A DNA stretch of 64,000 nt, from the NCBI RefSeq assembly GCF_900101625.1, contig NZ_FMYZ01000003.1:496001-560000 (forward strand). The letters run 5' to 3'. Positions within the stretch are counted from its first letter, which is position 1. Every line of letters begins with the position of its first letter. The DNA is from Cupriavidus sp. YR651. Lineage in GTDB: Bacteria; Pseudomonadota; Gammaproteobacteria; Burkholderiales; Burkholderiaceae. Shown here one piece after another: positions 1-64,000 of the stretch. The notes beneath the pieces are model-generated. The model was not told the origin of the DNA. It searched no databases and worked only from the letters and a program-made list of their open reading frames with translations. Both the position numbers and the translations under genes were made by a program.

Positions 1-159
1 GTAATCGTCCGCGGCGAAATCGCGGCGCAGCGTGGCGTAGTCGCCAAGGAAGAACGCGCGCGGGTCATAGCGATCCTGCAGCCACGGGTAGTGATGGCCG
101 GCGTCGAGCCGCCAGATGTGATGATGGGCATCGACGATGGCGTCGGGAAGATGGGTCAT
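1..159 (-). CDS. Amidohydrolase (amidohydrolase_2 family), N-terminal fragment
   Basis: Only the first 53 codons lie in the window; the gene continues past the left edge. The start has the metal-dependent TIM-barrel hydrolase signature DAHHHIW, followed by YPWLQ and GDYATLRRDF. These amidohydrolase_2 enzymes use the first His pair to hold a metal and hydrolyse lactones or amides, or decarboxylate. The N-terminus is clearly related to the complete amidohydrolase at 5792-6712, which has DAHQHFW, YPWLQ and GDYSALRRNY. It lies 29 bp downstream of the TRAP receptor gene on the same strand, so it is probably co-transcribed. The substrate is unknown. Confidence 0.8.
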   Translation of the reverse strand, partial: MTHLPDAIVDAHHHIWRLDAGHHYPWLQDRYDPRAFFLGDYATLRRDFAADDY

Positions 160-188
160 GGTGCCAGTCCTTTCTTCTGTGCCGCGCA

Positions 189-1175
189 TCAGCGCTGGGT
201 CTCGATCGCGCGGAGGATCGCGCCGCCGGCGTCGCCGTTCTTCTGGACAAAGAGCTGGCGCGTTTCCTCGCGCACCACCTTGCGGATACTGTCGTTGTCG
301 GGATGCTCGTTGACCTGTACCCCCTTCGCGCGCAACTGGGCAATCGCCGCGCGTTCGTTGTCGGCGTTGAGCTTGCGCTGGTAGGTGGCTGCGGCGGCGG
401 CCTCCTCGAGCAGGATCTTCTGGTACTCGGGCTTGAGCGAATCAAACTTCGCCTTGTTCATCAACACCACCAGCGCCGTATAGGCGTGGCGCGTCAGCGA
501 GACGTACTTTTGCACCTCGTAGAGCTTTGCCGAGACCATCAACGTCGGCGGATTCTCCTGGCCATCGACGGCACCTGATTCGAGCGCACCAAACACCTCG
601 GCGAATGGCATCGGCTGGGGGCTGGCGCCCAGCAGCTGGAATGCCTTGATATGGGAGGGGTTTGGCGTGGTGCGGATCTTCAGGCCGCGAATGTCCTCGG
701 CGCGCTGGATCGGGCGCTTGTTATTGCCCAGGCTGCGGAAGCCGATTTCCCAGAAGGCGAGGCCCTTGATGCGATGCGCGCCCAGTTCGTCGAGCAAGGA
801 ACGGCCGACGGCACCGTCCAGCACGCGATAGGCGCCCGGTCCGTCCTCGAACTGATAGGGCAGGTCCAGCACATTGAGCCGGGGCGCGAGCCCGGTGACG
901 AAGGGGTTGCCGGTGGCGCCGATATCGATGGTGCCGCTGCGCACGCCGGTCACGAGCGACGTGTCGTTGCCGAGCTGGCTGTTCGCGAACACCTGGATCT
1001 CGACGCCGCCGCCGGTGCGTGCCTTGACCTTCTCGCTGAACGACAACGCGGCAAGGTGCTGGGAATCGGATTCGGGCACGGTATGCGCGAACCGCAGTTT
1101 GACGGTTTGTGCGCCGGCTGCGCTGGCGATCGACAAAAGCGCGGCCAGCACGATATGCGAGATAGCGTGTTTCAT
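189..1175 (-). CDS. TRAP transporter substrate-binding protein, DctP family
   Basis: This 328-residue periplasmic receptor would capture an organic acid and deliver it to a TRAP membrane permease. It opens with a signal peptide (MKHAISHIVLAALLSIASA, cleavage near AGAQ) and continues with DctP-type sequence: KLRFAHTVPESDSQH, then GLKIRTTPNP, then GALESGAVDGQENP. The chosen ATG has a GGAGAC ribosome site just upstream; an earlier in-frame ATG would bury the signal peptide. No DctQ/DctM permease genes are nearby, so it must use a distant permease or one beyond the left edge. It sits between the amidohydrolase fragment and the Gbd-like dehydrogenase. The ligand is not deducible. Confidence 0.88.
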   Translation of the reverse strand: MKHAISHIVLAALLSIASAAGAQTVKLRFAHTVPESDSQHLAALSFSEKVKARTGGGVEIQVFANSQLGNDTSLVTGVRSGTIDIGATGNPFVTGLAPRLNVLDLPYQFEDGPGAYRVLDGAVGRSLLDELGAHRIKGLAFWEIGFRSLGNNKRPIQRAEDIRGLKIRTTPNPSHIKAFQLLGASPQPMPFAEVFGALESGAVDGQENPPTLMVSAKLYEVQKYVSLTRHAYTALVVLMNKAKFDSLKPEYQKILLEEAAAAATYQRKLNADNERAAIAQLRAKGVQVNEHPDNDSIRKVVREETRQLFVQKNGDAGGAILRAIETQR

Positions 1176-1255
1176 GGTGGTTGTCTCCTGGGGTGATGAA
1201 TGGCGCCGCCACATCGGTTGGATGCATGTGGTGGTGGCGGTCGCCGTGAGGGCCG

Positions 1256-2395
1256 TCAGAGCGATTCGTTCAGCATCGCCATGTAGTCGCTTTCGCTGGC
1301 AATCCGCGGGTTGGTCTTGTGGCAGTGATCGGCCAACGCATAGGCAATCACGCGCGGGAACAACGCGGGGTCGACGCCCATCTGCGCAAGGCCGGAAGGC
1401 AGGCTGAGCCGGCGGTTTTTCTCGGCGATGGCGGCATCGATCTCATCGGCGCCGCCGATACCCATCGCCTGCGCCATTCGTGCGAGCCGGTCTTCCTCGC
1501 GCACCGATGGCGCCTGCGCGTTGAAGCGGATGACGGCGGGCAGCAGCACCGCGTTGAGCGTGCCATGGTGGAGGTTCGGCATCAGGCCACCCAGTGCATG
1601 GCTGAGGCTGTGCACGCATCCGAGCCCTTTCTGGAAGGCCAGGGCGCCCTGCATGGATGCGCTCATCATCGCGAGCCGTGCGGCGCGGTTCTGCGGCTCG
1701 CGTTGGGCCAGTTCGATATGCTGCCAGCCGCGGCGCAGGCCATCGAGCGCGATGCCATCGGCCGGCGGGTTGAAGGCTGGCGCCATGAAGGTTTCCATGC
1801 AATGCGCGATGGCGTCCATGCCCGTCGCCGCCGTCAAGCCGGGTGGCAGGCCCAGCGTCAGCTCGGGATCGCAGATCGCCACGCGCGGCACGATATGCGG
1901 AGACAGCACGCCGACCTTGCGGCCATCGTCGAGAATCAGCACGGCGCCGCGGCCAACTTCGCTGCCGGTGCCGGCCGTGGTGGGAATGGCAATGACGGGC
2001 GCCGTGGCGGCGGTAATGCGAGCCACGCCGCCTTCCACGGCCGCGAACTGGCGCAGCGGGCCCTCGTGCGTCGCGCAGATGGCCACGCCCTTGGCGAGGT
2101 CGATCGGCGAGCCGCCGCCGATGGCGATGATCCCGTCGCAGCGGTAGTCGCGATACAGCACCACGGCCTCGCGCATGGCCCGTTCGGTCGGGTTGGACGG
2201 CGTGCCGTCGTAGATCACCGCTTCCATGCCTGGCGGCAACTGCTCCAGCACACGTTGGGCGATGCCGGCTGCCTTGACGCCCGCATCGGTGACCACCAGC
2301 GGCCGCGTGATGCCGATGCGCTCGCACTCCTGCGGCAGCAGCTTGACGGCGCCGAAATCGATCTGGATCTGGGTGATGTACTGAATCAGCGGCAT
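1256..2395 (-). CDS. gbd: Iron-containing alcohol dehydrogenase, 4-hydroxybutyrate dehydrogenase-like
   Basis: This is a 379-residue group III (iron-activated) NAD-dependent alcohol dehydrogenase. GGGSPIDLAKG is the nucleotide-binding segment, PTTAGTGSE follows, and the histidine-rich C-terminal half (CVHSLSHALGG, LHHGTLNAV, DHCHKTNP) supplies metal ligands. From memory, the start (YITQIQIDFGAVKLL, ECERIGITRPL) closely resembles C. necator Gbd, which oxidises 4-hydroxybutyrate to succinate semialdehyde. That would suit the GabD-type enzyme at 42384-43832, although the two are 40 kb apart. It is first in a leftward set with the TRAP receptor. The exact substrate is inferred; the family is secure. 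Confidence 0.85.
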   Translation of the reverse strand: MPLIQYITQIQIDFGAVKLLPQECERIGITRPLVVTDAGVKAAGIAQRVLEQLPPGMEAVIYDGTPSNPTERAMREAVVLYRDYRCDGIIAIGGGSPIDLAKGVAICATHEGPLRQFAAVEGGVARITAATAPVIAIPTTAGTGSEVGRGAVLILDDGRKVGVLSPHIVPRVAICDPELTLGLPPGLTAATGMDAIAHCMETFMAPAFNPPADGIALDGLRRGWQHIELAQREPQNRAARLAMMSASMQGALAFQKGLGCVHSLSHALGGLMPNLHHGTLNAVLLPAVIRFNAQAPSVREEDRLARMAQAMGIGGADEIDAAIAEKNRRLSLPSGLAQMGVDPALFPRVIAYALADHCHKTNPRIASESDYMAMLNESL

Positions 2396-2672
2396 GGCGT
2401 CTCCTGATGGATGCGCGCCCCATGGTGCGGTGCGGCAATCCCTGTTTTCGAATTGGGGCTGGAATGGTGTCGAAGTCTAGGAACAAGGCTGCGGGGCGAC
2501 AACGTGGATTTACTTGAAGCGCCTCCAAGAAAAACTCACAAGACGAGCGGCCTAGATTTTCTTGAAAGCCGCTCGAGTTTTTCTCGTTTTGCCGCGCGCG
2601 GCGCCGCCCCTAGACTGCAAGACAGCACGCCAGGCCATGGCTTGCCGGACACCATCACACCAACGAGAAACC
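2396..2672. promoter_or_regulatory. Divergent control region with interrupted inverted repeat (2528-2584)
   Basis: This 277-bp region separates the leftward gbd-like gene from the rightward enoyl-CoA hydratase gene. It holds two nested inverted repeats. The outer arms are AGAAAAACT (2528-2536) and AGTTTTTCT (2576-2584). The inner arms are CGAGCGGC (2544-2551) and GCCGCTCG (2568-2575). A 7-base insert in the left arm lies between outer and inner repeats. It could be an operator or an RNA stem-loop for the rightward unit. No adjacent regulator is obvious; the nearest is the LysR gene at 7130-8080. Confidence 0.5.
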
Positions 2673-3452
2673 ATGAGACAGCCGATCCTGATCGAACGCG
2701 ATGGCCAGATCGCCACCGTCACGCTCAATAACCCCGAAAAGCTCAACGCCCTGGATCTGTCGATGTGGCGGGGCCTGACCGATGCCATGGTCACGCTGTC
2801 CGCCGACGACACCGTGCGCTGCGTCGTCCTGCGCGGCGCGGGGGACAAGGCGTTTGCCGCGGGCGCCGATATCGAGGAATTCCGCACGCAGCGCTTCACG
2901 TCGGCACAGGCGCGCGAGTACGGCGGGATCACGCACGCCACGATGCGCGCCATCGCCGAATGCCGGCACCCGACCGTCGCGCTGATCCAGGGCGCATGCG
3001 TGGGCGGAGGCCTGGAGATCGCGTCGATGTGCGACCTGCGGATCTGCGGCCAGTCGAGCCGCTTCGGCGTACCCGTCAACCGGCTCGGGCTGGTCATGTC
3101 GTATGGCGAACTGGGCGGGCTGATGGCACTGGCCGGCCCGGCGGCCGCACTCGAGATCGTTCTGGAGGGGCGTGTGTTCGGCGCCGCCGAGGCGCGCGAG
3201 ATGCGACTCGTGAACCGTGTCGTCGCCGATGCGGATGTGCCCGAGGAAGCCTTCGCGACTGCACGACGCATTGCCCAGGGTGCACCGCTGGTGGCACGCT
3301 GGCACAAGCAGTTCGTACGCCGGCTGCAGGACCCGGCGCCGCTGCGCGCCGCAGAGGAGGACGAAGCCTACGCATGCTTCGACACCGAGGATTTCCGCAT
3401 CGGCTTTGACGCCTTCGTGTCGAAGTCGCGCCCGCAGTTTCGTGGGCGCTAG
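2673..3452 (+). CDS. Enoyl-CoA hydratase/isomerase (crotonase) family protein
   Basis: This is a 259-residue crotonase-fold enzyme, the normal length for the family. LNNPEKLNALDL marks the start of the fold. GAGDKAFAAGADIEEF and QGACVGGGLEIASMCDLRI carry the two oxyanion-hole segments. The usual GGTQRL segment is replaced by VMSYGELGGLM, which keeps a possible catalytic Glu. The family adds water to, or isomerises, acyl-CoA thioesters; the actual reaction cannot be fixed. An upstream in-frame ATG at 2562 is less likely because it precedes the conserved fold by 37 residues. With the CoA-transferase that follows, it suggests breakdown of an acid through CoA esters. Confidence 0.85.
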   Translation: MRQPILIERDGQIATVTLNNPEKLNALDLSMWRGLTDAMVTLSADDTVRCVVLRGAGDKAFAAGADIEEFRTQRFTSAQAREYGGITHATMRAIAECRHPTVALIQGACVGGGLEIASMCDLRICGQSSRFGVPVNRLGLVMSYGELGGLMALAGPAAALEIVLEGRVFGAAEAREMRLVNRVVADADVPEEAFATARRIAQGAPLVARWHKQFVRRLQDPAPLRAAEEDEAYACFDTEDFRIGFDAFVSKSRPQFRGR

Positions 3453-3521
3453 ACGTTTTCTTGCCGCTCATTTGCCGCGCGCATCCGCGTGCTACGTATT
3501 TCCCTCCGCAAGGTGTATCTC

Positions 3522-4754
3522 ATGAATTTGCCGTTGTCGAAAATCAAGGTCCTGGACGTCAGCCAGATCATGGCTGGCCCCTTCTGCTGCATGCTGCTTG
3601 GCGACATGGGCGCCGACGTCATCAAGGTGGAAACACCGGGCGTGGGCGACCAGACCCGCAAGGCCATGGGCTTCCGGCTCAAAGGCGATGACAGTGGAGG
3701 CTTTCTGGCGCTGAACCGCAACAAGCGCAGCGTCGAGATCGATCTCAAGAACCCCGCCGGCCTGGAGGCGTTCCACGAACTGGTGCGCGGCGCCGATGTG
3801 CTGGTCGAGAACAATCGGCCCGGCGTGGCGGCGCGGCTCAAGATCGACTACGCCACGCTGAGCGCGATCAATCCACGGCTGGTCTACGCAAGTATTTCGG
3901 GATTCGGGCAGACCGGACCGTGGTCCGCCCGCCCGGGACTCGACCTGATCGCGCAGGCGATGTCGGGGGTCATGAGCGTGATGGGGCATCCCGATGCGCC
4001 GCCCGTGAAGGCCAGCGTGCCGATCGCCGACCTTGGCGCGGGCCTTTTCACCGCATATGGAGTCCTCAGTGCGCTGATGGGCCGCGAGCATACCGGCAAG
4101 GGGCAATACGTCGACGCGTCGCTGTTCGAAACGGCCCTGGGGTTGTCTGTCTGGGAATCCGCCGAATACTGGGGCACCGGGCAGGTGCCGGTGCCGATCG
4201 GTAGCGCGAACCGGATGAGCGCACCGTACCAGGCCGTGCGTGCCGCCGACCGCCATTTCGTGATCGGCGCCGCGAATCCGAAGTTGTGGAAGGCCCTGTG
4301 CGATGTGATCGGGCGTCCCGAACTGGTCGACGATCCGCGTTTTGTCGACAACGCAGCGCGGATCCGGCACCGCGACAGCCTGATCCGCGAGATCGAAACC
4401 GAGTTTGCGCGCCGCCCCGCCAGCGAGTGGGTGGACGCGCTGCTGGCGGCAGGCGTGCCGGCCGCGCCGATTGCCACGTACGATGAGGCGCTGGCGAGCG
4501 AACAGGCGGTGGCGCGTAACATGGTGCTCGAGATCGACCACCCTGTGGAGGGCGCAACCAAGGCGTTGGGCTTCCCGGTGAAACTGTGGGGCACGCCGCA
4601 ACAGGTGCGCTATCCGGCGCCGCTGCTTGGGCAGCATACCGACGAGGTACTGTCGGAGTTCGGCCTCGATGCCGCCGCCGTGGCGCGACTGCGCGCCCAG
4701 GGCGCATTCGGCGGGCAGGACGCGGCGCAGCCACCGGTGCGCAAGACAGCTTGA
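3522..4754 (+). CDS. Class III CoA-transferase (CaiB/BaiF family)
   Basis: This 410-residue enzyme moves CoA between carboxylic acids through an aspartyl-CoA anhydride. It begins with KVLDVSQIMAGPFCCMLLGDMGADVIKVE, which is typical family sequence, here given across its length as VLDVSQIMAGP and DMGADVIKVE. FGQTGPW followed by PGLDLIAQA holds the catalytic Asp. PVKASVPIADLGAG and GQYVDASLFE are further family blocks. The start is the ATG before NLPLSKI, 69 bp after the hydratase; an upstream GTG is possible but adds nothing conserved. The neighbours suggest that it activates the acid imported by the adjacent Bug receptor system. The donor and acceptor acids are unknown. Confidence 0.9.
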   Translation: MNLPLSKIKVLDVSQIMAGPFCCMLLGDMGADVIKVETPGVGDQTRKAMGFRLKGDDSGGFLALNRNKRSVEIDLKNPAGLEAFHELVRGADVLVENNRPGVAARLKIDYATLSAINPRLVYASISGFGQTGPWSARPGLDLIAQAMSGVMSVMGHPDAPPVKASVPIADLGAGLFTAYGVLSALMGREHTGKGQYVDASLFETALGLSVWESAEYWGTGQVPVPIGSANRMSAPYQAVRAADRHFVIGAANPKLWKALCDVIGRPELVDDPRFVDNAARIRHRDSLIREIETEFARRPASEWVDALLAAGVPAAPIATYDEALASEQAVARNMVLEIDHPVEGATKALGFPVKLWGTPQQVRYPAPLLGQHTDEVLSEFGLDAAAVARLRAQGAFGGQDAAQPPVRKTA

Positions 4755-4808
4755 CCCCCGAGCGGGCGAAAGACCCGCCAGAACGAACATGACCATCAGG
4801 AGACAGGG

Positions 4809-5795
4809 ATGACCCCCTTACATGCTTCACGCCGGCACCTCGTGCTCGGTGCTCTCGCGCTCGCCGCATTTGGCTTCAGTCTGCCCGCGACGGCGGAGAG
4901 CTATCCAACCCGCCGCATTGAACTGATCGTGCCGTGGCAGGCCGGTGGCGGTGCCGATGTGGTGGCCCGCGCGCTGGCCGCCGCCGCGGCCAAGCACCTG
5001 CCGCAGCCGATTGTCGTCATCAACAAGCCCGGTGCCACGGGCGCGGTTGGCCTCGGCGAAGTGGTCAATGCCAGGCCGGACGGATACAAGCTCGTGCTGT
5101 CGTCCAGCGAGCTGACGTTCCTGAACCACCTGGGGCTGGCCAAGTTTACGTACCAGGATCTGGTGCCGATCGCCCGGCTCAATGCCGATCCGGCGGCGGT
5201 GGTGGTGCGCGCCGATGCGCCGTGGGCCACGCTGGAGCAATTCCTGGCCGATGCCCGCAAGCCCGGTGCCAATATCCGGGTAGGTACCGCCGGGCAGGGC
5301 TCGGCGTGGCACATGGCCTCGGCGGCGCTGGCGGAGAAGACCGGCGCGCGGTTCAACGACATTCCGTATGCCGGCGGCGCCCCGGCCACGCTGGCGCTGC
5401 TCGGCGGCCATATCGACGCGGTCACGGTGAGCACGGCTGAAGTGGCCGCCCATGTGGAAGCTGGCAAGCTCAAGGTGCTTGCGGTGATGGCAGACCGCCG
5501 GGTGGCCGGTTTCGAGAACGTGCCCACGCTCAAGGAGCGCAATATCGATCTGTCGATGGGTATCTGGCGCGGCATTTCGGCGCCGAAGGGGACGCCGCCC
5601 GAGGTATTGGCCGTGCTGAAGGCGGCTATCGCGAAGTCCGTCCAGGAGCCCATCATGCGCCAGACGCTCGAGAAGCTCCACTTCAGCACCGATACCTATG
5701 CCGACGACGTTACCCTGCAGGCCGAGATGGCCAGGGAGTCGGTCCAGTTCCGGCCGCTCGCACAGCGTATCGCCGCCCAGCAGAGCGCACGATGA
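4809..5795 (+). CDS. Bug/TctC-type tripartite tricarboxylate receptor protein
   Basis: This is a 328-residue periplasmic binding protein of the Bug family, much expanded in Bordetella, Cupriavidus and relatives. A signal peptide (HLVLGALALAAFGFSLPATA) is followed by YPTRRIELIVPWQAGGGADVVARA and NKPGATGAVG, both typical of ligand-closing Bug loops, and later by DIPYAGGAPAT. Bug proteins bind carboxylates or amides and work with TctAB permeases, or sometimes as sensors. An AGGAGACAGGG ribosome site supports the start. The stop overlaps the amidohydrolase start by 4 bp, so the two are translationally coupled. The ligand is unknown, but is probably the substrate or product of its partner enzymes. 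Confidence 0.92.
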   Translation: MTPLHASRRHLVLGALALAAFGFSLPATAESYPTRRIELIVPWQAGGGADVVARALAAAAAKHLPQPIVVINKPGATGAVGLGEVVNARPDGYKLVLSSSELTFLNHLGLAKFTYQDLVPIARLNADPAAVVVRADAPWATLEQFLADARKPGANIRVGTAGQGSAWHMASAALAEKTGARFNDIPYAGGAPATLALLGGHIDAVTVSTAEVAAHVEAGKLKVLAVMADRRVAGFENVPTLKERNIDLSMGIWRGISAPKGTPPEVLAVLKAAIAKSVQEPIMRQTLEKLHFSTDTYADDVTLQAEMARESVQFRPLAQRIAAQQSAR

Positions 5796-6712
5796 CCGCA
5801 CCGTTTGTCTTCGATACGCCGTTCATCGATGCCCACCAGCATTTCTGGGATCTGGATCGTCATCGCTATCCCTGGTTGCAGGAGGAAACGGTGCCCAATT
5901 TCCGGTACGGCGACTACAGCGCACTGCGGCGCAATTATCTGCCGGCCGACTATGCACGCGACACGGCGGGATTCGCGCCCGTGAAGACCGTGCATGTCGA
6001 GGCGGAATGGGCGCGCGAGAGCCCGGTCGGGGAGACGGCCTGGCTCGACGCGCTGTCCGGCGCCCACGGCCGGCCCACGGCGATCGTCGGGCATGCCCAG
6101 CTCGACCGCGGGGACGTCGACGAGGTGCTGGCCGGCCATGCCGCCTGTGCCAGGATGCGCGGCATCCGCAACAAGCCGGCCACGGCGGCGCGCCGCGAGG
6201 ATGCGCGCCGTGGGCAGCCGGGTTCGATGGACGATATGCGGTGGCGGCGCGGCTACGGGCTGCTGGGTCGCCACGGCATGTCCTTCGACCTGCAGGCGCC
6301 GTGGTGGCATCTGGACCAGGCGGCGGACCTTGCGCGCGATTTTCCGCAGACCCAGCTGGTGCTGAACCATACGGGCCTGCCGGCGGACCGCAGCGAGGCG
6401 GGGCTCGACGGCTGGCGCCGCGCCATGGAACACCTGGCGCGCGAACCCAACGTCGCGGTGAAGATCTCGGGGCTCGGGCTGCCCGGGCGGCCCTGGACGC
6501 AGGAGGACAACGTGCCCGTCATCCGCGACACCATCGCGATCTTCGGCGCGGACCGCTGCATGTTCGCCAGCAACTACCCGGTGGACAGTCTCGTGGCGCC
6601 CTACGCAACGATCCTGGCCGGCTTCGTCGCGGCCATCTCGAACCTTCCACAAGCGCAGCAGCGCGCGCTGTTGCACGACAATGCCGCGCGCATCTACCGG
6701 CTGCACGACTGA
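5792..6712 (+). CDS. Amidohydrolase (amidohydrolase_2 family)
   Basis: This 306-residue TIM-barrel hydrolase has FIDAHQHFWDLD near the N-terminus (metal-binding His pair), a central LVLNHTGLP with a His, VAVKISGLG, and MFASNYPVD with the C-terminal Asp region. Relatives include sugar lactonases and 2-pyrone-4,6-dicarboxylate-type lactonases. It overlaps the Bug receptor gene by 4 bp and is followed after 17 bp by the thioesterase gene, so it belongs to the rightward operon. It is a paralog of the fragment at the left edge of the window, each member lying near a different type of periplasmic receptor. Confidence 0.87.
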   Translation: MTAPFVFDTPFIDAHQHFWDLDRHRYPWLQEETVPNFRYGDYSALRRNYLPADYARDTAGFAPVKTVHVEAEWARESPVGETAWLDALSGAHGRPTAIVGHAQLDRGDVDEVLAGHAACARMRGIRNKPATAARREDARRGQPGSMDDMRWRRGYGLLGRHGMSFDLQAPWWHLDQAADLARDFPQTQLVLNHTGLPADRSEAGLDGWRRAMEHLAREPNVAVKISGLGLPGRPWTQEDNVPVIRDTIAIFGADRCMFASNYPVDSLVAPYATILAGFVAAISNLPQAQQRALLHDNAARIYRLHD

Positions 6713-6729
6713 CCGAATCAGGAACGGAT

Positions 6730-7158
6730 ATGGAAAATGACATCAAGGTGGGTGCGACGTGCACCCGCACGCTGGTGGTCGATCGTGCGCGCACGATCGA
6801 CTTTCTGGGCGAGGACCTGCGCATCTATGCGACACCGGAACTGGTGCGCGACATCGAGCAGGTTTGCCTCGACTTCCTGCAGGATCACGTGACGCCGGGG
6901 CAGAGCTCGGTGGGGACGGAGGTGTCGGTCGAGCATGCAGGCGCGACGCCGCTCGGTGGCGAAGTGAGGATCGAAGCCGAGGTGACGGCCGCCGATGGCC
7001 GCAGCGTGACGTTCCGCGTGGCCGCGCGCGACGCGGTCGAGACCGTGTGCACCGGCATTCATCGCCGCTTCGTCGTCGATGTCGAGCGGCTCAAGTCGCG
7101 CGTGCGCAAGAAGGTGGAGGCGGCTGCGACTACCGCGGCGTCCCCGGCACTTCGCTGA
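6730..7158 (+). CDS. Hotdog thioesterase, fluoroacetyl-CoA thioesterase (FlK)-like
   Basis: This 142-residue single hotdog-fold protein is related to FlK-type acyl-CoA thioesterases. It has YATPELVRDIE near residue 35 and the block SVGTEVSVEHAGATPLG near residue 60. In FlK the residues around ATP, the following Glu and the His of VEHxAATP form the active site, and all have counterparts here. The C-terminus is a basic helix (LKSRVRKKVEAA). It is last in the rightward operon, where it could release CoA from an intermediate or a dead-end ester. Its last 29 bp overlap the convergent LysR gene end to end. Confidence 0.82.
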   Translation: MENDIKVGATCTRTLVVDRARTIDFLGEDLRIYATPELVRDIEQVCLDFLQDHVTPGQSSVGTEVSVEHAGATPLGGEVRIEAEVTAADGRSVTFRVAARDAVETVCTGIHRRFVVDVERLKSRVRKKVEAAATTAASPALR

Positions 7159-8080
7159 CGGACGCGGCGGGCTGGCGCAGCGCCGCGGTTTCGCCGCAGA
7201 TCCAGTCGACGAAGCTGCGGATCCGCGGATCGTCGAGCCGCTCCTGCGGAAAGACGATGAAATACGAGAACTCGACAGGCAGCCGGATCGATTCGAACAG
7301 CCTGACGAGGCGGCCTTCCGCGAGGTCCTGCTCGATCCAGTTCTTCTTGATCAGCGCCACGCCCAGCCCGCTGATGGCGGCGTTGATGACCAGGTGGCTG
7401 GGCCAGAACGACGGGCCCCGACTGGCATCGACGTCGGTGACGCCCGCATGTTCGAGCCACATCGCCCAGTCGGGATTGCTGACGTCGGTATAGGTGCTGT
7501 CGTCGTGCAGCAGCGTGTGGTGCTTCAGGTCGGAAGGCTGGTTCAGCGGGGCGGGGCCCTGCAGCAGCGCGGGGCTGCACACGGGGATCACCTCCACGGG
7601 CAGGCACAGGCGCGAATAGAGGCCGGGATAGTCACCACGGCCGTAGCGGATGGCCAGGTCGAAATCGTCGCGCTCGAAGTCGATGCGATGGTTCGACGTG
7701 GACACCTTGAGGTCGATCTCCGGGTGAGCCTGCATGAAGCGATCCATGCGCGGAATCAGCCATTTGACCGCGAAGGTGGGCGGCATGTTGACCTTCAGCG
7801 CGGGCCGGTCCTTGCTATGGAGGCGGTGCGTCGCATCGGCCAGTTGCTTGAAGGCCAGTTGAACGGCCGGCAGGTATGCCGTGCCGGCCGGCGTCAGCAC
7901 CAGTGCCTTGGCGTCGCGGATGAAGAGCTGCACGCCGAGGTTTTCTTCGAGCGTCTTGACCTGGTGGCTGACTGCCGAGGGCGTGACGAACAGTTCCTCG
8001 GCGGCTCTGGTGAAGCTGAGGTGCCGCGCGGCTACCTCGAAGGCCCGAAGCGGATTCAGGGGAGGGATCGATCTGGACAT
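7130..8080 (-). CDS. LysR-family transcriptional regulator (GcvA-like)
   Basis: This 316-residue LysR regulator has an N-terminal winged helix (LNPLRAFEVAARHLSFTRAAEELFVTPSAVSHQVKTLE region, residues 7-42) followed by a periplasmic-binding-protein-like effector domain. The start NPLRAFEVAARHLSF and the motif TPSAVSHQ are characteristic of the GcvA subgroup. It points away from its possible targets and is convergent with the preceding operon. The MFS transporter gene upstream on the same strand ends 240 bp before its start. It may control the MFS gene or the divergent operon at 2396-2672; the sequence does not decide which. Confidence 0.92.
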   Translation of the reverse strand: MSRSIPPLNPLRAFEVAARHLSFTRAAEELFVTPSAVSHQVKTLEENLGVQLFIRDAKALVLTPAGTAYLPAVQLAFKQLADATHRLHSKDRPALKVNMPPTFAVKWLIPRMDRFMQAHPEIDLKVSTSNHRIDFERDDFDLAIRYGRGDYPGLYSRLCLPVEVIPVCSPALLQGPAPLNQPSDLKHHTLLHDDSTYTDVSNPDWAMWLEHAGVTDVDASRGPSFWPSHLVINAAISGLGVALIKKNWIEQDLAEGRLVRLFESIRLPVEFSYFIVFPQERLDDPRIRSFVDWICGETAALRQPAASVSEVPGTPR

Positions 8081-8226
8081 GGTCTCGCGTTCGTGCCGGG
8101 TACCAACACACCTGCGTCACTCGCCAGCCGTCACCCGGGGACTTGTCGTGCCATCCGGCCGGGCTGGACGAGACAACATAGCATCCGCGGCGGGGCAGGA
8201 ACATAGGTGCCTTCCCGTGTCGCCCG

Positions 8227-8252
8227 CGCGCCGGCGCTGGAAGGCCGGCGCG
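8227..8252. repeat. GC-rich perfect hairpin
   Basis: Perfect 9-bp arms CGCGCCGGC (8227-8235) and GCCGGCGCG (8244-8252) flank an 8-base loop. The hairpin lies between the MFS gene end and the LysR start, both leftward. There is no T-run on either side, so a standard intrinsic terminator is not shown. It may still be a processing or attenuation structure. Confidence 0.4.
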
Positions 8253-8320
8253 GCGTGTGCCGGGACGGGCACCAGTCCCCCCCGGCGGCGCACCCGGCCA
8301 GCCCTGGCGAGATGGCCAGC

Positions 8321-9691
8321 CTAGTGGGTTTGGTGGGCCTGGTGGGCCTGGGCGGCTTGTTCGCGCGGGCGGTAGTCGATCAGGCTGGAGAACACCGCGA
8401 TACCAACGGCCATGGCCACGAAGAACAGCAGCGCCAGGAAGTAGGATCCGGTCCACTGCACGATCACGCCGATCAGCACCGGCACCACCACGCCCGCCAT
8501 GTTCCCGCAGAAGTTCATGGTCCCGGCCAGCACCCCGGTGCGGTCCGGGCCGCCGATCACGGCTGGCAGGCTCCAGTACATGCCACAGAAGCGGATGAAG
8601 AACAGCGCCACGCAGAGCAGGGCGACCACCGCCGTGGAGTTGGAGATATACGCGGCGGCCAGGATGCAACCGGCGGCCACCAGCGACGAGCCGCTGAACA
8701 TCGTACGCATCACCAGGTTTGGCGAAGCTCCGGACGCCTTCCATTTGTCGCCCAGATAGCCGCCGATCAGTTCGCCGACAAAACCGGACATGAAGATCAG
8801 GAACGTCGCGCCGCCCATCGCCGCGATATTGAAGCCGTGGGCCTTGTGCAGGTAGCTCGGCATCCAGGTCAGCAGGCCGTAGAAGACCGCGAGGATGCAA
8901 CTGTAGCCGGCGAACATCGCCAGCACCGAACGGTCGCGGATCAGTTCGCGGAACGGCACCGTGGCGCCGGCCGTGGCGATGACCGGGGCATTGCCGCGCG
9001 TGATGTGTTCGAGTTCCGCCGCGTTGACGTCAGGGTGCTCGGACGGATGGTTGCGGATATAGCGCCAGGCCAGCAACCCCGCCAGCATGGTGCCCACGCC
9101 CGCGATCACGAACGCGATGCGCCAGGAACCCAGCCACGAGATCAGTCCGGCGATGAGGATGGCGCCGAATGCGCTGCCCAGCGGCGCGCCGCCATCCACG
9201 AGCACGGCACCGCGGCCGCGTTCATGCGGTGTCAGCCATGAGCCGATCAGCTTGGCGCCCGACGGCATGATGGGCGACTCGGAGACGCCCAGGCCCATGC
9301 GTGTCAGCAGCAGCACGATCCAGTTGTGCGAGGCGGCGGCCAGCGCCTGGAACGCCCCCCACGCAATCGTGGCCGTGGCGATGATGCCGCGCGTGTGATA
9401 GCGATCGAGCAGCATGCCGGCCGGAATCTGCATCAGCGCGTACGACCAGAAGAATGCGCTCAGCATCAGGCCCTCGATGGCCGGCGTCAGGTTGAACTCG
9501 GGCGCGATCAGCGGCAAGGCCACCGACAGCGATGCGCGATCGATGTAGTTGATCGCGGTCAGCAGCAGCATGATCAGGAAGATCCGCCAGCGCACGCTGG
9601 TGGGGCGTATCGCGGCCGCCGGTGAAAGGGCGTCGGGACTCACTGAAGGCGCGGCGGACGCCGGGGTGGCGGAAGGATGCAGAGATGGCAT
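8321..9691 (-). CDS. MFS transporter (anion:cation symporter type)
   Basis: This is a 456-residue, 12-segment major facilitator. After a Pro/Ser/Ala-rich cytosolic N-terminus come TAINYIDRASLSVALPLIAPEF (here in two blocks, NYIDRASLSVALP and LIAPEF), GWMLSAFFWSYALMQIPAG-like sequence and RWGLGVSESP-type loops. This matches the ACS family, which carries carboxylates such as glucarate, phthalate or 4-hydroxyphenylacetate. The chosen ATG lies next to the divergent promoter; open frame continues upstream but runs through the control region. The C-terminus ends in AHQAHQTH, encoded by 9-bp tandem repeats. It diverges from the iron alcohol dehydrogenase at 9939, which suggests co-regulation. Confidence 0.9.
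   Translation of the reverse strand: MPSLHPSATPASAAPSVSPDALSPAAAIRPTSVRWRIFLIMLLLTAINYIDRASLSVALPLIAPEFNLTPAIEGLMLSAFFWSYALMQIPAGMLLDRYHTRGIIATATIAWGAFQALAAASHNWIVLLLTRMGLGVSESPIMPSGAKLIGSWLTPHERGRGAVLVDGGAPLGSAFGAILIAGLISWLGSWRIAFVIAGVGTMLAGLLAWRYIRNHPSEHPDVNAAELEHITRGNAPVIATAGATVPFRELIRDRSVLAMFAGYSCILAVFYGLLTWMPSYLHKAHGFNIAAMGGATFLIFMSGFVGELIGGYLGDKWKASGASPNLVMRTMFSGSSLVAAGCILAAAYISNSTAVVALLCVALFFIRFCGMYWSLPAVIGGPDRTGVLAGTMNFCGNMAGVVVPVLIGVIVQWTGSYFLALLFFVAMAVGIAVFSSLIDYRPREQAAQAHQAHQTH
8324..8359. repeat. 9-bp degenerate tandem repeat, 4 units
   Basis: Four consecutive 9-bp units (GTGGGTTTG, GTGGGCCTG, GTGGGCCTG, GGCGGCTTG) form the 3' end of the MFS gene and encode its Gln-Ala-His repeats. 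This is one of several arrays in the window with a period of 9 or 12 bp. Confidence 0.85.
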
Positions 9692-9938
9692 GGTTGTCTC
9701 GTCGTTGTGGTTGTCGGGGCGAGCAAATAGCCCCCGGCACTGTATGAGCGCCGTCCCGCATTGCCTAATGACGCGTTGTGATCGTGTGATAACCGCTGGT
9801 GAGAGGCGAACCCTCAGGTCCGCGCCGAATGCGGTCCGATGCGGCGCCGTTATCGGGCCATCACGCTTTTTCATTAGGCAGGGGGCAACGCGCTTTGTAA
9901 CGTTCCGGCTGGAGACAACGTACCGAACCGGAATCCTC
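9692..9938. promoter_or_regulatory. Divergent control region with long-spaced inverted repeat and a shared operator-like motif
   Basis: The region lies between the MFS gene and the iron alcohol dehydrogenase. TGCCTAATGA (9762-9771) is repeated inverted as TCATTAGGCA (9871-9880). The stretch 9845-9880 (CGCCGTTATCGGG, then ATCA, then TTTTTCATT and GGC) is strongly similar to 12581-12615, upstream of the aldehyde dehydrogenase. A GATAACCGC half-site also occurs near 9787. The LysR regulator at 11529-12515 is the obvious candidate to bind both regions. Confidence 0.55.
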
Positions 9939-11114
9939 ATGCATCCCTTCTCATACCATTTCCCCACCACGCTCAGGTTTGGCAACGGCCTGGCCGCACA
10001 GGCGGGTGAGCTGATCCGCCCTCATGTCGGCGGAAAGCTGCTTGTCGTCACGGACGAGGGCCTCATGCGCAGCCGCGTGCTGGATGACTTCTTCCAGTCC
10101 CTGCGCGATGCCGGCGTGGCCTACGAGACCTTTGACGGGGTCGCGCCGAATCCGGATACCTCGGTGCTGGAGCGAGCCGTGTCATTCCTGAAGGAACATG
10201 GCTGCACCGCCGTGGCGGGCGTTGGCGGCGGCAGCAGTATCGATACGGCCAAGGGCGTGGCCGCGATGGCGACGAATCCGGGATCGATCCTCGACTACGA
10301 GGGCTACGACCGTATCCCGAACGATCCGCTGCCGATCCTGGCGCTGCCGACCACCTCCGGCACGGGGAGTGAATGCACGGCATCGACGGTGTTTACCAAC
10401 AAGGAAACGCTGTTCAAGACCGTCATCATCAGCCCGAAGCTGTTCCCGAAGCTGGCGATCCTCGATCCGGCGCTGACGCTGCGCCTGCCGCCCGCGATCA
10501 CCGCAGCCACCGGCATGGACGCGCTGACCCATGCCATCGAGTCGTACGTGTCGAAGCAGGCCAACCCGATCAGTCAGGCGCTGGCGCTGCACGCGATCCG
10601 CATGATCGGGGGCAGCCTGCGCACGGCCTTCTATGTGGGCGCGGACCTGCAGGCGCGCGCGGACATGCTGATGGGGTCGTTCCTGGCGGGCGTGGCGTTC
10701 TCGCAGTCGAAGCTCGGCAACGTCCACGCGATCTCCCACACGATGGGCGGCGTGTTCGACATCGCGCACGGCATCGCCAACGCTGCGTTGCTGCCCTATG
10801 TGGTGGCCTTCAACGTGCCCGCATGCCCCGGGCGCTTCCGGGATATCGCCGAGGCACTGGGCAGCGATGTATCGGGCCTCACGGATCTGGCCGCGGCCGA
10901 ACGGGTGGTCACGCTGATCCGCGACCTGAATCGCGCGCTCGGTATCCCGTCCAATATTCGCGAGCTTGGCGTGGATCTGGCGCATCTGCCGCAGATGGTG
11001 AAGGACTCCATGCGCAGCGGCAATGTCCTGGTCAACCCACGGCTGACCAATGCGGCCGACATCGAGCGCATCATCGTCGCCGCCCATCGCGGCAATCTCG
11101 AAGAGGTGGCTTGA
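9939..11114 (+). CDS. Iron-containing alcohol dehydrogenase
   Basis: This 391-residue group III alcohol dehydrogenase has VGGGSSIDTAKGVA (nucleotide binding), LPTTSGTGSE, TAATGMDALTHAIE (metal-binding region), NVHAISHTMGG and DIAHGIANAALLP (metal-binding histidines). It oxidises an alcohol or reduces an aldehyde with NAD(P); the substrate is not deducible. The ATG before HPFSYHFPTT is taken because family members begin there, although the frame stays open far upstream. The NIPSNAP gene follows after 80 bp, probably in one transcript. It is one of three different iron alcohol dehydrogenases in the window, and differs from the Gbd-like enzyme in its N-terminus. Confidence 0.9.
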   Translation: MHPFSYHFPTTLRFGNGLAAQAGELIRPHVGGKLLVVTDEGLMRSRVLDDFFQSLRDAGVAYETFDGVAPNPDTSVLERAVSFLKEHGCTAVAGVGGGSSIDTAKGVAAMATNPGSILDYEGYDRIPNDPLPILALPTTSGTGSECTASTVFTNKETLFKTVIISPKLFPKLAILDPALTLRLPPAITAATGMDALTHAIESYVSKQANPISQALALHAIRMIGGSLRTAFYVGADLQARADMLMGSFLAGVAFSQSKLGNVHAISHTMGGVFDIAHGIANAALLPYVVAFNVPACPGRFRDIAEALGSDVSGLTDLAAAERVVTLIRDLNRALGIPSNIRELGVDLAHLPQMVKDSMRSGNVLVNPRLTNAADIERIIVAAHRGNLEEVA

Positions 11115-11194
11115 GGTACCGCCCGGCAACCACCCCGCACCACCCGGGCGCGGCCGATGGCCCGTCCTCGCATCACACACACATCAGGAACACC

Positions 11195-11509
11195 ATGTAT
11201 TACGAAATGCGGACCTATACGGTCCAGATCGGCAAGATGAAGGAATACCTGCGCCATTTCGAGCAGGAGGGCTTGCCCGTGATTTCCCGCTACGCGAAGC
11301 TGGTCGGCTGGTGGTACACGGAGATCGGAGAGCTGAATCAGGTCGTGCACATCTGGGCTTACGAAAGCCTCGACGACCGGATCGCGCGGCGCAATGCCCT
11401 CTATGAGGATCGCGACTGGCTGGAGAAGTTCGTGCCGGTTGCCTTTCCGATGCTGGTCAGGATGGAGTCCAAGTTGCTGCGTCCCGCGGATTTCTCGCCG
11501 ATTCGCTGA
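11195..11509 (+). CDS. NIPSNAP family protein
   Basis: This 104-residue protein has a dimeric alpha/beta-barrel fold of the NIPSNAP type. The family signature is evident: YYEMRTYTVQIGKM at the start, GWWYTEIGELNQVVHIWAYES in the middle (read as GWWYTEIG and NQVVHIW), and a closing FPMLVRMESKLLRP. Bacterial NIPSNAP proteins are often encoded inside catabolic operons and may be small-molecule-binding or isomerase-like, but no general reaction is established. Here it follows the iron alcohol dehydrogenase. The ATG is preceded by AGGAACACC. Confidence 0.88.
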   Translation: MYYEMRTYTVQIGKMKEYLRHFEQEGLPVISRYAKLVGWWYTEIGELNQVVHIWAYESLDDRIARRNALYEDRDWLEKFVPVAFPMLVRMESKLLRPADFSPIR

Positions 11510-11528
11510 GTACCATCCACGCTGGCGG

Positions 11529-12515
11529 TCACGGGCGCGCGTCTTGCGTGCCGTCCTGCATGTCGTCCGGTGGCGGTTCTTCGCAATGTGCCTTCAGCGA
11601 TTCGATCAGCAAGCGCGCACCGGGCGACAGGTGCGCGCCGGATCGGGTAATGACGCCATAGGGGTCGTCGAGCGCGCGCATCGGCACGGACAAGCGTGCC
11701 AGCATGCCGAATTGTTCGCCGAACTCCGCCACGGCGCGCGGCACCACCGCCACCAGATCCGGGGTTTCGTGCAGCATCGTCAGCGTGGCGAAGGCCGATG
11801 CCGTTTCCAGTGGGTAGCGCGGCACGTCGATGCCCGCGTCGCCGAGTTCGCGCTCCAGCGCGCGGCGCATCGGCGTGTTGACCGGATACGCCATCCACGG
11901 CAGGCCGGCCAGGTCGGCCAGCGTCAGCCCGGTGGTATTCGCCAGTGGGTGCGAGCGCGCGGCCACCACCGCGAGCGGCTCCATTTCCAGCGCCATGCAA
12001 TCGTAGGCGCCGGGCCTGCGGCTCACCCCACACCGGCACAGGGCCAGGTCGATGCGGCCCTCGTCGAGCAGCGGCAGCAGCGCGGCACTCGTGTTTTCGA
12101 TGATTTCCACGGACAGATGCGGTTGCTGCTTGCGCAATGCGGTCAATGCGCGCGTCAGCAGCGGAATCGCACCCATGATCACGCCCACCGCGAGATGACC
12201 GCCATGCCCGTGCGCGATCGCGGTGATCTCGGCATGAAGGTGTTCGAGGTCGCTGTAGATCAGGCGTGCGTAGCGGGTCACGCACTGGCCCAGTTCATTG
12301 GCGACGAGCCCTTTGGGCTGGCGCTCGAACAGCGACATGCCCAGGATGTCCTCGATTTCGCGCAGGGCCTTGGTGGCGCCGGGCTGCGAGATGGCAATCT
12401 CGTCCGCAGCCTTGTGCAGCGAGCCGTGATGGTCGAGCGCGATCAGCAGACGCAGTTGCTTCAGGCGCAGTCTTGACGCAATGGTGGCGAGCGAGGGAAG
12501 TGCCGTGGGGCGCAT
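11529..12515 (-). CDS. LysR-family transcriptional regulator
   Basis: This 328-residue LysR protein has an HTH around residues 15-60 (LKQLRLLIALDHHGSLHKAADEIAISQPGATKALREIE, cited here by its blocks LRLLIALDHHGSL and ISQPGATKALREIE) and an effector domain starting near DHLAVGVIMGAIPLL. The QPGATKALREIE form resembles GbpR/GalR-type and CbgR-like regulators of sugar-acid use. It is divergent from the ketoglutarate semialdehyde dehydrogenase-type gene at 12687, the usual layout of a LysR regulator and its target. The intervening 171 bp hold a GATAA-N7-TTATC dyad. The similar motif near 9845 makes the iron alcohol dehydrogenase operon a second likely target. Confidence 0.92.
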   Translation of the reverse strand: MRPTALPSLATIASRLRLKQLRLLIALDHHGSLHKAADEIAISQPGATKALREIEDILGMSLFERQPKGLVANELGQCVTRYARLIYSDLEHLHAEITAIAHGHGGHLAVGVIMGAIPLLTRALTALRKQQPHLSVEIIENTSAALLPLLDEGRIDLALCRCGVSRRPGAYDCMALEMEPLAVVAARSHPLANTTGLTLADLAGLPWMAYPVNTPMRRALERELGDAGIDVPRYPLETASAFATLTMLHETPDLVAVVPRAVAEFGEQFGMLARLSVPMRALDDPYGVITRSGAHLSPGARLLIESLKAHCEEPPPDDMQDGTQDARP

Positions 12516-12686
12516 GGCGGAGCTTGCAAAAATCGACACTATAGCGCCTTCGACTGATCGCGGCACGGCGCACGGATAACCGCCGTTTATCGGGAAATCA
12601 GGCCTTTTCATTGGCGCGCGACGGCGCCGGCGCATAGAGTCGTCCGACACTCGCGGCCACGCCGCATCCATTTCCAGGAGACTCCC
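12516..12686. promoter_or_regulatory. LysR-type divergent control region with dyad
   Basis: The region lies between the LysR gene and the aldehyde dehydrogenase gene. GATAA (12575-12579) and TTATC (12587-12591) form a dyad with a 7-base centre, the form of a LysR T-N11-A box. Downstream, 12581-12615 matches 9845-9880 in front of the iron alcohol dehydrogenase. Direct reading shows the similarity; regulator binding is inferred. Confidence 0.5.
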
Positions 12687-14276
12687 ATGTCGATGCAACC
12701 TTCCGGTCAACAATATATTGGCGGCGCGCGGTGCGCGGCCGGTTCCACCGTGCTGCACAGTGTCGATGCACGCACGGGCGAGCGGCTGCCTTACGCGTTC
12801 CATGAGGCCACGGTCGACGAAGTCGACGCCGCGGCCCGCGCCGCCGCGGCCGCCTATCCTGCATTCCGCGCGCTGGCGCCCGAGCAGCGGGCCCGCTTCC
12901 TGGACGCCGCGGCGGATGGCATCGACGCACTCGGCGAGGATTTCATCGGGCTGGTCTGCCGCGAGACGGGGCTGCCCAGTGCGCGCATCGCGGGGGAGCG
13001 CGCACGTACCAGTCATCAGTTGCGGCTGTTCGCGGCAGTGCTGCGGCGCGGCGATTTTCTGGGCGCGCGCATCGATCTCGCGATGCCGCAACGGTCGCCG
13101 CTACCGCGTGCCGACCTGCGGCAGTACCGCATTGGCGTCGGTCCGGTAGCCGTGTTCGGCGCCAGCAACTTTCCGCTTGCATTCTCGACGGCCGGCGGCG
13201 ACACCGCGTCTGCGCTCGCCGCCGGCTGTCCGGTGGTGTTCAAGGCCCACACGGGGCACATGGCGACGGCATCGGTCATCGCCGACGTCATGGTGCGTGC
13301 CGCGGAGGCCACGGGCATGCCGCGCGGAGTCTTCAACATGATCTTCGGCGACCGCGTCGGCGAGCATCTGGTCAGGCATGCCGAGATCCGCGCAGTGGGA
13401 TTCACCGGCTCGCTGCGCGGCGGCCGAGCGCTCTGCGACATGGCCGCCGCACGGCCGCATCCGATTCCCGTCTTTGCCGAGATGAGCAGCGTCAATCCGG
13501 TGATCCTGATGCCGCACGCGCTGGCGCGCCGCAGGGCGGCGATCGCGGCGGAGCTTGCCGCATCGGTGACGTTGGGTGCCGGCCAGTTTTGCACGAATCC
13601 GGGTCTCATCCTCGGCATCCGCTCGTCCGCGCTGGACGTATTTGTCGAGCACTTCAAGGCGAGCATCTCCGCCGCACCCGCGCAGACGATGCTCAATGCC
13701 GCGGGCCTGCAACACTATGAGGCAGGCGTGCGGAGGTTTGCCGATACGCCCGGCATGGCCTTGCTGGCCGCCGCGCCGTCGCAACCCGGGCAGGCGTCCG
13801 CCGAACTGTGGCAAGCCGATGCGGCATTGCTGTTCCAGCCGGAGGGACGTTTGCAGCAGGAGGTGTTCGGGCCCTGCACCGTCCTGGTGGAACTTGATGA
13901 CGCTGCCCAGCTTCAGCGTGCGATTGACGCCTTGCAGGGGCAACTCACGGCCACGCTGATCGCGGAGCCGGAGGACCTGGCCGATGCCGCGCCGCTGGTT
14001 GCAGCGCTTGAACACAAGGCGGGACGGCTGCTCGTCAACAGCTATCCGACCGGTGTCGAGGTGTGCGACGCGATGGTGCACGGTGGTCCCTATCCTGCGA
14101 CGTCCGATGCACGTGGGACCTCGGTGGGAACGCTGGCGATCGATCGCTTTTTGCGGCCGGTCTGCTTCCAGAACCTGGATGACGCGTTGCTGCCGGCTGC
14201 ACTCCAGAATGCCAATCCGCTTGGCATCGACCGGCTGGTGAACGGCGCGCGCACGCGCGGCCCGATCGTCGGCTAG
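12687..14276 (+). CDS. Aldehyde dehydrogenase, 2,5-dioxovalerate (alpha-ketoglutarate semialdehyde) dehydrogenase type
   Basis: This 529-residue protein matches the KGSADH branch of the ALDH superfamily, which oxidises 2,5-dioxopentanoate to 2-oxoglutarate at the end of sugar-acid, arabinose or hydroxyproline pathways. GPVAVFGASNFPLAFS and AGCPVVFKAHTGH carry the nucleotide pocket; EMSSVNPV takes the place of the general-base Glu segment; GAGQFCTNPGL holds the catalytic Cys. The start has an AGGAG ribosome site 8 bp upstream. It diverges from a LysR gene. Assignment to the branch is fairly firm, but the physiological aldehyde is inferred. Confidence 0.88.
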   Translation: MSMQPSGQQYIGGARCAAGSTVLHSVDARTGERLPYAFHEATVDEVDAAARAAAAAYPAFRALAPEQRARFLDAAADGIDALGEDFIGLVCRETGLPSARIAGERARTSHQLRLFAAVLRRGDFLGARIDLAMPQRSPLPRADLRQYRIGVGPVAVFGASNFPLAFSTAGGDTASALAAGCPVVFKAHTGHMATASVIADVMVRAAEATGMPRGVFNMIFGDRVGEHLVRHAEIRAVGFTGSLRGGRALCDMAAARPHPIPVFAEMSSVNPVILMPHALARRRAAIAAELAASVTLGAGQFCTNPGLILGIRSSALDVFVEHFKASISAAPAQTMLNAAGLQHYEAGVRRFADTPGMALLAAAPSQPGQASAELWQADAALLFQPEGRLQQEVFGPCTVLVELDDAAQLQRAIDALQGQLTATLIAEPEDLADAAPLVAALEHKAGRLLVNSYPTGVEVCDAMVHGGPYPATSDARGTSVGTLAIDRFLRPVCFQNLDDALLPAALQNANPLGIDRLVNGARTRGPIVG

Positions 14277-14431
14277 GCGCGCTGCGCCCGCGCCATGGCG
14301 GCGGGCGGTGCCATTATTGACTCGGCGTCAAATATATTTCGCCGATATGCGGCTTAATCCGCAAGAGTGAACGAGGCAGACTCCAACCATTCCCAATGTT
14401 CCCAATTGGCCCCATACACAGGAGTTTTCCC
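14277..14431. promoter_or_regulatory. Control region upstream of aldo/keto reductase with two dyads
   Basis: Two short perfect dyads are visible. TTGAC-N5-GTCAA spans 14317-14331, and TGCGG-N6-CCGCA spans 14348-14363. Both lie within 115 bp of the reductase start and could be operators for an unlinked repressor. No convincing -35/-10 pair with proper spacing was found. Confidence 0.4.
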
Positions 14432-15235
14432 ATGAGCATCCCTTCATTTGGCGTTGGCACCTTCCGCCTGACCGGCCAGGCCGCCGTGGATTCGGTGCGT
14501 AACGCGCTGGAACTCGGCTATCGTGCGATCGATACCGCGCAGATCTATGGCAATGAGGCCGACGTCGGGCAGGGCATCGCGGAGGCCGGTGTGAAGCGCG
14601 ACGGGCTGTTCGTGACCACCAAGATCTGGACCGAGCACTACGCCGCCGACAAGCTCGTTCCGAGCCTGCGCGACAGCCTGAACAAGCTGCGCACCGACTA
14701 TGTCGACCTGACGCTGATTCACTGGCCGGCGCCGGGCAACGGCGTGGCACTGTCCGAAACCATGAAGGCGCTCGCCGAAGCCAGGGCGCTGGGCCTGACG
14801 CGGCAGATCGGCATCTCCAACTTCAATATCGAACTGACCCGGCAGGCGATCGAAGTGGTCGGCAAGGGTGAAATCGCCACCAACCAGATCGAGCTGAGCC
14901 CCTACCTGCAGAGCCGCAAGCTGACCGCGTTCCTGAAGGAACAGGGCATTGCCGTGACGTCGTATATGACGCTGGCCTACGGCAAGGTGCTGCAGGACCC
15001 GGTGCTGGCGCGGATTGCCGCCCGGCACGAGGCCACCGTGGCCCAGGTGGCGCTGGCGTGGGCGCTGCAACTCGGTTACGCGGTGATCCCGTCGTCGACG
15101 AAACGAGAGAACCTGGCGAGCAACCTGCTGGCGCGCGAACTGAGGCTTGATGCGGATGACATGGCGGCAATTGCCCGGCTGGAACGCAATGGCCGCGAGG
15201 TGAGCCCCGAGGGTCTGGCTCCGGATTGGGATTGA
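14432..15235 (+). CDS. Aldo/keto reductase (2,5-diketo-D-gluconate reductase-like)
   Basis: This 267-residue AKR has the complete catalytic tetrad setting: [15 protein letters not shown] (Asp and Tyr), [10 protein letters not shown] (Lys) and LTLIHWPAP (His). The C-terminal [14 protein letters not shown] forms the NADPH-phosphate pocket. It resembles DkgB/YafB-type carbonyl reductases, which reduce methylglyoxal, 2,5-diketogluconate and other aldehydes. The chosen ATG follows CAGGAGTTTTCCC; an in-frame ATG 12 codons earlier lacks a ribosome site. The old yellow enzyme gene starts 12 bp after the stop, so the two form an operon for carbonyl or electrophile reduction. Confidence 0.92.
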
Positions 15236-15247
15236 GAGGAAGCCACG

Positions 15248-16381
15248 ATGTCCGTATCCACGATGTCCGAAGCACGCACGCCGCTGTTCGAGCCGTATGG
15301 GCTCGGCGGCCTCGAACTCCCCAACCGTATCGTCATGCCGCCGATGACGCGCTCGCGCGCGAGCCAGCCCGGTGACGTACCGAATGCGTTGATGGCCGAG
15401 TACTACGCGCAACGCGCCAGCGCCGGCCTGATCGTCAGTGAAGGCACCTGGATTTCGCCACTCGGCAAGGGCTATGCATGGACGCCCGGCATCCACACGC
15501 CGGAGCAGGTGGCAGGCTGGCGCCAGGTCACCAGTGCCGTGCACGCCGCTGGCGGGCGCATTTTTGCCCAGCTCTGGCACGTTGGGCGCCTGAGTCATAT
15601 CAGCCTGCTCGACGGCCACGCACCGGTGTCGTCGTCGGCCATCCAGGCGCAAGGCGTCAACGTGTTCATCGCCGAACGCGATGGTACGCCCAGCTTCGTG
15701 CAGGCGTCCCAACCGCGCGCGCTCAGTGTCGAAGACATCCACGCGATCGTCGACGACTTCCGTCAGGCTGCACGCAATGCCATGGCGGCCGGCTTCGACG
15801 GTGTGGAACTGCACGCGGCCAACGGCTATCTGGTGAACCAGTTCATCGACTCCGAAGCCAATGACCGCACCGACGAATACGGCGGTGCGCTCGACAATCG
15901 CCTGCGCTTCCTGGGCGAGGTGGCGCAGGCGCTGGTCGAGGGGACGGGCAGCAAGGACCGCGTCGGTATCCGCCTGGCACCGCTGACGACACTCAATGGC
16001 TGCGTCGATGCCGACCCCGAGACGACCTATACCGCCGCGGCGAAGCGGCTCGGCGAGATCGGCGTGGGCTACATCCATATCGCCGAGGCCGACTGGGATG
16101 ACGCCCCGCATATGCCCACCGCATTCAAGCAGCGGTTGCGCGAGGTCTATCGGGGCACGCTGATCTACGCCGGCAAGTACACGGTGGAGCGCGCAAACGC
16201 CGCGTTGCGCGAAGGCTGGGCCGACCTGATCGCCTTCGGGCGTCCGTTCGTGGCCAACCCGGACCTTCCAGAGCGCCTGCGCAAGGGCGCCGCCCTTAAT
16301 CCACATGATCGGGACACGCTGTTCGGTGGCGGTGCGCCCGGTCTGACCGACTATCCGGCACTCGCCGCCAAGGCAGCCTGA
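15248..16381 (+). CDS. Old yellow enzyme family alkene reductase (NemA-like)
   Basis: This 377-residue FMN-dependent ene-reductase uses NADPH to reduce the double bond of enals and enones, and often nitro compounds. Family blocks are in order: LPNRIVMPPMTRSRA (FMN contact), AQLWHVGRLSH, GFDGVELHAANGYLVNQF (HxxN substrate anchor, seen in HAAN), SEANDRTDEYGG, and GRPFVANPDLPERL near the C-terminus. The gene is translated from an ATG after GAGGAAGCC and sits directly behind the aldo/keto reductase. The pair suggests detoxification of reactive carbonyls. A short peptide gene and a MoaF-like gene follow on the same strand. Confidence 0.92.
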   Translation: MSVSTMSEARTPLFEPYGLGGLELPNRIVMPPMTRSRASQPGDVPNALMAEYYAQRASAGLIVSEGTWISPLGKGYAWTPGIHTPEQVAGWRQVTSAVHAAGGRIFAQLWHVGRLSHISLLDGHAPVSSSAIQAQGVNVFIAERDGTPSFVQASQPRALSVEDIHAIVDDFRQAARNAMAAGFDGVELHAANGYLVNQFIDSEANDRTDEYGGALDNRLRFLGEVAQALVEGTGSKDRVGIRLAPLTTLNGCVDADPETTYTAAAKRLGEIGVGYIHIAEADWDDAPHMPTAFKQRLREVYRGTLIYAGKYTVERANAALREGWADLIAFGRPFVANPDLPERLRKGAALNPHDRDTLFGGGAPGLTDYPALAAKAA

Positions 16382-16402
16382 GCGGAACGAAGGAAATCCA
16401 CG

Positions 16403-16525
16403 ATGAAAACACTGACAAGACTCGCCCCGGTGCGCGACAAGGCGTGGGCGTTCCAGTTCGTGCGCGGCCAGCCGCAGTACGTGGGCTCCACGCAAATCAA
16501 CATCAACCCGGTGACCATCCGATGA
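16403..16525 (+). CDS. Small 40-residue peptide, unknown
   Basis: The frame starts at ATG with a GAAGGAAATCC ribosome site, runs 40 codons and ends in an ATGA overlap with the MoaF-like gene. The product is basic and soluble, with an aromatic centre (KAWAFQFVRG) and an Ile/Asn-rich tail (QININ). It lacks a signal peptide or membrane segment. The ribosome site and coupling to the next gene favour a real gene; it may also serve only as a leader for translation of the downstream gene, or be the remnant of a longer gene. No family is recognised. Confidence 0.5.
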   Translation: MKTLTRLAPVRDKAWAFQFVRGQPQYVGSTQININPVTIR

Positions 16526-16869
16526 GCAATCCAATGACTTCCGACCGACCGCCGTTCGCGGGCCGCGGCTTTCGCGTCGACTACGACGGCCTCTCGGCGC
16601 ACAACCTCTACGCCGAGGATGGGCGATCGATCCGCTACGCCATTGTTTCAGGCCCCTACGCAGGCGCGAGCGGGGAGGCGCCCTGCGAATGGCGGCAAAT
16701 TGCGGAGGGCGTCTACGCAATCTCGTGGCAGGAAGCCGATGGCGCGACCGTGGTGCACGTCGACGACTTCGCCAACGGCCGGTCCATGGCGTTCTTCACC
16801 GCCGCTGACCGGACGTTCTACCGGATGCAGGGACCCCTGACCGCACTGGCCGACATGAATGGCGCGTAA
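16522..16869 (+). CDS. MoaF-like small beta-barrel protein
   Basis: This 115-residue protein resembles the MoaF domain, a lipocalin-like barrel. Visible blocks are FAGRGFRVDYDGL near the N-terminus, IAEGVYAISWQEADGATVVHVDDF in the middle (read as EGVYAISW and VVHVDDF), and FFTAADRTFYRMQG. Despite the family name, a role in molybdenum cofactor synthesis is not established; relatives frequently sit beside aldehyde or monoamine metabolism genes. Its ATG overlaps the stop of the 40-residue peptide gene. The neighbours suggest that it binds a small molecule handled by the AKR/OYE pair. Confidence 0.7.
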   Translation: MSNPMTSDRPPFAGRGFRVDYDGLSAHNLYAEDGRSIRYAIVSGPYAGASGEAPCEWRQIAEGVYAISWQEADGATVVHVDDFANGRSMAFFTAADRTFYRMQGPLTALADMNGA

Positions 16870-16914
16870 GGCGCCCCACACGGAAACCGTCTGGCGAGCG
16901 TATATGCTGTTTGC

Positions 16915-19398
16915 ATGGCACATCACGACCTTGACCGGTACAGCGGAAAGCGTGATTTCCGCATCACCACGGAACCCTCCGCGACGGGGCGCGGGAAGCG
17001 TGGGAAATCGCACCAGCTTCGCTTCGTAGTTCAGAAGCACTGGGCCAGGCGACTGCACTACGACTTTCGACTCGAGCTTGACGGCGTATTGGTGAGTTGG
17101 GCTGTCCCCAAGGGGCCAAGCTTCGACCCGACAGAGAAGCGGATGGCGATCCACGTGGAAGACCATCCGCTCGACTATGCAAACTTCGAGGGCACGATCC
17201 CACCGAAGCAGTATGGCGCGGGTACCGTCATCGTCTGGGACCACGGGACATGGGAGCCCGTTGGCGATCCACATGCCGGCATGGAAGCCGGGAAGCTGGA
17301 GTTCCTGCTGCACGGCCAGAAGCTTGCGGGTCGTTGGGAACTCGTGCGCATCTCCAGGTCCGATGGCGCGCACGACCAATGGATCTTGTTCAAGAAGCGC
17401 GACCAATGGGCGCGATCGCTGGCCCAGTTCGATGTCATCAGCACCTTCCCTGACAGCGTCATAGCGCATCCGCTTGGCGCGCTCGAAGCGCCGAAAATCG
17501 TCGCGAATGGGGCTGCGGCCGCAGGAGCCTCTCTGGTCAATGCAAAGCGGTCAAAAACGCCGGCGCATCTTTCCCCACAACTCGCAGTGCCCACGACGTC
17601 TTTGCCGAGTGGAGGCAACTGGATCATCGAAGCAAAATTTGATGGATACAGAGTTCTGGCCAGAATCATCGATTCCAGGGTGACCTTGTTGACGCGTGGA
17701 GGCGAGGACTGGACGAACAAACTGAAAGGCGTCGAATCAGAGATCGAGAAGCTAGGTGTCTCCGAGGGGTGGATAGACGGCGAGATCGTTGTTCTGCGCG
17801 ACGGCGTGCCAGACTTCAATGCCTTGCAGAATGCGATCAAGGGCGAGGGCAATAACGACATCGTCTACTTTGTCTTCGACATTCCCTACTGGGAAGGGAA
17901 GGACCTGAGGCGTACGCCGCTGAGCATGCGGCGTGCCCATCTGGCGCAACTGGTCGAAGGAAAAGCTGACCGGGTGCGTTTCAGCGAGAGCTTTGAAGCG
18001 CCGCCCGCGCAAGTTTTCAAGTCCGCATGCGAGCTTGGCCTGGAAGGCCTGGTGCTCAAGCGTGCCGATTCTGCTTATACATCGACGCGAAGTCCCGACT
18101 GGATAAAGGCCAAGTGCAAATTGAGACAGGAATTCGTTATCTGTGGCTTTGGCGATCGGGCAGGGTCACGAGCTGAGGTGGGTCGGCTTCTGCTTGGTGT
18201 CTACGATCAAGGCAAACTTCGATTTGCCGGTAGTGTTGGTACCGGCTGGACCGGCAAGACGGCTACCGAACTGCGGGAGAAGCTCGAAAAGCTGCAAGTC
18301 AGCAAGGCGGCTTTCGATGCGTCGGAAATGACGGGCACGCGCTGGGCGCAGGGCAATGCTGCTGCGACGCATTGGGTGAGGCAAAAATTGGTTGCGGAGG
18401 TGGAGTTCTCCGCGTGGACACGAGATGGCCGCGTTCGTCATGCCTCATTCAAAGGTTTGCGCAGTGACAAGTCGCCGAAGGATATCCGTCAGGAAGCGGT
18501 TCAAGTCGATACCAACGTGTCTCGCAGCGCGGTGAACGTGACGCATCCCGAACGAGTGATCGACTCCGCAAGTGGCATCAGGAAGCTCGATCTGGTTCGA
18601 TACTATGAAAGCGTGGCGGAGTGGATGCTCCCCCATCTTGCTGCGCGTCCAGTCGCATTCTTGCGCGCACCGGACGGTATCGGGAAGGAGGTCTTCTTCC
18701 AGAAACACCTCGAATCGAGCCGGCTGTCAGGGTTGACCGCGCATCCGAAATCATTGTGGCCTGGACATGGCGCCTTGCTGACGGTCGATTCAGCGGATGC
18801 CCTCGCCGCTGCTGCGCAGCTTAACGCGGTCGAATTTCACACGTGGAACTCGACGGTTGCCGCGCTTCGTTATCCAGACCGCATTGTCTTCGACCTTGAT
18901 CCGGGCGAAGGTGTGTCGTGGCGGCACGTCCTGGAGGCGGCGCAGCTGGTGCAAGGCTTCCTGACCGAGCTGGCGTTGAAAGCATGGCTCAAGACCAGCG
19001 GGGGGAAAGGCCTGCACGTTGTCGTCCCACTGGCTCCGGAGTTGGATTACCCAACGGTCAAGGGCTTTTCACACGCTGTGGTGTGCCATCTGGCAAAGGT
19101 GCTTCCCGAGCGCTTTGTCGCCAAATCGGGAGCCGCCAACCGCAAAGGCAAGGTGTTCGTGGACTACCTTCGCAATGGCCTCGGGCAAACGACAGTCGCC
19201 GCATTTTCGGCCCGGGCCCGCCCCGGCATGGGGGTATCGATGCCCATCTCGTGGCGCCAACTCTCTGACCTGAAGGGCCCGGACGATTGGAACGTGCGTA
19301 ATGCGCGCGAGTATCTGAGCTTCCAGCGCACCGATCCCTGGCGCGATTACTGGAAGACGGCTCAGACGCTGACGGTTGCGATGGAACGCTTGGGCTGA
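16915..19398 (+). CDS. ligD: ATP-dependent DNA ligase D (LigD), PE-ligase-polymerase
   Basis: This 827-residue multidomain enzyme of non-homologous end joining has its domains in the Pseudomonas order. The 3'-phosphoesterase (about 1-190) shows QKHWARRLHYDFRLE, SWAVPKG and QYGAGTV. The ATP-dependent ligase (about 220-520) has EAKFDGYR with the adenylated Lys241. The primase/polymerase (about 535-815) has THPERV, DGIGKEVFFQKH, VFDLDPGEG and KTSGGKGLHV. No ku gene is in the window, so its partner must be elsewhere. The gene uses visibly more A/T-ending codons than its neighbours, suggesting a separate origin. It begins 45 bp after the MoaF-like gene. Confidence 0.95.
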   Translation: MAHHDLDRYSGKRDFRITTEPSATGRGKRGKSHQLRFVVQKHWARRLHYDFRLELDGVLVSWAVPKGPSFDPTEKRMAIHVEDHPLDYANFEGTIPPKQYGAGTVIVWDHGTWEPVGDPHAGMEAGKLEFLLHGQKLAGRWELVRISRSDGAHDQWILFKKRDQWARSLAQFDVISTFPDSVIAHPLGALEAPKIVANGAAAAGASLVNAKRSKTPAHLSPQLAVPTTSLPSGGNWIIEAKFDGYRVLARIIDSRVTLLTRGGEDWTNKLKGVESEIEKLGVSEGWIDGEIVVLRDGVPDFNALQNAIKGEGNNDIVYFVFDIPYWEGKDLRRTPLSMRRAHLAQLVEGKADRVRFSESFEAPPAQVFKSACELGLEGLVLKRADSAYTSTRSPDWIKAKCKLRQEFVICGFGDRAGSRAEVGRLLLGVYDQGKLRFAGSVGTGWTGKTATELREKLEKLQVSKAAFDASEMTGTRWAQGNAAATHWVRQKLVAEVEFSAWTRDGRVRHASFKGLRSDKSPKDIRQEAVQVDTNVSRSAVNVTHPERVIDSASGIRKLDLVRYYESVAEWMLPHLAARPVAFLRAPDGIGKEVFFQKHLESSRLSGLTAHPKSLWPGHGALLTVDSADALAAAAQLNAVEFHTWNSTVAALRYPDRIVFDLDPGEGVSWRHVLEAAQLVQGFLTELALKAWLKTSGGKGLHVVVPLAPELDYPTVKGFSHAVVCHLAKVLPERFVAKSGAANRKGKVFVDYLRNGLGQTTVAAFSARARPGMGVSMPISWRQLSDLKGPDDWNVRNAREYLSFQRTDPWRDYWKTAQTLTVAMERLG

Positions 19399-19752
19399 AC
19401 GAGGCGCCGCCCTCAGTCGCCACTCCAGCCACTCCAGCTTATGCAGCGCACGCCGCGCGCGGAATCGAGAGTCATCCTGCATGGTCGTCGTCTTTACCGC
19501 CTTTGTAATTCCTGACCGCCCCTGAATAAAGCGATTGCCAGCCATTGTTGCGCCGCACACGCACGCACACCGGGTGCCGGGCGATTTCCACACGGGAAAC
19601 CCTTCACGCGCGCCACCGGGAACGGGATTTGCGACATCCCACGAGGAGACTCACACCCTCGCACCGCGTCACATCGCGCGGGAGGCAGCGAGTCCCGGAG
19701 GCCGCGGCGCGACATTCCCGTCCGTTCCGGGCGCAAACAGGAAGACACGGCG
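19399..19752. other. Intergenic stretch between ligD and the SDR gene
   Basis: No convincing gene was found in these 354 bp. A 9-bp unit (CACTCCAGC) occurs twice in a row near 19423. The SDR ribosome site (AGGAAGACACGGCG) is at the right end. Antisense open frames here run on from ligD and look spurious. No terminator with a T-run was seen. Confidence 0.6.
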
Positions 19753-20757
19753 ATGAAATCCCTGAAAAGCATTGGTTCGCAGGTCATCGTGCTGACGGGC
19801 GCCACCAGCGGGGTGGGCCTGATCACGGCGCGCAAGGCGGCGGCGTTGGGCGCCAGGCTGGTACTGGTGGCCCGCAGCGAGGATTCCCTGCAACGGCTGG
19901 CGGAAGAACTGCGCGAGTCGGGCACGGAAGTCATTATCGTCAAGGCCGACGTGGGCAACCATGAGGACGTGGCACGCGTGTCGCAGGCGGCCATCGAGCG
20001 CTTTGGCGGATTCGATACCTGGATCAACAACGCCGGGGTGACGATCTTCGGCCGGCATGACGATGTGCCGCTGGAGGACCAGCGCCGGCTGTTCGACACC
20101 AACTACTGGGGCGTGGTCCACGGATCGCTGGCCGCTGCGGCGCATCTGAGGCAGAGCGGTGGCGCGATCATCAACATCGGCAGCGAGGCCTCCGATGGGC
20201 CGCTGCCGTTGCAGGGCGCCTACGCGGCATCCCAGCACGCGATCAAGGGCTTTACCGATACGCTGCGGCTCGAACTCGAGCAGGAGCGGGTGCCGATCTC
20301 GGTCACGCTGATCAAGCCGGCCGGCCTCGATACGCCCATCGTCACGCACGCCAAGAACTTCCTGCACGTGGAACCTCGCCTGCCGCCGCCGCTTTACGAC
20401 CCCGCGCTGGCTGCGGACGCCATCCTGTTTGCCGCCGCGCATCCGCGCCGCGACATGTTCGTGGGGGCATCCGCCAAGGCCTTTTCCGCCGCCGCCTATC
20501 ACGCGCCGCACACGTTCGACCGATTGATGCGCCGGTTCATGGGACGCGCGCAGCAGACGCGCGATCCCGCAGGCCCGCGCGAGGACAATGCGCTGTACGA
20601 CGCCGGCAACGGCCTGAGAGAACGCACGGGCAGCCGGCGGGCGCTGCAGTCGTGTGCCTATACGACGACGGCAAGGCATCCGCTGCTGACCACCGCGCTG
20701 GTGGTGGGTGCATCGGCGGCGATGGCGTGCATGATGCAGCTGCGGAGTCGGCGTTAG
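19753..20757 (+). CDS. Short-chain dehydrogenase/reductase with atypical active site and C-terminal membrane segment
   Basis: This 334-residue Rossmann protein has TGATSGVGLITARKAA (NAD(P) binding, TGxxxGxG), NNAGVT, and the catalytic Tyr in GAYAASQHAIKG. The usual YxxxK is YAASQ, so the catalytic Lys is replaced by Gln at that position; a Lys appears four residues later. The C-terminus has a hydrophobic stretch (LLTTALVVGASAAMACMM) followed by Arg residues, consistent with a tail anchor. An AGGAAG ribosome site supports the start. Activity as a classical oxidoreductase is uncertain. The gene is convergent with treY. Confidence 0.85.
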   Translation: MKSLKSIGSQVIVLTGATSGVGLITARKAAALGARLVLVARSEDSLQRLAEELRESGTEVIIVKADVGNHEDVARVSQAAIERFGGFDTWINNAGVTIFGRHDDVPLEDQRRLFDTNYWGVVHGSLAAAAHLRQSGGAIINIGSEASDGPLPLQGAYAASQHAIKGFTDTLRLELEQERVPISVTLIKPAGLDTPIVTHAKNFLHVEPRLPPPLYDPALAADAILFAAAHPRRDMFVGASAKAFSAAAYHAPHTFDRLMRRFMGRAQQTRDPAGPREDNALYDAGNGLRERTGSRRALQSCAYTTTARHPLLTTALVVGASAAMACMMQLRSRR

Positions 20758-20790
20758 CGTCGATAGCGACAGTAGCGCCGATAGCGCCGA
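20755..20790. repeat. 9-bp degenerate tandem repeat, 4 units
   Basis: Four units (TAGCGTCGA, TAGCGACAG, TAGCGCCGA, TAGCGCCGA) begin with the stop codon of the SDR gene and fill most of the convergent gap to treY. It is one of the short-period arrays that recur in this window. Confidence 0.85.
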
Positions 20791-20814
20791 TGGAACCAGC
20801 GCAGACCGCACCGC

Positions 20815-23406
20815 TCACGCGCGGACTAGCACCGCCACGGGCAACCCCACCAGCACGTCCTTCATCCACAGGCAGCCCGCATGGGCGCTGACCGCGTGCC
20901 CGGTCAGGACGTCCACCCAGTTGCCTTCGACGTGCAGGCCGGTATCGCCCCAGCACTGCGGCGGAATGCGCGGCAACGCCGGGTCCGCATGCCGCGCCGC
21001 CAGCCGCGTGGCGATGACGATGGCCTCGGACGTGCCGCAGCGGCGCGCGAACGCCAGCACTTGTGGCGCCAGCTTGCCATCGGCCGCCAGCCCTTCATAG
21101 GTGCCTTCCGCAAACAGCGCCGGCTGTTGGTGTCGCAGCTTCAATACCGCGCGAATCACCTGCTGCTTGATGCGGCCGTCGCGCCAGTGCTGCAACCAGT
21201 GCGACCAGCCTCCGCGACATTCCAGCTGCGACTGCAGCCGCGCGAAGTCCGGCGCGCGCCGGTTGTCGGGATCGACCAGGCTGAAGTCCCAGCCTTCGTT
21301 GCCCTGGTAGCGGTCCGGGACGCCAGGTGCTGTCAGCTGGATCAGGGTCTGGGACAGGCTGTTGATCGCCGCCGCCGGGCCGATGTGGTCGGCAAACTGG
21401 CCGATGCGCTCCAGCACGCTGTCCGGTTCGCCGCTGGCGAGCGCCGCGAGGAAGGCCTCGCTGGCGGACTCGTAGGCGGTATCCGGATGCGTCCAGCTGC
21501 CGTGCCGCTTGGCCTCGCGGATCGATTTCCGCTGCCAGGCCAGGATGCGGTCGACGAACGCGCGCTGGGCGTCCTCGGCCTGCAATGCGCGCGGATCGGC
21601 GGGCCATGCGCCCAGCAAGGTCTGGTAGAGCATGATCCGGTCCGCTCCGTCCGGCCCTCTGGGCGAAGCCACCAGCAACGGCGCCAGACGGGCTTCCCAG
21701 TCCGCGATCGCATCGGCCCATTCGCCGGCCAGTTCGCTCAGCACGGCCAGCCGCATGCGAGCGTCCTCGCCGCGCTTGTGATCATGCGTGGCCACGGCCA
21801 GCATTGAGTGCGGATAGCTGTCGCGCCGCGCCGCCATGCGCGCGTGAAAGCGTTCGGGCGCCAGCGCCAGCGTGCCCGGGGAACTGCCCACCTCGTTGCG
21901 GGACAGCAGCCGGCCGTAGCGGTAGAAGGCGGTGTCCTCCGTCGACCTGGCCGCCAGCGCCGGCATGATCTGCTGGAGCTTCGTGCGTAGCTGCGCCGCG
22001 CGCGTATCGGGCCGGGCGTCGCCGCGCAATTGGTCCAGGATGAAGTCGAGGGCGGCGGCTTCATCGGGCGCCAGATGCGTGCGGGCGGTGTCCGCGGCGG
22101 CGGGCACCGTCGCCGTGTCGTACGCGCTGTCGCGTACGGCTTCGTTCGACGTCGCGAAGTAAGTGCGATAGACCGGAAACGCCACAAGGAATGATGTCAG
22201 CGCATGGCGCAGCGCGTGATACGGGAGGTCTCGCGTGGTGGGCGCCTCGCGGGCCAGTTCGTGCAGGCGCGCGCAGACGGCGTCGAGTTCGGTGACGAGT
22301 TGGCGCGCCAGCACGCGGTGCCGGCAGGCGCCCACATAGTCCGCAAACGGACGGTTGTCCCCGCTGATGCGCATCCAGAGCGAGGTGAGCGGCGCCTCGC
22401 CGGCGGCGTCATGGAGCACCGCGCTCACGTCGTTCATGAAGTCGTAGCCTGTGGTGCCATCCATGCGCCAGTCGGCGGGCAGCGGCTCATCCTCGGCGAG
22501 GATTTTTTCCACCACCAGCCACGGATGCGCCAGCGCGCGCGCGGCGGGTCGGCCGGGGCGCAACGTATCGAGTCGCTCGCGCACGCGCCGGCAGTAGCCG
22601 GCCGGGTCCGCCAGCGCGTCCACATGGTCGATGCGCAGGCCATCGATCCAGCCCTCGCGATACAGGCGGAATATCAGCGCGTGCACGGCTTCGAACACGT
22701 CGTCGCATTCCTCGCGCACGCCCACGAGGTCGTTGATTTCGAAGAAGCGGCGCCAGTTCAGCTCGGTTGCGGCGGTCCGCCACCATGCCAGCCGGTAGTG
22801 CTGCCGTTCGAGCAGCGCATGCATGGCGTCCGGGCCCGACGGGATTGCCATGTCGAGCGTGGGCTCGGCCAGCGGCAGGTCGTGATCGCCATAGCGCAGT
22901 GTGACCTGCCCGTCGCCGGTGCGCACCAGCGCGATGCCGCCGGCGGTCAGGGTCTGCCAGTAGGCGTCGGCCAGGATCGGCAGCAGCACCTTGCCGTGCA
23001 ATGCCGGATCGCGCGATTGCCAGTCGATATCGAAGTCGCGCGCGTGGCTGCTGTCCGCGCCGCGCGCCAGCACGTCGCGCCACCAGCCGTTGTGCGTGGC
23101 GCTGGCCGCCATATGGTTCGGCACGATGTCCACCACGATGCCGAGGCCCGCCTCCTGGGTCTGGCGGGCCAGTGCGAGGAAGCCGGCTTCGCCGCCCAGT
23201 TCCGGGTTGATCGCCGTAAAGTCGGTGACGTCATAGCCGTGCGTGGAGCCGGGCCGCGCCGTGGTGATCGGGGAGAGATAGAGATGGCTGACGCCGAGCC
23301 CCGCGTAGTAGGGCACCAGTGCCGCGGCGTCCGCGAAGGTGAATCCCGCGTGCAGTTGTAGCCGTGCCGTGGCGCGCGGAATGCCGGTGGGGTCGAGTTC
23401 GGTCAT
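20815..23406 (-). CDS. treY: Malto-oligosyltrehalose synthase TreY
   Basis: This 863-residue GH13 enzyme turns the reducing-end alpha-1,4 link of maltodextrins into an alpha,alpha-1,1 trehalose end. The N-terminus has FADAAALVPYYAGLGVSHLYLSP and GSTHGYDV, typical of TreY. The catalytic barrel has DIVPNHMA, DGLRIDHVDAL (nucleophile Asp) and VVEKILAEDEPLP (acid/base Glu). C-terminal PGVPDRYQGNE is also family-specific. The start overlaps the treZ stop by 4 bp (ATGA). With TreZ it makes trehalose from glycogen-like glucans, for osmotic and desiccation protection. The length is near the upper end of the family. Confidence 0.95.
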   Translation of the reverse strand: MTELDPTGIPRATARLQLHAGFTFADAAALVPYYAGLGVSHLYLSPITTARPGSTHGYDVTDFTAINPELGGEAGFLALARQTQEAGLGIVVDIVPNHMAASATHNGWWRDVLARGADSSHARDFDIDWQSRDPALHGKVLLPILADAYWQTLTAGGIALVRTGDGQVTLRYGDHDLPLAEPTLDMAIPSGPDAMHALLERQHYRLAWWRTAATELNWRRFFEINDLVGVREECDDVFEAVHALIFRLYREGWIDGLRIDHVDALADPAGYCRRVRERLDTLRPGRPAARALAHPWLVVEKILAEDEPLPADWRMDGTTGYDFMNDVSAVLHDAAGEAPLTSLWMRISGDNRPFADYVGACRHRVLARQLVTELDAVCARLHELAREAPTTRDLPYHALRHALTSFLVAFPVYRTYFATSNEAVRDSAYDTATVPAAADTARTHLAPDEAAALDFILDQLRGDARPDTRAAQLRTKLQQIMPALAARSTEDTAFYRYGRLLSRNEVGSSPGTLALAPERFHARMAARRDSYPHSMLAVATHDHKRGEDARMRLAVLSELAGEWADAIADWEARLAPLLVASPRGPDGADRIMLYQTLLGAWPADPRALQAEDAQRAFVDRILAWQRKSIREAKRHGSWTHPDTAYESASEAFLAALASGEPDSVLERIGQFADHIGPAAAINSLSQTLIQLTAPGVPDRYQGNEGWDFSLVDPDNRRAPDFARLQSQLECRGGWSHWLQHWRDGRIKQQVIRAVLKLRHQQPALFAEGTYEGLAADGKLAPQVLAFARRCGTSEAIVIATRLAARHADPALPRIPPQCWGDTGLHVEGNWVDVLTGHAVSAHAGCLWMKDVLVGLPVAVLVRA

Positions 23407-25370
23407 GGCGCTTGCAGGCAGGTCACGCAGCAATGTTCCATCAGCGTGCCGGCGCGCAACGTGGCGATGGCGCCGGGCTGGCTGGCATGCAGCATTTCCC
23501 CGGCATCGCCATCGCCATCCTGGCTGACGACGATGGGCTCCTCGCTGAAGTTGAGCCAGATCGCCAGCAGGCTGCCGTCGCCGAGCCGCCAGCGCGCCAC
23601 CAGCGCCTTGTCGGCGAGGATCGTCACGCCGGCGGACTGGGCGCCGCGCAGGCGTGGCACGATTTCGTGCCGGCGGATCGACAGGAGTTCGCTGTAGTAG
23701 TGGTTCCACGCGCGGCAATAGCCATCGGTGTCGTCGCAGATCGGCCGCGACGCCTCGAACGTTTCCGGCGCGTTCGGATCGGCGATCTTCGCGGCCCGGT
23801 CGTTATCGCGAAATGCCGCAGTTGCGGAAAATTCCCGGCGGCGCCCGTCGCGCACGGCACTGGCCAGAGCGGGCGGGTGGTCGGTGAAATACAGGAACGG
23901 CGTGCGTGCGCCATGCTCCTCGCCCATGAACACCAGCGGGATCTGCGGGCAAAGCAGTTGCAGCGCCACCGCCGCACGCAGCGCATCCGGCTCCGCCAGC
24001 GTGGCCAGCCGTTCGCCAAACGCGCGATTGCCGGTCTGGTCGTGGTTCTGCAGGAACATCACGAACGCCGTGGACGGCAACCGGGCGCTGGGCTGGCCGC
24101 GCCGGATCTCGCGATCATGGGGGCCGCCATGGGAGCTGTCATGGGATCGATACGGTGACATCTCCCCCTGCCAGGCAAATCCCTCGGCCAGCACGCGCGC
24201 CAGATGGCGCAGCGGCGGCGTGCCGGGTGCTGCCGTCACGGCACCGGGCAGGTCGGCGTTGTACTCCTGGTAGTAGCCATCGTGCTCGCCGGTCAGCAGC
24301 ACATGCAGCGCGTGATGGGCGTCGTCGTTCCACTGGGCGTCGTAGCCGGCGTGCAGCAGCGCCACGTCGTTGTGGTCGTTCTCGAGCACCAGATGCAGCT
24401 GGCGGCCGGGCAGGCAGTGGCGAAGCTGGCCCGCAAGCTCCGGCAGCCAGCCTTCGTCCCCGATGGCGTGCACGGCATCGAGCCGCAGCCCGTCGAAACG
24501 GAAGGACTCCAGCCAGTAGCGCGCGTTCTCGCTGAAGAATTGGCGGACTTCGGGCTGGCGGAAATCGATGGCCGGACCCCACGGCGTCTGGCGGTCCGCG
24601 CGGAAGAACGGGCTGGCGTAGCGGTGCAGGTAGTTGCCCTCGGGCCCGAAGTGGCTGTACACGACGTCGAGCAGCACCATCATGCCCAGCCCGTGAGCGG
24701 TATCGACCAGCGCGCGCAGTTCGTCAGGCGTGCCATAGCTGCGCTCCGGCGCGAACGGCAGCACGCCGTCGTAGCCCCAGTTGCGCGCGCCGGGAAACTC
24801 GGCCAGCGGCATCAGTTCGACGGCGGTGAAGCCCAGCGTCGACAGCCGATGCAGTTGCGCGGTGGCACCCGCGTAGCCGCCGCACAGTCCGACATGCAGT
24901 TCGTGGATCACCGCCTCGTGCCACGGGCGGCCGTGCCATGCCGCGTGTTGCCACGCAAAGCCCTGCTCCGGCGATGGCAGGCAAAGCACGCTGGCGCCAT
25001 GCACGTCGTCGGCCTGCAGGCGCGAGGCCGGGTCCGGCACGATCGTGCCGTCGTCCAGCCGAAACCAGTAGCGCGCGTTGTCGCAGCAGGCCGTGACGGC
25101 ATCGAACCAGCCCGCTTCCGCTTCCACTTGCGCCATCAGCATTGGCGACATGCCGGCGACCTCCAGCCGGACGGGTTGCCCCTGCGCGGCGGCATCGGGT
25201 GCCCAGAGCCGGAAGCGTATGCGGCCATCGGCCAGCCGGACCGGGCCGAACCGGTAGGCGTCAGCCCCCTCGCCGGCGCACGGCTGCTCCCGCGCGGCGG
25301 TGCCGAGCGTCTGCCAGTGCAGGGCGGGCTGGGTTTCCTTGCCGGGTGTCGCGGGGATCGCATGCATCAT
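23403..25370 (-). CDS. treZ: Malto-oligosyltrehalose trehalohydrolase TreZ
   Basis: This 655-residue GH13 enzyme releases trehalose from the product of TreY. Order: an N-terminal beta-sandwich (RIRFRLWAPDAAA, RYWFRLDDG), a barrel with AVIHELHVG, TLGFTAVELMPLAEFPG, WGYDGVLPFAP, DVVYSHFGPEGNY, FDGLRLDAVHAI (nucleophile Asp), LVLENDHND (catalytic Glu) and FLQNHDQTGNR, then a short beta-domain. Two adjacent ATGs are possible; the first follows GAAGGTAGCCC. It leads the two-gene operon treZ-treY. The usual glycogen partner genes are absent, but a glycogen phosphorylase relic lies just upstream. Confidence 0.95.
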   Translation of the reverse strand: MMHAIPATPGKETQPALHWQTLGTAAREQPCAGEGADAYRFGPVRLADGRIRFRLWAPDAAAQGQPVRLEVAGMSPMLMAQVEAEAGWFDAVTACCDNARYWFRLDDGTIVPDPASRLQADDVHGASVLCLPSPEQGFAWQHAAWHGRPWHEAVIHELHVGLCGGYAGATAQLHRLSTLGFTAVELMPLAEFPGARNWGYDGVLPFAPERSYGTPDELRALVDTAHGLGMMVLLDVVYSHFGPEGNYLHRYASPFFRADRQTPWGPAIDFRQPEVRQFFSENARYWLESFRFDGLRLDAVHAIGDEGWLPELAGQLRHCLPGRQLHLVLENDHNDVALLHAGYDAQWNDDAHHALHVLLTGEHDGYYQEYNADLPGAVTAAPGTPPLRHLARVLAEGFAWQGEMSPYRSHDSSHGGPHDREIRRGQPSARLPSTAFVMFLQNHDQTGNRAFGERLATLAEPDALRAAVALQLLCPQIPLVFMGEEHGARTPFLYFTDHPPALASAVRDGRRREFSATAAFRDNDRAAKIADPNAPETFEASRPICDDTDGYCRAWNHYYSELLSIRRHEIVPRLRGAQSAGVTILADKALVARWRLGDGSLLAIWLNFSEEPIVVSQDGDGDAGEMLHASQPGAIATLRAGTLMEHCCVTCLQAP

Positions 25371-25780
25371 GGCGGGCTACCTTCAGGCTATCTTCAGGCG
25401 GACGTGGCCGCGCACCGGGTCAACGCGGGGGGCGATGCCACCTGTCGCTGGCATGGCTTGCGCCGCAACAAGAAGGATGTTCGCGTTCAAGATGAGCCTC
25501 CCGCTGCCCGTTTTCGATTGGGGGCGAACGCGCGTGCGACAGCCGTCGCTGCGCGGATGCGCCCGTCCTCGTGTTGTTGTCTTGCCCAACCCAACACGCC
25601 GGAACTGCGTTGCGAACACCATGCCAGACCTGCGGCCCGGACCCGCGCAGCGATCTGTCGCGGCTGCTGGCCAGGTGCATGTATAAGCTGCCAGCCACCA
25701 TTGTAGAAACTGCGCGCGCGTGTGCGCATCGGAAAAATGGACATCCCCGCCTGTGCGCCAGCCAGCATCATGTCGGCATG
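25371..25780. other. Region upstream of treZ without an intact gene
   Basis: The stretch has open frames on both strands but none with a recognisable product or a ribosome site. It probably contains the treZ promoter plus degraded DNA left by the loss of glgP. An intact downstream remainder of glgP was not found. Confidence 0.5.
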
Positions 25781-25909
25781 GGTTCCTTGGCGCAGCCACG
25801 TGTCGGTGGATTCCACCTGCATGCCGTCGGCGATGCTCTGGTGAAAGATGCCATACTCGTAGCGGATGCCGTATCCCAGCGCGGGAGTCTCCAGCGTTGC
25901 CAGCGAGTC
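25781..25909 (-). pseudogene. Relic of glycogen phosphorylase (glgP)
   Basis: About 43 codons on the minus strand translate to unmistakable glycogen phosphorylase sequence: [20 protein letters not shown], then [17 protein letters not shown]. In intact enzymes this block lies about 120-160 residues from the N-terminus. Nothing recognisable remains before or after it, and the surrounding open frame lacks the rest of an enzyme of about 800 residues. It is therefore read as the remnant of a deleted gene that once stood upstream of treZ, as in trehalose/glycogen clusters of related bacteria. Confidence 0.75.
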
Positions 25910-25997
25910 CCCACTACGCGCGCGACACTGGTATGAAACCTGCTGGGAGATGGGAGAGATGGACTCCCTGTCTCCGCTCACTGTTCCGAGGCCCATC

Positions 25998-26150
25998 ATG
26001 ACGAACCCTATCCCCCAAGAGCCCGTCCGCCGCCCGGACCATCGACCCGACCAGAGCCCCGACCACAACAAGGAAAAAGGGGACCAGCCGGCGCGCAACC
26101 TGCCCGACAAGCATCCGGTGCCACCGTCGGCCAGCGGACACGCCGGCTAG
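25998..26150 (+). CDS. Small hydrophilic protein, unknown
   Basis: A 50-codon frame starts at an ATG inside a purine-poor leader and encodes a charged, proline-rich product with the tetrad repeats RPDH, RPDQ and SPDH, then [16 protein letters not shown]. The repeats come from a 12-bp tandem array at 26031-26066. No domain, signal or membrane segment is visible. It might be a real small stress-type protein, as many occur in this region, or a chance frame over the repeats. Confidence 0.45.
26031..26066. repeat. 12-bp degenerate tandem repeat, 3 units
   Basis: Three 12-bp units (CGCCCGGACCAT, CGACCCGACCAG, AGCCCCGACCAC) lie inside the small 50-codon gene. Confidence 0.8.
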
Positions 26151-26449
26151 GCGAGGGCGCGGGCCCCCGGGCCCTGCCGGGCCGGCCGGGCGCGCAGCGC
26201 CATCGCGGCGTGCGGTCTTGTATCCTTTTCACGTAATCTCTGGCGTTCGTGCCGGCGGCGGAGGCCGTTGCCGGCACAACGAGCGCTATGATGAAAGCGG
26301 CGTGCCATGCCGGCGGGATGTTGCCGCCCCAGGCCCCCGGTGACTGCGCGGGGCGGGCGTCGGCAATGCCAACACCAGCGGCGGCGGGATGGCCGCAATA
26401 CCCCAGGCTTCCAGGAAAAGCAGCGCTTACGCCATAAGAGAGAGTTTCC
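26151..26449. other. Intergenic stretch upstream of the hybrid kinase
   Basis: These 299 bp hold no supported gene. The right end carries the kinase ribosome site (AGAGAGAGTTTCC). No promoter match was convincing. Confidence 0.5.
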
Positions 26450-28399
26450 ATGCCGGATCCGTGGACGTCGGACCTTGCACCGTCCCGCGATGGTGCGGGC
26501 ACCGATGCGGTCGCACAAACTGACGGGGAACGGGCTGCGCGAGCGTACGCCATGCTCGACGCCGTGGACGACACCGCCATCTTCGCGTTGTCGCCGGATG
26601 GCCGCGTGCGCGAATGGACCGCGGCCGCGCGGCGCGCGTTGCTCTATACGGCGGACGACATCGCCGGACAGCATTTCTCGTGCTTGCATACGCCCGAATC
26701 CATCGCCCAGGGCGAGCCCGGCCGCTGGTTCGAAGCGGCCCGCGCCACCGGCCGGGCCGAGGACAAGGGCTGGCGTGTGCGGCGCGACGGGAGCGTGTTC
26801 TACGCCAGCGCGGTGATGACGGCCATCACCGGCCCCGACGGCCAGCCGGACGGCTTCGCGGTGGTCTGCCGCGACATCACCATCCAGTATGCGGCCGAGG
26901 AAAACGCCAGGCTGGCCGAGGCGCGACGGCTGCTGCTGGCGGACACGCTGCACGACCACGCGATCTGCGAACTGAGCACCGAGGGCGAGATCCGCGAATG
27001 GAGCCGCGGCGCGGCCGGCATCTTCGGCTACTCCCGGCAGGAGGCGGTTGGCCAGCCGTTGTCGATGCTGTACGCGCGGCCGGACGTCGCCGCCGGCAAT
27101 GACCTGGCCGTGCTGAACGACGTGCGCGCCACCGGCCAGTGGGAGGGCGAAGATCGTTTGCAGCGGCAGGACGGATCGCTCGTCCGCTGTCTGATCCGGG
27201 CGGTGTTGTTGCGCGATGCGGCATCCTGTCCGACCGGCATCCTGTGGGCCGCGCGGGATATTTCCGATGCAGCGCGGCTGGAGGAACTGGAAGGGGCCAG
27301 CCGGCGCGTGCAGTCCTTCCTGGCCATCCTGGCGCACGAACTGCGCAATCCGCTGGCGCCGATCCGCAATGCCGTGGATGTCATCCGCCTGACACCTGCG
27401 CTGGATGGCCGCATCCACCGTTGCGCGGAAATCATCGGCCGCCAGATCCAGTTGCTGACCCGGCTGGTGACCGACCTGATGGACGTGGGCCGCGTCACCG
27501 CTGGAAAACTCAGGGTGCAGCCGGTGCCCACCTTGTACAACGAGATCGTGACGGCCGCCGTCGAGGCCATTCGCCCGGTGCTGGACGCGGCGGGCCATAG
27601 CCTGACGGTGACGCTGCCGCGCGACCCGCTCTTCGTCAATGCTGATGCGGCCCGTCTGGGACAGGTGCTGGCCAACCTGCTGAGCAACGCCACCAAGTAC
27701 ACCCCGCGCGGCGGTGCGATATCGGTGCATGTGAGCGCCGAGGACGGCAACGTCATCACCGCTGTTGGCGATACGGGCCAGGGCATTGCGCCGGATGCGC
27801 TTGACCGCATCTTCAACCTGTTTTCGCAGGAAGGGGAGGACGGCAGCGCGCGCGGCGGCCTCGGCATCGGCCTGGCGCTGGCGCGTGCCGTCGTGGAAGC
27901 GCATGGCGGCGCCATTCAGGCCCGCAGCGCCGGCGAAGGGCAAGGCAGCACCTTCACGGTGATGCTGCCGGAGGTGGAGATGGACGGCGCCAGCGTAACG
28001 CGCGCGGTCTCGGCGGATTGCACCGGCCAGCGCATCCTCATCGTGGACGACAGTCCGGATTCCGCGGACAGCATGGCGGCGCTGCTGACCGTGCTGGGGC
28101 ACGAGGCGCGGCCCGCCTACAACGGCATGGAAGCGCTGGCGCTGGCGCGCAGCTTTGCGCCCGACGTGGTGCTACTGGACCTGGAAATGCCGGACATGAG
28201 CGGCTTCGAGGTGCTGGCGGCGCTGCGCGCGGACGACACCGCGGCGGCGTCGGCCAGACTGCGCGTGTTCGCGCTCACCGGCCGGGGCACGGCGGAGGAT
28301 CGCCGCAGGACCAAGGCGGCGGGCTTCGACGATCATTTGGTCAAGCCGCTGACGATCGACGCGCTGTGCCAGGCTCTCGCGGGCGAGAGTCACAACTAA
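26450..28399 (+). CDS. Hybrid sensor histidine kinase: PAS-PAS-HisKA-HATPase-receiver
   Basis: This 649-residue soluble kinase has two PAS domains (about 35-145 and 165-275; the second has WSRGAAGIFGYSRQEAVGQPL), a dimerisation domain with the phospho-accepting His296 in LAHELRNPLAPI, and an ATPase with NLLSNATKYTPRGG, DTGQGIAPD and GLGIGLALARAVVEAHGG. A C-terminal receiver shows ILIVDDSPDSAD, VVLLDLEMPDMSGF (phospho-Asp) and LVKPL. There are no membrane segments, so it senses a cytosolic signal, possibly through a PAS cofactor. No partner regulator is adjacent; its own receiver may pass the phosphate on or serve as an inhibitor. Confidence 0.93.
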   Translation: MPDPWTSDLAPSRDGAGTDAVAQTDGERAARAYAMLDAVDDTAIFALSPDGRVREWTAAARRALLYTADDIAGQHFSCLHTPESIAQGEPGRWFEAARATGRAEDKGWRVRRDGSVFYASAVMTAITGPDGQPDGFAVVCRDITIQYAAEENARLAEARRLLLADTLHDHAICELSTEGEIREWSRGAAGIFGYSRQEAVGQPLSMLYARPDVAAGNDLAVLNDVRATGQWEGEDRLQRQDGSLVRCLIRAVLLRDAASCPTGILWAARDISDAARLEELEGASRRVQSFLAILAHELRNPLAPIRNAVDVIRLTPALDGRIHRCAEIIGRQIQLLTRLVTDLMDVGRVTAGKLRVQPVPTLYNEIVTAAVEAIRPVLDAAGHSLTVTLPRDPLFVNADAARLGQVLANLLSNATKYTPRGGAISVHVSAEDGNVITAVGDTGQGIAPDALDRIFNLFSQEGEDGSARGGLGIGLALARAVVEAHGGAIQARSAGEGQGSTFTVMLPEVEMDGASVTRAVSADCTGQRILIVDDSPDSADSMAALLTVLGHEARPAYNGMEALALARSFAPDVVLLDLEMPDMSGFEVLAALRADDTAAASARLRVFALTGRGTAEDRRRTKAAGFDDHLVKPLTIDALCQALAGESHN

Positions 28400-28747
28400 G
28401 CCGCTGGCTGCGCGGCCGTCGTCGCACGCCATCCAGTCTGGTTGCGTTGCGGCAAGGGATGGCGACGGATACCTGCCTGATGAATTCCCTGACGAATCAG
28501 CCAAGTCAGAACGACACGATGCAGTGCGCGGGCGCGGCAGGAATGCACTGCGTCACACCCCATGCGGCAGATGGCAGCGCTCGCCCCGGCGGCGCCGGTC
28601 GAACATGAAACTCGCGACTTCACACGACCGTTTGGCTTGCCGTGATCACCTTGACTGCCTTTACTTCACAACACGGGGGAATGATTCCTTGTCGCCGCAG
28701 ACTTGCGGCAGCAAGCCGGTGTTCTTGTGACTTCAACGGAGGTCCAA
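28400..28747. other. Intergenic stretch between the kinase and the DUF1326 gene
   Basis: No gene is supported. A GCAGTGC/GCACTGC inverted repeat is seen near 28522-28552. The right end has a strong GGAGGT ribosome site for the DUF1326 gene. A 42-codon frame starting near 28480 lacks a ribosome site. Confidence 0.5.
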
Positions 28748-29350
28748 ATGAGCTATCACCTGGAAGGTCGCCTGCTCGAGGTTTGCAATTGCAATGTCCT
28801 GTGCCCGTGCTGGATTGGCGAAGACCCGGACAATGGCACCTGCGACACCATCGTCGCGTGGCGGATAGACAAGGGAACGGTCGATGGCGTCGACGTCGGC
28901 GGCAATACCATCGCGGCGGTGGCGCACGTGCCGGGCAACATCCTGCAAGGCAACTGGACTGCCGCGATCTTCGTGGATGACAAGGCCTCCAAGGCGCAGG
29001 AAGAAGCACTCCTGAAGGTGTACACCGGGCAGGCCGGCGGGCCGGTGGCGGACCTCGCCAAGCTCATCGGCACGGTGGTGTCCGTGGAGCGGGCGCCGAT
29101 CACCTTCACGGTGGTGGCGGGCAAGGGCACACTCGAGATCGGCAAGGACTACTACGCCGAGCTTGAACCCTACCTCGGCGCCACCGGCGGGCAGACCACG
29201 CTATCGGATACCGTGTTCTCGACGGTGCCGGGGGCGCCGGTCTTTGTCGGCAAGGCCCCGACCTATCGCTCGAAGAACGCCGCGATCGGCATCGACCTCG
29301 ACATCAAGAACCACAACGCCCTGCAAAGCACGTTCGTCTTCGACGCATGA
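28748..29350 (+). CDS. DUF1326 protein with Cys-rich N-terminal motif
   Basis: This 200-residue soluble protein has a Cys cluster EVCNCNVLCPCW near residues 11-22, fitting metal or thiol chemistry. The remainder is a beta-rich domain with GNWTAAIFVDD and YYAELEPYLGATGG. The family (DUF1326) has no established function. The start is clear: GGAGGTCCAA precedes the ATG. Its stop overlaps the start of the DUF2182 membrane-protein gene by 4 bp. The two families are often found together, so the pair probably forms one functional unit, perhaps for a metal ion. The function is otherwise unknown. Confidence 0.85.
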   Translation: MSYHLEGRLLEVCNCNVLCPCWIGEDPDNGTCDTIVAWRIDKGTVDGVDVGGNTIAAVAHVPGNILQGNWTAAIFVDDKASKAQEEALLKVYTGQAGGPVADLAKLIGTVVSVERAPITFTVVAGKGTLEIGKDYYAELEPYLGATGGQTTLSDTVFSTVPGAPVFVGKAPTYRSKNAAIGIDLDIKNHNALQSTFVFDA

Positions 29351-30162
29351 ACCCGACGGCAGGCCCGGCGCCGTCCGGCGCCGCGCGCCATCATCGCGTG
29401 TTCCTGCCGATCCTGGTGGCACTGATCGCGCTGGCGTGGGCGACGTTGTGGGCGTGGACGCGCAGTCCGTACGGGCGCTATCTGGAACACGGTGACTGGA
29501 CCGCGTCCGGGCCGGCGGCGTTCCTGTGCCGTGTGGTTCCCGCCGGCGATGTGGTGGTGCCGCTGGTGCTGTACGCCGCCGCGTGGATTCTGATGACGGC
29601 GGCCATGATGCTGCCGACGACCTTGCCGTTGTTCAACGCCTTCGACCGGTTGACGGCCCAGCGCCCGGACCACGCGCGGCTGCTCATGTTGCTCGCCCTC
29701 GGCTACATCACGGTGTGGGGCGCCTTCGGGCTGCTGGCGCACGCCGCGCACAGTGCGGTGCTGTCGCTGTTCGCCAGCGTGCCCGCGCTGGCCTGGCATG
29801 GCTGGCTGATCGGCGCCGCGATCATTGCACTGGCCGGCGCATTCCAGTTCAGCCGGCTCAAGTACCAGTGCCTGGAAAAGTGCCGCACGCCGTTGAGCTT
29901 CGTCATCGAGCACTGGCGCGGGCAGGCGCAAGCGTGGCACGCGTTTGCGCTGGGCACGCTGCACGGCCTGTTCTGCGTCGGGTGCTGCTGGGCACTGATG
30001 CTGTTGATGTTCACGCTCGGCACCGGCAGCCTCGGCTGGATGCTCTTGCTCGCGGCCGCCATGGCGATCGAAAAGAACGTGCGCTGGGGCCGGCGGCTTA
30101 GCGCACCGCTCGGTGTCGCCCTGTTGTCGTGGGCAGTCGTCCTGGTGACGACTCATGCGTGA
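29347..30162 (+). CDS. DUF2182 predicted metal-binding membrane protein
   Basis: This 271-residue inner-membrane protein has about seven hydrophobic segments. Family hallmarks are present: WILMTAAMMLPTTLPLF in an early helix, YQCLEKCRTPLSF (Cys-x3-Cys) in the central loop, and the C-terminal GLFCVGCCWALMLLMF. It is classed as a predicted metal-binding integral membrane protein, but its function is unproven. Translational coupling to the DUF1326 gene suggests that the soluble Cys-rich partner works with it at the membrane. It is convergent with the sigma54 activator gene, the stops being adjacent. Confidence 0.87.
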   Translation: MNPTAGPAPSGAARHHRVFLPILVALIALAWATLWAWTRSPYGRYLEHGDWTASGPAAFLCRVVPAGDVVVPLVLYAAAWILMTAAMMLPTTLPLFNAFDRLTAQRPDHARLLMLLALGYITVWGAFGLLAHAAHSAVLSLFASVPALAWHGWLIGAAIIALAGAFQFSRLKYQCLEKCRTPLSFVIEHWRGQAQAWHAFALGTLHGLFCVGCCWALMLLMFTLGTGSLGWMLLLAAAMAIEKNVRWGRRLSAPLGVALLSWAVVLVTTHA

Positions 30163-31245
30163 CTATCCGGCGCGATAGACATCCAGCCGGTTATAGAGCG
30201 TCTTCAGGCTGATGCCGAGCGCGTGGGCGGCCTGCCGCTTGTCGCCATTGAACCGGGCCAGCGTGGCGAGGATGATCTCGCGCTGGGTGTCCGCCAGCGT
30301 CGTGCCCACGCGCACGCTCACCACGCCGTCGACCGTGGTGGGCCGTGGCGGCTGGTTGGCCAGGGTGGGATTGCCGATCTCCACCTGCTGATCGGCCAGG
30401 ATGTAGGCGCGATAGACCGCATTCTTGAGCTCGCGCACGTTGCCCGGCCAGTCGTAGCGCGTCAGCCGCTCCAGCGACCCCGCCGAGAACGATTTGTCCG
30501 TTTGCTCCATGGCGTTGAACTCCGCCAGGAAATGACGGGCCAGCGGAACGATGTCCTCGGTGCGTTCGCGCAGCGGCGGGATATGCAGCGGGAAGACGGC
30601 CAGCCGGTAGAGCAAGTCCTCGCGCAACTGGCCGTTTCGCACGGCCTCCATCGGGTCCCGGTTGGTGGCCGCCAGGATGCGCACGTCGCTGACTAGCTGG
30701 GCGTCGCCGCCCACGCGATGAAACGTCCGGGACTCCAGCACGCGCAGCAGCTTGATCTGCATTTCCAGCGGCATTTCCGTGACTTCATCGAGGAACAGCG
30801 TGCCGCCCTGTGCCTGCTCGAAATACCCCGCCTTCTGTTCCAGCGCACCGGTAAAGCCACCTTTCTCGTGGCCGAAGAGCTCGGATTCGATCAGCGTCGG
30901 CGCGATGGCGCCGCAATTGACCGCCACGAACGGACCGGTGCTGCGGCTGCTGCGCTCGTGCACGGCACGGGCGACCACTTCCTTGCCGCTGCCGCTTTCG
31001 CCCACGGCGAGCATCGTCACGTCCGTTGCCGCCACGCGGTTGAGCTGGGCGATCAGGCGCTGCATGGCGGGCGAGGTGCTCTCCCATAGCAGGGATACCT
31101 GGGCGGGCGCGGCGCGGCGCCCCGGCACGCGAGGTGGCGGCATGGCCCGTCCGGGGAGTAGCGTGGCGGTGGAGGACACGAGGTTTTCGCTTGGGCCGGC
31201 ACGTGCATCTCCCGCTTCGGGAGGGGGCGTGCAGGCGCGTCGCAT
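30163..31245 (-). CDS. Sigma54-dependent activator lacking a sensory domain
   Basis: This is a 360-residue AAA+ activator with a Fis-type C-terminus. After about 50 residues without a recognisable sensor come the AAA+ blocks: [12 protein letters not shown] (Walker A), [11 protein letters not shown] (the sigma54-contact loop, usually GAFTGA), [13 protein letters not shown] (Walker B) and the R-finger region. The HTH is [20 protein letters not shown]. With no receiver or GAF domain it resembles PspF-type activators and may be controlled by a binding partner. It diverges from the receiver-containing paralog at 31587, with almost the same HTH. Its target is unknown; the convergent DUF1326-DUF2182 pair is one candidate. 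Confidence 0.9.
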
Positions 31246-31586
31246 GGGTGGAAGATGGTTACCATGCTATCTGCTCGGGGCGAGGGTGGCTACCGCCCGG
31301 GCCGCTGTCGCGGCAAGGTCCGACACCTGTGTCAGACGAACACTGGCATAACGGCCCTGGCGGCGTCGCTAGACTTCAGCATGACTTTCCGTACAGTTGG
31401 GGAACAGTTGCCCGTGTTCCGGGCGCGTAGTGTTGTGCGTGGCGTGGAGGACGCAACCGAGGACGCAACCGAGGTTGCAACAAGCGCCTGCAGCGACATG
31501 ACCATGACTATCAGAACCATCAGACTCCGGACTCCGGATCGACATTCCACTGGACTCACGGGGACAAACGGACGCCGACGGACCCT
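31246..31586. promoter_or_regulatory. Divergent region between two sigma54 activator genes
   Basis: The 341 bp hold a GACAC-CT-GTGTC dyad (31322-31333) and a 12-bp tandem array (31447-31482). No good match to a -24/-12 sigma54 promoter was found. The dyad could be a site for either activator; this is an inference. Confidence 0.4.
31447..31482. repeat. 12-bp tandem repeat, 3 units
   Basis: The unit GAGGACGCAACC occurs twice exactly and a third time as GAGGTTGCAACA, between the two sigma54 activator genes. Confidence 0.85.
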
Positions 31587-32990
31587 ATGCCACACATCCT
31601 GATCGTTGATGACGACGAAAACGCCTGTGCTGCGCTGGCGGAGATTGTCGCGATCGAAGGATTTTCCTCCGCGACGGCCGGCAGTCTGCGCGAAGCCCGC
31701 CTGCAGATCGGCTGGCGCATGCCCGATGCCGTACTCGCCGACTTGCGGTTGCCCGACGGCAACGGCATGGAACTGTTCGAGGAAGTGGGCTCGGCCGGCG
31801 TCGAAGTGATCCTGACGACCGGCTACGCCAGCGTGGAAAGTGCCGTGGAGGCGCTGCGCCTGGGTGCCACCGATTACCTGGTCAAGCCGATCAACGTGAC
31901 GCGCCTGCAAACGGTGCTCAAGCGGATTGCCACCACCGGCGAACTCAAAGCCGAGATTCATTCGCTGCGCGGCGAACTGCGCCGCTATGGCCGCTTTGGC
32001 CGCCTGCTGGGCGGGTCCGAGGCCATGCAGGCGGTCTACGACCAGTTGAGCAAGGTGGGGCCGACCGAGGCCACCGTGCTGCTAACAGGCGAAAGCGGCA
32101 CCGGCAAGGAACTCGCTGCCCAGACCGTGCACGAATTGTCGGCGCGCCGGCGCCAGCCGTTCCTGGCGGTGAACTGTGGCGCGATCTCGCCGACGCTGAT
32201 CGAAACCGAGATGTTCGGCCACGAGCGCGGCAGCTTTACCGGCGCGGACCGCCAGCACAAGGGCTATTTCGAGCGGGCCGACGGCGGCACGCTGTTCCTC
32301 GATGAAATCACCGAGATGCCGCTCGAATTGCAGGTCAAGTTGCTGCGCGTGCTGGAGACCGGCACCTTTATGCGCGTGGGCACCAATCGCGAATCGCATG
32401 CCGATGTGCGCGTGCTGGCGGCGACCAACCGCAACCCCGAGGAGGCGGTGGCGGAAGGCAAGCTGCGCGCCGATCTCTATCACCGCCTCAACGTGTTCCC
32501 GATCGAGCTGCCGCCGCTGCGCGCGCGTGGCGACGACGTCGTGCAGATCGCCAATACGATGCTGGAGCAGCTCAATGCGGAGCAGGGCACGCAGCGGCGC
32601 TTTTCCGGCAGCGTGCTGGAAAGCCTGCGTATGCACGCGTGGCCCGGCAACGTCCGCGAACTGCGCAACTTTGTGCAGCGCGCCTACATCATGGCCGACC
32701 ACGATGTGATTGCCGAGGTACAGATCCCGTTGCAGGTGGCGGCGGCGCCGTCCGCCGCCACGGCGGTGGTGTCGGTGCCGGTGGGGATGTCCCTGGCGGA
32801 GGCCGATCGCCAGCTCATCTTTGCCACGCTCGAGCAATGCGCGGGGGTAAAGAAGCATGCGGCGGAAATTCTGGGCATCAGTTTGAAGACTTTGTACAAC
32901 CGGCTGGAGGACTATGCGGCCAAGGGCGAGTTGCCGGAATGGCTGCGCGCCTCGCGAAACGGTGACGCCAGCCCGCCTGCCGCCTCGTGA
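31587..32990 (+). CDS. NtrC-family sigma54 response regulator
   Basis: This 467-residue regulator has receiver, AAA+ and Fis-type HTH domains. The receiver (1-120) starts [11 protein letters not shown] with phospho-Asp52 in [10 protein letters not shown] and ends VKPINVTRL. The AAA+ domain (about 140-375) has [24 protein letters not shown] (sigma54 contact) and [13 protein letters not shown]. The HTH ([16 protein letters not shown]) nearly matches that of the divergent activator at 30163-31245. No complete kinase is adjacent; the degenerate kinase-like gene at 33132 lies just downstream, so the phosphodonor may be encoded elsewhere. Confidence 0.93.
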
Positions 32991-33131
32991 GCGGCGGCGC
33001 TGATGGGGGGCGTGACACGGAATCCGCCGCGCGGCGGCCTGCGGTGCACGATTCTTGCGTGGCATCCATAACATGAGCGGTTCCAGGCGAGTTCCGTTTG
33101 TGACAACTGGCTGGTTTGCGGATCACTAAAC

Positions 33132-33938
33132 ATGGCCGACGCACCGAGCTCTTCCTCCTACTCTCCGCCGGACGGCGCCCAGGCAGACGCGGAGCTGCCG
33201 CTTGTGCGCAGCATTGCCGAGGTGGCGGCCCTGATCGAGCAGGCCGCGCACGACTTGCGCTCGTCGCTGAACGCCATTCAGAGCTGGGGCTACGTGCTGG
33301 ACCGCTCGATCGATTCGCTGGCGGCACCTGCGCAGCGTGCGCTGGACGGCATCCGCTCTGGCATGCAGCAGCAACTGGCCCTGATCGAGGAAATGGAAGA
33401 GGCGGTGCGGTTGCTGGCCGACGAGCGCGCCCCGGCGTGGCAGGGCACGGACTTGCGTGCCGCCGCCGAACAGGCGATTGCCGACAAGCGTGGCGCCGCC
33501 GAGGCGCGCGGCGTCATCCTGGGGACGCTGGAATGCAAGAGTGCGGATGGCGCGGACTTCCGCGTCGATAGCGACGCGCTGCGTCTGGCGCCGCTCATGC
33601 GTCATTTGCTGATTCACTGCATCTGGCGGGCGCAGGCGGGCGGTTCCGTGAAGGCCTATCTGACGGCCGAGGCCGATTTCGTGAAGTTCCGGATCACCGA
33701 AAGTCCGCCCATCGAACGTGCCAGGGGCGCCTCGCGCCTGGCCGCGCTGACCGATTTCTTCGGGCGCCGCGCGCCCGAGGATGGCACGCATTCTCCCCGG
33801 CAAAGCACGGCACTGCTGCTGACGCGGCGCATGGTGGAACTCCACGGCGCCATGCTTACCGCCGAGAACGACAACTGCGATGCCGACAATGTCACCGTGT
33901 GTATTGCCGTGCGATTTCCGCGCAAATCGGCCGCCTGA
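33132..33938 (+). CDS. Histidine kinase-like protein with degenerate ATPase
   Basis: This 268-residue soluble protein has a HisKA-like helix with EQAAHDLRSSLNAIQSW, where the His is the usual phospho-acceptor. The following region is where an ATPase should be, but the N-box reads HLLIHCIWRA instead of the normal NLLxNAxKY, and no clear DxGxG motif exists. Only a late helix (LLLTRRMVELHGAMLTAEN) resembles the G2 end. It may be a phosphotransfer protein or an inactive regulator of the preceding NtrC-type protein. It starts 142 bp after that gene on the same strand. Confidence 0.7.
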   Translation: MADAPSSSSYSPPDGAQADAELPLVRSIAEVAALIEQAAHDLRSSLNAIQSWGYVLDRSIDSLAAPAQRALDGIRSGMQQQLALIEEMEEAVRLLADERAPAWQGTDLRAAAEQAIADKRGAAEARGVILGTLECKSADGADFRVDSDALRLAPLMRHLLIHCIWRAQAGGSVKAYLTAEADFVKFRITESPPIERARGASRLAALTDFFGRRAPEDGTHSPRQSTALLLTRRMVELHGAMLTAENDNCDADNVTVCIAVRFPRKSAA

Positions 33939-33943
33939 GATGA

Positions 33944-34600
<657 letters not shown>

Positions 34601-34613
34601 TGTCGCGGCACGC

Positions 34614-34673
34614 GGGTGATTGTGCGGTTGAATACGCAGGTGATTACGAGGGTGATTGCGCGGTTGATTGCGG
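34614..34673. repeat. 12-bp degenerate tandem repeat, 5 units
   Basis: Five units (GGGTGATTGTGC, GGTTGAATACGC, AGGTGATTACGA, GGGTGATTGCGC, GGTTGATTGCGG) start 13 bp after the stop codon of the small basic protein gene. The array is non-coding in any supported frame. Confidence 0.85.
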
Positions 34674-34808
34674 ATAGCACCTGCCGCCACATTGCGGCAT
34701 CGGCCACCTCCATGCAGTCACCCCGGGGCCAGCCAGGTGCCGCCAAGTGCATTTGCATGTACGTCCCCCAACCGATGCACCGCATCACGCCTTGAACAGA
34801 GCTTCAGG

Positions 34809-34997
34809 ATGACTACGATCATCGCAGGACGATTCGATACGTTTTCCCGGGCCGAGACCGCCGCGAGGCGTTAGCGGGCCAGGGGCGTCAGGCAAGGCCG
34901 GTGGCGCGATGGCCACTGGGAAGGTTTCGATCCGCGGGCGCCGCTGGTACCCGCGGAACCGATGGAAGGGGAGGACGCCGCCCGCTGGCGTCAGTAA
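34809..34997 (+). pseudogene. Deletion pseudogene of a YflT-like stress protein
   Basis: The frame begins ATG and reads IIAGRFDTFSRAETAARR, then TAG. In the same frame after the stop it continues GRWRDGHWEGFDPRAPLVP and ends at TAA. Both parts align with the protein at 39188-39664: its start (SIVAGRFASIPEAEEVARK) and its C-terminal part (GKWDGGQWTDFDPHRPPAL). About 70 central residues are missing. The ATG lacks a strong ribosome site. This is read as an old paralog with an internal deletion and a stop. Confidence 0.75.
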
Positions 34998-35033
34998 ATG
35001 GCTCGCAACCGCTCGTTCACAGGAGGAGCTCCC

Positions 35034-35507
35034 ATGAATCGCATTGACCCGCAAACGCCGCCGGGCTCGTCACCGGAAGCGCCACCGCGCGGTGCCGCCA
35101 TCATCGGCGGCGTCGAGCAGAACACGGCGGGTCCGGGCCCGTTCGTGATGGCCTCGGACACGCTGGAAGGCAACAAGGTCATCGATCCTTCCGGCGAGGA
35201 GATCGGCACCATCGACCACATCATGCTGGATGTGCTGGGCGGGCGGATCGCCTACGCCGTGATGGCGATGGGCGGCTTCCTCGGCATCGGCGAGAAACTC
35301 CATGCGGTGCCGTGGTCCGCGCTGACGCTCGATACGCGCCGCAAGTGCTTCGTGCTGGGGGTGGAGAAGGATCGCATCAAGGCCGCGCCCGGCTTTGACA
35401 AGGAACACTGGCCCACCATGGCCAATTCGCAGTGGGCCACCAGCATCCACGAGTACTACGGCATCTCGCCGTACTGGGAGAAGGATCGCTACGACCCTTG
35501 GGCCTAG
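35034..35507 (+). CDS. PRC-barrel domain protein
   Basis: This 157-residue protein has one PRC-barrel (about residues 40-110) with EGNKVIDPSGEEIGTIDHIML, read in two blocks EGNKVIDPSGEEIG and TIDHIMLDV, plus YAVMAMGGFLGIGEKLHAVPW. The C-terminal tail is aromatic (EYYGISPYW). PRC-barrels occur in the RimM and photosynthetic H-subunit families; free-standing ones are common in stress clusters with no defined role. The ATG follows CAGGAGGAGCTCCC, a near-perfect ribosome site, so the earlier in-frame ATG at 34998 is rejected. The stop codon abuts the first copy of the 204-bp repeat element. Confidence 0.88.
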   Translation: MNRIDPQTPPGSSPEAPPRGAAIIGGVEQNTAGPGPFVMASDTLEGNKVIDPSGEEIGTIDHIMLDVLGGRIAYAVMAMGGFLGIGEKLHAVPWSALTLDTRRKCFVLGVEKDRIKAAPGFDKEHWPTMANSQWATSIHEYYGISPYWEKDRYDPWA

Positions 35508-35710
35508 GAGGTCGTTTAAAAAAGATCCTGGCGTCGTTGCCGGGTTTGCCACATTCGCTTGCCGTACCAGTTGTACTGTCTGCGGCCGCGCCCTTGCAGG
35601 GCGCGCATGCGCCAGCAGGCGCATGCCGCTACGCAGGCGGATCGCGTGCGATCCGAAACCCCTGCTTCGCCCTAGCCAGGACCGCTTCGCTTCATTTTTA
35701 AACAACCTCC
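35507..35710 (+). repeat. 204-bp MITE-like element, copy 1
   Basis: The ends are inverted repeats: GGAGGTCGTTTAAAAA at the left and TTTTTAAACAACCTCC at the right (one mismatch). Inside are three strong hairpins: CGCCCTTGCAGGGCG, GCATGCGCC/GGCGCATGC, and GGATCGC/GCGATCC. There is no transposase gene and no credible coding capacity. The first base overlaps the stop codon of the PRC-barrel gene. From GGCGTCG onward it is identical to copy 2. A miniature element moved by a transposase elsewhere fits best; a structured RNA or REP-type function is the alternative. Confidence 0.85.
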
Positions 35711-35712
35711 AA

Positions 35713-35916
35713 GAGGTCGTCTCGAAACAGATCCCGGCGTCGTTGCCGGGTTTGCCACATTCGCTTGCCGTACCAGTTGTACTGTCTGCGGCCGCGCCCT
35801 TGCAGGGCGCGCATGCGCCAGCAGGCGCATGCCGCTACGCAGGCGGATCGCGTGCGATCCGAAACCCCTGCTTCGCCCTAGCCAGGACCGCTTCGCTTCA
35901 TTTTTAAACAACCTCC
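35713..35916 (+). repeat. 204-bp MITE-like element, copy 2
   Basis: This is a direct tandem duplicate, 2 bp after copy 1. The left end differs (GAGGTCGTCTCGAAACAGATCCC), with one extra base, while the interior and right end (TTTTTAAACAACCTCC) are identical to copy 1. The identity implies a recent duplication or gene conversion. Confidence 0.85.
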
Positions 35917-35969
35917 AAGGCGTAACCGCGCGCGAGACGCGCGGCGCGCCGGATCTCATGCTGCCCCGG

Positions 35970-36320
35970 TCAAACCTTGTGGTTGACCTGCCCGGGTGGC
36001 CGCTTGGCGGGGTCCGCCTGCATGCCGCTGGCCGGGGGCTGGCCGGGTGGCTCCACGGGCGGCGGCACGCGCGTGGTCAGCTGATTCGACACGCCGAGGA
36101 TGCCCGGCGGCGTCGCGGCGGCTTTCTCGATGCGTTGGGCGAGGTCCACGTCCTCCACGCGGCCCGTGATGGTGACGCGCCGGTTCACCACATGCACGGC
36201 CACGCCGTCTGGCATGTCGCCGCCGCACGCTTCGGCAATGCAGGTGCCGATGCGTTCCCGCAGCAGTTCGTCGTCTTCATCTGGGCTGGCTTGTGGCGCG
36301 CCCTGGTCTTCGGTCTGCAT
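35970..36320 (-). CDS. BON domain protein
   Basis: This 116-residue protein has one BON domain (about residues 18-80): DDELLRERIGTCIAEACG, then VAVHVVNRRVTITGRVED and ILGVSNQLTTRV. BON domains are thought to bind membranes or small ligands and are common in osmotic-stress proteins (OsmY type). The Pro-rich C-terminus (VPPPVEPPGQPP) is unstructured. No signal peptide is present, which is unusual for OsmY-like proteins and suggests a cytosolic place. GAGAGGAACCGTC before the ATG supports the start over the longer upstream frame. Confidence 0.85.
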   Translation of the reverse strand: MQTEDQGAPQASPDEDDELLRERIGTCIAEACGGDMPDGVAVHVVNRRVTITGRVEDVDLAQRIEKAAATPPGILGVSNQLTTRVPPPVEPPGQPPASGMQADPAKRPPGQVNHKV

Positions 36321-36456
36321 GACGGTTCCTCTCGATGGTGTCCGCCCCCGGGTGCGACGCAATCGTCTTGCCCGCGGGATGTCCGCGCCCCCGGCTGGTC
36401 CCTTGTAAAAAGGACACGTCAGCGCGTCGCGCGCCGCCCTTGTAGGACGCCGCCGA

Positions 36457-36486
36457 CTGAAATTGCAACGGGACGCTCCCTACAAT
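36457..36486 (+). promoter_or_regulatory. Possible sigma70 promoter for the iron permease-like gene
   Basis: CTGAAA (36457-36462) and TACAAT (36481-36486) are separated by 18 bp, 32 bp before the ATG at 36518. The -10 box matches 5 of 6 positions, the -35 box 4 of 6. Confidence 0.4.
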
Positions 36487-36517
36487 TTAGACAGTTTGAT
36501 GCGCCGAGGAGCGCCCT

Positions 36518-37096
36518 ATGAACAAGCCTGCGCAGCGACGGCAATCGCCGCAACCCCCGCAACGGGATTCCAACGGGGGCGGGGCCGGCGGCGACAGCAG
36601 CGACGATGGCGATGCGCCGCCTAGGCGACATCGCCTGATGCATCTGTTCGACCGCTTCGCAGGTGCCGCCACCCGGCGGGCGGGATCCCCGGCGGCGTTC
36701 GTGCTGGCCATGGGCGTCGTCCTGGCGTGGGCCGTGACGGGGCCGGTCTTCGATTACTCGGAGACCTGGCAACTGGTGATCAACACGGGTACCACGATCA
36801 TCACTTTCCTGATGGTGTTCCTGATCCAGCAAAGCCAGAACAAGGACGCCGTAGCCGTGCACCTGAAGCTTAACGAACTGCTGGCTTCGCATAAGGAAGC
36901 CAGCAACCACCTGGTGGCCATCGAGGACCTCGACGAGGAGGAGTTGCGCCAGCTGGTCAAGTTCTACCGCCATCTGGCAAGGCTGGCCGACCAGGAGGGC
37001 GGGGTGAAATGCAGCCATTCGATTGACGAGGCCAACGAGAACCATGCGGCCAAGACGCGCGCGCGGCGCCATCGCGAGGCCGCTCCGGCTGCCTGA
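36518..37096 (+). CDS. Low-affinity iron permease family membrane protein
   Basis: This 192-residue protein has a disordered Gln/Pro/Gly-rich front, two membrane helices (about 57-75 and 87-105: PAAFVLAMGVVLAWAVTGP and INTGTTIITFLMVFLIQQSQ), and a charged C-terminal helix (KLNELLASHKEASNHLVAIED). The helices and the motif FLIQQSQNKD are those of the Iron_permease family, named after fungal Fet4. In bacteria the small homologs have no proven transport role. A GAGGAGCGCCCT ribosome site precedes the ATG. A possible promoter lies at 36457-36486. Confidence 0.82.
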   Translation: MNKPAQRRQSPQPPQRDSNGGGAGGDSSDDGDAPPRRHRLMHLFDRFAGAATRRAGSPAAFVLAMGVVLAWAVTGPVFDYSETWQLVINTGTTIITFLMVFLIQQSQNKDAVAVHLKLNELLASHKEASNHLVAIEDLDEEELRQLVKFYRHLARLADQEGGVKCSHSIDEANENHAAKTRARRHREAAPAA

Positions 37097-37438
37097 CTGG
37101 CATGGATTGCTGGCGGCCTGAAGGCCTGAATGGTGCACGGCTGTCGCCAGCGATGGACGCCAACGGCACTCGGCCGCCTACTTGCCCACTAACTTGCCCA
37201 CTGACTTGGCATCCACGCAGATCCGGCACGGCAATTGCATCGTTACGCCTACCAACAATCAACAAGCAGAACACGCGCAGTTAGCGAGGCCATTGTGGAA
37301 CATGCAGTCATCAGTTGTCTTGAGGCGGATAGCAGCGGCCCGACAACGATTCATTCGGAAGCCGCTCATGCGCTTCCCGCTGCCAGGGTGCCGTCTTGCC
37401 CATCATCCCCGTCTTCCCCATCATCCGATCTATCCGAT
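37097..37438. other. Intergenic stretch with 12-bp array
   Basis: This is the region between the iron permease-like gene and a hypothetical gene. It includes the tandem array at 37180-37210. The hypothetical frame could start as early as 37235, but no ribosome site or conserved sequence supports that. Confidence 0.45.
37180..37210. repeat. 12-bp tandem repeat, about 2.6 units
   Basis: ACTTGCCCACTA, ACTTGCCCACTG and a partial ACTTGGC follow each other with a 12-bp period in the intergenic stretch. Confidence 0.8.
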
Positions 37439-38005
37439 ATGTTCGGCGGTTGCGATCCGCGCAATCCATGCGATGCGACCGATCCTTCCTCCATCCCGGC
37501 ATCGTTACGAACCGACAGCGTACGCACCGCGCCGGCCCCGCTGGGGCGACTGGCGGCTGCCGTGGCGACGGTTGCACGTCGCGGCACGCGCGGCACCGTG
37601 CGCGCATTGCGCGGCCCTGACTTGCGGCAGACGCATGTGCTGATGAAAGCGTTGTGCGAGATGCGCGTCGAACTGGGAGCGAGCCAGGGCGGATGGTCGC
37701 GCGCGACATTCTCCAGCCGCCGCACGGCGACGATGGCGCTCTGGCACAACCGGCAGCGTGAGCTGTTTACGCAACCGGAGATCGAGCGCGGTATCGAGGA
37801 TCGACTGGATGCCGCTTTCCGTCACGCAGACACTGGCTTGTCGCGCGAAGCGGCCGGCGAGTTGAAGCGCGCCTACCTGCTGCTGTGCTGCGTGTTGACG
37901 CTCGCGCGGGACGAAGCGCGGCGCGCCGGTGCGCCGCAGCGGCAGGAGACACCGCAGCCCGCGCGCCCGCCGCGTCCCGACGCACCGTTGGATCGCGGCG
38001 CCTGA
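37439..38005 (+). CDS. Hypothetical protein
   Basis: This 188-residue product is not recognised. The N-terminal third is low in structure; residues from about 65 on look folded and alpha-helical (MKALCEMRVELGAS, ALWHNRQRELFTQPEIERGIEDRLDAAF cited by its ends ALWHNRQREL and DRLDAAF, and ELKRAYLLLCCVLTLARDEARR), ending in a Pro/Arg-rich tail. No signal or membrane segment is evident. The start is uncertain: in-frame ATGs exist at 37235, 37439 and 37643, none with a good ribosome site. The stop codon directly abuts an isolated end of the MITE-like element. Confidence 0.45.
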   Translation: MFGGCDPRNPCDATDPSSIPASLRTDSVRTAPAPLGRLAAAVATVARRGTRGTVRALRGPDLRQTHVLMKALCEMRVELGASQGGWSRATFSSRRTATMALWHNRQRELFTQPEIERGIEDRLDAAFRHADTGLSREAAGELKRAYLLLCCVLTLARDEARRAGAPQRQETPQPARPPRPDAPLDRGA

Positions 38006-38018
38006 GAGGTCGTTTAAA
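38006..38018 (+). repeat. Isolated terminal repeat of the MITE-like element
   Basis: GAGGTCGTTTAAA matches the left end of the 204-bp element, but the interior is absent. It directly follows a TGA stop codon. An inverted counterpart lies at 40596-40611. Confidence 0.6.
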
Positions 38019-38028
38019 TCGTGATGGC

Positions 38029-38685
38029 TCAGGCCCTCCGCGCCGCCCGCTTGCCCTTGCACTTGCGGCACGGGCCGATGTAGCCGGGCAGGCCGCGTGC
38101 CTTGGTGCTGTGGGCAAGTTGCACGGCGCGCGCCAGCGCTGCCGCGAACGTGTGGTGGCTGTCCAGCGGACCGTCGATATGCTCGCGGAAGAAGTCTGCC
38201 CAGCGAAAGTCCGGATACGCCGCCTTGACCTTGCGATAGCCGCCGGATAGCTGCACGAAGGCCTCCAGGCTCCGGAACGGATCGTCGCGCATGGCGTGGA
38301 TGTCCGGTGGCAGGTCCTTCAGTGGTCGCCGCTTTCCGTGCTCGTCGTAGGGATGGACCATGTGGTTGTCCAGCATGAACTTCCGGAATTTCCGCACGGA
38401 GAGATGGCTGAGGTCGAGCCGGACGAGTACCGGAACCATCGCCATGCCCATCTCGTGCCATGCGCGGACCCAGTGATGATGATCGACCACGAACAGGCTG
38501 TGTTCGGGCCCGATCACTACGTGCACGCGATGGCGGTCCAGGAACGCGGGCAGGTCGGCGTGCGACAGCCGGCGGGTGACGTGGATCTTCTGGGCGACGT
38601 GGTAGCCGCCGATCGTGATCTGGGTCGGACGCAGGTGGTCGATGGGCACCATGAGCTTGGCGCCCTCGCGCAGGCGCTTTGTCAT
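38029..38685 (-). CDS. ParB-like nuclease-domain protein, copy 1
   Basis: This 218-residue protein of the ParBc_2 type has DHLRPTQITIGGYHVAQK, VVIGPEHSLFVVDHHHWVRAW, HPYDEHGKRRPL, MRDDPFRSLEAFVQLSGGYRK and WADFFREHI. The DHHHW block and the GYRK and FFREH blocks are the probable active or binding surface. The C-terminus has a Cys pair (GPCRKCKGK). It is a paralog of 39715-40344, in opposite orientation. The ATG used has GAGGAC 9 bp upstream; a GTG two codons earlier is possible. No partition genes accompany it, so a role in plasmid segregation is unlikely. Confidence 0.85.
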   Translation of the reverse strand: MTKRLREGAKLMVPIDHLRPTQITIGGYHVAQKIHVTRRLSHADLPAFLDRHRVHVVIGPEHSLFVVDHHHWVRAWHEMGMAMVPVLVRLDLSHLSVRKFRKFMLDNHMVHPYDEHGKRRPLKDLPPDIHAMRDDPFRSLEAFVQLSGGYRKVKAAYPDFRWADFFREHIDGPLDSHHTFAAALARAVQLAHSTKARGLPGYIGPCRKCKGKRAARRA

Positions 38686-38696
38686 CGGCACCGTCC

Positions 38697-38780
38697 TCAG
38701 CGCTCGCGCCGGCTGGAGACCGACTCGGGCGCTTCACGGCTGGCCCGGCTTGCTCTGCGGCTTCCTCGGGAACTGAACAT
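38697..38780 (-). CDS. 27-residue Ser/Arg-rich peptide
   Basis: A short frame starts at an ATG with the strong site AGAGGAGCAAGAC and encodes a peptide made almost entirely of Ser, Arg, Ala and Glu. Its stop lies 11 bp before the ParB-like start, whose ribosome site overlaps this gene's end. The arrangement favours translation, either as a leader or as a real micro-protein. It is too short for family assignment. Confidence 0.45.
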   Translation of the reverse strand: MFSSRGSRRASRASREAPESVSSRRER

Positions 38781-39187
38781 GTCTTGCTCCTCTCGGGTTC
38801 GGTGCTGCCCGTATGCCGCAATTTCCATGCCGCGCGAGCTGGAAATGTGGCGCTTGCGATAAGCGGCTCGCAGCGCTGTGGTGGCTTTGTGATGACTCTG
38901 TGGAGGCCCTGTTGTGTCCGGCCAGGTAAAGCGCTGGCTCGCGCTGCGGGGTGGAATCCTTGCCACGCCTTGTAACCGTTACGTGCGATCCGCCTGCGGG
39001 AGGGCCCAGGTACGCCGCGTTCGGCGCGGCATGGAATTTGCGCGATGACCTGCAATTCCGCACCAATGTCTTTGCCATGTTCCATGTCACGCGCGGGGCG
39101 TTGCCGCCTATGCACAAGGGCGCGACTATCCTGAATACAGGCGTGCAGATGCATGCGACCTTGCATGCCACAGGAGGGAGCAAGATC
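38781..39187. other. Divergent stretch between the small peptide and the YflT-like gene
   Basis: The 407 bp contain no supported gene. The right end has AGGAGGGAGCAAGATC, a very strong ribosome site for the YflT-like gene. Promoters for both directions must lie here, but none was clear. Confidence 0.45.
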
Positions 39188-39664
39188 ATGTCATCCATCG
39201 TAGCGGGGCGCTTCGCGTCTATCCCCGAGGCCGAAGAAGTGGCGCGCAAGCTCTACGCGCGCGGGTTCTCGGTCTGGGATGTTTCGGTCATGTCCGTCAA
39301 CCCGGGTGGTGCCCGTCCGCCGGGCGTGTTGCTGGCGGCCCATGCCAAGCGGGACCGGCGCGAAGAGGTTGCCGACGTGCTGCGGGAAGGTGGCGCGCTC
39401 GATCTGGAAAAGGCGAGCGGCAAGTGGGATGGCGGCCAATGGACCGACTTCGATCCGCATCGGCCGCCCGCGCTGATCGACGAAGAACCAGCGGGCGAAT
39501 GCTGGCCGGCGCCGGTATCGGCGCGGCATGACGACAGCGCATCGCGCCCCCCGCACGCGGGGCCGGTAGCTGCGGAAGCCGTGGCGATGGAAAGCACCGG
39601 CAACGAAGATCCGGGCAGCGAGCTGGAGCACTACGTCGACAAGCAGATCGGCAGCCATGGTTGA
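39188..39664 (+). CDS. YflT-like general stress protein
   Basis: This 158-residue protein begins SSIVAGRFASIPEAEEVARKLYARG and continues VWDVSVMSVNPGG, resembling the heat-induced stress protein YflT/GsiB-region domain, in which a ferredoxin-like fold detects a repeated GFxxxxxVSV motif. A second block, LDLEKASGKWDGGQWTDFDP, and an acidic tail follow. An AGGAGGGAG ribosome site defines the start. The gene lies between two ParB-like paralogs. A deleted paralog is at 34809-34997. The family call is moderate; the function is unknown beyond stress association. Confidence 0.65.
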   Translation: MSSIVAGRFASIPEAEEVARKLYARGFSVWDVSVMSVNPGGARPPGVLLAAHAKRDRREEVADVLREGGALDLEKASGKWDGGQWTDFDPHRPPALIDEEPAGECWPAPVSARHDDSASRPPHAGPVAAEAVAMESTGNEDPGSELEHYVDKQIGSHG

Positions 39665-39714
39665 CTCGCGGGGCTTCGCGATCCGCCGCCTGATCCTCAT
39701 TATTCAGGAGCGCC

Positions 39715-40344
39715 ATGTCTCGCAAGGCGATGGCGGAGCTTGACACGCTGCGTCCGACACAACTCACGCTGGGGATCTACCAGGTCCGCCAGAAGATGGA
39801 TATCAGCGCGAGGCCGCGCAATGCGGCCGCATTGCGCAGGTTCCTGCGCGGGCATCGCATCCGGACGATTGCGGGGCCGGGCGGGGCGCTCTACATCACC
39901 GATCATCACCATTGGGCACGCGCGTGGCTGGAGCTGGGCTGGCGCCGCGCGCCGGTGCGTATCGCCGCCGATCTCAGCGACCTTTCGCCGGGGCAGTTCT
40001 GGAAGCGCATGCGCGCGCTCGGCCATCTGCATCCTTACGACGAGCGCGGCAAGCGGCTCGATGCCGGCGCGTTGCCGGCCACGGTCATGGGCATGCGTGA
40101 CGACCCCTATCGCAGCCTGGCGGCGTTCACGCGCGATGCGGGCGCGTACCGCAAGCCGGGCAATGCGTATGGCGATTTCAGCTGGGCCGGCTTCTTCCGG
40201 CGGCACGTGGAGGAGGACATGCACAGCATCGCCGGTTTTGCGCGCGCGATGACCGTGGCGATTCCGCTGGCACGCAGCGGCAAGGCGCGCAGGCTGCCAG
40301 GTTTTATCGGGCCGTGCGTGGCGGCGTCGAAGCGAAAGGCTTAG
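39715..40344 (+). CDS. ParB-like nuclease-domain protein, copy 2
   Basis: This 209-residue paralog of 38029-38685 keeps the same order of blocks: LDTLRPTQLTLGIYQVRQK, YITDHHHWARAWLELGW, HPYDERGKR, MRDDPYRSLAAFTRDAGAYRK, WAGFFRRHVE and LPGFIGPC. It lacks the second Cys of the C-terminal pair seen in copy 1. CAGGAGCGCC precedes the ATG. It follows the YflT-like gene after 50 bp on the same strand, so the two are probably one transcript. The pair of diverged copies in one small cluster suggests an old duplication with separate roles. Confidence 0.85.
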   Translation: MSRKAMAELDTLRPTQLTLGIYQVRQKMDISARPRNAAALRRFLRGHRIRTIAGPGGALYITDHHHWARAWLELGWRRAPVRIAADLSDLSPGQFWKRMRALGHLHPYDERGKRLDAGALPATVMGMRDDPYRSLAAFTRDAGAYRKPGNAYGDFSWAGFFRRHVEEDMHSIAGFARAMTVAIPLARSGKARRLPGFIGPCVAASKRKA

Positions 40345-40390
40345 GGGGTGGCGAGGGCCGCCAGCATGCGCTGCAGCCTCTCGAACGACA

Positions 40391-40579
40391 TCAGCGCTTG
40401 GACTTGTGGGCCGGCTTGCCCTTTTGGCTGGTGGCGGCCATGTCGTGCAGTTCCTTCTCGCTCATGGACTTGTACATCGATCTGGAAGCGCCCTTGAGCG
40501 CGCTGGCCTTCTGATCCCCGCGCTTGGCGGACAGGGCCGCGCCGGCGGCCATTTGCTGAGCCTTCGACTTGGCTGGCAT
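40391..40579 (-). CDS. DUF3008 small basic protein
   Basis: This 62-residue protein reads MPAKSKAQQMAAGAALSAKR, then SMSEKELHDMAATSQKGKP, an excellent match to the DUF3008 family as I know it. Members are small, basic and of unknown role, often found with stress genes. GAAGGAGACTGAC precedes the ATG. Just upstream of the ribosome site lies an inverted isolated end of the MITE-like element. It is convergent with the second ParB-like gene. Confidence 0.85.
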   Translation of the reverse strand: MPAKSKAQQMAAGAALSAKRGDQKASALKGASRSMYKSMSEKELHDMAATSQKGKPAHKSKR

Positions 40580-40595
40580 GTCAGTCTCCTTCGTC

Positions 40596-40611
40596 TTTTT
40601 GAAACGACCTC
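40596..40611 (-). repeat. Isolated terminal repeat of the MITE-like element, inverted
   Basis: Read on the minus strand this is GAGGTCGTTTCAAAAA, identical to the start of the partial copy at 57980. With the end at 38006 it brackets about 2.6 kb in inverted orientation. It falls in the leader of the DUF3008 gene. Confidence 0.6.
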
Positions 40612-40614
40612 TAT

Positions 40615-40773
40615 TTATATTCGGCCGAGGACGACAAGGAGCACGACAATCAGGACGACGAGGCCCAGCCCGCCGCTTGGCCAGTAGCCCCAACCGGTAC
40701 TGTATGGCCATGCCGGCAGTGCGCCGACCAGCAGCAGGATAAGAAGGATCAGAAGAATTGTGCCGATACCCAT
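40615..40773 (-). CDS. DUF3309 small membrane peptide
   Basis: This 52-residue peptide has two hydrophobic segments (TILLILLILLLVGALPAWP and GLGLVVLIVVLLVVLG) joined by a short Ser/Gly/Trp turn (YSTGWGYWPSGG). This is the DUF3309 pattern. Such peptides are common in soil proteobacteria; their function is unknown. The ATG follows AAAAGGAGCACGCC. It lies upstream of the DUF3008 gene on the same strand, separated by an isolated repeat end. Confidence 0.85.
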   Translation of the reverse strand: MGIGTILLILLILLLVGALPAWPYSTGWGYWPSGGLGLVVLIVVLLVVLGRI

Positions 40774-41102
40774 GGCGTGCTCCTTTTCTTGTGGTCGGGG
40801 CAGTGCGGAGATGAGTGCGACGATCACCACCCGACCAAGACTGCATACGCAGGAGACTGCGTGAATCCGGCGATTCTCGCGTCGGGCGGTTTCCCGCACC
40901 TCTCTGTCCTTTCAGGTTAGGACAGGGCAGGTGGCAACCAAGGCGGGCTGGGGCTGATATCGGTGTAGGAATCGGACGACGCATTGCCGACGGATCGCCG
41001 ACAGATCGCCGGATGCATCGCGCCAAAGCAAAACGGCGGCACAGTGGCCGCCGTTGCTGTCCGCCGGACAATCTGCCGGACGGTCGGATCGGAATGCCGG
41101 CG
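40774..41102. other. Intergenic stretch with terminator
   Basis: These 329 bp separate the DUF3309 gene from the iron alcohol dehydrogenase, both leftward. They contain the dehydrogenase terminator (41030-41055) and an 11-bp repeat (GCCGACGGATC, GCCGACAGATC) near 40986. No gene is supported. Confidence 0.55.
41030..41055 (-). terminator. Intrinsic terminator of the gabD-linked dehydrogenase operon
   Basis: On the minus strand a perfect 9-bp stem (AACGGCGGC/GCCGCCGTT) with a 6-base loop runs into TTTT. It lies 48 bp after the stop of the iron alcohol dehydrogenase. Confidence 0.75.
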
Positions 41103-42260
41103 TCAGAATGCCGCGCTGTAGATCGCGAACGCGTCGGCTTCCTTCACCTCGCGCGGATTGTTGACCAGCAAGCGCGTCTGCAGCATCGCATCGCTGGCCA
41201 GCCTGCCGAGATCGCCTTCCTTGACGCCCACCTCGCGCAGTGTGCGCGGGATGCCGGTGGCCAGAACCAGGCCTTCGATATGCGCGATCAGCGCGGCCGC
41301 CTTGGTCTCGCAGCTACCCGTGGTGCCGGGCAGAACCGCGTCGGCAAGTTCCGAGTAACGCTGGCTGGCCGCCGGGGCATTGAACTTCATCACGTGTGGC
41401 AGCACCAGCGCGTTGGACAGCCCGTGCGCCACGTGGAAGATGCCCCCGATCGGATAGGCCAGCGCATGCACGGCGGCCACCGGGGAATTGGCGAAGGCCT
41501 GGCCGGCGAACATCGCGCCCAGCAGCATGGCCTCGCGTGCGACGCGGTCATGGCCGTTGTCGCAGGCGAGCATGAGGTTTTGCGACAGCAGCTCCAGCGC
41601 GCGTATCGCCAGCATGTCGGAAATCGGATTCTTCAGGTGCGCGCTGGTGTAGGCCTCGATCGCATGCACCATCGCGTCAATGCCGGTGGCGGCCGTGGCG
41701 GCGCGCGGCAGGCCCAGCGTCAGTTCGGCGTCCAGGATCGCCACGTCGGCGAACAGCTGGGGCGCGACGACGCCCATCTTGGTGGTCTCGCCAGTGGTGA
41801 CGATGGACACCGCGGTCACCTCCGACCCCGTGCCCGCCGTCGTCGGCATTTGCACCAGCGGCAGCCGCGAACCCGTGACCTTTTTCACGCCATACATGTC
41901 TTTCAGCGGCTGCGTGGCCGGCAGCAGCACGGCGATCAGCTTGGCCACATCCATCGACGATCCGCCGCCCAGGCCCAGCACGACTTCCGCATCGGCCTGG
42001 CGCGCGCGTTCGGTGGCTTCCAGCACGACGTGTTCGGGAGGATCGGCGATGACGTCGTCGATCACGGTGACCTGCCAGCCATGCTTGCCGAGATCGTCGA
42101 GAGCGGGGGCCAGCAGGCCGCTCTTCGCCAGGAATCCATCGGTCACGACGCACAGGCGCTGCGCCTGCGGAAAGGACTCGCGCAGCAGTGCGCCCAGCCG
42201 GCGCGCGGCGCCGAATTCGACGATGACCGTCGGCACGGTCTGGAAGCGGAACGGGTTCAT
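41103..42260 (-). CDS. Iron-containing alcohol dehydrogenase linked to gabD
   Basis: This 385-residue group III alcohol dehydrogenase has LGLGGGSSMDVAKL, MPTTAGTGSEVT, ATAATGIDAMVHAIE and VHALAYPIGGIFHVAHGLSN (metal histidines). It differs clearly from the Gbd-like enzyme at 1256. Directly upstream on the same strand is a GabD-type aldehyde dehydrogenase, so it may oxidise a hydroxy acid such as 4-hydroxybutyrate to the semialdehyde that GabD then oxidises. That pathway is inferred from the gene pair; other short hydroxy acids or diols are possible. A strong terminator follows the gene. Confidence 0.9.
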   Translation of the reverse strand: MNPFRFQTVPTVIVEFGAARRLGALLRESFPQAQRLCVVTDGFLAKSGLLAPALDDLGKHGWQVTVIDDVIADPPEHVVLEATERARQADAEVVLGLGGGSSMDVAKLIAVLLPATQPLKDMYGVKKVTGSRLPLVQMPTTAGTGSEVTAVSIVTTGETTKMGVVAPQLFADVAILDAELTLGLPRAATAATGIDAMVHAIEAYTSAHLKNPISDMLAIRALELLSQNLMLACDNGHDRVAREAMLLGAMFAGQAFANSPVAAVHALAYPIGGIFHVAHGLSNALVLPHVMKFNAPAASQRYSELADAVLPGTTGSCETKAAALIAHIEGLVLATGIPRTLREVGVKEGDLGRLASDAMLQTRLLVNNPREVKEADAFAIYSAAF

Positions 42261-42383
42261 GGTGTCTCCGGAGTGTCCTGGCGCGGGGTGATCGGGGTCG
42301 CCCTCGGCGGTACGGCCGGCACAGTATGCACCGGCCGGCCAACCGGCGTGGCTTCGCGTGTCACGGCGCCACGCCGTATCCCA

Positions 42384-43832
42384 TTACATCTGCAGGCAGA
42401 GGTACTTGATTTCGAGGTATTCGTCGATGCCGTGCCGCGAGCCCTCGCGGCCGACGCCCGACTGCTTGATGCCGCCAAACGGCGCCACCTCGTTGGAGAT
42501 CAGGCCGGTGTTCAGGCCGACCATGCCGTACTCCAGCGCCTCGGCCGTGCGCCACGCGCGAGAGATATCGCGCGTGTAGAGGTAAGCGGCCAGGCCATAT
42601 TCGGTGGCGTTGGCGGCGGCGATCGCTTCCTCGTCCTTGTGGAACCGGAACAGCGGCGCTACCGGCCCGAAGATTTCCTCGCGTGCCATGCGCATCTCGG
42701 CGGTGGCATCGGCGATGACGGTGGGCGCGTAGAACGTGCCGCCAAGCGCGTGCGGGGCACCGCCGGTCAGTACGCGGCCGCCCTTTGCCCGGGCGTCATC
42801 GACCAGCGTGGCTACCTTGTCCAGCGCCGCGTCCTCGATCAGCGGGCCGATCAGCACGCCGTCTTCCAGACCGTTGCCAACGCGCAGCTTGCCGGCCCGC
42901 TCCGCGAACCTGGCGGCGAACGCATCGTAGATGCCGTCCTGGACGTAGAAGCGGTTGACGCAGACGCAGGTCTGGCCGCCGTTGCGGTACTTGGCGGCCA
43001 GCGCGCCTTCCACGGCGGCGTCCACGTCGGCATCATCGAAGACGATGAACGGTGCGTTGCCACCGAGTTCCAGCGACAGCCGCTTGATGGTCGGCGCGGA
43101 CTGCGCCATCAGGATGCGGCCGACTTCCGTCGAGCCGGTGAACGACAGCTTGCGCACCACCGGGCTGGCGGTCAGCACGCCGCCGATGGTCCTGGCATCG
43201 CCAGTGATGACCTGCAGTACGCCGCCGGGAATGCCGGCGCGGTGGGCCAGTTCGGCCAGCGCGAAGGCAGACAGCGGCGTCAGTTCGGCCGGCTTGATGA
43301 CGATGGCGCAGCCGGCGGCGAGCGCGGGTGCCGCCTTGCGCGTGATCATCGCGGCCGGGAAATTCCACGGCGTGATGGCGGCGCAGACGCCCACTGGCTG
43401 ACGCAGCGTGACCAGACGCTTGTCGGCGGCCGGCGTGGCCAGCACCTCGCCGTCCACGCGCTTGGCTTCCTCCGCAAACCACTCGATGAAGCTGGCGGCG
43501 TAGGCAATCTCGCCCCTGGCCTCGGCCAGCGGCTTGCCTTGCTCGCGCGTCATCAGGTAGGCCAGATCGTCCGTGTTGGCCAGCATCAGGTCGAACCAGC
43601 GTCGCAGGATCGTGGCGCGCTCCTTGCCGGTCTTGGCCGCCCAGCTCTTCTGGGCAGCTTCCGCGGCGACGATGGCGCGTTCGGTTTCGGCTGCACCGAG
43701 GTCCGCGACCTTGGCGAGCACCTCGCCGGTGGCCGGATCAGTCACATCGAACGTGGCGCCGTTGTCGGCGCCAATCCATTGGCCATCGACGTAGGCCAGC
43801 TGTTTCAGGAGCGACGGGTCTTTGAGTTGCAT
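42384..43832 (-). CDS. gabD: Succinate-semialdehyde dehydrogenase (GabD type)
   Basis: This 482-residue NAD(P)-dependent aldehyde dehydrogenase of the GabD class has TPWNFPAAMITRKAAPALAAGC, GSTEVGRILM, ELGGNAPFIVFDDAD (general-base Glu) and GGQTCVCVNR (catalytic Cys plus a second Cys, typical of the redox-sensitive GabD loop). The C-terminal NEVAPFGGIKQSGVGREGS is classic. The reaction is succinate semialdehyde to succinate. It is transcribed with the iron alcohol dehydrogenase 123 bp downstream. The promoter lies opposite that of the IclR regulator. Confidence 0.93.
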   Translation of the reverse strand: MQLKDPSLLKQLAYVDGQWIGADNGATFDVTDPATGEVLAKVADLGAAETERAIVAAEAAQKSWAAKTGKERATILRRWFDLMLANTDDLAYLMTREQGKPLAEARGEIAYAASFIEWFAEEAKRVDGEVLATPAADKRLVTLRQPVGVCAAITPWNFPAAMITRKAAPALAAGCAIVIKPAELTPLSAFALAELAHRAGIPGGVLQVITGDARTIGGVLTASPVVRKLSFTGSTEVGRILMAQSAPTIKRLSLELGGNAPFIVFDDADVDAAVEGALAAKYRNGGQTCVCVNRFYVQDGIYDAFAARFAERAGKLRVGNGLEDGVLIGPLIEDAALDKVATLVDDARAKGGRVLTGGAPHALGGTFYAPTVIADATAEMRMAREEIFGPVAPLFRFHKDEEAIAAANATEYGLAAYLYTRDISRAWRTAEALEYGMVGLNTGLISNEVAPFGGIKQSGVGREGSRHGIDEYLEIKYLCLQM

Positions 43833-43906
43833 GGCGAGTTTCCGGATATGGGTACGGGGACGGTTTCCCGGGGTGGGTCAGGTGCATTGCGCTGGCAGCA
43901 CGTCAG

Positions 43907-43953
43907 TCGCAATCGTTCAATAGATTGAATATAATTCGATATGTGGAACGATT
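43907..43953. promoter_or_regulatory. Palindromic control site with TATAAT between gabD and iclR
   Basis: AATCGTTC (43911-43918) and GAACGATT (43946-43953) form an inverted repeat. Inside lies TTCAAT-AG-ATTGAA (43916-43929), directly followed by a perfect TATAAT (43930-43935) pointing at the IclR gene; the best -35 (TCGCAA) is poor. The layout suits an IclR operator overlapping its own promoter and acting on gabD too. Confidence 0.6.
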
Positions 43954-44063
43954 ATGCGATGATACGCCCATGAACGGGAGACCGCCAGTGGGAACGGCGC
44001 GTTCCGCGCAGCCAGTACAATCGCGCCCATCCCGGATGCTTCCCGCCCAATACTCCCTGACCG

Positions 44064-44873
44064 ATGCCCAAGTCCGCTTACGCCACGCCTGCCGATGATG
44101 CCTCGCCGCCGATGAAGTCCACCTCGCCAGCGGTCGTGCGCGCCGTGCAGGTCATGGATGCGATGGCTGCCGCCACGGAGCCGCTGACGCTGGCGGAGCT
44201 GACGCGGCTGACCGGCGCGCCGAAGAGCTCCCTGCACGGGCTGTGCGACACGCTGGTCCAGCTTCGGCTGATCAAGCGGCTGCCCAACGGGGCAATGATG
44301 GTTGGGCCGCATGTGATGGGCTGGGCCAATGCGTTTCTGTCGCAGACGCAGATCACCGAGGAATTTCGTGCGCTATGGGATGCCACGGATGCGTTCCATG
44401 ACGCCACGGTCACGTTGTCGATGCTGGACGGTATCGACGTGGTGTACCTGGCCTGCCAGAACGGGGACCGGCCGCTGGGGGTGACGTTCCGGATCGGCAT
44501 GCGGCTGCCGGCGCCCTATACCGCGACCGGCAAGGCGATGATGAGCACGTTGTCGCCGGCGGAGGTGCGGCACTTGTTCGCCGGGGGCATGCCGGCGCCG
44601 CTGACACGCGCCAGCGTGGCGTCGCCCGAGGCGCTGGCCGCGGAACTGGAACAGGTCAGGGTGGCGGGCTATTCGACCGACAACGGCCAGATGCGCGACG
44701 GCATGACATGCTTCGGCGCGCCGGTGTTCGACGCCACCGGGCCGCGCGCGGTGGGGGCGATCGCGGTCAGCTACCTGACCAATGAAATCGATGTGACGAC
44801 CGGGGAGCGCATCGGCCGCGAGGTGAGGGCGCTGGCGGACCGGCTTTCGGCGCGGCTGGGCGCGCCGGCCTGA
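44064..44873 (+). CDS. IclR-family transcriptional regulator
   Basis: This 269-residue regulator has a winged HTH (about residues 25-85: VVRAVQVMDAMAAATEPLTLAELTRLTGAPKSSLHGL region) and an IclR effector domain (about 100-260: GDRPLGVTFRIGMRLPAPYTATGKAM, GYSTDNGQMRDGMTCFGAPVFD, VGAIAVSYL). The effector domain normally binds a small carboxylate. It is divergent from gabD and the iron alcohol dehydrogenase, making these the likely targets. The ribosome site is weak, so an alternative start at the Met of PPMKST is possible. Confidence 0.92.
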   Translation: MPKSAYATPADDASPPMKSTSPAVVRAVQVMDAMAAATEPLTLAELTRLTGAPKSSLHGLCDTLVQLRLIKRLPNGAMMVGPHVMGWANAFLSQTQITEEFRALWDATDAFHDATVTLSMLDGIDVVYLACQNGDRPLGVTFRIGMRLPAPYTATGKAMMSTLSPAEVRHLFAGGMPAPLTRASVASPEALAAELEQVRVAGYSTDNGQMRDGMTCFGAPVFDATGPRAVGAIAVSYLTNEIDVTTGERIGREVRALADRLSARLGAPA

Positions 44874-44902
44874 GATGGCCCGGTCCGTCCATGTTTGACG
44901 GC

Positions 44903-45559
44903 TCAGTCCGTCAGTCCATGCTCGACGGCGTAGACAGCCACCTGCACGCGGCTGGCCAGGTTGAGCTTCTTCAGAATGTTCTGCACGTGGATCTTGACGG
45001 TGCTCTCCGCCACGCCGAGATCCCGCGCGATCTCCTTGTTGCTCTCGCCTCGCCGCAGGCCGCGCACGATATCGCGCTCGCGCGCGGTGAGCCTGGCGCC
45101 GTCCTCCGCCGATGGCTGCGCGGGTGCCGTGGGTACCGGGGAGCGGAACTGTGCCACGAGCTTGGCGGTCATCCCGTCCGAGAACACCGGCTCGCCCGCG
45201 ACAGCGCGGCGGATGGCGGAGGCCAGGAAATCGGCTTCGATATTCTTCAGCAGGTAACCGCGCGCGCCGCCACGCAGTGCTGCCGCGAGTTCCTCGGCTT
45301 CTTCCGATACGGTCAGCACGAGCACAGCGGTGTTCGGCAGGTCCTGTGCCAGCAGTTGCAGCGTTTCCAGGCCTGACAGGCCCGGCATGTTGAGGTCCAG
45401 CAGGATCACGTCCGGCCGATGCTGCTTGGCGCGCTTGATGCCTTCCACGCCATCGGCGGCTTCGTCGACGACTTCGAAGTCGGACTGGCGTTGCAGCAGG
45501 ACACGAATGCCTGAGCGGAACAGGGTGTGATCGTCGATCAGCAGGATGCGGGTGGTCAT
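44903..45559 (-). CDS. narL: NarL/FixJ-type response regulator
   Basis: This 218-residue regulator has a receiver (ILLIDDHTLFRSGIRVLL, phospho-Asp55 in VILLDLNMPG, Lys in YLLKN) and a LuxR-type HTH (LTARERDIVRGLRRGESNKEIARDLGVAESTVKIHVQNILKKL, cited by LTARERDIV and STVKIHVQNIL). The sequence agrees with nitrate/nitrite regulators NarL/NarP. Its start overlaps the stop of the NarX-like kinase gene by 4 bp. Likely targets are the denitrification genes to the right. The closest biochemical assignment depends on its partner kinase. Confidence 0.88.
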   Translation of the reverse strand: MTTRILLIDDHTLFRSGIRVLLQRQSDFEVVDEAADGVEGIKRAKQHRPDVILLDLNMPGLSGLETLQLLAQDLPNTAVLVLTVSEEAEELAAALRGGARGYLLKNIEADFLASAIRRAVAGEPVFSDGMTAKLVAQFRSPVPTAPAQPSAEDGARLTARERDIVRGLRRGESNKEIARDLGVAESTVKIHVQNILKKLNLASRVQVAVYAVEHGLTD

Positions 45560-47802
45560 GGCAGGGGCGCCGGTTGGTTTGTGGCAGAAGTTGCCGGGGA
45601 AGGGGAGGCGGCCGTGCCGCGCGGGAGCAGCAACGCCACGCGCGTGCCCTGGCCGGGCCGGGATTCGATGGTGAGTTGCGCGTTCAGGCGTGTCGCACGT
45701 TCGCGCATGATGTGCAGGCCGACATGGGCGTCGCCGCGTGTGGCCAGCTCCGCCGAGTCGAAGCCTTCGCCGTCATCCTGCACGGTGAGCCGGAAGTCGC
45801 GGCCATTATGCAGGCGCACGCTGACGTGCGCGGCTTGCGCGTGCTTGCGAACGTTGGACAGGGCCTCCTGCAATACAAAAAGCACCTGGAGTTGCTCGTC
45901 CGGTTGAAGCGGCCGGCCGTCGTTGTCGTCGATATCCAGCTGGGCCTCGGTCCGGCACTGGCGGCGGAAGCGTGCCACCGTATCTTCCACCGCGCGGCGC
46001 AGTTCGCCTTGCGTCAGCCGCGAGCGGAAGTTCAGCAGCAGCTCGCGCACGTCCTGATAGCTCTCTTCCACGCCAAAGCGCAGCAAGGGCACGATATCGC
46101 CGATCTCCTGCAGATTGCCGCGCGCGGTGGCGTCATCCAGCAATTGCACCTGCAGGTTAAGAAAGTTCAGACCCTGGGCGATGCTGTCATGCAGGCCCTG
46201 GGCCACAAGATTGCGTTCCTCGACCACCGCCAGTTGCCTGGCCGTGGCCGCCAGGCGCAGATGCTCCAGCGCCACGCCGAGATGCTGGGCCAGTGTTTCG
46301 AGCAACTGCCGGTCCGAGGCGTTCAGCACGTGGGGCGTGCGGAAATGAAGCCCGAACATGCCCAGCACGCCGCGCGGCGTATCGATGCGGAATGCGGCCA
46401 GGCCGGCGAAGCCGCAATCCCCGCAGCGCAAAGTCTCGCTCTCGGCGGGATCGGCACCCGTGTCGGCATGGGTATCCGGTACGCGCAGGCGCGAGCGCAA
46501 GTCGGCAACCGTCACGATGCGGTCGCGCGTGGCGGTGCCGCAGTGACAGGCATCCGTGGCCATCCAGTGCTCATCCTCCACGAGATCCGCGGGCAGTCCC
46601 TCGGAAACCAGCATATGGAGTTTGCCGGGCACGGCGTCCACCACGCGGACGCTGCCGCCGTCGGCATCGAACCGTTGCATGAGTCGCGTCAGGAAGCCGC
46701 GGCACAGTGCCTCGGCCTCGTTGGGCTCGCTCAGGAAGGCGGCCACGTCGTAGAGCGTTTCCAGGTCGCGGTTGCGGCGCGCCAGTTCGGCGGTCTTCTG
46801 CGCCACGCGCGCCTCCAGGCCTCGGTAGAGGCTCTGCAGCTCGGCCGCCATGCGGTTGAAGCCTTCGCTCAGGGTGCCGAATTCATCGCGGCTTTCCACC
46901 GGCAGGCGCAGCGAGAACTCGCGTTCGGCCATGCGCCGCAGCCCGTCCTGAAGTCTCAGCACGGGGAGGATGATCCAGAGGTAGAGCAGGTAGATGACGG
47001 CGACGGTGCCCATGCAGGCGATGGCGGCCAGTGCGGCCTGCGACATGCGCAGCAAGTCCGTCATGCGCGCGTTGTCGGCCTCGATCATCCCAACCAGCTG
47101 GTCGGCCTGATGGACAAAAGCGGGCAAGGCGGCCACGTAGCCGAGCGGCACACCACCCGCCTGGGCAAGGTCCCTGGCCACCTGGGGCTTCATCTGGTCG
47201 CTCCAGGCCAGGGCCACGCGATCGAACTGGGCATGGATGGCGGGCTCAGTCGGCAGGAAGAGCGGGCGTTGCGGATTGCCACGACGCAACTGGGCGAGCG
47301 TGTGGTCCATGCGCGACATCTGGGCTTCCAGCAACGAGGGCTCGCCGTTGCGCGCCTTGGCCAGTTCGATGGCGACCGCATTGGCGCGCATTCGTATGCT
47401 GCCAGCGTCATTGATGGCGGCGCCGGCGCCTTCCAGGTTCCAGGACAGCCACAGGGTGCCCCCGATCATCGTCAGGACAACCAGCAAGGCGATCAGGGAC
47501 AGTGAGATGATGCGGGTGGATAGCCGGTGGCGCAGACCCGGCAGCGCCACGGGGGTCGAGGGCATGGAGGGCGTGGCCGAAGCCAGGTTGGGGGCCGGGG
47601 CGAAGGACGGATGGGAAAACGGATGGGTGGCCGGCTTGTGGGCCGATCTGGTGGCCGATTTGTGGGCCGCGCTGTGAGCCGCACTGTGAGACGCATTGTG
47701 GGGCAGGTCGCGGGCCAGGTTGGGAGCCACGTCGGGAGCCAGGGCACCGTCGAAGGCTGAGGGGATGACTGAAGGGGCTAGGGGGGCTGAGGGCGCTGTC
47801 AT
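45556..47802 (-). CDS. narX: NarX-type nitrate/nitrite sensor histidine kinase
   Basis: This 748-residue membrane kinase starts with about 120 low-complexity residues rich in Ala, His, Ser and Pro. Then come TM1 (IISLSLIALLVVLTMIGGTLWL), a periplasmic domain with the P-box-like NDAGSIRMRANAVAIELA, TM2 (LAAIACMGTVAVIYLLYLW), a HAMP, a GAF-like region with Cys motifs (CHCGT, RCGDCGF), and HisKA_3 with GLHDSIAQGLNFL (phospho-His) and an ATPase with DDGEGFD. The P-box binds nitrate in NarX. The long N-terminal extension is encoded by a 12-bp repeat array (47638-47745) and is unlike standard NarX; a later start nearer TM1 is possible. Confidence 0.9.
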   Translation of the reverse strand: MTAPSAPLAPSVIPSAFDGALAPDVAPNLARDLPHNASHSAAHSAAHKSATRSAHKPATHPFSHPSFAPAPNLASATPSMPSTPVALPGLRHRLSTRIISLSLIALLVVLTMIGGTLWLSWNLEGAGAAINDAGSIRMRANAVAIELAKARNGEPSLLEAQMSRMDHTLAQLRRGNPQRPLFLPTEPAIHAQFDRVALAWSDQMKPQVARDLAQAGGVPLGYVAALPAFVHQADQLVGMIEADNARMTDLLRMSQAALAAIACMGTVAVIYLLYLWIILPVLRLQDGLRRMAEREFSLRLPVESRDEFGTLSEGFNRMAAELQSLYRGLEARVAQKTAELARRNRDLETLYDVAAFLSEPNEAEALCRGFLTRLMQRFDADGGSVRVVDAVPGKLHMLVSEGLPADLVEDEHWMATDACHCGTATRDRIVTVADLRSRLRVPDTHADTGADPAESETLRCGDCGFAGLAAFRIDTPRGVLGMFGLHFRTPHVLNASDRQLLETLAQHLGVALEHLRLAATARQLAVVEERNLVAQGLHDSIAQGLNFLNLQVQLLDDATARGNLQEIGDIVPLLRFGVEESYQDVRELLLNFRSRLTQGELRRAVEDTVARFRRQCRTEAQLDIDDNDGRPLQPDEQLQVLFVLQEALSNVRKHAQAAHVSVRLHNGRDFRLTVQDDGEGFDSAELATRGDAHVGLHIMRERATRLNAQLTIESRPGQGTRVALLLPRGTAASPSPATSATNQPAPLP
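47638..47745. repeat. 12-bp degenerate tandem repeat, 9 units, inside narX
   Basis: Nine consecutive 12-bp units vary around GTGGGCCGCGCT (for example GTGGGCCGATCT, GTGAGCCGCACT, GGGAGCCACGTC). On the coding (minus) strand they specify tetrapeptides such as AHSA, AHKS and AHKP. It is the longest of the short-period arrays in this window. Confidence 0.85.
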
Positions 47803-47895
47803 GGTCGGTGGCTCCGTCGGATTGCCGCCCGCGTCGGATGGCGTTGGGCACGTGCGGAGTTGCGGAGATTCTTGCGCGCGCCCGCGCGCGCGAAT

Positions 47896-47909
47896 CTGTG
47901 CCAGATCAA
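47896..47909. promoter_or_regulatory. FNR/Dnr-like site upstream of the membrane-protein gene
   Basis: CTGTG-CCAG-ATCAA keeps one perfect half of the FNR-type box TTGAT-N4-ATCAA. It lies 74 bp before the ATG at 47983 and 94 bp from narX. The same extended core (TGTG-YCAG-ATCAA) occurs at 50669. Confidence 0.4.
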
Positions 47910-47982
47910 CTCGCCCCGCATTTCTTCCGGGCATGCTGCCCCGGGCTCGCAAATCGACCCCCAACAGAGGAAAAAACAACAC

Positions 47983-49296
47983 ATGAAGCCTGCGGACCTG
48001 GACTACGCGCGCGCGCCGCGTCCGGCTGTGATATTCGGCTGCCTGATGCCCGCGCCATGGCTGGGGGCGGCTGCCGGCTTGCTGCTGGCGTTGGGCCCAT
48101 CGGCCGGGCTACCGGACCGCTACGCGCCGCTCGCGCTCGCGGTGGCCCACGTTCTGGCGCTGGGTATGCTGCTGCCAGTGATGATCGGAGCACTTTTCCA
48201 GATGATGCCCGTCATCGCACGCGTGGATGTGCGAGGGATGCCGTGGGTGGCGCCGCTGGTGGCACTGGCGGGGGCGGGCACCGCGCTGGCGCTGGGCCTG
48301 GGGTTTGTCGACGGCGTTCGCGCGGGGTTCCGCATTGCGGCTTTGGCCGGCGCCCCCTTCTTTGCTATCGCCGGATGTCTGCTATGGCTTTCCGGCCGGC
48401 GGGTCCGGCGAATCGATGCGACGACGCGCACGCTGGCCGGCATCGGCGGGGCGTTGCTGGCGACGGTGCTGTGCGGCGGGGCGCTGGCTGCACTGTTTGG
48501 CGGATTACTGGGAGGGCTGGGGCAGGTGTCGCCCTCCACATTGCTGGCGATCCACGTGTCGTGGGGCCTGGGCGGATGGCTGGCCGCGCTGGTGGCTGGC
48601 GTGGCCACCACCGTGCTGCCCATGTTCTGGCAGACGCCGCGGCCGCCCGGCCGACTGGAGCGATGCCTGCCGGCGGTCCTATGGGTGCTGTTGATCGTCG
48701 ATGGCGCGACGCGCCTCGGCATGCCGGATCTGGCGCCCATTGCGGCGGTGCCATGGCTGCTCGTCGTCGTGGTGATCGCGGGATGCGGGCTGGTCGGCGT
48801 GCTGCGCGCCCGGCGCCGGCACGACCCGTCCTGGATACTCTGGCCCGTCGCCTGGGCCAGCGGGTTGCTGGCGGCGCTGCTGGCCGCGCTCACGCCATGG
48901 CTGGATGCGACGTGGCCGCTGGCATGGTGGATCGGCACGCTGGCGCTGGTTGGTGGTGGTGTGTTGCCGGTGACCGCGATGCTCGGCAAGATCGTGCCGT
49001 TCCTGGTATGGCTGCATCTGCGCCGGCTGTTGCCGCCGCGTGCGCGGGTGCCGGTAATGCAGCAGGTCATTGTGCCGTCGCGGCAGCGACTGCAGGCGCT
49101 AGTATTGCTGGCCGCCTATGTGCAATGCCTGGCCCTGCCATGGGCGCCGGCGTGGTTGGCGATCTCGGGCGGCATCACGTTCGCCGTCGCCAATGCGTGG
49201 TTGGGTGTGCAGTTGCTGGCGGCCCTGCGCTGCTTGCGGACAGTGCTGAAGCAGGGCGGGTTGCCGCCACGCGCCGATATGGCCGGTTCTGTCTGA
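47983..49296 (+). CDS. Polytopic membrane protein of unknown function in the denitrification cluster
   Basis: This 437-residue protein is almost wholly hydrophobic, with about a dozen membrane segments. His residues lie within helices in LALAVAHVLALGMLLPVMIG and TLLAIHVSWGLGGW, and QMMPVI follows the first. Such intramembrane His pairs recall heme-copper-oxidase-like and NnrS-like proteins, but I cannot place it in a named family. The ATG follows AGAGGAAAAAACAACAC; an earlier in-frame ATG is not supported. An FNR-like site lies upstream. Its position between the nitrate sensor and the NO genes suggests a role in nitrogen-oxide metabolism or heme handling. Confidence 0.75.
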   Translation: MKPADLDYARAPRPAVIFGCLMPAPWLGAAAGLLLALGPSAGLPDRYAPLALAVAHVLALGMLLPVMIGALFQMMPVIARVDVRGMPWVAPLVALAGAGTALALGLGFVDGVRAGFRIAALAGAPFFAIAGCLLWLSGRRVRRIDATTRTLAGIGGALLATVLCGGALAALFGGLLGGLGQVSPSTLLAIHVSWGLGGWLAALVAGVATTVLPMFWQTPRPPGRLERCLPAVLWVLLIVDGATRLGMPDLAPIAAVPWLLVVVVIAGCGLVGVLRARRRHDPSWILWPVAWASGLLAALLAALTPWLDATWPLAWWIGTLALVGGGVLPVTAMLGKIVPFLVWLHLRRLLPPRARVPVMQQVIVPSRQRLQALVLLAAYVQCLALPWAPAWLAISGGITFAVANAWLGVQLLAALRCLRTVLKQGGLPPRADMAGSV

Positions 49297-49320
49297 TTGG
49301 TCGCGGCTGAAGGGGCTGTA

Positions 49321-49382
49321 GTGGCCGGTTGCAGCGGCGGGTTGGTGCGGTGGGTTGGTGCGGTGGATTGGAGTGGCGGGCT
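49321..49382. repeat. 12-13-bp degenerate tandem repeat
   Basis: G/T-rich units such as GGTGCGGTGGGTT and GGTGCGGTGGATT repeat with a period of 12-13 bp between the membrane-protein gene and the nitronate monooxygenase gene. Confidence 0.7.
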
Positions 49383-49421
49383 TCGGTTGAACGGTCCGAT
49401 CGCCCGCCACAGGGGTGGTCT

Positions 49422-50627
49422 TCAGGCCAGTGCGCTGGCGTCTATCTCGCTGCGCGAAAGCTCCGTGGGCTTCTCCCCGGTCATCAGGTAGTGGATCAGG
49501 TCGGCCACGGGGCGGACCGCATCGCCAAACGGCAGCGAGCCCTTGCCGCGGAAGAACAGGCCGCGCTCCACGTCGCCGCGCAACGCCTGTGCCAGTTTCA
49601 GATCGATGCAGAACTGACCGATGCGGGCCACTCCGTCACGCAGTCCACAGGCTTGCAGGCAATCGAATCCTTCCAGACATTCCCGGACCTTGGCGCGAGC
49701 CTGCAACGCGGTCTCGCGCGACAGATAGCGCTTGAGCCAGGGCGTCAGCACGGCGCGCGCGGGCAGGCCGGCAACGCTGGTGAACTCGCTCAACTGCTCC
49801 ACCGGCGCGGTGGCCAGGACCTGCTTGAACGCGGGATGGGCGTCGCACTCCTCCGTGACTGCAAAGGCGGTGCCCACCTGCACGGCGGCGGCGCCTTCAT
49901 TCAGCCAGTGCCGGATCTTGCCGTGATGGCCAAGCCCGCCGGCCAGGATGAGCGGCACCGAGTCCCATGCAATGCCCAGCGTGGCAAATATCTCGCGACA
50001 TTCGGTCAACACGCGGCCGAATGAGAAGCGATCGTCGCCCAGGTCCTCCATGCGTGCCGCGCCAAGGTGGCCACCCGCATAGGCCGGATGTTCGATCACG
50101 ATGGCGTCCGGAAGGCGGCCTTTCTTCATCCATTTGCGTAGTACCAGCCCCACGCCGCGCGAGTCCGACAGGATCGGGATCAGCGCCACCTTGGGGTGGT
50201 TGGCGGTCAGGTCGGGCAGGTCCAGCGGCAGGCCGGCGCCCATCACGATCGCGTCCGCGCCGCTCTCGCAAGCCTGGCGCACGAGTGCCGCATGGGCGCT
50301 GACGGCCTTCATGACATTCACGGCCACCATGCCGCGGCCACCCGACAATGCCTGCGCGGCACGGATTTCACGATCGAGCGCGGTGAGATTGGCGGCTTCC
50401 AGCGCGGCCTTGTCACGCTTGCCGGCGGTGGCGGCCAGAAGGTCCGGATGATGATGGCGCAGGTCGATGCTGGCGATCGTGCCCACGGCGTTGTGGCTGG
50501 CCACGGTGCCGGCCAGCCGATGCGCGGAGATACCCACGCCCATGCCGCCTTGAACGATCGGCAGCAGCTTGCGGCCGGCGAGGTTGAGCCATCGTGATTG
50601 CATGATCGGAATGGGTACCTGTTGCAT
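49422..50627 (-). CDS. Nitronate monooxygenase family flavoprotein
   Basis: This 401-residue FMN TIM-barrel has LPIVQGGMGVGISAHRLAG, MVAVNVMKAVSAHAAL, ADAIVMGAGLPLDLP, EHPAYAGGHLG, PLILAGGLGHHGKI and AAAVQVGTAFAVTEEC. These are blocks of the NMO/2-nitropropane dioxygenase and FabK-like group. The longer C-terminal part (GLRDGVARIGQFCIDLKLA) matches a class often encoded near denitrification genes. The reaction may be nitronate oxidation, but homologs with other roles are common. It diverges from ubiUVT, and an FNR-like site lies between them. A second in-frame ATG at 50603 is an alternative start. Confidence 0.88.
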   Translation of the reverse strand: MQQVPIPIMQSRWLNLAGRKLLPIVQGGMGVGISAHRLAGTVASHNAVGTIASIDLRHHHPDLLAATAGKRDKAALEAANLTALDREIRAAQALSGGRGMVAVNVMKAVSAHAALVRQACESGADAIVMGAGLPLDLPDLTANHPKVALIPILSDSRGVGLVLRKWMKKGRLPDAIVIEHPAYAGGHLGAARMEDLGDDRFSFGRVLTECREIFATLGIAWDSVPLILAGGLGHHGKIRHWLNEGAAAVQVGTAFAVTEECDAHPAFKQVLATAPVEQLSEFTSVAGLPARAVLTPWLKRYLSRETALQARAKVRECLEGFDCLQACGLRDGVARIGQFCIDLKLAQALRGDVERGLFFRGKGSLPFGDAVRPVADLIHYLMTGEKPTELSRSEIDASALA

Positions 50628-50668
50628 TGCGGAAGCGCAAAGGCTCTCACGCGCGCGCGGGTGCCAGC

Positions 50669-50682
50669 TTGTGTCAGATCAA
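50669..50682. promoter_or_regulatory. FNR/Dnr-like site between the flavoprotein gene and ubiUVT
   Basis: TTGTG-TCAG-ATCAA differs from the FNR-type box TTGAT-N4-ATCAA at two positions of the left half. It lies 42 bp upstream of the flavoprotein start and 162 bp upstream of ubiU, so it better fits the leftward gene, or both if ubiU has a long leader. Confidence 0.5.
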
Positions 50683-50843
50683 AATCTCGGGATGGCCCGT
50701 CCGGTAGGCCTAGTTCGGATGGAGAAGACGGCCCGGATCGGGCCGTGCCGGACAGCCGACATGTCCGCCGATTTGCGCCTGGTCAAAGGTGTCAGGTCCG
50801 TGCATGGCTAGCATCCGGTGGCTGCCAACCTGACGCCATTCAC

Positions 50844-51890
50844 ATGACCTCCACCATGCCTGCCGCGGCTCATGCATCCTCCGGCGCCCGCCAACCCCAA
50901 CTGGTCGCACCTGCCGGATCACTGGCGGCTTTGCGCATGGCGCTGCAACACGGCGCCGACGCGGTTTACCTGGGCCTGCGCGACGCCACCAACGCGCGTA
51001 ACTTCGGTGGCCTCAATTTCTCCGAGGACGACATCCGCACCGGCGTGGCGGAAGCACATGCGCGCGGCGCGGAGGTGCTGTTCGCGATCAATACGTTTGC
51101 GCAGATGGGCGAGGTGACGCGCTGGCATCGCGCCGTGGATGCGGCCGCCGCGCTGGGGGCGGACGCGGTGATCATGGCCGATCCCGGCCTGATGGCCTAC
51201 GCGGCCAGGCGTCATCCCTCGCTGCGGCTGCACCTGTCCGTACAGGGATCGGCCACACATGCCGACGCCATCGAGCTGATGCGCGAGCGTTTCGGTATCC
51301 GCCGCGTGGTACTGCCGCGCGTGCTCACGATGGCCCAGATCGCCAAGCTGGCGCGCCAGACCGACGTCGAGCTCGAAGTATTCGGTTTCGGCAGCCTCTG
51401 CGTGATGGCCGAGGGCCGCTGCCTGTTGTCTTCCTATGCCACCGGCGATTCTCCCAACAACAAGGGCGTTTGTTCGCCGGCCCATGCGGTGCGCTGGGAT
51501 GAGGCGGACGGCACCATGCATGCGCGGCTCTCCGGCATCCTGATCGACAGCTACGCGCCGGGCGAGCCAGCGGGCTATCCCACGCTGTGCAAGGGCCGCT
51601 TCACGGTGGAGGGCGAGCGCGGCTACGTGCTCGAAGAGCCTACCAGCCTGAACGCGGTGTCACTGCTGCCGGCGCTGATCGACATCGGCATCGCCGCCAT
51701 CAAGATCGAGGGCCGCCAACGCAGCCCGCGCTATGTGGCCGATGTGGTGGGCGTACTGCGCGCGGCCATCGACGATGCCTGCCGCGATCCCAAGCGATTC
51801 GTGCCGCGCCAGGACTGGCAGGCCGCGCTTGGCCGCCACGCCGAGGGCGACCAGGTGACCCAGGGCGCCTACGATCGCCCGTGGCGCTAG
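50844..51890 (+). CDS. ubiU: Ubiquinone anaerobic biosynthesis protein UbiU
   Basis: This 348-residue U32-family protein has LVAPAGSLAALRMALQHGADAVYLGL and RNFGGLNFS. The four Cys that hold the 4Fe-4S cluster in E. coli UbiU are matched by FGSLCVMAEGRC, KGVCSPAH and TLCKGRF. UbiU with UbiV hydroxylates ubiquinone precursors without oxygen, using prephenate as the oxygen donor. It is longer than E. coli UbiU because of about 20 extra N-terminal residues. It heads the ubiUVT operon. The placement next to denitrification genes makes sense because nitrate respiration requires quinone made without oxygen. Confidence 0.92.
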   Translation: MTSTMPAAAHASSGARQPQLVAPAGSLAALRMALQHGADAVYLGLRDATNARNFGGLNFSEDDIRTGVAEAHARGAEVLFAINTFAQMGEVTRWHRAVDAAAALGADAVIMADPGLMAYAARRHPSLRLHLSVQGSATHADAIELMRERFGIRRVVLPRVLTMAQIAKLARQTDVELEVFGFGSLCVMAEGRCLLSSYATGDSPNNKGVCSPAHAVRWDEADGTMHARLSGILIDSYAPGEPAGYPTLCKGRFTVEGERGYVLEEPTSLNAVSLLPALIDIGIAAIKIEGRQRSPRYVADVVGVLRAAIDDACRDPKRFVPRQDWQAALGRHAEGDQVTQGAYDRPWR

Positions 51891-51930
51891 GCGTCTGCCT
51901 CCACCGAACATCTTCCCGTCAGAGCTTTCC

Positions 51931-52887
51931 ATGACTGTCCGATATCCCGATTCCGTCCCAGATTCCGTTCCCGCTGCCGTTCCGTTCCGCATCACGCTGG
52001 GTCCCCTGTTGTACTACTGGCCCCGCACCACGGTGTTCCAGTTCTATGCCGCCGTGGCCGACGCGCCTGTGGACCGCGTGCATCTGGGCGAGACTGTCTG
52101 CACGCGCCGGCACGAGTTGCGTCATGCAGACTGGATGGAGATCGGGGAAATGCTGCGCCAGGCGGGCAAGGAGGTCGTGCTGTCCACGCCGGTGCTGGTG
52201 GAATCGGACAGTGACATCGCTGTGATGCGCCGGGTGTGCGAGCAGGAAGATTTCCTGGTCGAGGCCAATGACCTTGGCGCCGTGCGCTGCATGGGCGGGC
52301 GCCCGTTCCTGGGCGGCCCTCACCTGAATGTCTATCACGCCGACATGTTCGCCTGGCTGGTCGAGCTGGGCGGGCGCGGTTGCGCGATGCCGGTGGAAAT
52401 GGACCGGACGACGCTGGCCGCCCTGGCGGCGGCCCGGCCCGGCGGTACGTCGATCGAGGTGATGGTGTGGGGCCGCATGCCACTGGCGTTTTCGGCGCGT
52501 TGTTTTACCGCCCGCCACCACCGGTTGCGCAAGGACGCCTGCGAGTTCCGTTGCCTCGACTACCCGGACGGACTGGTCGCGGACACTGGCGAGGGCCAGG
52601 CGTTCTTCACGCTGAACGGCATCCAGGTGCAGTCGGCCACCTGCCTTGACCTGTGTGCGGAAGTGCCGGCCATGGCGGAAATGGGCGTCGATTCGGTTCG
52701 TGTCAGCCCTCACGCCAGTGGCACGCTGGAGGTGGTGGCCATGCTTGACGCGTGGCGCAAAGGCGATAGGAACGCGATGCGCAGCGGCATCATGCCCGCC
52801 GGTGCGCTGCCAAGTAACGGCTACTGGACGGGGCAGGCCGGCATTCGCTGGCAGCAGGTCGAAGACGATGCTGGAGTGACGGCATGA
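51931..52887 (+). CDS. ubiV: Ubiquinone anaerobic biosynthesis protein UbiV
   Basis: This is a 318-residue U32-family partner of UbiU. ITLGPLLYYWPRTTVFQFYA and DRVHLGETVCTRRHEL match UbiV, with the first cluster Cys in GETVC. The other Cys are in SARCFTARHHRL, DACEFRCLDYPDG and CLDLCAEVPA. UbiV has no catalytic role alone but forms the O2-independent hydroxylase with UbiU. The gene begins 40 bp after ubiU and its stop overlaps ubiT by 4 bp. The first dozen residues (PDSVPDSVPAAVP) are repetitive, so a slightly later start is possible. Confidence 0.92.
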   Translation: MTVRYPDSVPDSVPAAVPFRITLGPLLYYWPRTTVFQFYAAVADAPVDRVHLGETVCTRRHELRHADWMEIGEMLRQAGKEVVLSTPVLVESDSDIAVMRRVCEQEDFLVEANDLGAVRCMGGRPFLGGPHLNVYHADMFAWLVELGGRGCAMPVEMDRTTLAALAAARPGGTSIEVMVWGRMPLAFSARCFTARHHRLRKDACEFRCLDYPDGLVADTGEGQAFFTLNGIQVQSATCLDLCAEVPAMAEMGVDSVRVSPHASGTLEVVAMLDAWRKGDRNAMRSGIMPAGALPSNGYWTGQAGIRWQQVEDDAGVTA

Positions 52888-53339
52888 TGGCGCTGACACA
52901 ACTGATGGCTGGCGTGCATCGCCGCATGCCGGCGCGCGCCCGGGCGCTGCCGTTGGTGCTGGCACTGGAAGGCGCGCGCCGTGCGGGCTGGCTGCAGCCG
53001 CCTGCAGCGCTCGACGGGCATGCGTTCCTGCTGACCGTCGAGGATCTTGGGCTTGATATCCGTTTTCGCTGCGCGGGTGGGCGCTTCCTTGGCGGCCCGT
53101 TCGATGGTCAGGCACCTGCGCTGACTCTGCGCGCCCGGGCCGCGGATTACCTGCAACTGTTGGGCGGCGAGGCCGATACCGACACGTTGTTTTTTCAGCG
53201 GCGGCTGTCGATCAGTGGCGATACGGCACTGGGGTTGGAGGTCAAATATTGGCTCGACGCCGCACCGCGCCCCGGATGGGTAGAGCCCATGGTGGCGAGG
53301 CTGTCGGTGCTGTTCCCGCCGTCACCGCGCACGGCTTGA
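52884..53339 (+). CDS. ubiT: SCP2-domain ubiquinone biosynthesis accessory protein UbiT
   Basis: This 151-residue protein has one SCP2 lipid-binding domain (about residues 35-135): GHAFLLTVEDLGLDIRFRC, then GGPFDGQAPALTLRARAADYLQLLGGEADTDTLFFQRRLSISGDT, cited here as the blocks LTLRARAADYLQLL and TDTLFFQRRLSISGDTALG. The FFQRRLxxxGDT motif is typical of UbiT, which binds quinone precursors and supports the anaerobic pathway. It is coupled to ubiV by an ATGA overlap. The gene is convergent with norR after a 55-bp gap lacking a visible terminator. Confidence 0.9.
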   Translation: MMALTQLMAGVHRRMPARARALPLVLALEGARRAGWLQPPAALDGHAFLLTVEDLGLDIRFRCAGGRFLGGPFDGQAPALTLRARAADYLQLLGGEADTDTLFFQRRLSISGDTALGLEVKYWLDAAPRPGWVEPMVARLSVLFPPSPRTA

Positions 53340-53394
53340 CGGGTATCTCCAAGACCGAAAAACAGAAGAGCGGAGGGGTGACGGGTGAGGTTGG

Positions 53395-54957
53395 CTAGCG
53401 GCCGCGCGTTGGCTTGATGCCGAGCCGCCTGGCCAGTTTGTGGAGATTGCTGCTGTCCACGCCAAGCTGGCGTGCGGCGCGCGCCCAGTTGCCGTCCTGC
53501 ATGGCAAGCGCTTGTTCGATGCACTGCCGCTGGCAGGCATCCATGGCGTCGCGCAGCGTGCCGTTGAACATCGTGGCCGGCCCTTGCTCGGGGCGACCTG
53601 CCGCGGCGCTCCCCTTGCAATCCGCAGCGGGCTCGATGCCATCGAGGTCCAGCCATGGCGTATCAAGTGTAACGATCTCATGTCGGCCGACGCCGTGGCT
53701 GACTGCGCGGAGCGCTGCACGGCTGATCACATGTTCCAGTTCCCGCACATTGCCCGGCCACCGGTAACGCCGCAGCGCGTCCTGCGCGCCCGGCGACAGC
53801 CGCAGGCTGCGAAGGCCTAGCCGTGCACGATTGAGTTCCAGGAAATTGCCGGCCAGCACCAGCACGTCATCCCCGCGTTCGCGCAACGGAGGGATCGGGA
53901 TGGGATAGACCGACAAGCGGTGGTACAGGTCGGCCCGGAACGTGCCGTCGCGTACAAGCTGTTGCAGGTTGCGGTTGGTCGCGGCGATCACACGCACGTC
54001 CACACGCCGGGGGCGGTCCGATCCGAGCCGCTGGATCTCGCCGTTTTGCAATGTCCGGAGGAGCTTGGCCTGGGTCGATAGTGGCAATTCCCCCACTTCG
54101 TCCAGGAATACCGTGCCGCCGTCCGCGGCTTCAAACCGCCCCGGTCGCTCGCCCGTTGCACCGGAAAAGGCGCCCCGTGCGTGGCCGAACAGTTCGCTTT
54201 CCGCGAGGGAGTCTGGCAGTGCGGCACAGTTGACGTGAACAAGTGGCTTCTGGCTGCGGCGCGATTGCTGGTGCAGCCGGTGGGCAAACAGCTCCTTGCC
54301 GACGCCCGTTTCCCCAAGCAACAGCACCGGCAGTTCCGAATCCGCCACGACGGCCAGTTCATGCAGCAACCGTGTGATGGGTTCGCTTTCGCCAAGAATG
54401 TCTCCTGCGCCTGACGCGGGCAAGGACTCGCTGCCGGGCATATCGCTGCGGATACGGCGCAGCGCGCGCAGGGCCGCTTCCAGACGAGTCACACGCACTG
54501 TGGCTTCCACTGCTGACTTCAGCCGCTGCAGCTCCAGCTGCGCAGCGGCATCAAACGTGCCGACCGCAAGGGCGTCGAGAGTCAGCACGCCCCATGTGCG
54601 GCCTTCCACCTCCAGCCGCGTACCCATGCAGTCGTGCACGGGCAGCGGTTCCCCCACATGGGAGTCGATCAGGCCGTCATACGGGTCAGGCAGCGTGCTG
54701 TCATGGGGAAAAACAATCGGCCCGGAATGGGCCAGGATCGCCGCCAGGCGCGGATGCAAGGCCACGGCAAAGCTGCGGCCCAACGCGTCCGGGACCACCC
54801 CGTCCACCGCCATAGGCCGTAGATGATCGCCTTCCAGTTGCAGCAAGGCCACCGCGCCGCATCGAAAGTGCGCCCTTAGTGCGCCGACCAGCCGTTGCAT
54901 GCGTATCGGTTGGGTGAGATCGGCGGTCAGGTCCGCCAGCAGCAGATTTTCCATCAT
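53395..54957 (-). CDS. norR: NO-responsive sigma54 activator NorR
   Basis: This 520-residue activator has an N-terminal GAF domain (about 1-170) that in NorR binds NO through a non-heme iron, an AAA+ domain with GETGVGKELFAHRLH (Walker A), FGHARGAFSGATGERPGRFE (sigma54 loop GAFSGA instead of GAFTGA), GGTVFLDEVGELP and GATNRNLQQ-like sequence, and a Fis-type HTH (NWARAARQLGVDSSNLHKLARRLG). The HTH block VDSSNLHKLA is typical of NorR. It diverges from norA-norB, the known arrangement in C. necator. Two adjacent ATGs compete for the start; neither has a strong ribosome site. Confidence 0.93.
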   Translation of the reverse strand: MMENLLLADLTADLTQPIRMQRLVGALRAHFRCGAVALLQLEGDHLRPMAVDGVVPDALGRSFAVALHPRLAAILAHSGPIVFPHDSTLPDPYDGLIDSHVGEPLPVHDCMGTRLEVEGRTWGVLTLDALAVGTFDAAAQLELQRLKSAVEATVRVTRLEAALRALRRIRSDMPGSESLPASGAGDILGESEPITRLLHELAVVADSELPVLLLGETGVGKELFAHRLHQQSRRSQKPLVHVNCAALPDSLAESELFGHARGAFSGATGERPGRFEAADGGTVFLDEVGELPLSTQAKLLRTLQNGEIQRLGSDRPRRVDVRVIAATNRNLQQLVRDGTFRADLYHRLSVYPIPIPPLRERGDDVLVLAGNFLELNRARLGLRSLRLSPGAQDALRRYRWPGNVRELEHVISRAALRAVSHGVGRHEIVTLDTPWLDLDGIEPAADCKGSAAAGRPEQGPATMFNGTLRDAMDACQRQCIEQALAMQDGNWARAARQLGVDSSNLHKLARRLGIKPTRGR

Positions 54958-54976
54958 GGTGTTTTCAACCCGACTG

Positions 54977-55028
54977 GGTTGGATGTACCGCACATTCTAG
55001 GGTCGCATTTACCGGGATGCATCGTAAC
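54977..55028 (+). promoter_or_regulatory. NorR binding sites (two perfect GGT-N7-ACC plus one weak)
   Basis: GGT-N7-ACC, the NorR consensus known from C. necator, occurs perfectly at 54977-54989 and at 55001-55013, with starts 24 bp apart. A third, imperfect copy (GAT-N7-AAC) spans 55016-55028. They lie between norR and norA, upstream of a sigma54 promoter. Confidence 0.8.
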
Positions 55029-55054
55029 CCCTTGATTTTCTGAAGTCTTGAGGC

Positions 55055-55070
55055 AGGCATGAGATTCGCA
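55055..55070 (+). promoter_or_regulatory. Sigma54 -24/-12 promoter of norA-norB
   Basis: AGGCAT-GAGAT-TCGCA has GG (55056-55057) and GC (55068-55069) with the required 10-bp spacing, and matches most of TGGCAC-N5-TTGCA. It lies 37 bp upstream of the norA ATG and 27 bp downstream of the last NorR site. Confidence 0.75.
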
Positions 55071-55106
55071 CAAGTCTTATCGGTGCAATTTGAGAAGGAG
55101 CAATCC

Positions 55107-55598
55107 ATGAGCATGCAGACAGCAGCAATGCAGGACTGGCGCGAACAATCGCCGGGGGCGCTTATCGACCACATCCTGGTGCGGTACCACGCCCGCCACC
55201 GGGAGCAATTGCCGGAATTGATCCGGATGGCGCGGCGCGTGGAGGAGGTTCATGCCACCAGCGGCGACTGCCCGCACGGGCTGGCGGCCCATCTGCTGGC
55301 CATGGAGCAGGAACTGGTCAGCCACATGCAGAAGGAGGAGCAGATTCTGTTTCCGATGCTGTCGCGCGGCATGGCAGCCATGGCAGGCGGGCCGATTTCC
55401 GTCATGCGCATGGAGCACGACACGCACGATGAGGCGCTTCGCCAACTCGACGCGCTGACGCACGATCAGACGCCGCCGGCGTCGGCCTGCAATACGTGGC
55501 GCACGCTCTACGCCGCGTTGCGCGAATTCCGCGACGACCTGCGCGATCACATCGAACTTGAGAACAACGTGTTGTTCGATCACCCGGCGCGTGCCTGA
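55107..55598 (+). CDS. norA: Hemerythrin-like NorA/RIC family protein, short form
   Basis: This 163-residue protein has the hemerythrin-like fold of YtfE/DnrN/NorA, a di-iron family that handles NO or repairs Fe-S centres. Metal-binding histidines appear in LIDHILVRYHARHREQLPEL, KEEQILFPM, MRMEHDTHDEAL and LRDHIELENNVLFDH. Usual members have about 220-240 residues with an N-terminal ScdA_N domain, which is missing here; the frame upstream of GAGAAGGAGCAATCC holds no such domain. It is expressed from the NorR-controlled sigma54 promoter and followed 42 bp later by norB. Confidence 0.85.
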   Translation: MSMQTAAMQDWREQSPGALIDHILVRYHARHREQLPELIRMARRVEEVHATSGDCPHGLAAHLLAMEQELVSHMQKEEQILFPMLSRGMAAMAGGPISVMRMEHDTHDEALRQLDALTHDQTPPASACNTWRTLYAALREFRDDLRDHIELENNVLFDHPARA

Positions 55599-55640
55599 GC
55601 GCGTCGCCAATCCCCTCGTAAAACAAAATCCGAACCCATC

Positions 55641-57932
55641 ATGGGCCAATATCGCAAACTATGGTTTCTGTTGATCGCCGTACTGGCGGTCACATTTTCG
55701 CTGCTCGGATACTACGGCGCGGAGGTTTACCGCCAGGCGCCACCGATGCCAACGCAGGTGGTCACGACCGATGGCCACAAGCTTTTCACGGGTGACGAAA
55801 TCCTCGACGGCCAGACCGCCTGGCAATCCGTTGGCGGCATGCAGCTCGGCTCCATCTGGGGCCACGGCGCGTACCAGGCGCCGGACTGGACGGCCGACTG
55901 GCTGCACCGGGAACTGACGGCGTGGCTCGATATCGCCGCGCATGACGAGTACCAGCTCGCCTACGCGGATCTCGACGGACCCCGGCAGGCGGCGCTGCGT
56001 GAGGCGCTGCGCCTGGAATACCGTGGCAACCGCACCGATCCCGCCACTGGCGTGCTGACCGTGACCCAGCGCCGGGCGCAAGCCGTGGCGCAGACGGCCA
56101 GCTACTACGACAAGCTGTTTTCGGACGCACCCGCGTTGCAAAAATCGCGCGAGTCTTTTGCGATGAAGGAAAACACGCTGCCCAGTGCGGAACGTCGCGC
56201 GCAGTTGACGCACTTCTTCTTCTGGACCGCCTGGGCTGCCGCCACCGAGCGGCCCGGCAAGGTGGCGACCTATACCAATAACTGGCCGCACGAGCCGCTG
56301 ATCGGTAACAAGCCCACCAGCGAGAACATTGCCTGGTCGATCGCCAGCGTGGTGTTCCTGCTGGCGGGTGTCGGCTTCCTGATCTGGGCCTGGTCGTTCC
56401 TGCGCGGTCAAGAGGAGTTGCCGCCGGCCCCGGCGCAGCGCGATCCGCTGACGACCTTCGCGCTTACGCCGTCGCAGCGCGCCTTGGGCAAATACCTGTT
56501 CCTGGTCGTGGCGCTGTTGGCGTTCCAGGTGTTGCTGGGCGGCTTTACAGCGCACTACACCGTGGAAGGGCAGAAGTTCTACGGTTTCGACGTGTCGCAG
56601 TGGTTCCCGTACTCGCTTACGCGAACCTGGCATATCCAGAGCGCACTGTTCTGGATTGCCACCGGCTTCCTGGCGGCGGGTTTGTTCCTGGCGCCGCTGA
56701 TCCATGGCGGCAAGGACCCGAAGTATCAGAAGCTTGGCGTTGACATCCTGTTCTGGGCGCTGGTGGCAGTGGTGGTGGGCTCCTTCACGGGCAACTACCT
56801 GGCGATCGCCCAGATCATGCCGGCCGAACTGAATTTCTGGCTCGGCCATCAGGGTTACGAGTACGTGGACCTGGGCCGTCTCTGGCAGATCGGCAAGTTT
56901 GTCGGCATCCTGCTCTGGCTGGTCCTGATGCTGCGGGGGATGGTGCCCGCGCTCCGTGCGCGCAACACCGACAAGAACCTGCTGGCACTGCTGACCGCGT
57001 CGGTGGTGGCCATTGGCCTGTTCTATGGCGCCGGCCTGTTCTACGGCGAGCGCACCAGCCTGACCATCATGGAATACTGGCGCTGGTGGGTCGTGCACCT
57101 TTGGGTGGAAGGCTTCTTCGAGGTTTTCGCTACCACGGCACTGGCGTTCATCTTCTCGACTCTGGGACTCGTGTCGCGCCGCATGGCCACCACGGCCAGC
57201 CTGGCGTCGGCGTCGCTGTTCATGCTTGGCGGCTTGCCTGGCACTTTCCACCACCTGTACTTTGCTGGCACCACCACGCCGGTGATGGCCATGGGGGCCA
57301 GTTTCAGCGCGCTGGAAGTGGTGCCGCTGATCGTGCTGGGTCACGAGGCCTGGGAGAACTGGAGCCTGAAGGACCGGGCGCCGTGGATGGCGCATGTGAA
57401 GTGGCCGCTGATGTGCTTTGTGGCCGTGGCATTCTGGAACATGCTCGGCGCAGGTGTGTTCGGCTTCATGATCAACCCGCCGATTTCGCTGTACTACTCG
57501 CAGGGGCTGAATACCACGCCGGTGCACGCTCACGCGGCATTGTTCGGGGTCTATGGCTTCCTGGCGCTGGGCTTCACGCTGCTGGTGCTGCGCTACATCC
57601 GCCCGCATTTCGAGTTGAGCCCGTCGCTGATGAAGATCGCCTTTTGGGGGCTGAATGGCGGCCTGGTCCTCATGATCGCCACCAGCCTGTTGCCGATCGG
57701 CATCATCCAGTTCCTCGCCAGCGCGAGCGAAGGGTTGTGGTATGCGCGCAGCGAAGCCTTCCTGCAGCAGCCGCTGCTGCAGACCCTGCGGTGGGTGCGG
57801 ACGTTTGGCGACGTGGTGTTCCTCGTAGCCGCACTGACCTTTGCGTTGCAGGTGGTGATTGGCCTGCTAAGCGGTCGACCAGTGCAACCGGCACCCGAAA
57901 GGGAGTTGCAAGCCAGCCGGTCGCGTTCGTGA
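55641..57932 (+). CDS. norB: Quinol-dependent nitric oxide reductase (qNOR)
   Basis: This 763-residue single-subunit enzyme reduces NO to N2O with quinol electrons at the inner membrane. An N-terminal periplasmic domain (about 40-225, GDEILDGQTAWQSVGG and GHGAYQAPDWTADWLHRE) takes the place of NorC, which identifies the quinol type. The heme-copper-like core has His ligands in WHIQSALFWIATG, HLWVEGFFEVF (with the essential Glu) and GTFHHLYFAGT. Fourteen or so helices fit the family. A terminator follows. No norC or norQD is present. Control is through NorR upstream. Confidence 0.95.
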   Translation: MGQYRKLWFLLIAVLAVTFSLLGYYGAEVYRQAPPMPTQVVTTDGHKLFTGDEILDGQTAWQSVGGMQLGSIWGHGAYQAPDWTADWLHRELTAWLDIAAHDEYQLAYADLDGPRQAALREALRLEYRGNRTDPATGVLTVTQRRAQAVAQTASYYDKLFSDAPALQKSRESFAMKENTLPSAERRAQLTHFFFWTAWAAATERPGKVATYTNNWPHEPLIGNKPTSENIAWSIASVVFLLAGVGFLIWAWSFLRGQEELPPAPAQRDPLTTFALTPSQRALGKYLFLVVALLAFQVLLGGFTAHYTVEGQKFYGFDVSQWFPYSLTRTWHIQSALFWIATGFLAAGLFLAPLIHGGKDPKYQKLGVDILFWALVAVVVGSFTGNYLAIAQIMPAELNFWLGHQGYEYVDLGRLWQIGKFVGILLWLVLMLRGMVPALRARNTDKNLLALLTASVVAIGLFYGAGLFYGERTSLTIMEYWRWWVVHLWVEGFFEVFATTALAFIFSTLGLVSRRMATTASLASASLFMLGGLPGTFHHLYFAGTTTPVMAMGASFSALEVVPLIVLGHEAWENWSLKDRAPWMAHVKWPLMCFVAVAFWNMLGAGVFGFMINPPISLYYSQGLNTTPVHAHAALFGVYGFLALGFTLLVLRYIRPHFELSPSLMKIAFWGLNGGLVLMIATSLLPIGIIQFLASASEGLWYARSEAFLQQPLLQTLRWVRTFGDVVFLVAALTFALQVVIGLLSGRPVQPAPERELQASRSRS

Positions 57933-57948
57933 CAGGTGATTGAATGAA

Positions 57949-57978
57949 GACGGCCCCGCAAGGGGCCGTCGGCGTTTT
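57949..57978 (+). terminator. Intrinsic terminator after norB
   Basis: A perfect 9-bp stem (GACGGCCCC/GGGGCCGTC) with a GCAA tetraloop is followed by CGGCGTTTT. It starts 17 bp after the norB stop codon. Confidence 0.85.
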
Positions 57979-57979
57979 A

Positions 57980-58091
57980 GAGGTCGTTTCAAAAAGATCC
58001 TGGCGTCGTTGCCGGGTTTGCCACATTGGCTTGCCGTATGACTTGTACTGCCAGCGGCCTCACCCTTGCAGGGCGCGCATACGCCGGCAGA
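57980..58091 (+). repeat. MITE-like element, partial third copy
   Basis: GAGGTCGTTTCAAAAAGATCC begins a stretch that matches copies 1 and 2 through CTGGCGTCGTTGCCGGGTTTG, then diverges by about one base in ten and stops at the end of the nirE gene. The right half with its terminal repeat is missing. It sits directly behind the norB terminator. Confidence 0.8.
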
Positions 58092-58838
58092 CTACCGCTC
58101 GCAGACGTCGCTGGTGATCTCCGAGACCACGTGGCCGATCAGAATGACCGCCGGGCTGGCCAGTCCGGCTGACAGCGCCGCGTCCAGTGTCTGCAGTGTG
58201 CCGGTCCAGCAGCGTTGCGCGGGACCACTCGCGTGCATGACCACGGCTGCGGGCATGTCGGGTGCCATGCCCGCGGCCAGCAGCGCGGCCTGGATCTCGC
58301 CGATCCTGCCCATTCCCATGTAGATGGCCAGCGTTGTCTCGCTCGATGCCAGCGCCCGCCAGTCGGGTCCGCCATCGCCGCGTGTATGCGCGGTCACGAA
58401 GGTCACGCCATGACAATGAGCACGGTGCGTCAGGGCGATGCCCAGCGCCTGCGCGGCCGCGGCAGCGCTGCTGATGCCGTTGATCACCTCCACTTCGACG
58501 CCATGCGCGCGCAGGAACGCCGCCTCTTCGCCGCCACGTCCGAACAGCAGCGGGTCGCCGCCCTTGACGCGGGCAACGCTACGCCCCGCCAGCGCATGGG
58601 CCAGTGTCAGTGCATCGATCTGTGCCTGGCTGACGGAGCAGCGGCCACCCCGCTTGCCCACTGAAGCGATGTGTGTGCCGGTACTGGCGTACTGTGCGAT
58701 GTCCGGAGAGACAAGGTCGTCCACGAGCCAGACGTCTGTCGCGCCGAGTATGCGGGCTGCCTTGACGGTCAGCAGTTCGGGGTCGCCGGGGCCCGCGCCC
58801 ACCAGCCAGACCTTGCCTGCCTTGGGATGCCGGTTCAT
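58092..58838 (-). CDS. nirE: Uroporphyrinogen-III C-methyltransferase NirE
   Basis: This 248-residue SUMT makes precorrin-2 by two SAM-dependent methylations, the entry step to siroheme and heme d1. VWLVGAGPGDPELLTVKAARIL is the N-terminal signature; VSVGKRGGRCSVSQ-like and VARVKGGDPLLFGRGGEEAAFL follow, as does INGISSAAAAAQALGIALTHR. It lacks the CysG dehydrogenase domain. As last gene of the heme d1 operon it is assigned to NirE. The stop codon lies at the junction with the third repeat copy. AGGATC precedes the ATG. Confidence 0.9.
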   Translation of the reverse strand: MNRHPKAGKVWLVGAGPGDPELLTVKAARILGATDVWLVDDLVSPDIAQYASTGTHIASVGKRGGRCSVSQAQIDALTLAHALAGRSVARVKGGDPLLFGRGGEEAAFLRAHGVEVEVINGISSAAAAAQALGIALTHRAHCHGVTFVTAHTRGDGGPDWRALASSETTLAIYMGMGRIGEIQAALLAAGMAPDMPAAVVMHASGPAQRCWTGTLQTLDAALSAGLASPAVILIGHVVSEITSDVCER

Positions 58839-58854
58839 GTCGTGATCCTGTTGG

Positions 58855-60381
58855 TCAATGGCTGGTGCCGGACGAACGAGTCGTCTTGTTGAACACGTTG
58901 TATTTGCCGATGGGTTTGTCCATCGGGATGCGCTTGACTTCGCGCAGTGTGGTGGCGTCATAGACGACGATCGCGCCATCGCGCTCCATCAGGCTCACCA
59001 GTGCATAGCGCCCGTCGCGCGTGAACTCCACATGAGCGGCCGTATGCCCCGGGGCCGGTGTGACGCTGCCCACCACACGCAGGCTTTGCTTGTCGATGAC
59101 CTGCAGCGTGTCCCGGTGCGGGCTCATCATCGCGTCGGTCCAGGCGTAAGGGGTTTGCTCATGACTGCGCAGGAAGAAGCCGGGTCCGGCAGTCGGAATC
59201 GTGGCCACTGTGTGCCAGTCGCCCATGTCGATCACGCTGATGGCCGCCTGCTTCAGGTCCGGTGAGGCCATGACCGACTGGCCATTGCGCTCCCAGGTGA
59301 TGCCGCTGCCCAGATGCGGCATGCCCTGTAGCGCCAGTGTGGCCACCTTGTGGCCGGCATCGAGGTCGATGACCTGCCCGCCGCCCGTGCGCGAAGCGCC
59401 GAGAATATGGCGATAGGGCGGGTCGAAGAAGAAGTCGTCGAGCACCGCATCGAGCCGGATCTTTCTTGGCGCTAGCGCGTCCGGCACATTGCCATAGGGG
59501 ATCTCCCAGACTTCCGGAATGTCCCGCAGCGCCGCGATGAAACTGCCGCGAGGCGCCGCATCGTAGACGGCCGAGACACGCGATGGCGTGCCGTCCGCAT
59601 CCTGCACGGGATAGACGCGCGCGAGCGCGAGGTCCCGCGCATCGAGTAACACCATGCTGGCCGGCAGGGTGTTTCCGGCCAGCACCCACTTGCCGTCGTC
59701 GCTGACGGCCACATTGCGCGTGTTCAGTCCGACCCGGATCTCGGCGACGAGGCTGAGGTTCCAGAGGTCGAACTTGCTGATCCACCCGTCCCGGCTGGCA
59801 ACGAACACATAGCGGCCGTCGCGGCTGAACTTGGGGCCGCCGTGCAGCGCAAAGCGCGTGGCAAAGCGATGAATCGGCTCCAGTCGATCGCCGTCCAGCA
59901 CGCTCAAGTGGTGGCTGCCGGCCTCCACCACCAGGAACAGGTTGGCGGGATCGGCGCGGAAAGCCGGCTTCGCCGGCAGGGTGCCATCGGCGTGGAGAAC
60001 CACGCGGGAGGCGCGGATATCGTCGGCGGTCCAGTGGGGCGACTTCGTGGGCTCGGTCCGCAGCCAGCGGGCCAACTGCTCAAGCGCCACAGCCGGGATC
60101 TGCGTGCCGAACCCCGGCATCTGCGTCGCCACGCGGCCCTGACGCAGGACCTCATCCAGTTCCTTTGCCTTGAGTCTTTCCAGGCTTTGCGGCAGCAAGG
60201 CCGGCCCCATGCCGCCCAGGCGGTCGGTGCCGTGACAGGCCGCGCAGTGTTGCTGGTACAGGGCGCCCGGCGCAAGCGCCGTGCTGTCAGGCTGTGCCCG
60301 GGCGGACAGGCAGACGGCCAGCACGCCAAGGCCCACCGTGGCGATGCGCACCATGCGCAGTGTCGCGGTTATTGCACGCAT
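58855..60381 (-). CDS. nirN: Dihydro-heme d1 dehydrogenase NirN
   Basis: This 508-residue periplasmic protein has a signal peptide (MVRIATVGLGVLAVCLSARA), a c-type heme domain with CAACH at 46-50, and an eight-bladed d1-type propeller. The propeller resembles NirS, but the C-terminal sequence IGKYNVFNKTTRSSGTSH and the shorter length fit NirN. NirN oxidises dihydro-heme d1 to heme d1 late in cofactor synthesis. The start is set by the signal peptide and overlaps the nirJ end by 13 bp. NirS is a less likely reading, because the N-terminal region of NirS is longer. Confidence 0.85.
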   Translation of the reverse strand: MRAITATLRMVRIATVGLGVLAVCLSARAQPDSTALAPGALYQQHCAACHGTDRLGGMGPALLPQSLERLKAKELDEVLRQGRVATQMPGFGTQIPAVALEQLARWLRTEPTKSPHWTADDIRASRVVLHADGTLPAKPAFRADPANLFLVVEAGSHHLSVLDGDRLEPIHRFATRFALHGGPKFSRDGRYVFVASRDGWISKFDLWNLSLVAEIRVGLNTRNVAVSDDGKWVLAGNTLPASMVLLDARDLALARVYPVQDADGTPSRVSAVYDAAPRGSFIAALRDIPEVWEIPYGNVPDALAPRKIRLDAVLDDFFFDPPYRHILGASRTGGGQVIDLDAGHKVATLALQGMPHLGSGITWERNGQSVMASPDLKQAAISVIDMGDWHTVATIPTAGPGFFLRSHEQTPYAWTDAMMSPHRDTLQVIDKQSLRVVGSVTPAPGHTAAHVEFTRDGRYALVSLMERDGAIVVYDATTLREVKRIPMDKPIGKYNVFNKTTRSSGTSH

Positions 60382-61550
60382 GCGAAGGTCTCCGTCTGGT
60401 CGATGCCGCCCGGCGCCCTGAGCTCGGTGTCTGTCAGATAGCAGCCCGGATCCTCGGCCCACGGATTGCCGCTGACCGCCCAGGCGCGTACGCGGGTATT
60501 GCCATTGCAGATGTCGCGATGCAGGCAGGCCGCGCAGCGGCCCTCCAGCGGACGCGGACTTGCCTTCAGTCCTGCCATGAGCGGATCCGTGCGGTCGGCC
60601 CAGATCTCGCCGAACGGGCGCTCGCGCACGTTGCCGATCGTCACGTGCCACCACATCGTGTCCGGATGCACGTTGCCGAGATTGTCGATGTTGGCCACGC
60701 CGACGCCGGTGGCGTTGCCGCCCCAGGCCGTCAGCCGGGCGCGCATGTCAGCCACGCGCTCCGGATAGCGCTGCGAAATCCACTGGAGCAGGTAGACGCC
60801 GTCAGCGTCGTTATTGCCGGTAACGAAATCGCCGGCGTGTCCTGCCTGCGCGCGGGACCAGACGTGGTCGATCAGCCAGTCCAGCGCCGCACGGGTCCTC
60901 GCATGCCGGGCATCGTCGGCGCGATAGCCCTTGCCGCGCCCCGCGTAGTTGAAATGGGACAGGTAGAACTTGTCGATACCCTCGGCCTCGGTCAGGGCCA
61001 CCACATCCGCCAGTTGCGCTGCGTTGGCCTCCGTCAGCGTCATCCGGACCCCGACGCGAAGGCCGGCTGCACGTGCCGTACGCAGGCCGGCCAGGGCCCG
61101 GTCGAACGCGCCGTCGCTACGCCGGAAGCGGTCGTGGGTCGGCGCCAGCCCGTCCAGACTTACGCCGACGTAGTCGAAGCCGGTTGCAGCCAGCCGTGCG
61201 GCGTGGCCCGCATCCAGCAGCGTGCCGTTGGACGATAGCGACAGATGAAAGCCAAGTTCCCGCGCCCGGGTGGCGATCACGTAAAGGTCCTGCCGCATCA
61301 GCGGCTCGCCGCCGGACAGGATCAGGGCCGGTACGCCCGTCGCTTTGAGCTGATCGAGCACGGCAAGTGCCTCGTCGGTTTCTAGCTCGCCTCGAAAGTC
61401 GACGTCCGCCGACGTGGCGTAGCAGTGGCGGCAGTTCAGGTTGCAGCGGCGCACCAGGTTCCAGATAACGACCGGGCCGGCGGGCTTGCGCGCGGAAGGC
61501 ACCGGGCCACCGTCACGCAAGGCTTCGAGAAAGCGGGAGAGACGAAACAT
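60369..61550 (-). CDS. nirJ: Heme d1 biosynthesis radical SAM protein NirJ
   Basis: This 393-residue radical SAM enzyme with a SPASM-type C-terminal extension acts on didecarboxysiroheme, removing two propionate side chains during heme d1 synthesis. Cys36, Cys40 and Cys43 in RRCNLNCRHCYA bind the 4Fe-4S cluster. LSGGEPLMRQDLY and GVSLDGLAPTHD are conserved. The C-terminal Cys set (GRCAACLHRDICNGNTR) holds a second cluster. It is preceded 3 bp earlier by nirH on the same strand and overlaps nirN by 13 bp, so the genes are tightly coupled. Confidence 0.93.
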   Translation of the reverse strand: MFRLSRFLEALRDGGPVPSARKPAGPVVIWNLVRRCNLNCRHCYATSADVDFRGELETDEALAVLDQLKATGVPALILSGGEPLMRQDLYVIATRARELGFHLSLSSNGTLLDAGHAARLAATGFDYVGVSLDGLAPTHDRFRRSDGAFDRALAGLRTARAAGLRVGVRMTLTEANAAQLADVVALTEAEGIDKFYLSHFNYAGRGKGYRADDARHARTRAALDWLIDHVWSRAQAGHAGDFVTGNNDADGVYLLQWISQRYPERVADMRARLTAWGGNATGVGVANIDNLGNVHPDTMWWHVTIGNVRERPFGEIWADRTDPLMAGLKASPRPLEGRCAACLHRDICNGNTRVRAWAVSGNPWAEDPGCYLTDTELRAPGGIDQTETFACVQ

Positions 61551-61553
61551 GGC

Positions 61554-62120
61554 TCAGGGGGTCTTGTCGGAAGGCGTCGTGCCGGGCCAACGCAGCCCGG
61601 TCTTCTTGAGGATCCGCGTGGACCAGAGCACGTCGTGGCCACGGCAGGCGTCGCCCAGCCGCGCACGGATCGCATCGATCAATGGCAAGGCGTCTTCATG
61701 CGTGCGTGCATGGACCATGGCGAACAGGTTGTATCGCCACGACGGCAGGTGACGCGGCCGGCGATAGCAGTGGCTGACGAACGGCAGCGCTCCGATCCGC
61801 AGACCAAGCGCATCGACGACGTCGTCGTCGACGTCCCAGACCGTCATCCCGTTGGCACGCCATCCCAGTGCGTAGTGATTCGGCACCGCGCCGATGCGGC
61901 GGATGACGCCGCGCTCCTGCATGGCCTGCAGCCGGTCGATGACTTCCTGCTCGCCGATTCCCAGCGTGGCACCCAGGGTTGCATAAGGTGCCGGTACAAG
62001 CGGCAGGCCGGATTGCGTGGCAAGCATCAGCGCACGGTCCGTGAGGTCGAGCGTGGAAAAGCCGGGCGGGGAGGGGGCGGGCGGCGAGGGGTCGAGAGGG
62101 AAAGGGGCGGGCATGATCAT
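61554..62120 (-). CDS. nirH: Siroheme decarboxylase subunit NirH
   Basis: This 188-residue AsnC/Lrp-like protein belongs to the siroheme decarboxylase group. The N-terminus is Pro-rich (about 20 residues), then LTDRALMLATQSGLPLVPAPYATLG, an HTH-like GEQEVIDRLQAMQERGVIRRIGAVPNHYALG (read as two blocks) and CYRRPRHLPSWRYNLFAMVHAR. The conserved YRRxxxxxxWxYNLFxMVH segment is shared with NirL. With NirD, L and G it removes two acetate carboxylates of siroheme. The start overlaps nirG by 4 bp. Order nirG-nirH-nirJ is as in Pseudomonas aeruginosa. Confidence 0.87.
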   Translation of the reverse strand: MIMPAPFPLDPSPPAPSPPGFSTLDLTDRALMLATQSGLPLVPAPYATLGATLGIGEQEVIDRLQAMQERGVIRRIGAVPNHYALGWRANGMTVWDVDDDVVDALGLRIGALPFVSHCYRRPRHLPSWRYNLFAMVHARTHEDALPLIDAIRARLGDACRGHDVLWSTRILKKTGLRWPGTTPSDKTP

Positions 62121-62617
62121 GCAGGCAGGTAAAGGCGGACGAAGTACTCGCGTTCCTTGGGGAAGGCGAACACATTGACGCCGGCGGCCGCCTCGATCGC
62201 TGCAAGCGTGGGCGTCACGGCGCCTGGGTCAGATACCGCGAGCACGAACCAGAGATTCAGATGATGGGTCCGCGCGTAGTGGTGGGCGACCTCCGGCCGG
62301 GCGTTGATGGCCTCGATGATCTCCTCCAGCCGCGCCTCCGGTGCATGGCAGGCGCAAAGGACGAAACGACCACCGGCGCGCTCCGCCTCGAACAGCGGGC
62401 CGAAACGCGTCAGCACGCCCTGATGGAGCAGCGCCCGCAGACGGGCCAGCAATGTGGCTTCATCGAGGCCAAGCGCAGCGGCGGCATCGGCGTACGGCCG
62501 GGGCGTCAGTGGAAAGCCGTGCTGGAGCGCGTTGACGATCCGCCGGTCGATGTCAGTCAAGGCGGCGGTGGTGGTGACGTCGGCGACCGCGGGGCGATGG
62601 CAATCGGGCGCGTTCAT
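62117..62617 (-). CDS. nirG: Siroheme decarboxylase subunit NirG
   Basis: This 166-residue AsnC/Lrp-like protein has LTDIDRRIVNALQHGFPLTPRPYADAAAAL, cited as DRRIVNALQHGFPL, then LLHQGVLTRFGPLFE and the NirD/NirG-type block HHYARTHHLNLWFVLAV, and it ends YFVRLYLPA. The His-containing HHYARxHxLNLWFV segment is also in NirD. The protein is one of the set that decarboxylates siroheme. It overlaps both neighbours by 4 bp (ATGA at each end). Assignment to NirG rather than NirD follows the gene order. Confidence 0.87.
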   Translation of the reverse strand: MNAPDCHRPAVADVTTTAALTDIDRRIVNALQHGFPLTPRPYADAAAALGLDEATLLARLRALLHQGVLTRFGPLFEAERAGGRFVLCACHAPEARLEEIIEAINARPEVAHHYARTHHLNLWFVLAVSDPGAVTPTLAAIEAAAGVNVFAFPKEREYFVRLYLPA

Positions 62618-63609
62618 GCGGCGGCCAGTGTGCAGCTGTAACGCGTGCCGCGCTGCTTGAAGCAGCGGCTGGCCGGCAGGACGGCGCGCGGCACGGCGGC
62701 CAGGCCGCCGACCGCATTGAAGCGCGCGAGCGTCGCCTGCAGTTCGGCCTGGCTGCGCGCGTGCACCATCGCGAACAGGTTGTACGGCCAGTCCGGCAGG
62801 CGGCGGGGCCGCCGATAGCACAGCGTGACATGTGGCACGTGCGCCAGCCGCATGCCGATGGCGTCCACCCGCGCATCCGGTACGTTCCAGACGCACATCG
62901 CATTGTGGGCATAGCCAAACTTGCGGTGATGCAGGATCGCGCCGAAGCGTCGGATGATGCCTGTGTTGCGCCACTGCGCCAGGCGACAAAGAATCTCCGT
63001 CGGCGAGATGCCGCAACGGCGCGCCAGGGCGTGGTAAGGAAACGGCGTCAGGGGCAGCCCGGCTTCCAGCGCTGCGATCAGCCGCCAGTCCGCGTGGCTC
63101 AGCGCCTGCGCAGGCTGCGTACAGGTCTCGCGCGGCCCCCGCGCCTCCCTAGCGCCATGCCTGCCCCTGGAAAGGGGAAATCCCAGGTCGATGTGGTATT
63201 CGCGCTCCAGCGGGAGATCCAGCGGAGCCTGCCCGACGTCGTAGGCGATGTCATCCAGGACGGCGTCGAGTTGCGGGCGATCCCGGGCCCCCGCGACAAA
63301 CCAGAGGTTGTAGTGATGGCCATCGCGCGCGTAGTTGTGGCTGACGGCGGGATCGGCGCTGACCCGTCCCGCCACGCGGTCCATCCGCGCGGAAGGCACG
63401 GCCAGCGCGGCCAGCGTGCTGACACCAATGGTGTTGGGCGCAAAGACGGCGCCGATGCGGCTGATCCGGCCGGCGCCAAGGTCGCGCGCCAGCAAACTCA
63501 GCACCATCCGCTCCGACATGCCCAACGCTTCGGCCGCACAGAAGTAAGGTCGTAGCTCCAGCGGGAAGTCTCGCTGGATGTGGTTGTAGAACTGGAGTTC
63601 GTCGAACAT
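62614..63609 (-). CDS. nirDL: Fused siroheme decarboxylase NirDL
   Basis: This 331-residue protein joins two AsnC/Lrp-like modules. The first (about 1-160) is NirD-like: FYNHIQRDFPLELRPY, RISRIGAVFAPNTIG and SHNYARDGHHYNLWFV. The second (about 170-330) is NirL-like: LSHADWRLIAALEAGLPLTPFPY, RRFGAILHHRKFGYAHNAM and CYRRPRRLPDWPYNLFAMVHAR. A linker rich in Arg and Gly joins them. Fused NirDL proteins are known, for example in Hydrogenophilus, while P. aeruginosa keeps them separate. The start lies 4 bp after the nirF stop, and the stop overlaps nirG. Confidence 0.9.
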   Translation of the reverse strand: MFDELQFYNHIQRDFPLELRPYFCAAEALGMSERMVLSLLARDLGAGRISRIGAVFAPNTIGVSTLAALAVPSARMDRVAGRVSADPAVSHNYARDGHHYNLWFVAGARDRPQLDAVLDDIAYDVGQAPLDLPLEREYHIDLGFPLSRGRHGAREARGPRETCTQPAQALSHADWRLIAALEAGLPLTPFPYHALARRCGISPTEILCRLAQWRNTGIIRRFGAILHHRKFGYAHNAMCVWNVPDARVDAIGMRLAHVPHVTLCYRRPRRLPDWPYNLFAMVHARSQAELQATLARFNAVGGLAAVPRAVLPASRCFKQRGTRYSCTLAAA

Positions 63610-63613
63610 GTGG

Positions 63614-64000
63614 CTACATTCCGAAACGATGGGCCCGCGCCGTAAAGAAAATGCCGCTGGGCTGATCGGCCGGCAGCGTGGCCAGTCGGGCAAAGGTCTG
63701 GGTGTCGTAGACCTCCACGCGGTTGTCGTCGCGGCAGGACAGCCAGACCGATTCCCCCTTGGGCGCGAACTCCATGTGCAGCACGCCCCGGCATGGGCGC
63801 AGCGTGTGCACTACCTGCCGCGTGGCGGTGTCGATCACCTGCACGATGCCGTTGTCGGGGAAGGCAAAGTTGACCCAGACCTGGCGGCCGTCTGGCCGGG
63901 CCATGACGAACACGGGTTGCCCCGCCATGGCGACGCGACCGGCCTCGCGCCAGTCCGCCGCGGGATCGGCCACAAGCACCTCGTGCCGGCCGACGGCCGG
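63614..64000 (-). CDS. nirF: Heme d1 biosynthesis protein NirF, C-terminal part
   Basis: Only the last 128 codons are inside the window; the gene continues past the right edge. The sequence is a d1-type beta-propeller without the cytochrome c domain: FVMARPDGRQVWVNFAFPDNG, VQVIDTATRQVVHTLRPCRG, LHMEFAPKGESVWLSCRDDNRVEVYDTQTF. This fits NirF, which binds a late heme d1 precursor. It is the first visible gene of the leftward operon, so nirS, nirM or nirC may lie further right. The C-terminal LPADQPSGIFFTARAHRFGM is typical. Confidence 0.85.
   Translation of the reverse strand, partial: PAVGRHEVLVADPAADWREAGRVAMAGQPVFVMARPDGRQVWVNFAFPDNGIVQVIDTATRQVVHTLRPCRGVLHMEFAPKGESVWLSCRDDNRVEVYDTQTFARLATLPADQPSGIFFTARAHRFGM

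Follow-up and report, generated by a model that had tools for sequence, protein, structure and literature searches.

Short palindromic mobile elements with a conserved hairpin core behind stop codons in Cupriavidus

Two near-identical repeats behind a stop codon in Cupriavidus sp. YR651 are best read, with slightly better than even confidence, as members of a widespread family of mobile elements, short, palindromic and non-autonomous, in which a single hairpin core lies within a long stem. The elements occur in many copies, and sites filled in one genome are empty in others. Younger copies carry 3-bp TWA target duplications, stop codons are enriched among the insertion sites, older copies are biased towards the sense orientation of the adjoining gene, and pairing is kept through compensatory change. 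A preliminary description of the window (the whole 64,000-nt stretch of DNA analysed, from contig NZ_FMYZ01000003.1) had reported a tandem pair of MITE-like elements near gene ends. The observation holds, on a larger scale than first described, the kinship with the core of the Neisseria Correia element, the spread beyond Neisseria and the variability of the ends having been missed.

The tandem pair and its neighbours

The window locus comprises the following features (coordinates are those of the window).

34998 to 35507, plus strand: gene for a PRC-barrel protein (Pfam PF05239, E 1.9e-11)
35505 to 35507, plus strand: TAG stop of the PRC-barrel gene, abutting unit 1 (read directly)
35508 to 35709, plus strand: unit 1, long class, pairing arms intact (direct reading and repeat search)
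35558 to 35584, plus strand: core of unit 1, CTTGCCGTAC-CAGTT-GTACTGTCTGCG, matching the family core (direct reading)
35710 to 35712, no strand: CAA triplet separating units 1 and 2 (direct reading)
35713 to 35915, plus strand: unit 2, long class, left arm decayed (direct reading and repeat search)
35764 to 35790, plus strand: conserved core of unit 2 (direct reading)
35916 to 35918, no strand: CAA flank 3' of unit 2 (direct reading)
35970 to 36362, minus strand: BON-domain gene, convergent, downstream of the pair (Pfam PF04972, E 3.6e-9)
57980 to about 58090, plus strand: unit 3, truncated (repeat search, direct reading and Pfam neighbours)

Unit 1 reads GAGGTCGTTTAAAAA...TTTTTAAACAACCTC by direct reading of 35508-35709. 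A repeat search of the window aligned units 1 and 2 over 195 nt at 99% identity with a spacing of 206 nt, and recovered unit 3 at 57980 with 90% identity to the pair over 111 nt, bearing out the tandem of near-identical units and the further copy that had been described. The start of the pair had been placed at 35507, which is the final base of the TAG stop; unit 1 begins at 35508. The nearly perfect inverted repeats claimed for both units are present in unit 1 and lost from unit 2, whose decayed left arm reads GAGGTCGTCTCGAAACAG. The flank triplet CAA stands between the units and again behind unit 2, and with the 206-nt spacing the tandem looks as if an element had been doubled together with one flank triplet. 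Unit 3 is partial, its right end being gone. It follows a terminator-like hairpin and a NorB-type gene, and what remains of it extends as far as the stop (58092-58094) of a tetrapyrrole methylase gene that runs convergently.

Within the window pair, no sigma-70-like promoter site and one terminator-like site (0.7 expected) were found. Rfam gave no match in the window at gathering score, and none up to E 5 within 35400-36000. Elsewhere in the window, a 225-nt inverted repeat (30709-30933 and 32157-32381) is 80% complementary, with its arms 1.2 kb apart.

Copy number and size classes

The elements are not unique to this locus. A DNA search of the window's own genome (6.96 Mb) returned 52 matching pieces, and a covariance model, R1, built from 24 short copies of several genera with one gonococcal copy among them, returned 68 matches at E <= 1e-3. 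DNA matches were present in 26 of 60 genomes, these comprising the window's relatives and its own genome; two of the 26, both outside the genus, matched weakly. The copies fall into two classes, a short one of about 112 nt and a long one of about 190-205 nt, which has an extra structured stretch. They are short, have inverted terminal repeats and, as had been noted for the pair, contain no transposase gene. Nested copies were seen at four loci (L340, L353, L371 and L378), where one element lies within the 5-nt core loop of another, inserted at TA or TTA of the host element's loop.

Empty sites, target duplications and loss

The elements were mobile. At the window's site, the upstream gene was readable in 13 of 29 relatives' loci (L240 being left out as a spurious pattern match); all 13 lack the element, and each has its own stop one codon after the same Trp codon, like the window. 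At this site and at two others, the loci compared were the 30 best matches of 60 genomes, a choice that favours filled sites. Of the two others, the gap between pyrB and pyrC (aspartate carbamoyltransferase and dihydroorotase) holds the element in 5 of 28 readable loci and is empty in 23, and the site between the pyruvate dehydrogenase E2 gene and a proteasome-family gene holds a full-length element in 9 of 30 loci, one of the nine decayed, with an internal deletion in one further locus. Wherever filled and empty forms were compared, the stop lies at the same codon. The gene behind the E2 site is assigned to the proteasome family by Pfam; its naming as hslV was rejected, NCBIfam giving no match.

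Several empty loci at the E2 site have short arm-like remains. Such footprints at otherwise empty sites were seen at L292 and L294 there and at L262 in the pyrB-pyrC gap, and suggest element loss through internal deletion.

Identical 3-bp flanks border 16 of 18 copies in genome G022, 8 of 9 in G186 and 7 of 30 in G000, and the duplications of fresh copies (G022, G067 and G186) are TAA or TTA. The flank survey used 18 of 25 loci from G022, 11 of 15 from G239, 6 of 7 from G222, 7 of 9 from G211, 7 of 8 from G134, 26 of 28 single-genome loci and none of 5 from G302, loci with no recognisable core or of unexpected length being dropped. Among 44 stop-adjacent G000 copies, the near side keeps the stop, and the far-side triplet is CAA in 14 and TAA in 8. 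Aligning the flanks, a check put forward in the preliminary description, thus recovered target duplications at younger copies and few in G000, where they are mostly gone. With empty sites, target duplications, many copies and no transposase inside, the proposed identity as a non-autonomous MITE-like element is supported.

Preference for stop codons

In G000, the stop of an ORF of at least 100 codons abuts the left end of 39 of 62 copies (a count that omits detections with an arm score below 10 or within a called gene, and in which at least one row, L006 at 2577, is spurious), against a positional background of 0.6 that is overgenerous, being blind to the scarcity of TWA in a GC-rich genome. 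A crude stop-to-stop mask was too harsh, about half of the TWA sites being stops. Both were superseded by a comparison using called genes from a home-made caller, in which elements and background sites were judged with the same gene calling, and in which, slightly leniently, an element was scored as lying at a stop if one fell within 2 nt of its left or right end. On this basis, 19 of 30 short G000 copies are at a stop as against 15 of 76 non-coding TWA sites (p 5e-5), and 12 of 18 G022 copies as against 9 of 59 (p 6e-5); five other genomes have 9 of 29 copies at a stop and 2 within called genes, versus 13 of 245 sites (p 9e-5). The G000 enrichment holds equally against TNA sites (57 of 275, p 3e-6) and against TWA plus TAG/CTA sites (27 of 170, p 2e-7). 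The gene-end preference first described is thus supported, native stop codons being favoured about 3-6 fold over other non-coding TWA sites, and part of the raw stop pattern is target scarcity.

These data bear on a plainer explanation, that the elements are ordinary functionless MITEs whose arms are palindromic through template switching in replication and whose location follows from the rarity of TWA together with purging inside genes. We consider this rather unlikely. Enrichment against all three backgrounds (TWA, TNA, and TWA plus TAG/CTA) argues against it. It is favoured by G067, where non-coding TWA is common and only 5 of 25 copies abut a stop, and by the decayed and deleted copies at a single site (L288 and L292); in G211, 2 of 7 copies abut a stop. 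Among the 228 pooled copies, in which several species can contribute the same site, older copies are no more often next to a stop than younger ones (42 of 73 copies with identical flanks, 84 of 155 without), as functionless MITEs would have it; the similarity of the two age classes also points to the insertion step as the source of the preference.

Orientation relative to the gene

Among stop copies whose flanks are no longer identical, the core is sense in 71 and antisense in 11 (p 7e-12), as compared with 23 and 12 among those with identical flanks (p 0.09), and the older and younger copies differ at p 0.02. G000 alone has 37 sense, 5 antisense and 2 copies lying at stops in both orientations; G022, rich in fresh copies, has 2, 6 and 5, respectively. 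The older and younger counts come from the same pool of 228 copies, with some sites represented by several species, and arm perfection, used as a second measure of age, gave no clear trend. The sense bias in older copies fits loss or selection after insertion, and speaks against functionless MITEs.

Pairing kept by compensatory change

Unit 1 is stably folded on both strands (z-scores of -4.7 on the plus and -5.5 on the minus strand, with 0 of 200 shuffles as stable), and the fold contains several internal hairpins, in agreement with the preliminary description. RNAalifold on 24 copies gave 34 pairs, 19 of them with double changes. Because different mobile subfamilies could produce double changes, one orthologous site was used instead, that behind pyruvate dehydrogenase E2 in eight Cupriavidus genomes, the window's own included (8 of the 9 full-length copies, the decayed L288 being omitted). 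At this site 98.6% of cells pair, and three positions are doubly changed and still paired, two in the outer arms and one in a 4-bp core stem. The five double-change cells were equalled by 0 of 500 shuffles and the pair count by 10 of 500; sliding the partner by 1-3 columns gave no double changes. Pairing at the orthologous site thus survives through compensatory change.

Compensatory changes can arise from selection or from template-switch correction of palindromes. Arm mismatches are retained at columns 11/102 in 8 of 8 copies and at columns 6/107 in 6 of 8; simple correction should erase them, so that they argue, though not decisively, against it and against functionless MITEs. An RNA role, as an RNase III-type 3' hairpin, may be proposed.

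One arm type offers another reading, a tiny gene, since in the short class it presents GAGG, a spacer and an ATG that opens a reading frame of about 28 codons; L022 and L048 are examples. This is highly improbable: the ATG is there in only 40 of 228 copies, the frame is not kept in other lineages or length variants, and the changes follow the base pairs.

Constant core, changing arms and spread

The family core is CTTGCCGTAC-N5-GTACTGTCTGCG, also written CTTGCC-GTAC-N5-GTAC-TGTCTGCG, and lies within a long stem. A scan of named genomes with the core pattern found at least 107 stretches. In 109 pattern-scan elements among the matches listed, several of them from one genome in places, an element's own arms pair at no fewer than 13 of the 15 positions compared in 79 of 109 cases, as compared with 18 of 322 for swapped and 0 of 109 for shuffled arms. 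Arm sequences range from TATAGTGGATTAA to GAGCCGCTAACAAAAC to GATTCCATTTCCAGTTC. The search pattern itself fixes 22 core bases; beyond these, many elements share CGTTG upstream and GCCTTG or GCCTAG downstream. From one lineage to the next the core is constant, and the arms change yet stay self-complementary, the reverse of an ordinary MITE. The ends that had been described as conserved are so as pairing arms and not as one fixed sequence. The functionless-MITE explanation fits poorly with a core internal loop that lies outside the palindrome and is the most conserved part across lineages (with 22 bases pattern-fixed).

Arms that differ between lineages and still pair, around a constant core, would also be expected if the palindrome moved as folded single-stranded DNA, handled by a structure-recognising recombinase (integron-attC-like or HUH-type) that recognises the core and leaves the arms free; the position behind stops and the sense orientation likewise resemble attC sites. 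We regard this as improbable, as fresh copies are bordered by clean 3-bp TWA duplications, which are characteristic of a DDE-type transposase, and within a genome, for example G022, have one arm sequence in common.

R1 at E <= 1e-4 matched 94 of 399 sampled Burkholderiales genomes and 50 of 158 genera, placing the family in about a third of the sampled genera of this order. The matches listed in the core-pattern scan include Aquitalea, Chromobacterium, Vogesella, Acidovorax, Accumulibacter, Azonexus, Thiobacillus, Methylotenera and Ralstonia, and also Avibacterium, Regiella, Rappaport, Cardiobacterium, Stutzerimonas and two Clostridia MAGs. The family extends across Betaproteobacteria and into several Gammaproteobacteria. 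A core model, R2, was built from 35 sequences, to which Neisseria, Avibacterium, Regiella, Rappaport, Accumulibacter, Methylotenera and Thiobacillus contributed and the Clostridia did not. At E <= 1e-3 it found 99 copies in N. gonorrhoeae DSM 9188, 81 in Regiella insecticola, 24 in Rappaport israeli, 16 in Avibacterium paragallinarum and 5 in Methylotenera mobilis, as well as 89 in an Accumulibacter MAG, 13 and 7 in the Clostridia MAGs and 1 in a Thiobacillus MAG, where MAG assignments may include binning errors. Under strict filters at class level, R2 matched 6 of 369 genomes, three of them in the window's own order, so the family is rare beyond it. Phages gave no match to the G067-type element.

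Search for a mobiliser

A scan for element ends in G067 found 84 end sites, among which a single convergent pair of ends without other partners lay within 3 kb. In G022, assembled in two contigs, it found 51 end sites and likewise one such pair. Neither pair was accepted as an autonomous partner: that in G067 (L313) encloses genes of AraC, LysE and hydrolase type by Pfam, the hydrolase scoring under its curated cut-off, and that in G022 (L590) encloses SnoaL-like and hemerythrin genes (Pfam). Among 46 ORFs beside 26 solitary ends in the two genomes (up to two longest, of at least 150 codons, per end; many without any family), none had a Pfam transposase domain. The search for a transposase with the same ends, suggested in the preliminary description, thus found none in G067 or G022, and the parent transposon may reside in other genomes.

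L590 (2352-4000) carries an interrupted element, its parts lying about 1.5 kb apart around the SnoaL-like and hemerythrin genes, with element ends to the left and right; it represents either a passenger-bearing copy or a rearrangement.

Proposed mechanism and significance

In the explanation that we favour, a transposase acting in trans would insert the palindrome at short TWA sites, with stop codons preferred beyond their share of these sites. The duplication would re-create the stop codon, leaving the gene unharmed. Sense copies would then be kept, their transcribed 3'-end hairpin being a useful or at least harmless folded RNA, and most probably a site of RNase III-type processing or of 3' protection, of the kind reported for Correia elements. 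Several results weigh against this explanation: the failure to find a mobiliser in two genomes, the low share of identical flanks (7 of 30) and the far-side CAA triplets in G000, the lack of a sense bias in G022, the modest stop adjacency in G067 (5 of 25) and G211 (2 of 7), the trendless arm perfection, and the possibility that template-switch correction produced the compensatory changes.

More tentatively, and with somewhat less than even confidence, the core could itself be the real unit of spread, its approximately 22 bases being kept while the ends swap among transposon end types. It would then be either a signal for a structure-recognising enzyme or an RNA domain carried by several transposase systems; the stop codons of GC-rich hosts would be favoured, and genes would gain a ready-made 3' hairpin without damage.

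The elements offer a case of mobile DNA furnishing the 3' ends of genes without damage, and of an element in which the interior is more durable than the ends. The availability of empty sites, fresh copies and fixed sites in easily handled soil bacteria makes the questions of mobiliser and expression testable.

Comparison with known systems

Integron attC sites are imperfect palindromes of similar length that lie behind stop codons, with variable sequence and conserved fold, and thus resemble the present elements. Unlike attC sites, these elements duplicate their target, and their empty sites lie between the same two neighbouring genes as the filled ones. REPs are much shorter, and we know of no target duplication for them; on anatomy (100-200 nt, with 3-bp duplications), a REP-type identity is unlikely. 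The preliminary description had offered a transposon and a structured RNA or REP-type element as alternatives, and the evidence suggests instead mobility together with kept structure. ERIC sequences are, to our knowledge, unrelated in sequence and fold. The likenesses lie in high-copy extragenic palindromes in the case of REP/BIME (with RAYT tyrosine transposases), so described in the accessible part of PMC2817692, and in short palindromic repeats, some at the 3' ends of genes and affecting mRNA stability, in the case of ERIC (accessible part of PMC10969869).

The closest likeness is to the Correia element (CREE/NEMIS) of Neisseria, whose core is also that of the window elements. In a blastn search of PLSDB, the 112-nt consensus matched ten records, from Paraburkholderia (4), Cupriavidus (2), Eleftheria (2) and N. 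gonorrhoeae (2). The two gonococcal records matched at 25 and 26 places, the best over 52 nt at 85% (E 4e-5), and in one gonococcal copy, read over its whole length, the same core stands between near-Correia ends. These two records (NZ_CP119140.1 and NZ_CP119142.1) are of about 2.17 Mb, a chromosome-like size, and are filed as plasmids. Of NEMIS, a search for repeat families in N. meningitidis retrieved the central 46 bp alone, according to the accessible text of PMC2267715, as would be expected if the core is the conserved part.

Correia elements and the present ones share the core, a similar layout, pairing ends, the lack of a transposase of their own and high copy number. Both also have a short and a long class, of 104-108 and 153-157 bp for Correia elements (in the part of PMC2649163 available) and about 112 and 190-205 nt here. 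They differ in their ends: the 26-bp Correia ends TATAG[CT]GGATTAACAAAAATCAGGAC (TATAG[CT]GGATTAA...), or the variants among the end patterns given in the available part of PMC2911385, are absent from the Cupriavidus arms, which are of GAGG type. The Correia duplication is TA, whereas fresh copies in G022, G067 and G186 have a 3-bp TWA (TAA/TTA). A strong stop-codon preference in Cupriavidus, and occurrence in many genera instead of Neisseria only, are further differences; Correia elements were described as confined to Neisseria in 2009 (PMC2649163, in part), and a literature search covering few subscription papers found no report of these elements outside that genus. Correia-bearing mRNA is cleaved by RNase III (accessible parts of PMC2649163 and PMC10969869), and the elements affect gene expression in gonococci and meningococci (PMC2649163, same part). 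The counterpart here is a predicted stable hairpin. Taken together, and with a confidence little above even, Correia elements would represent an already described branch of a wider family.
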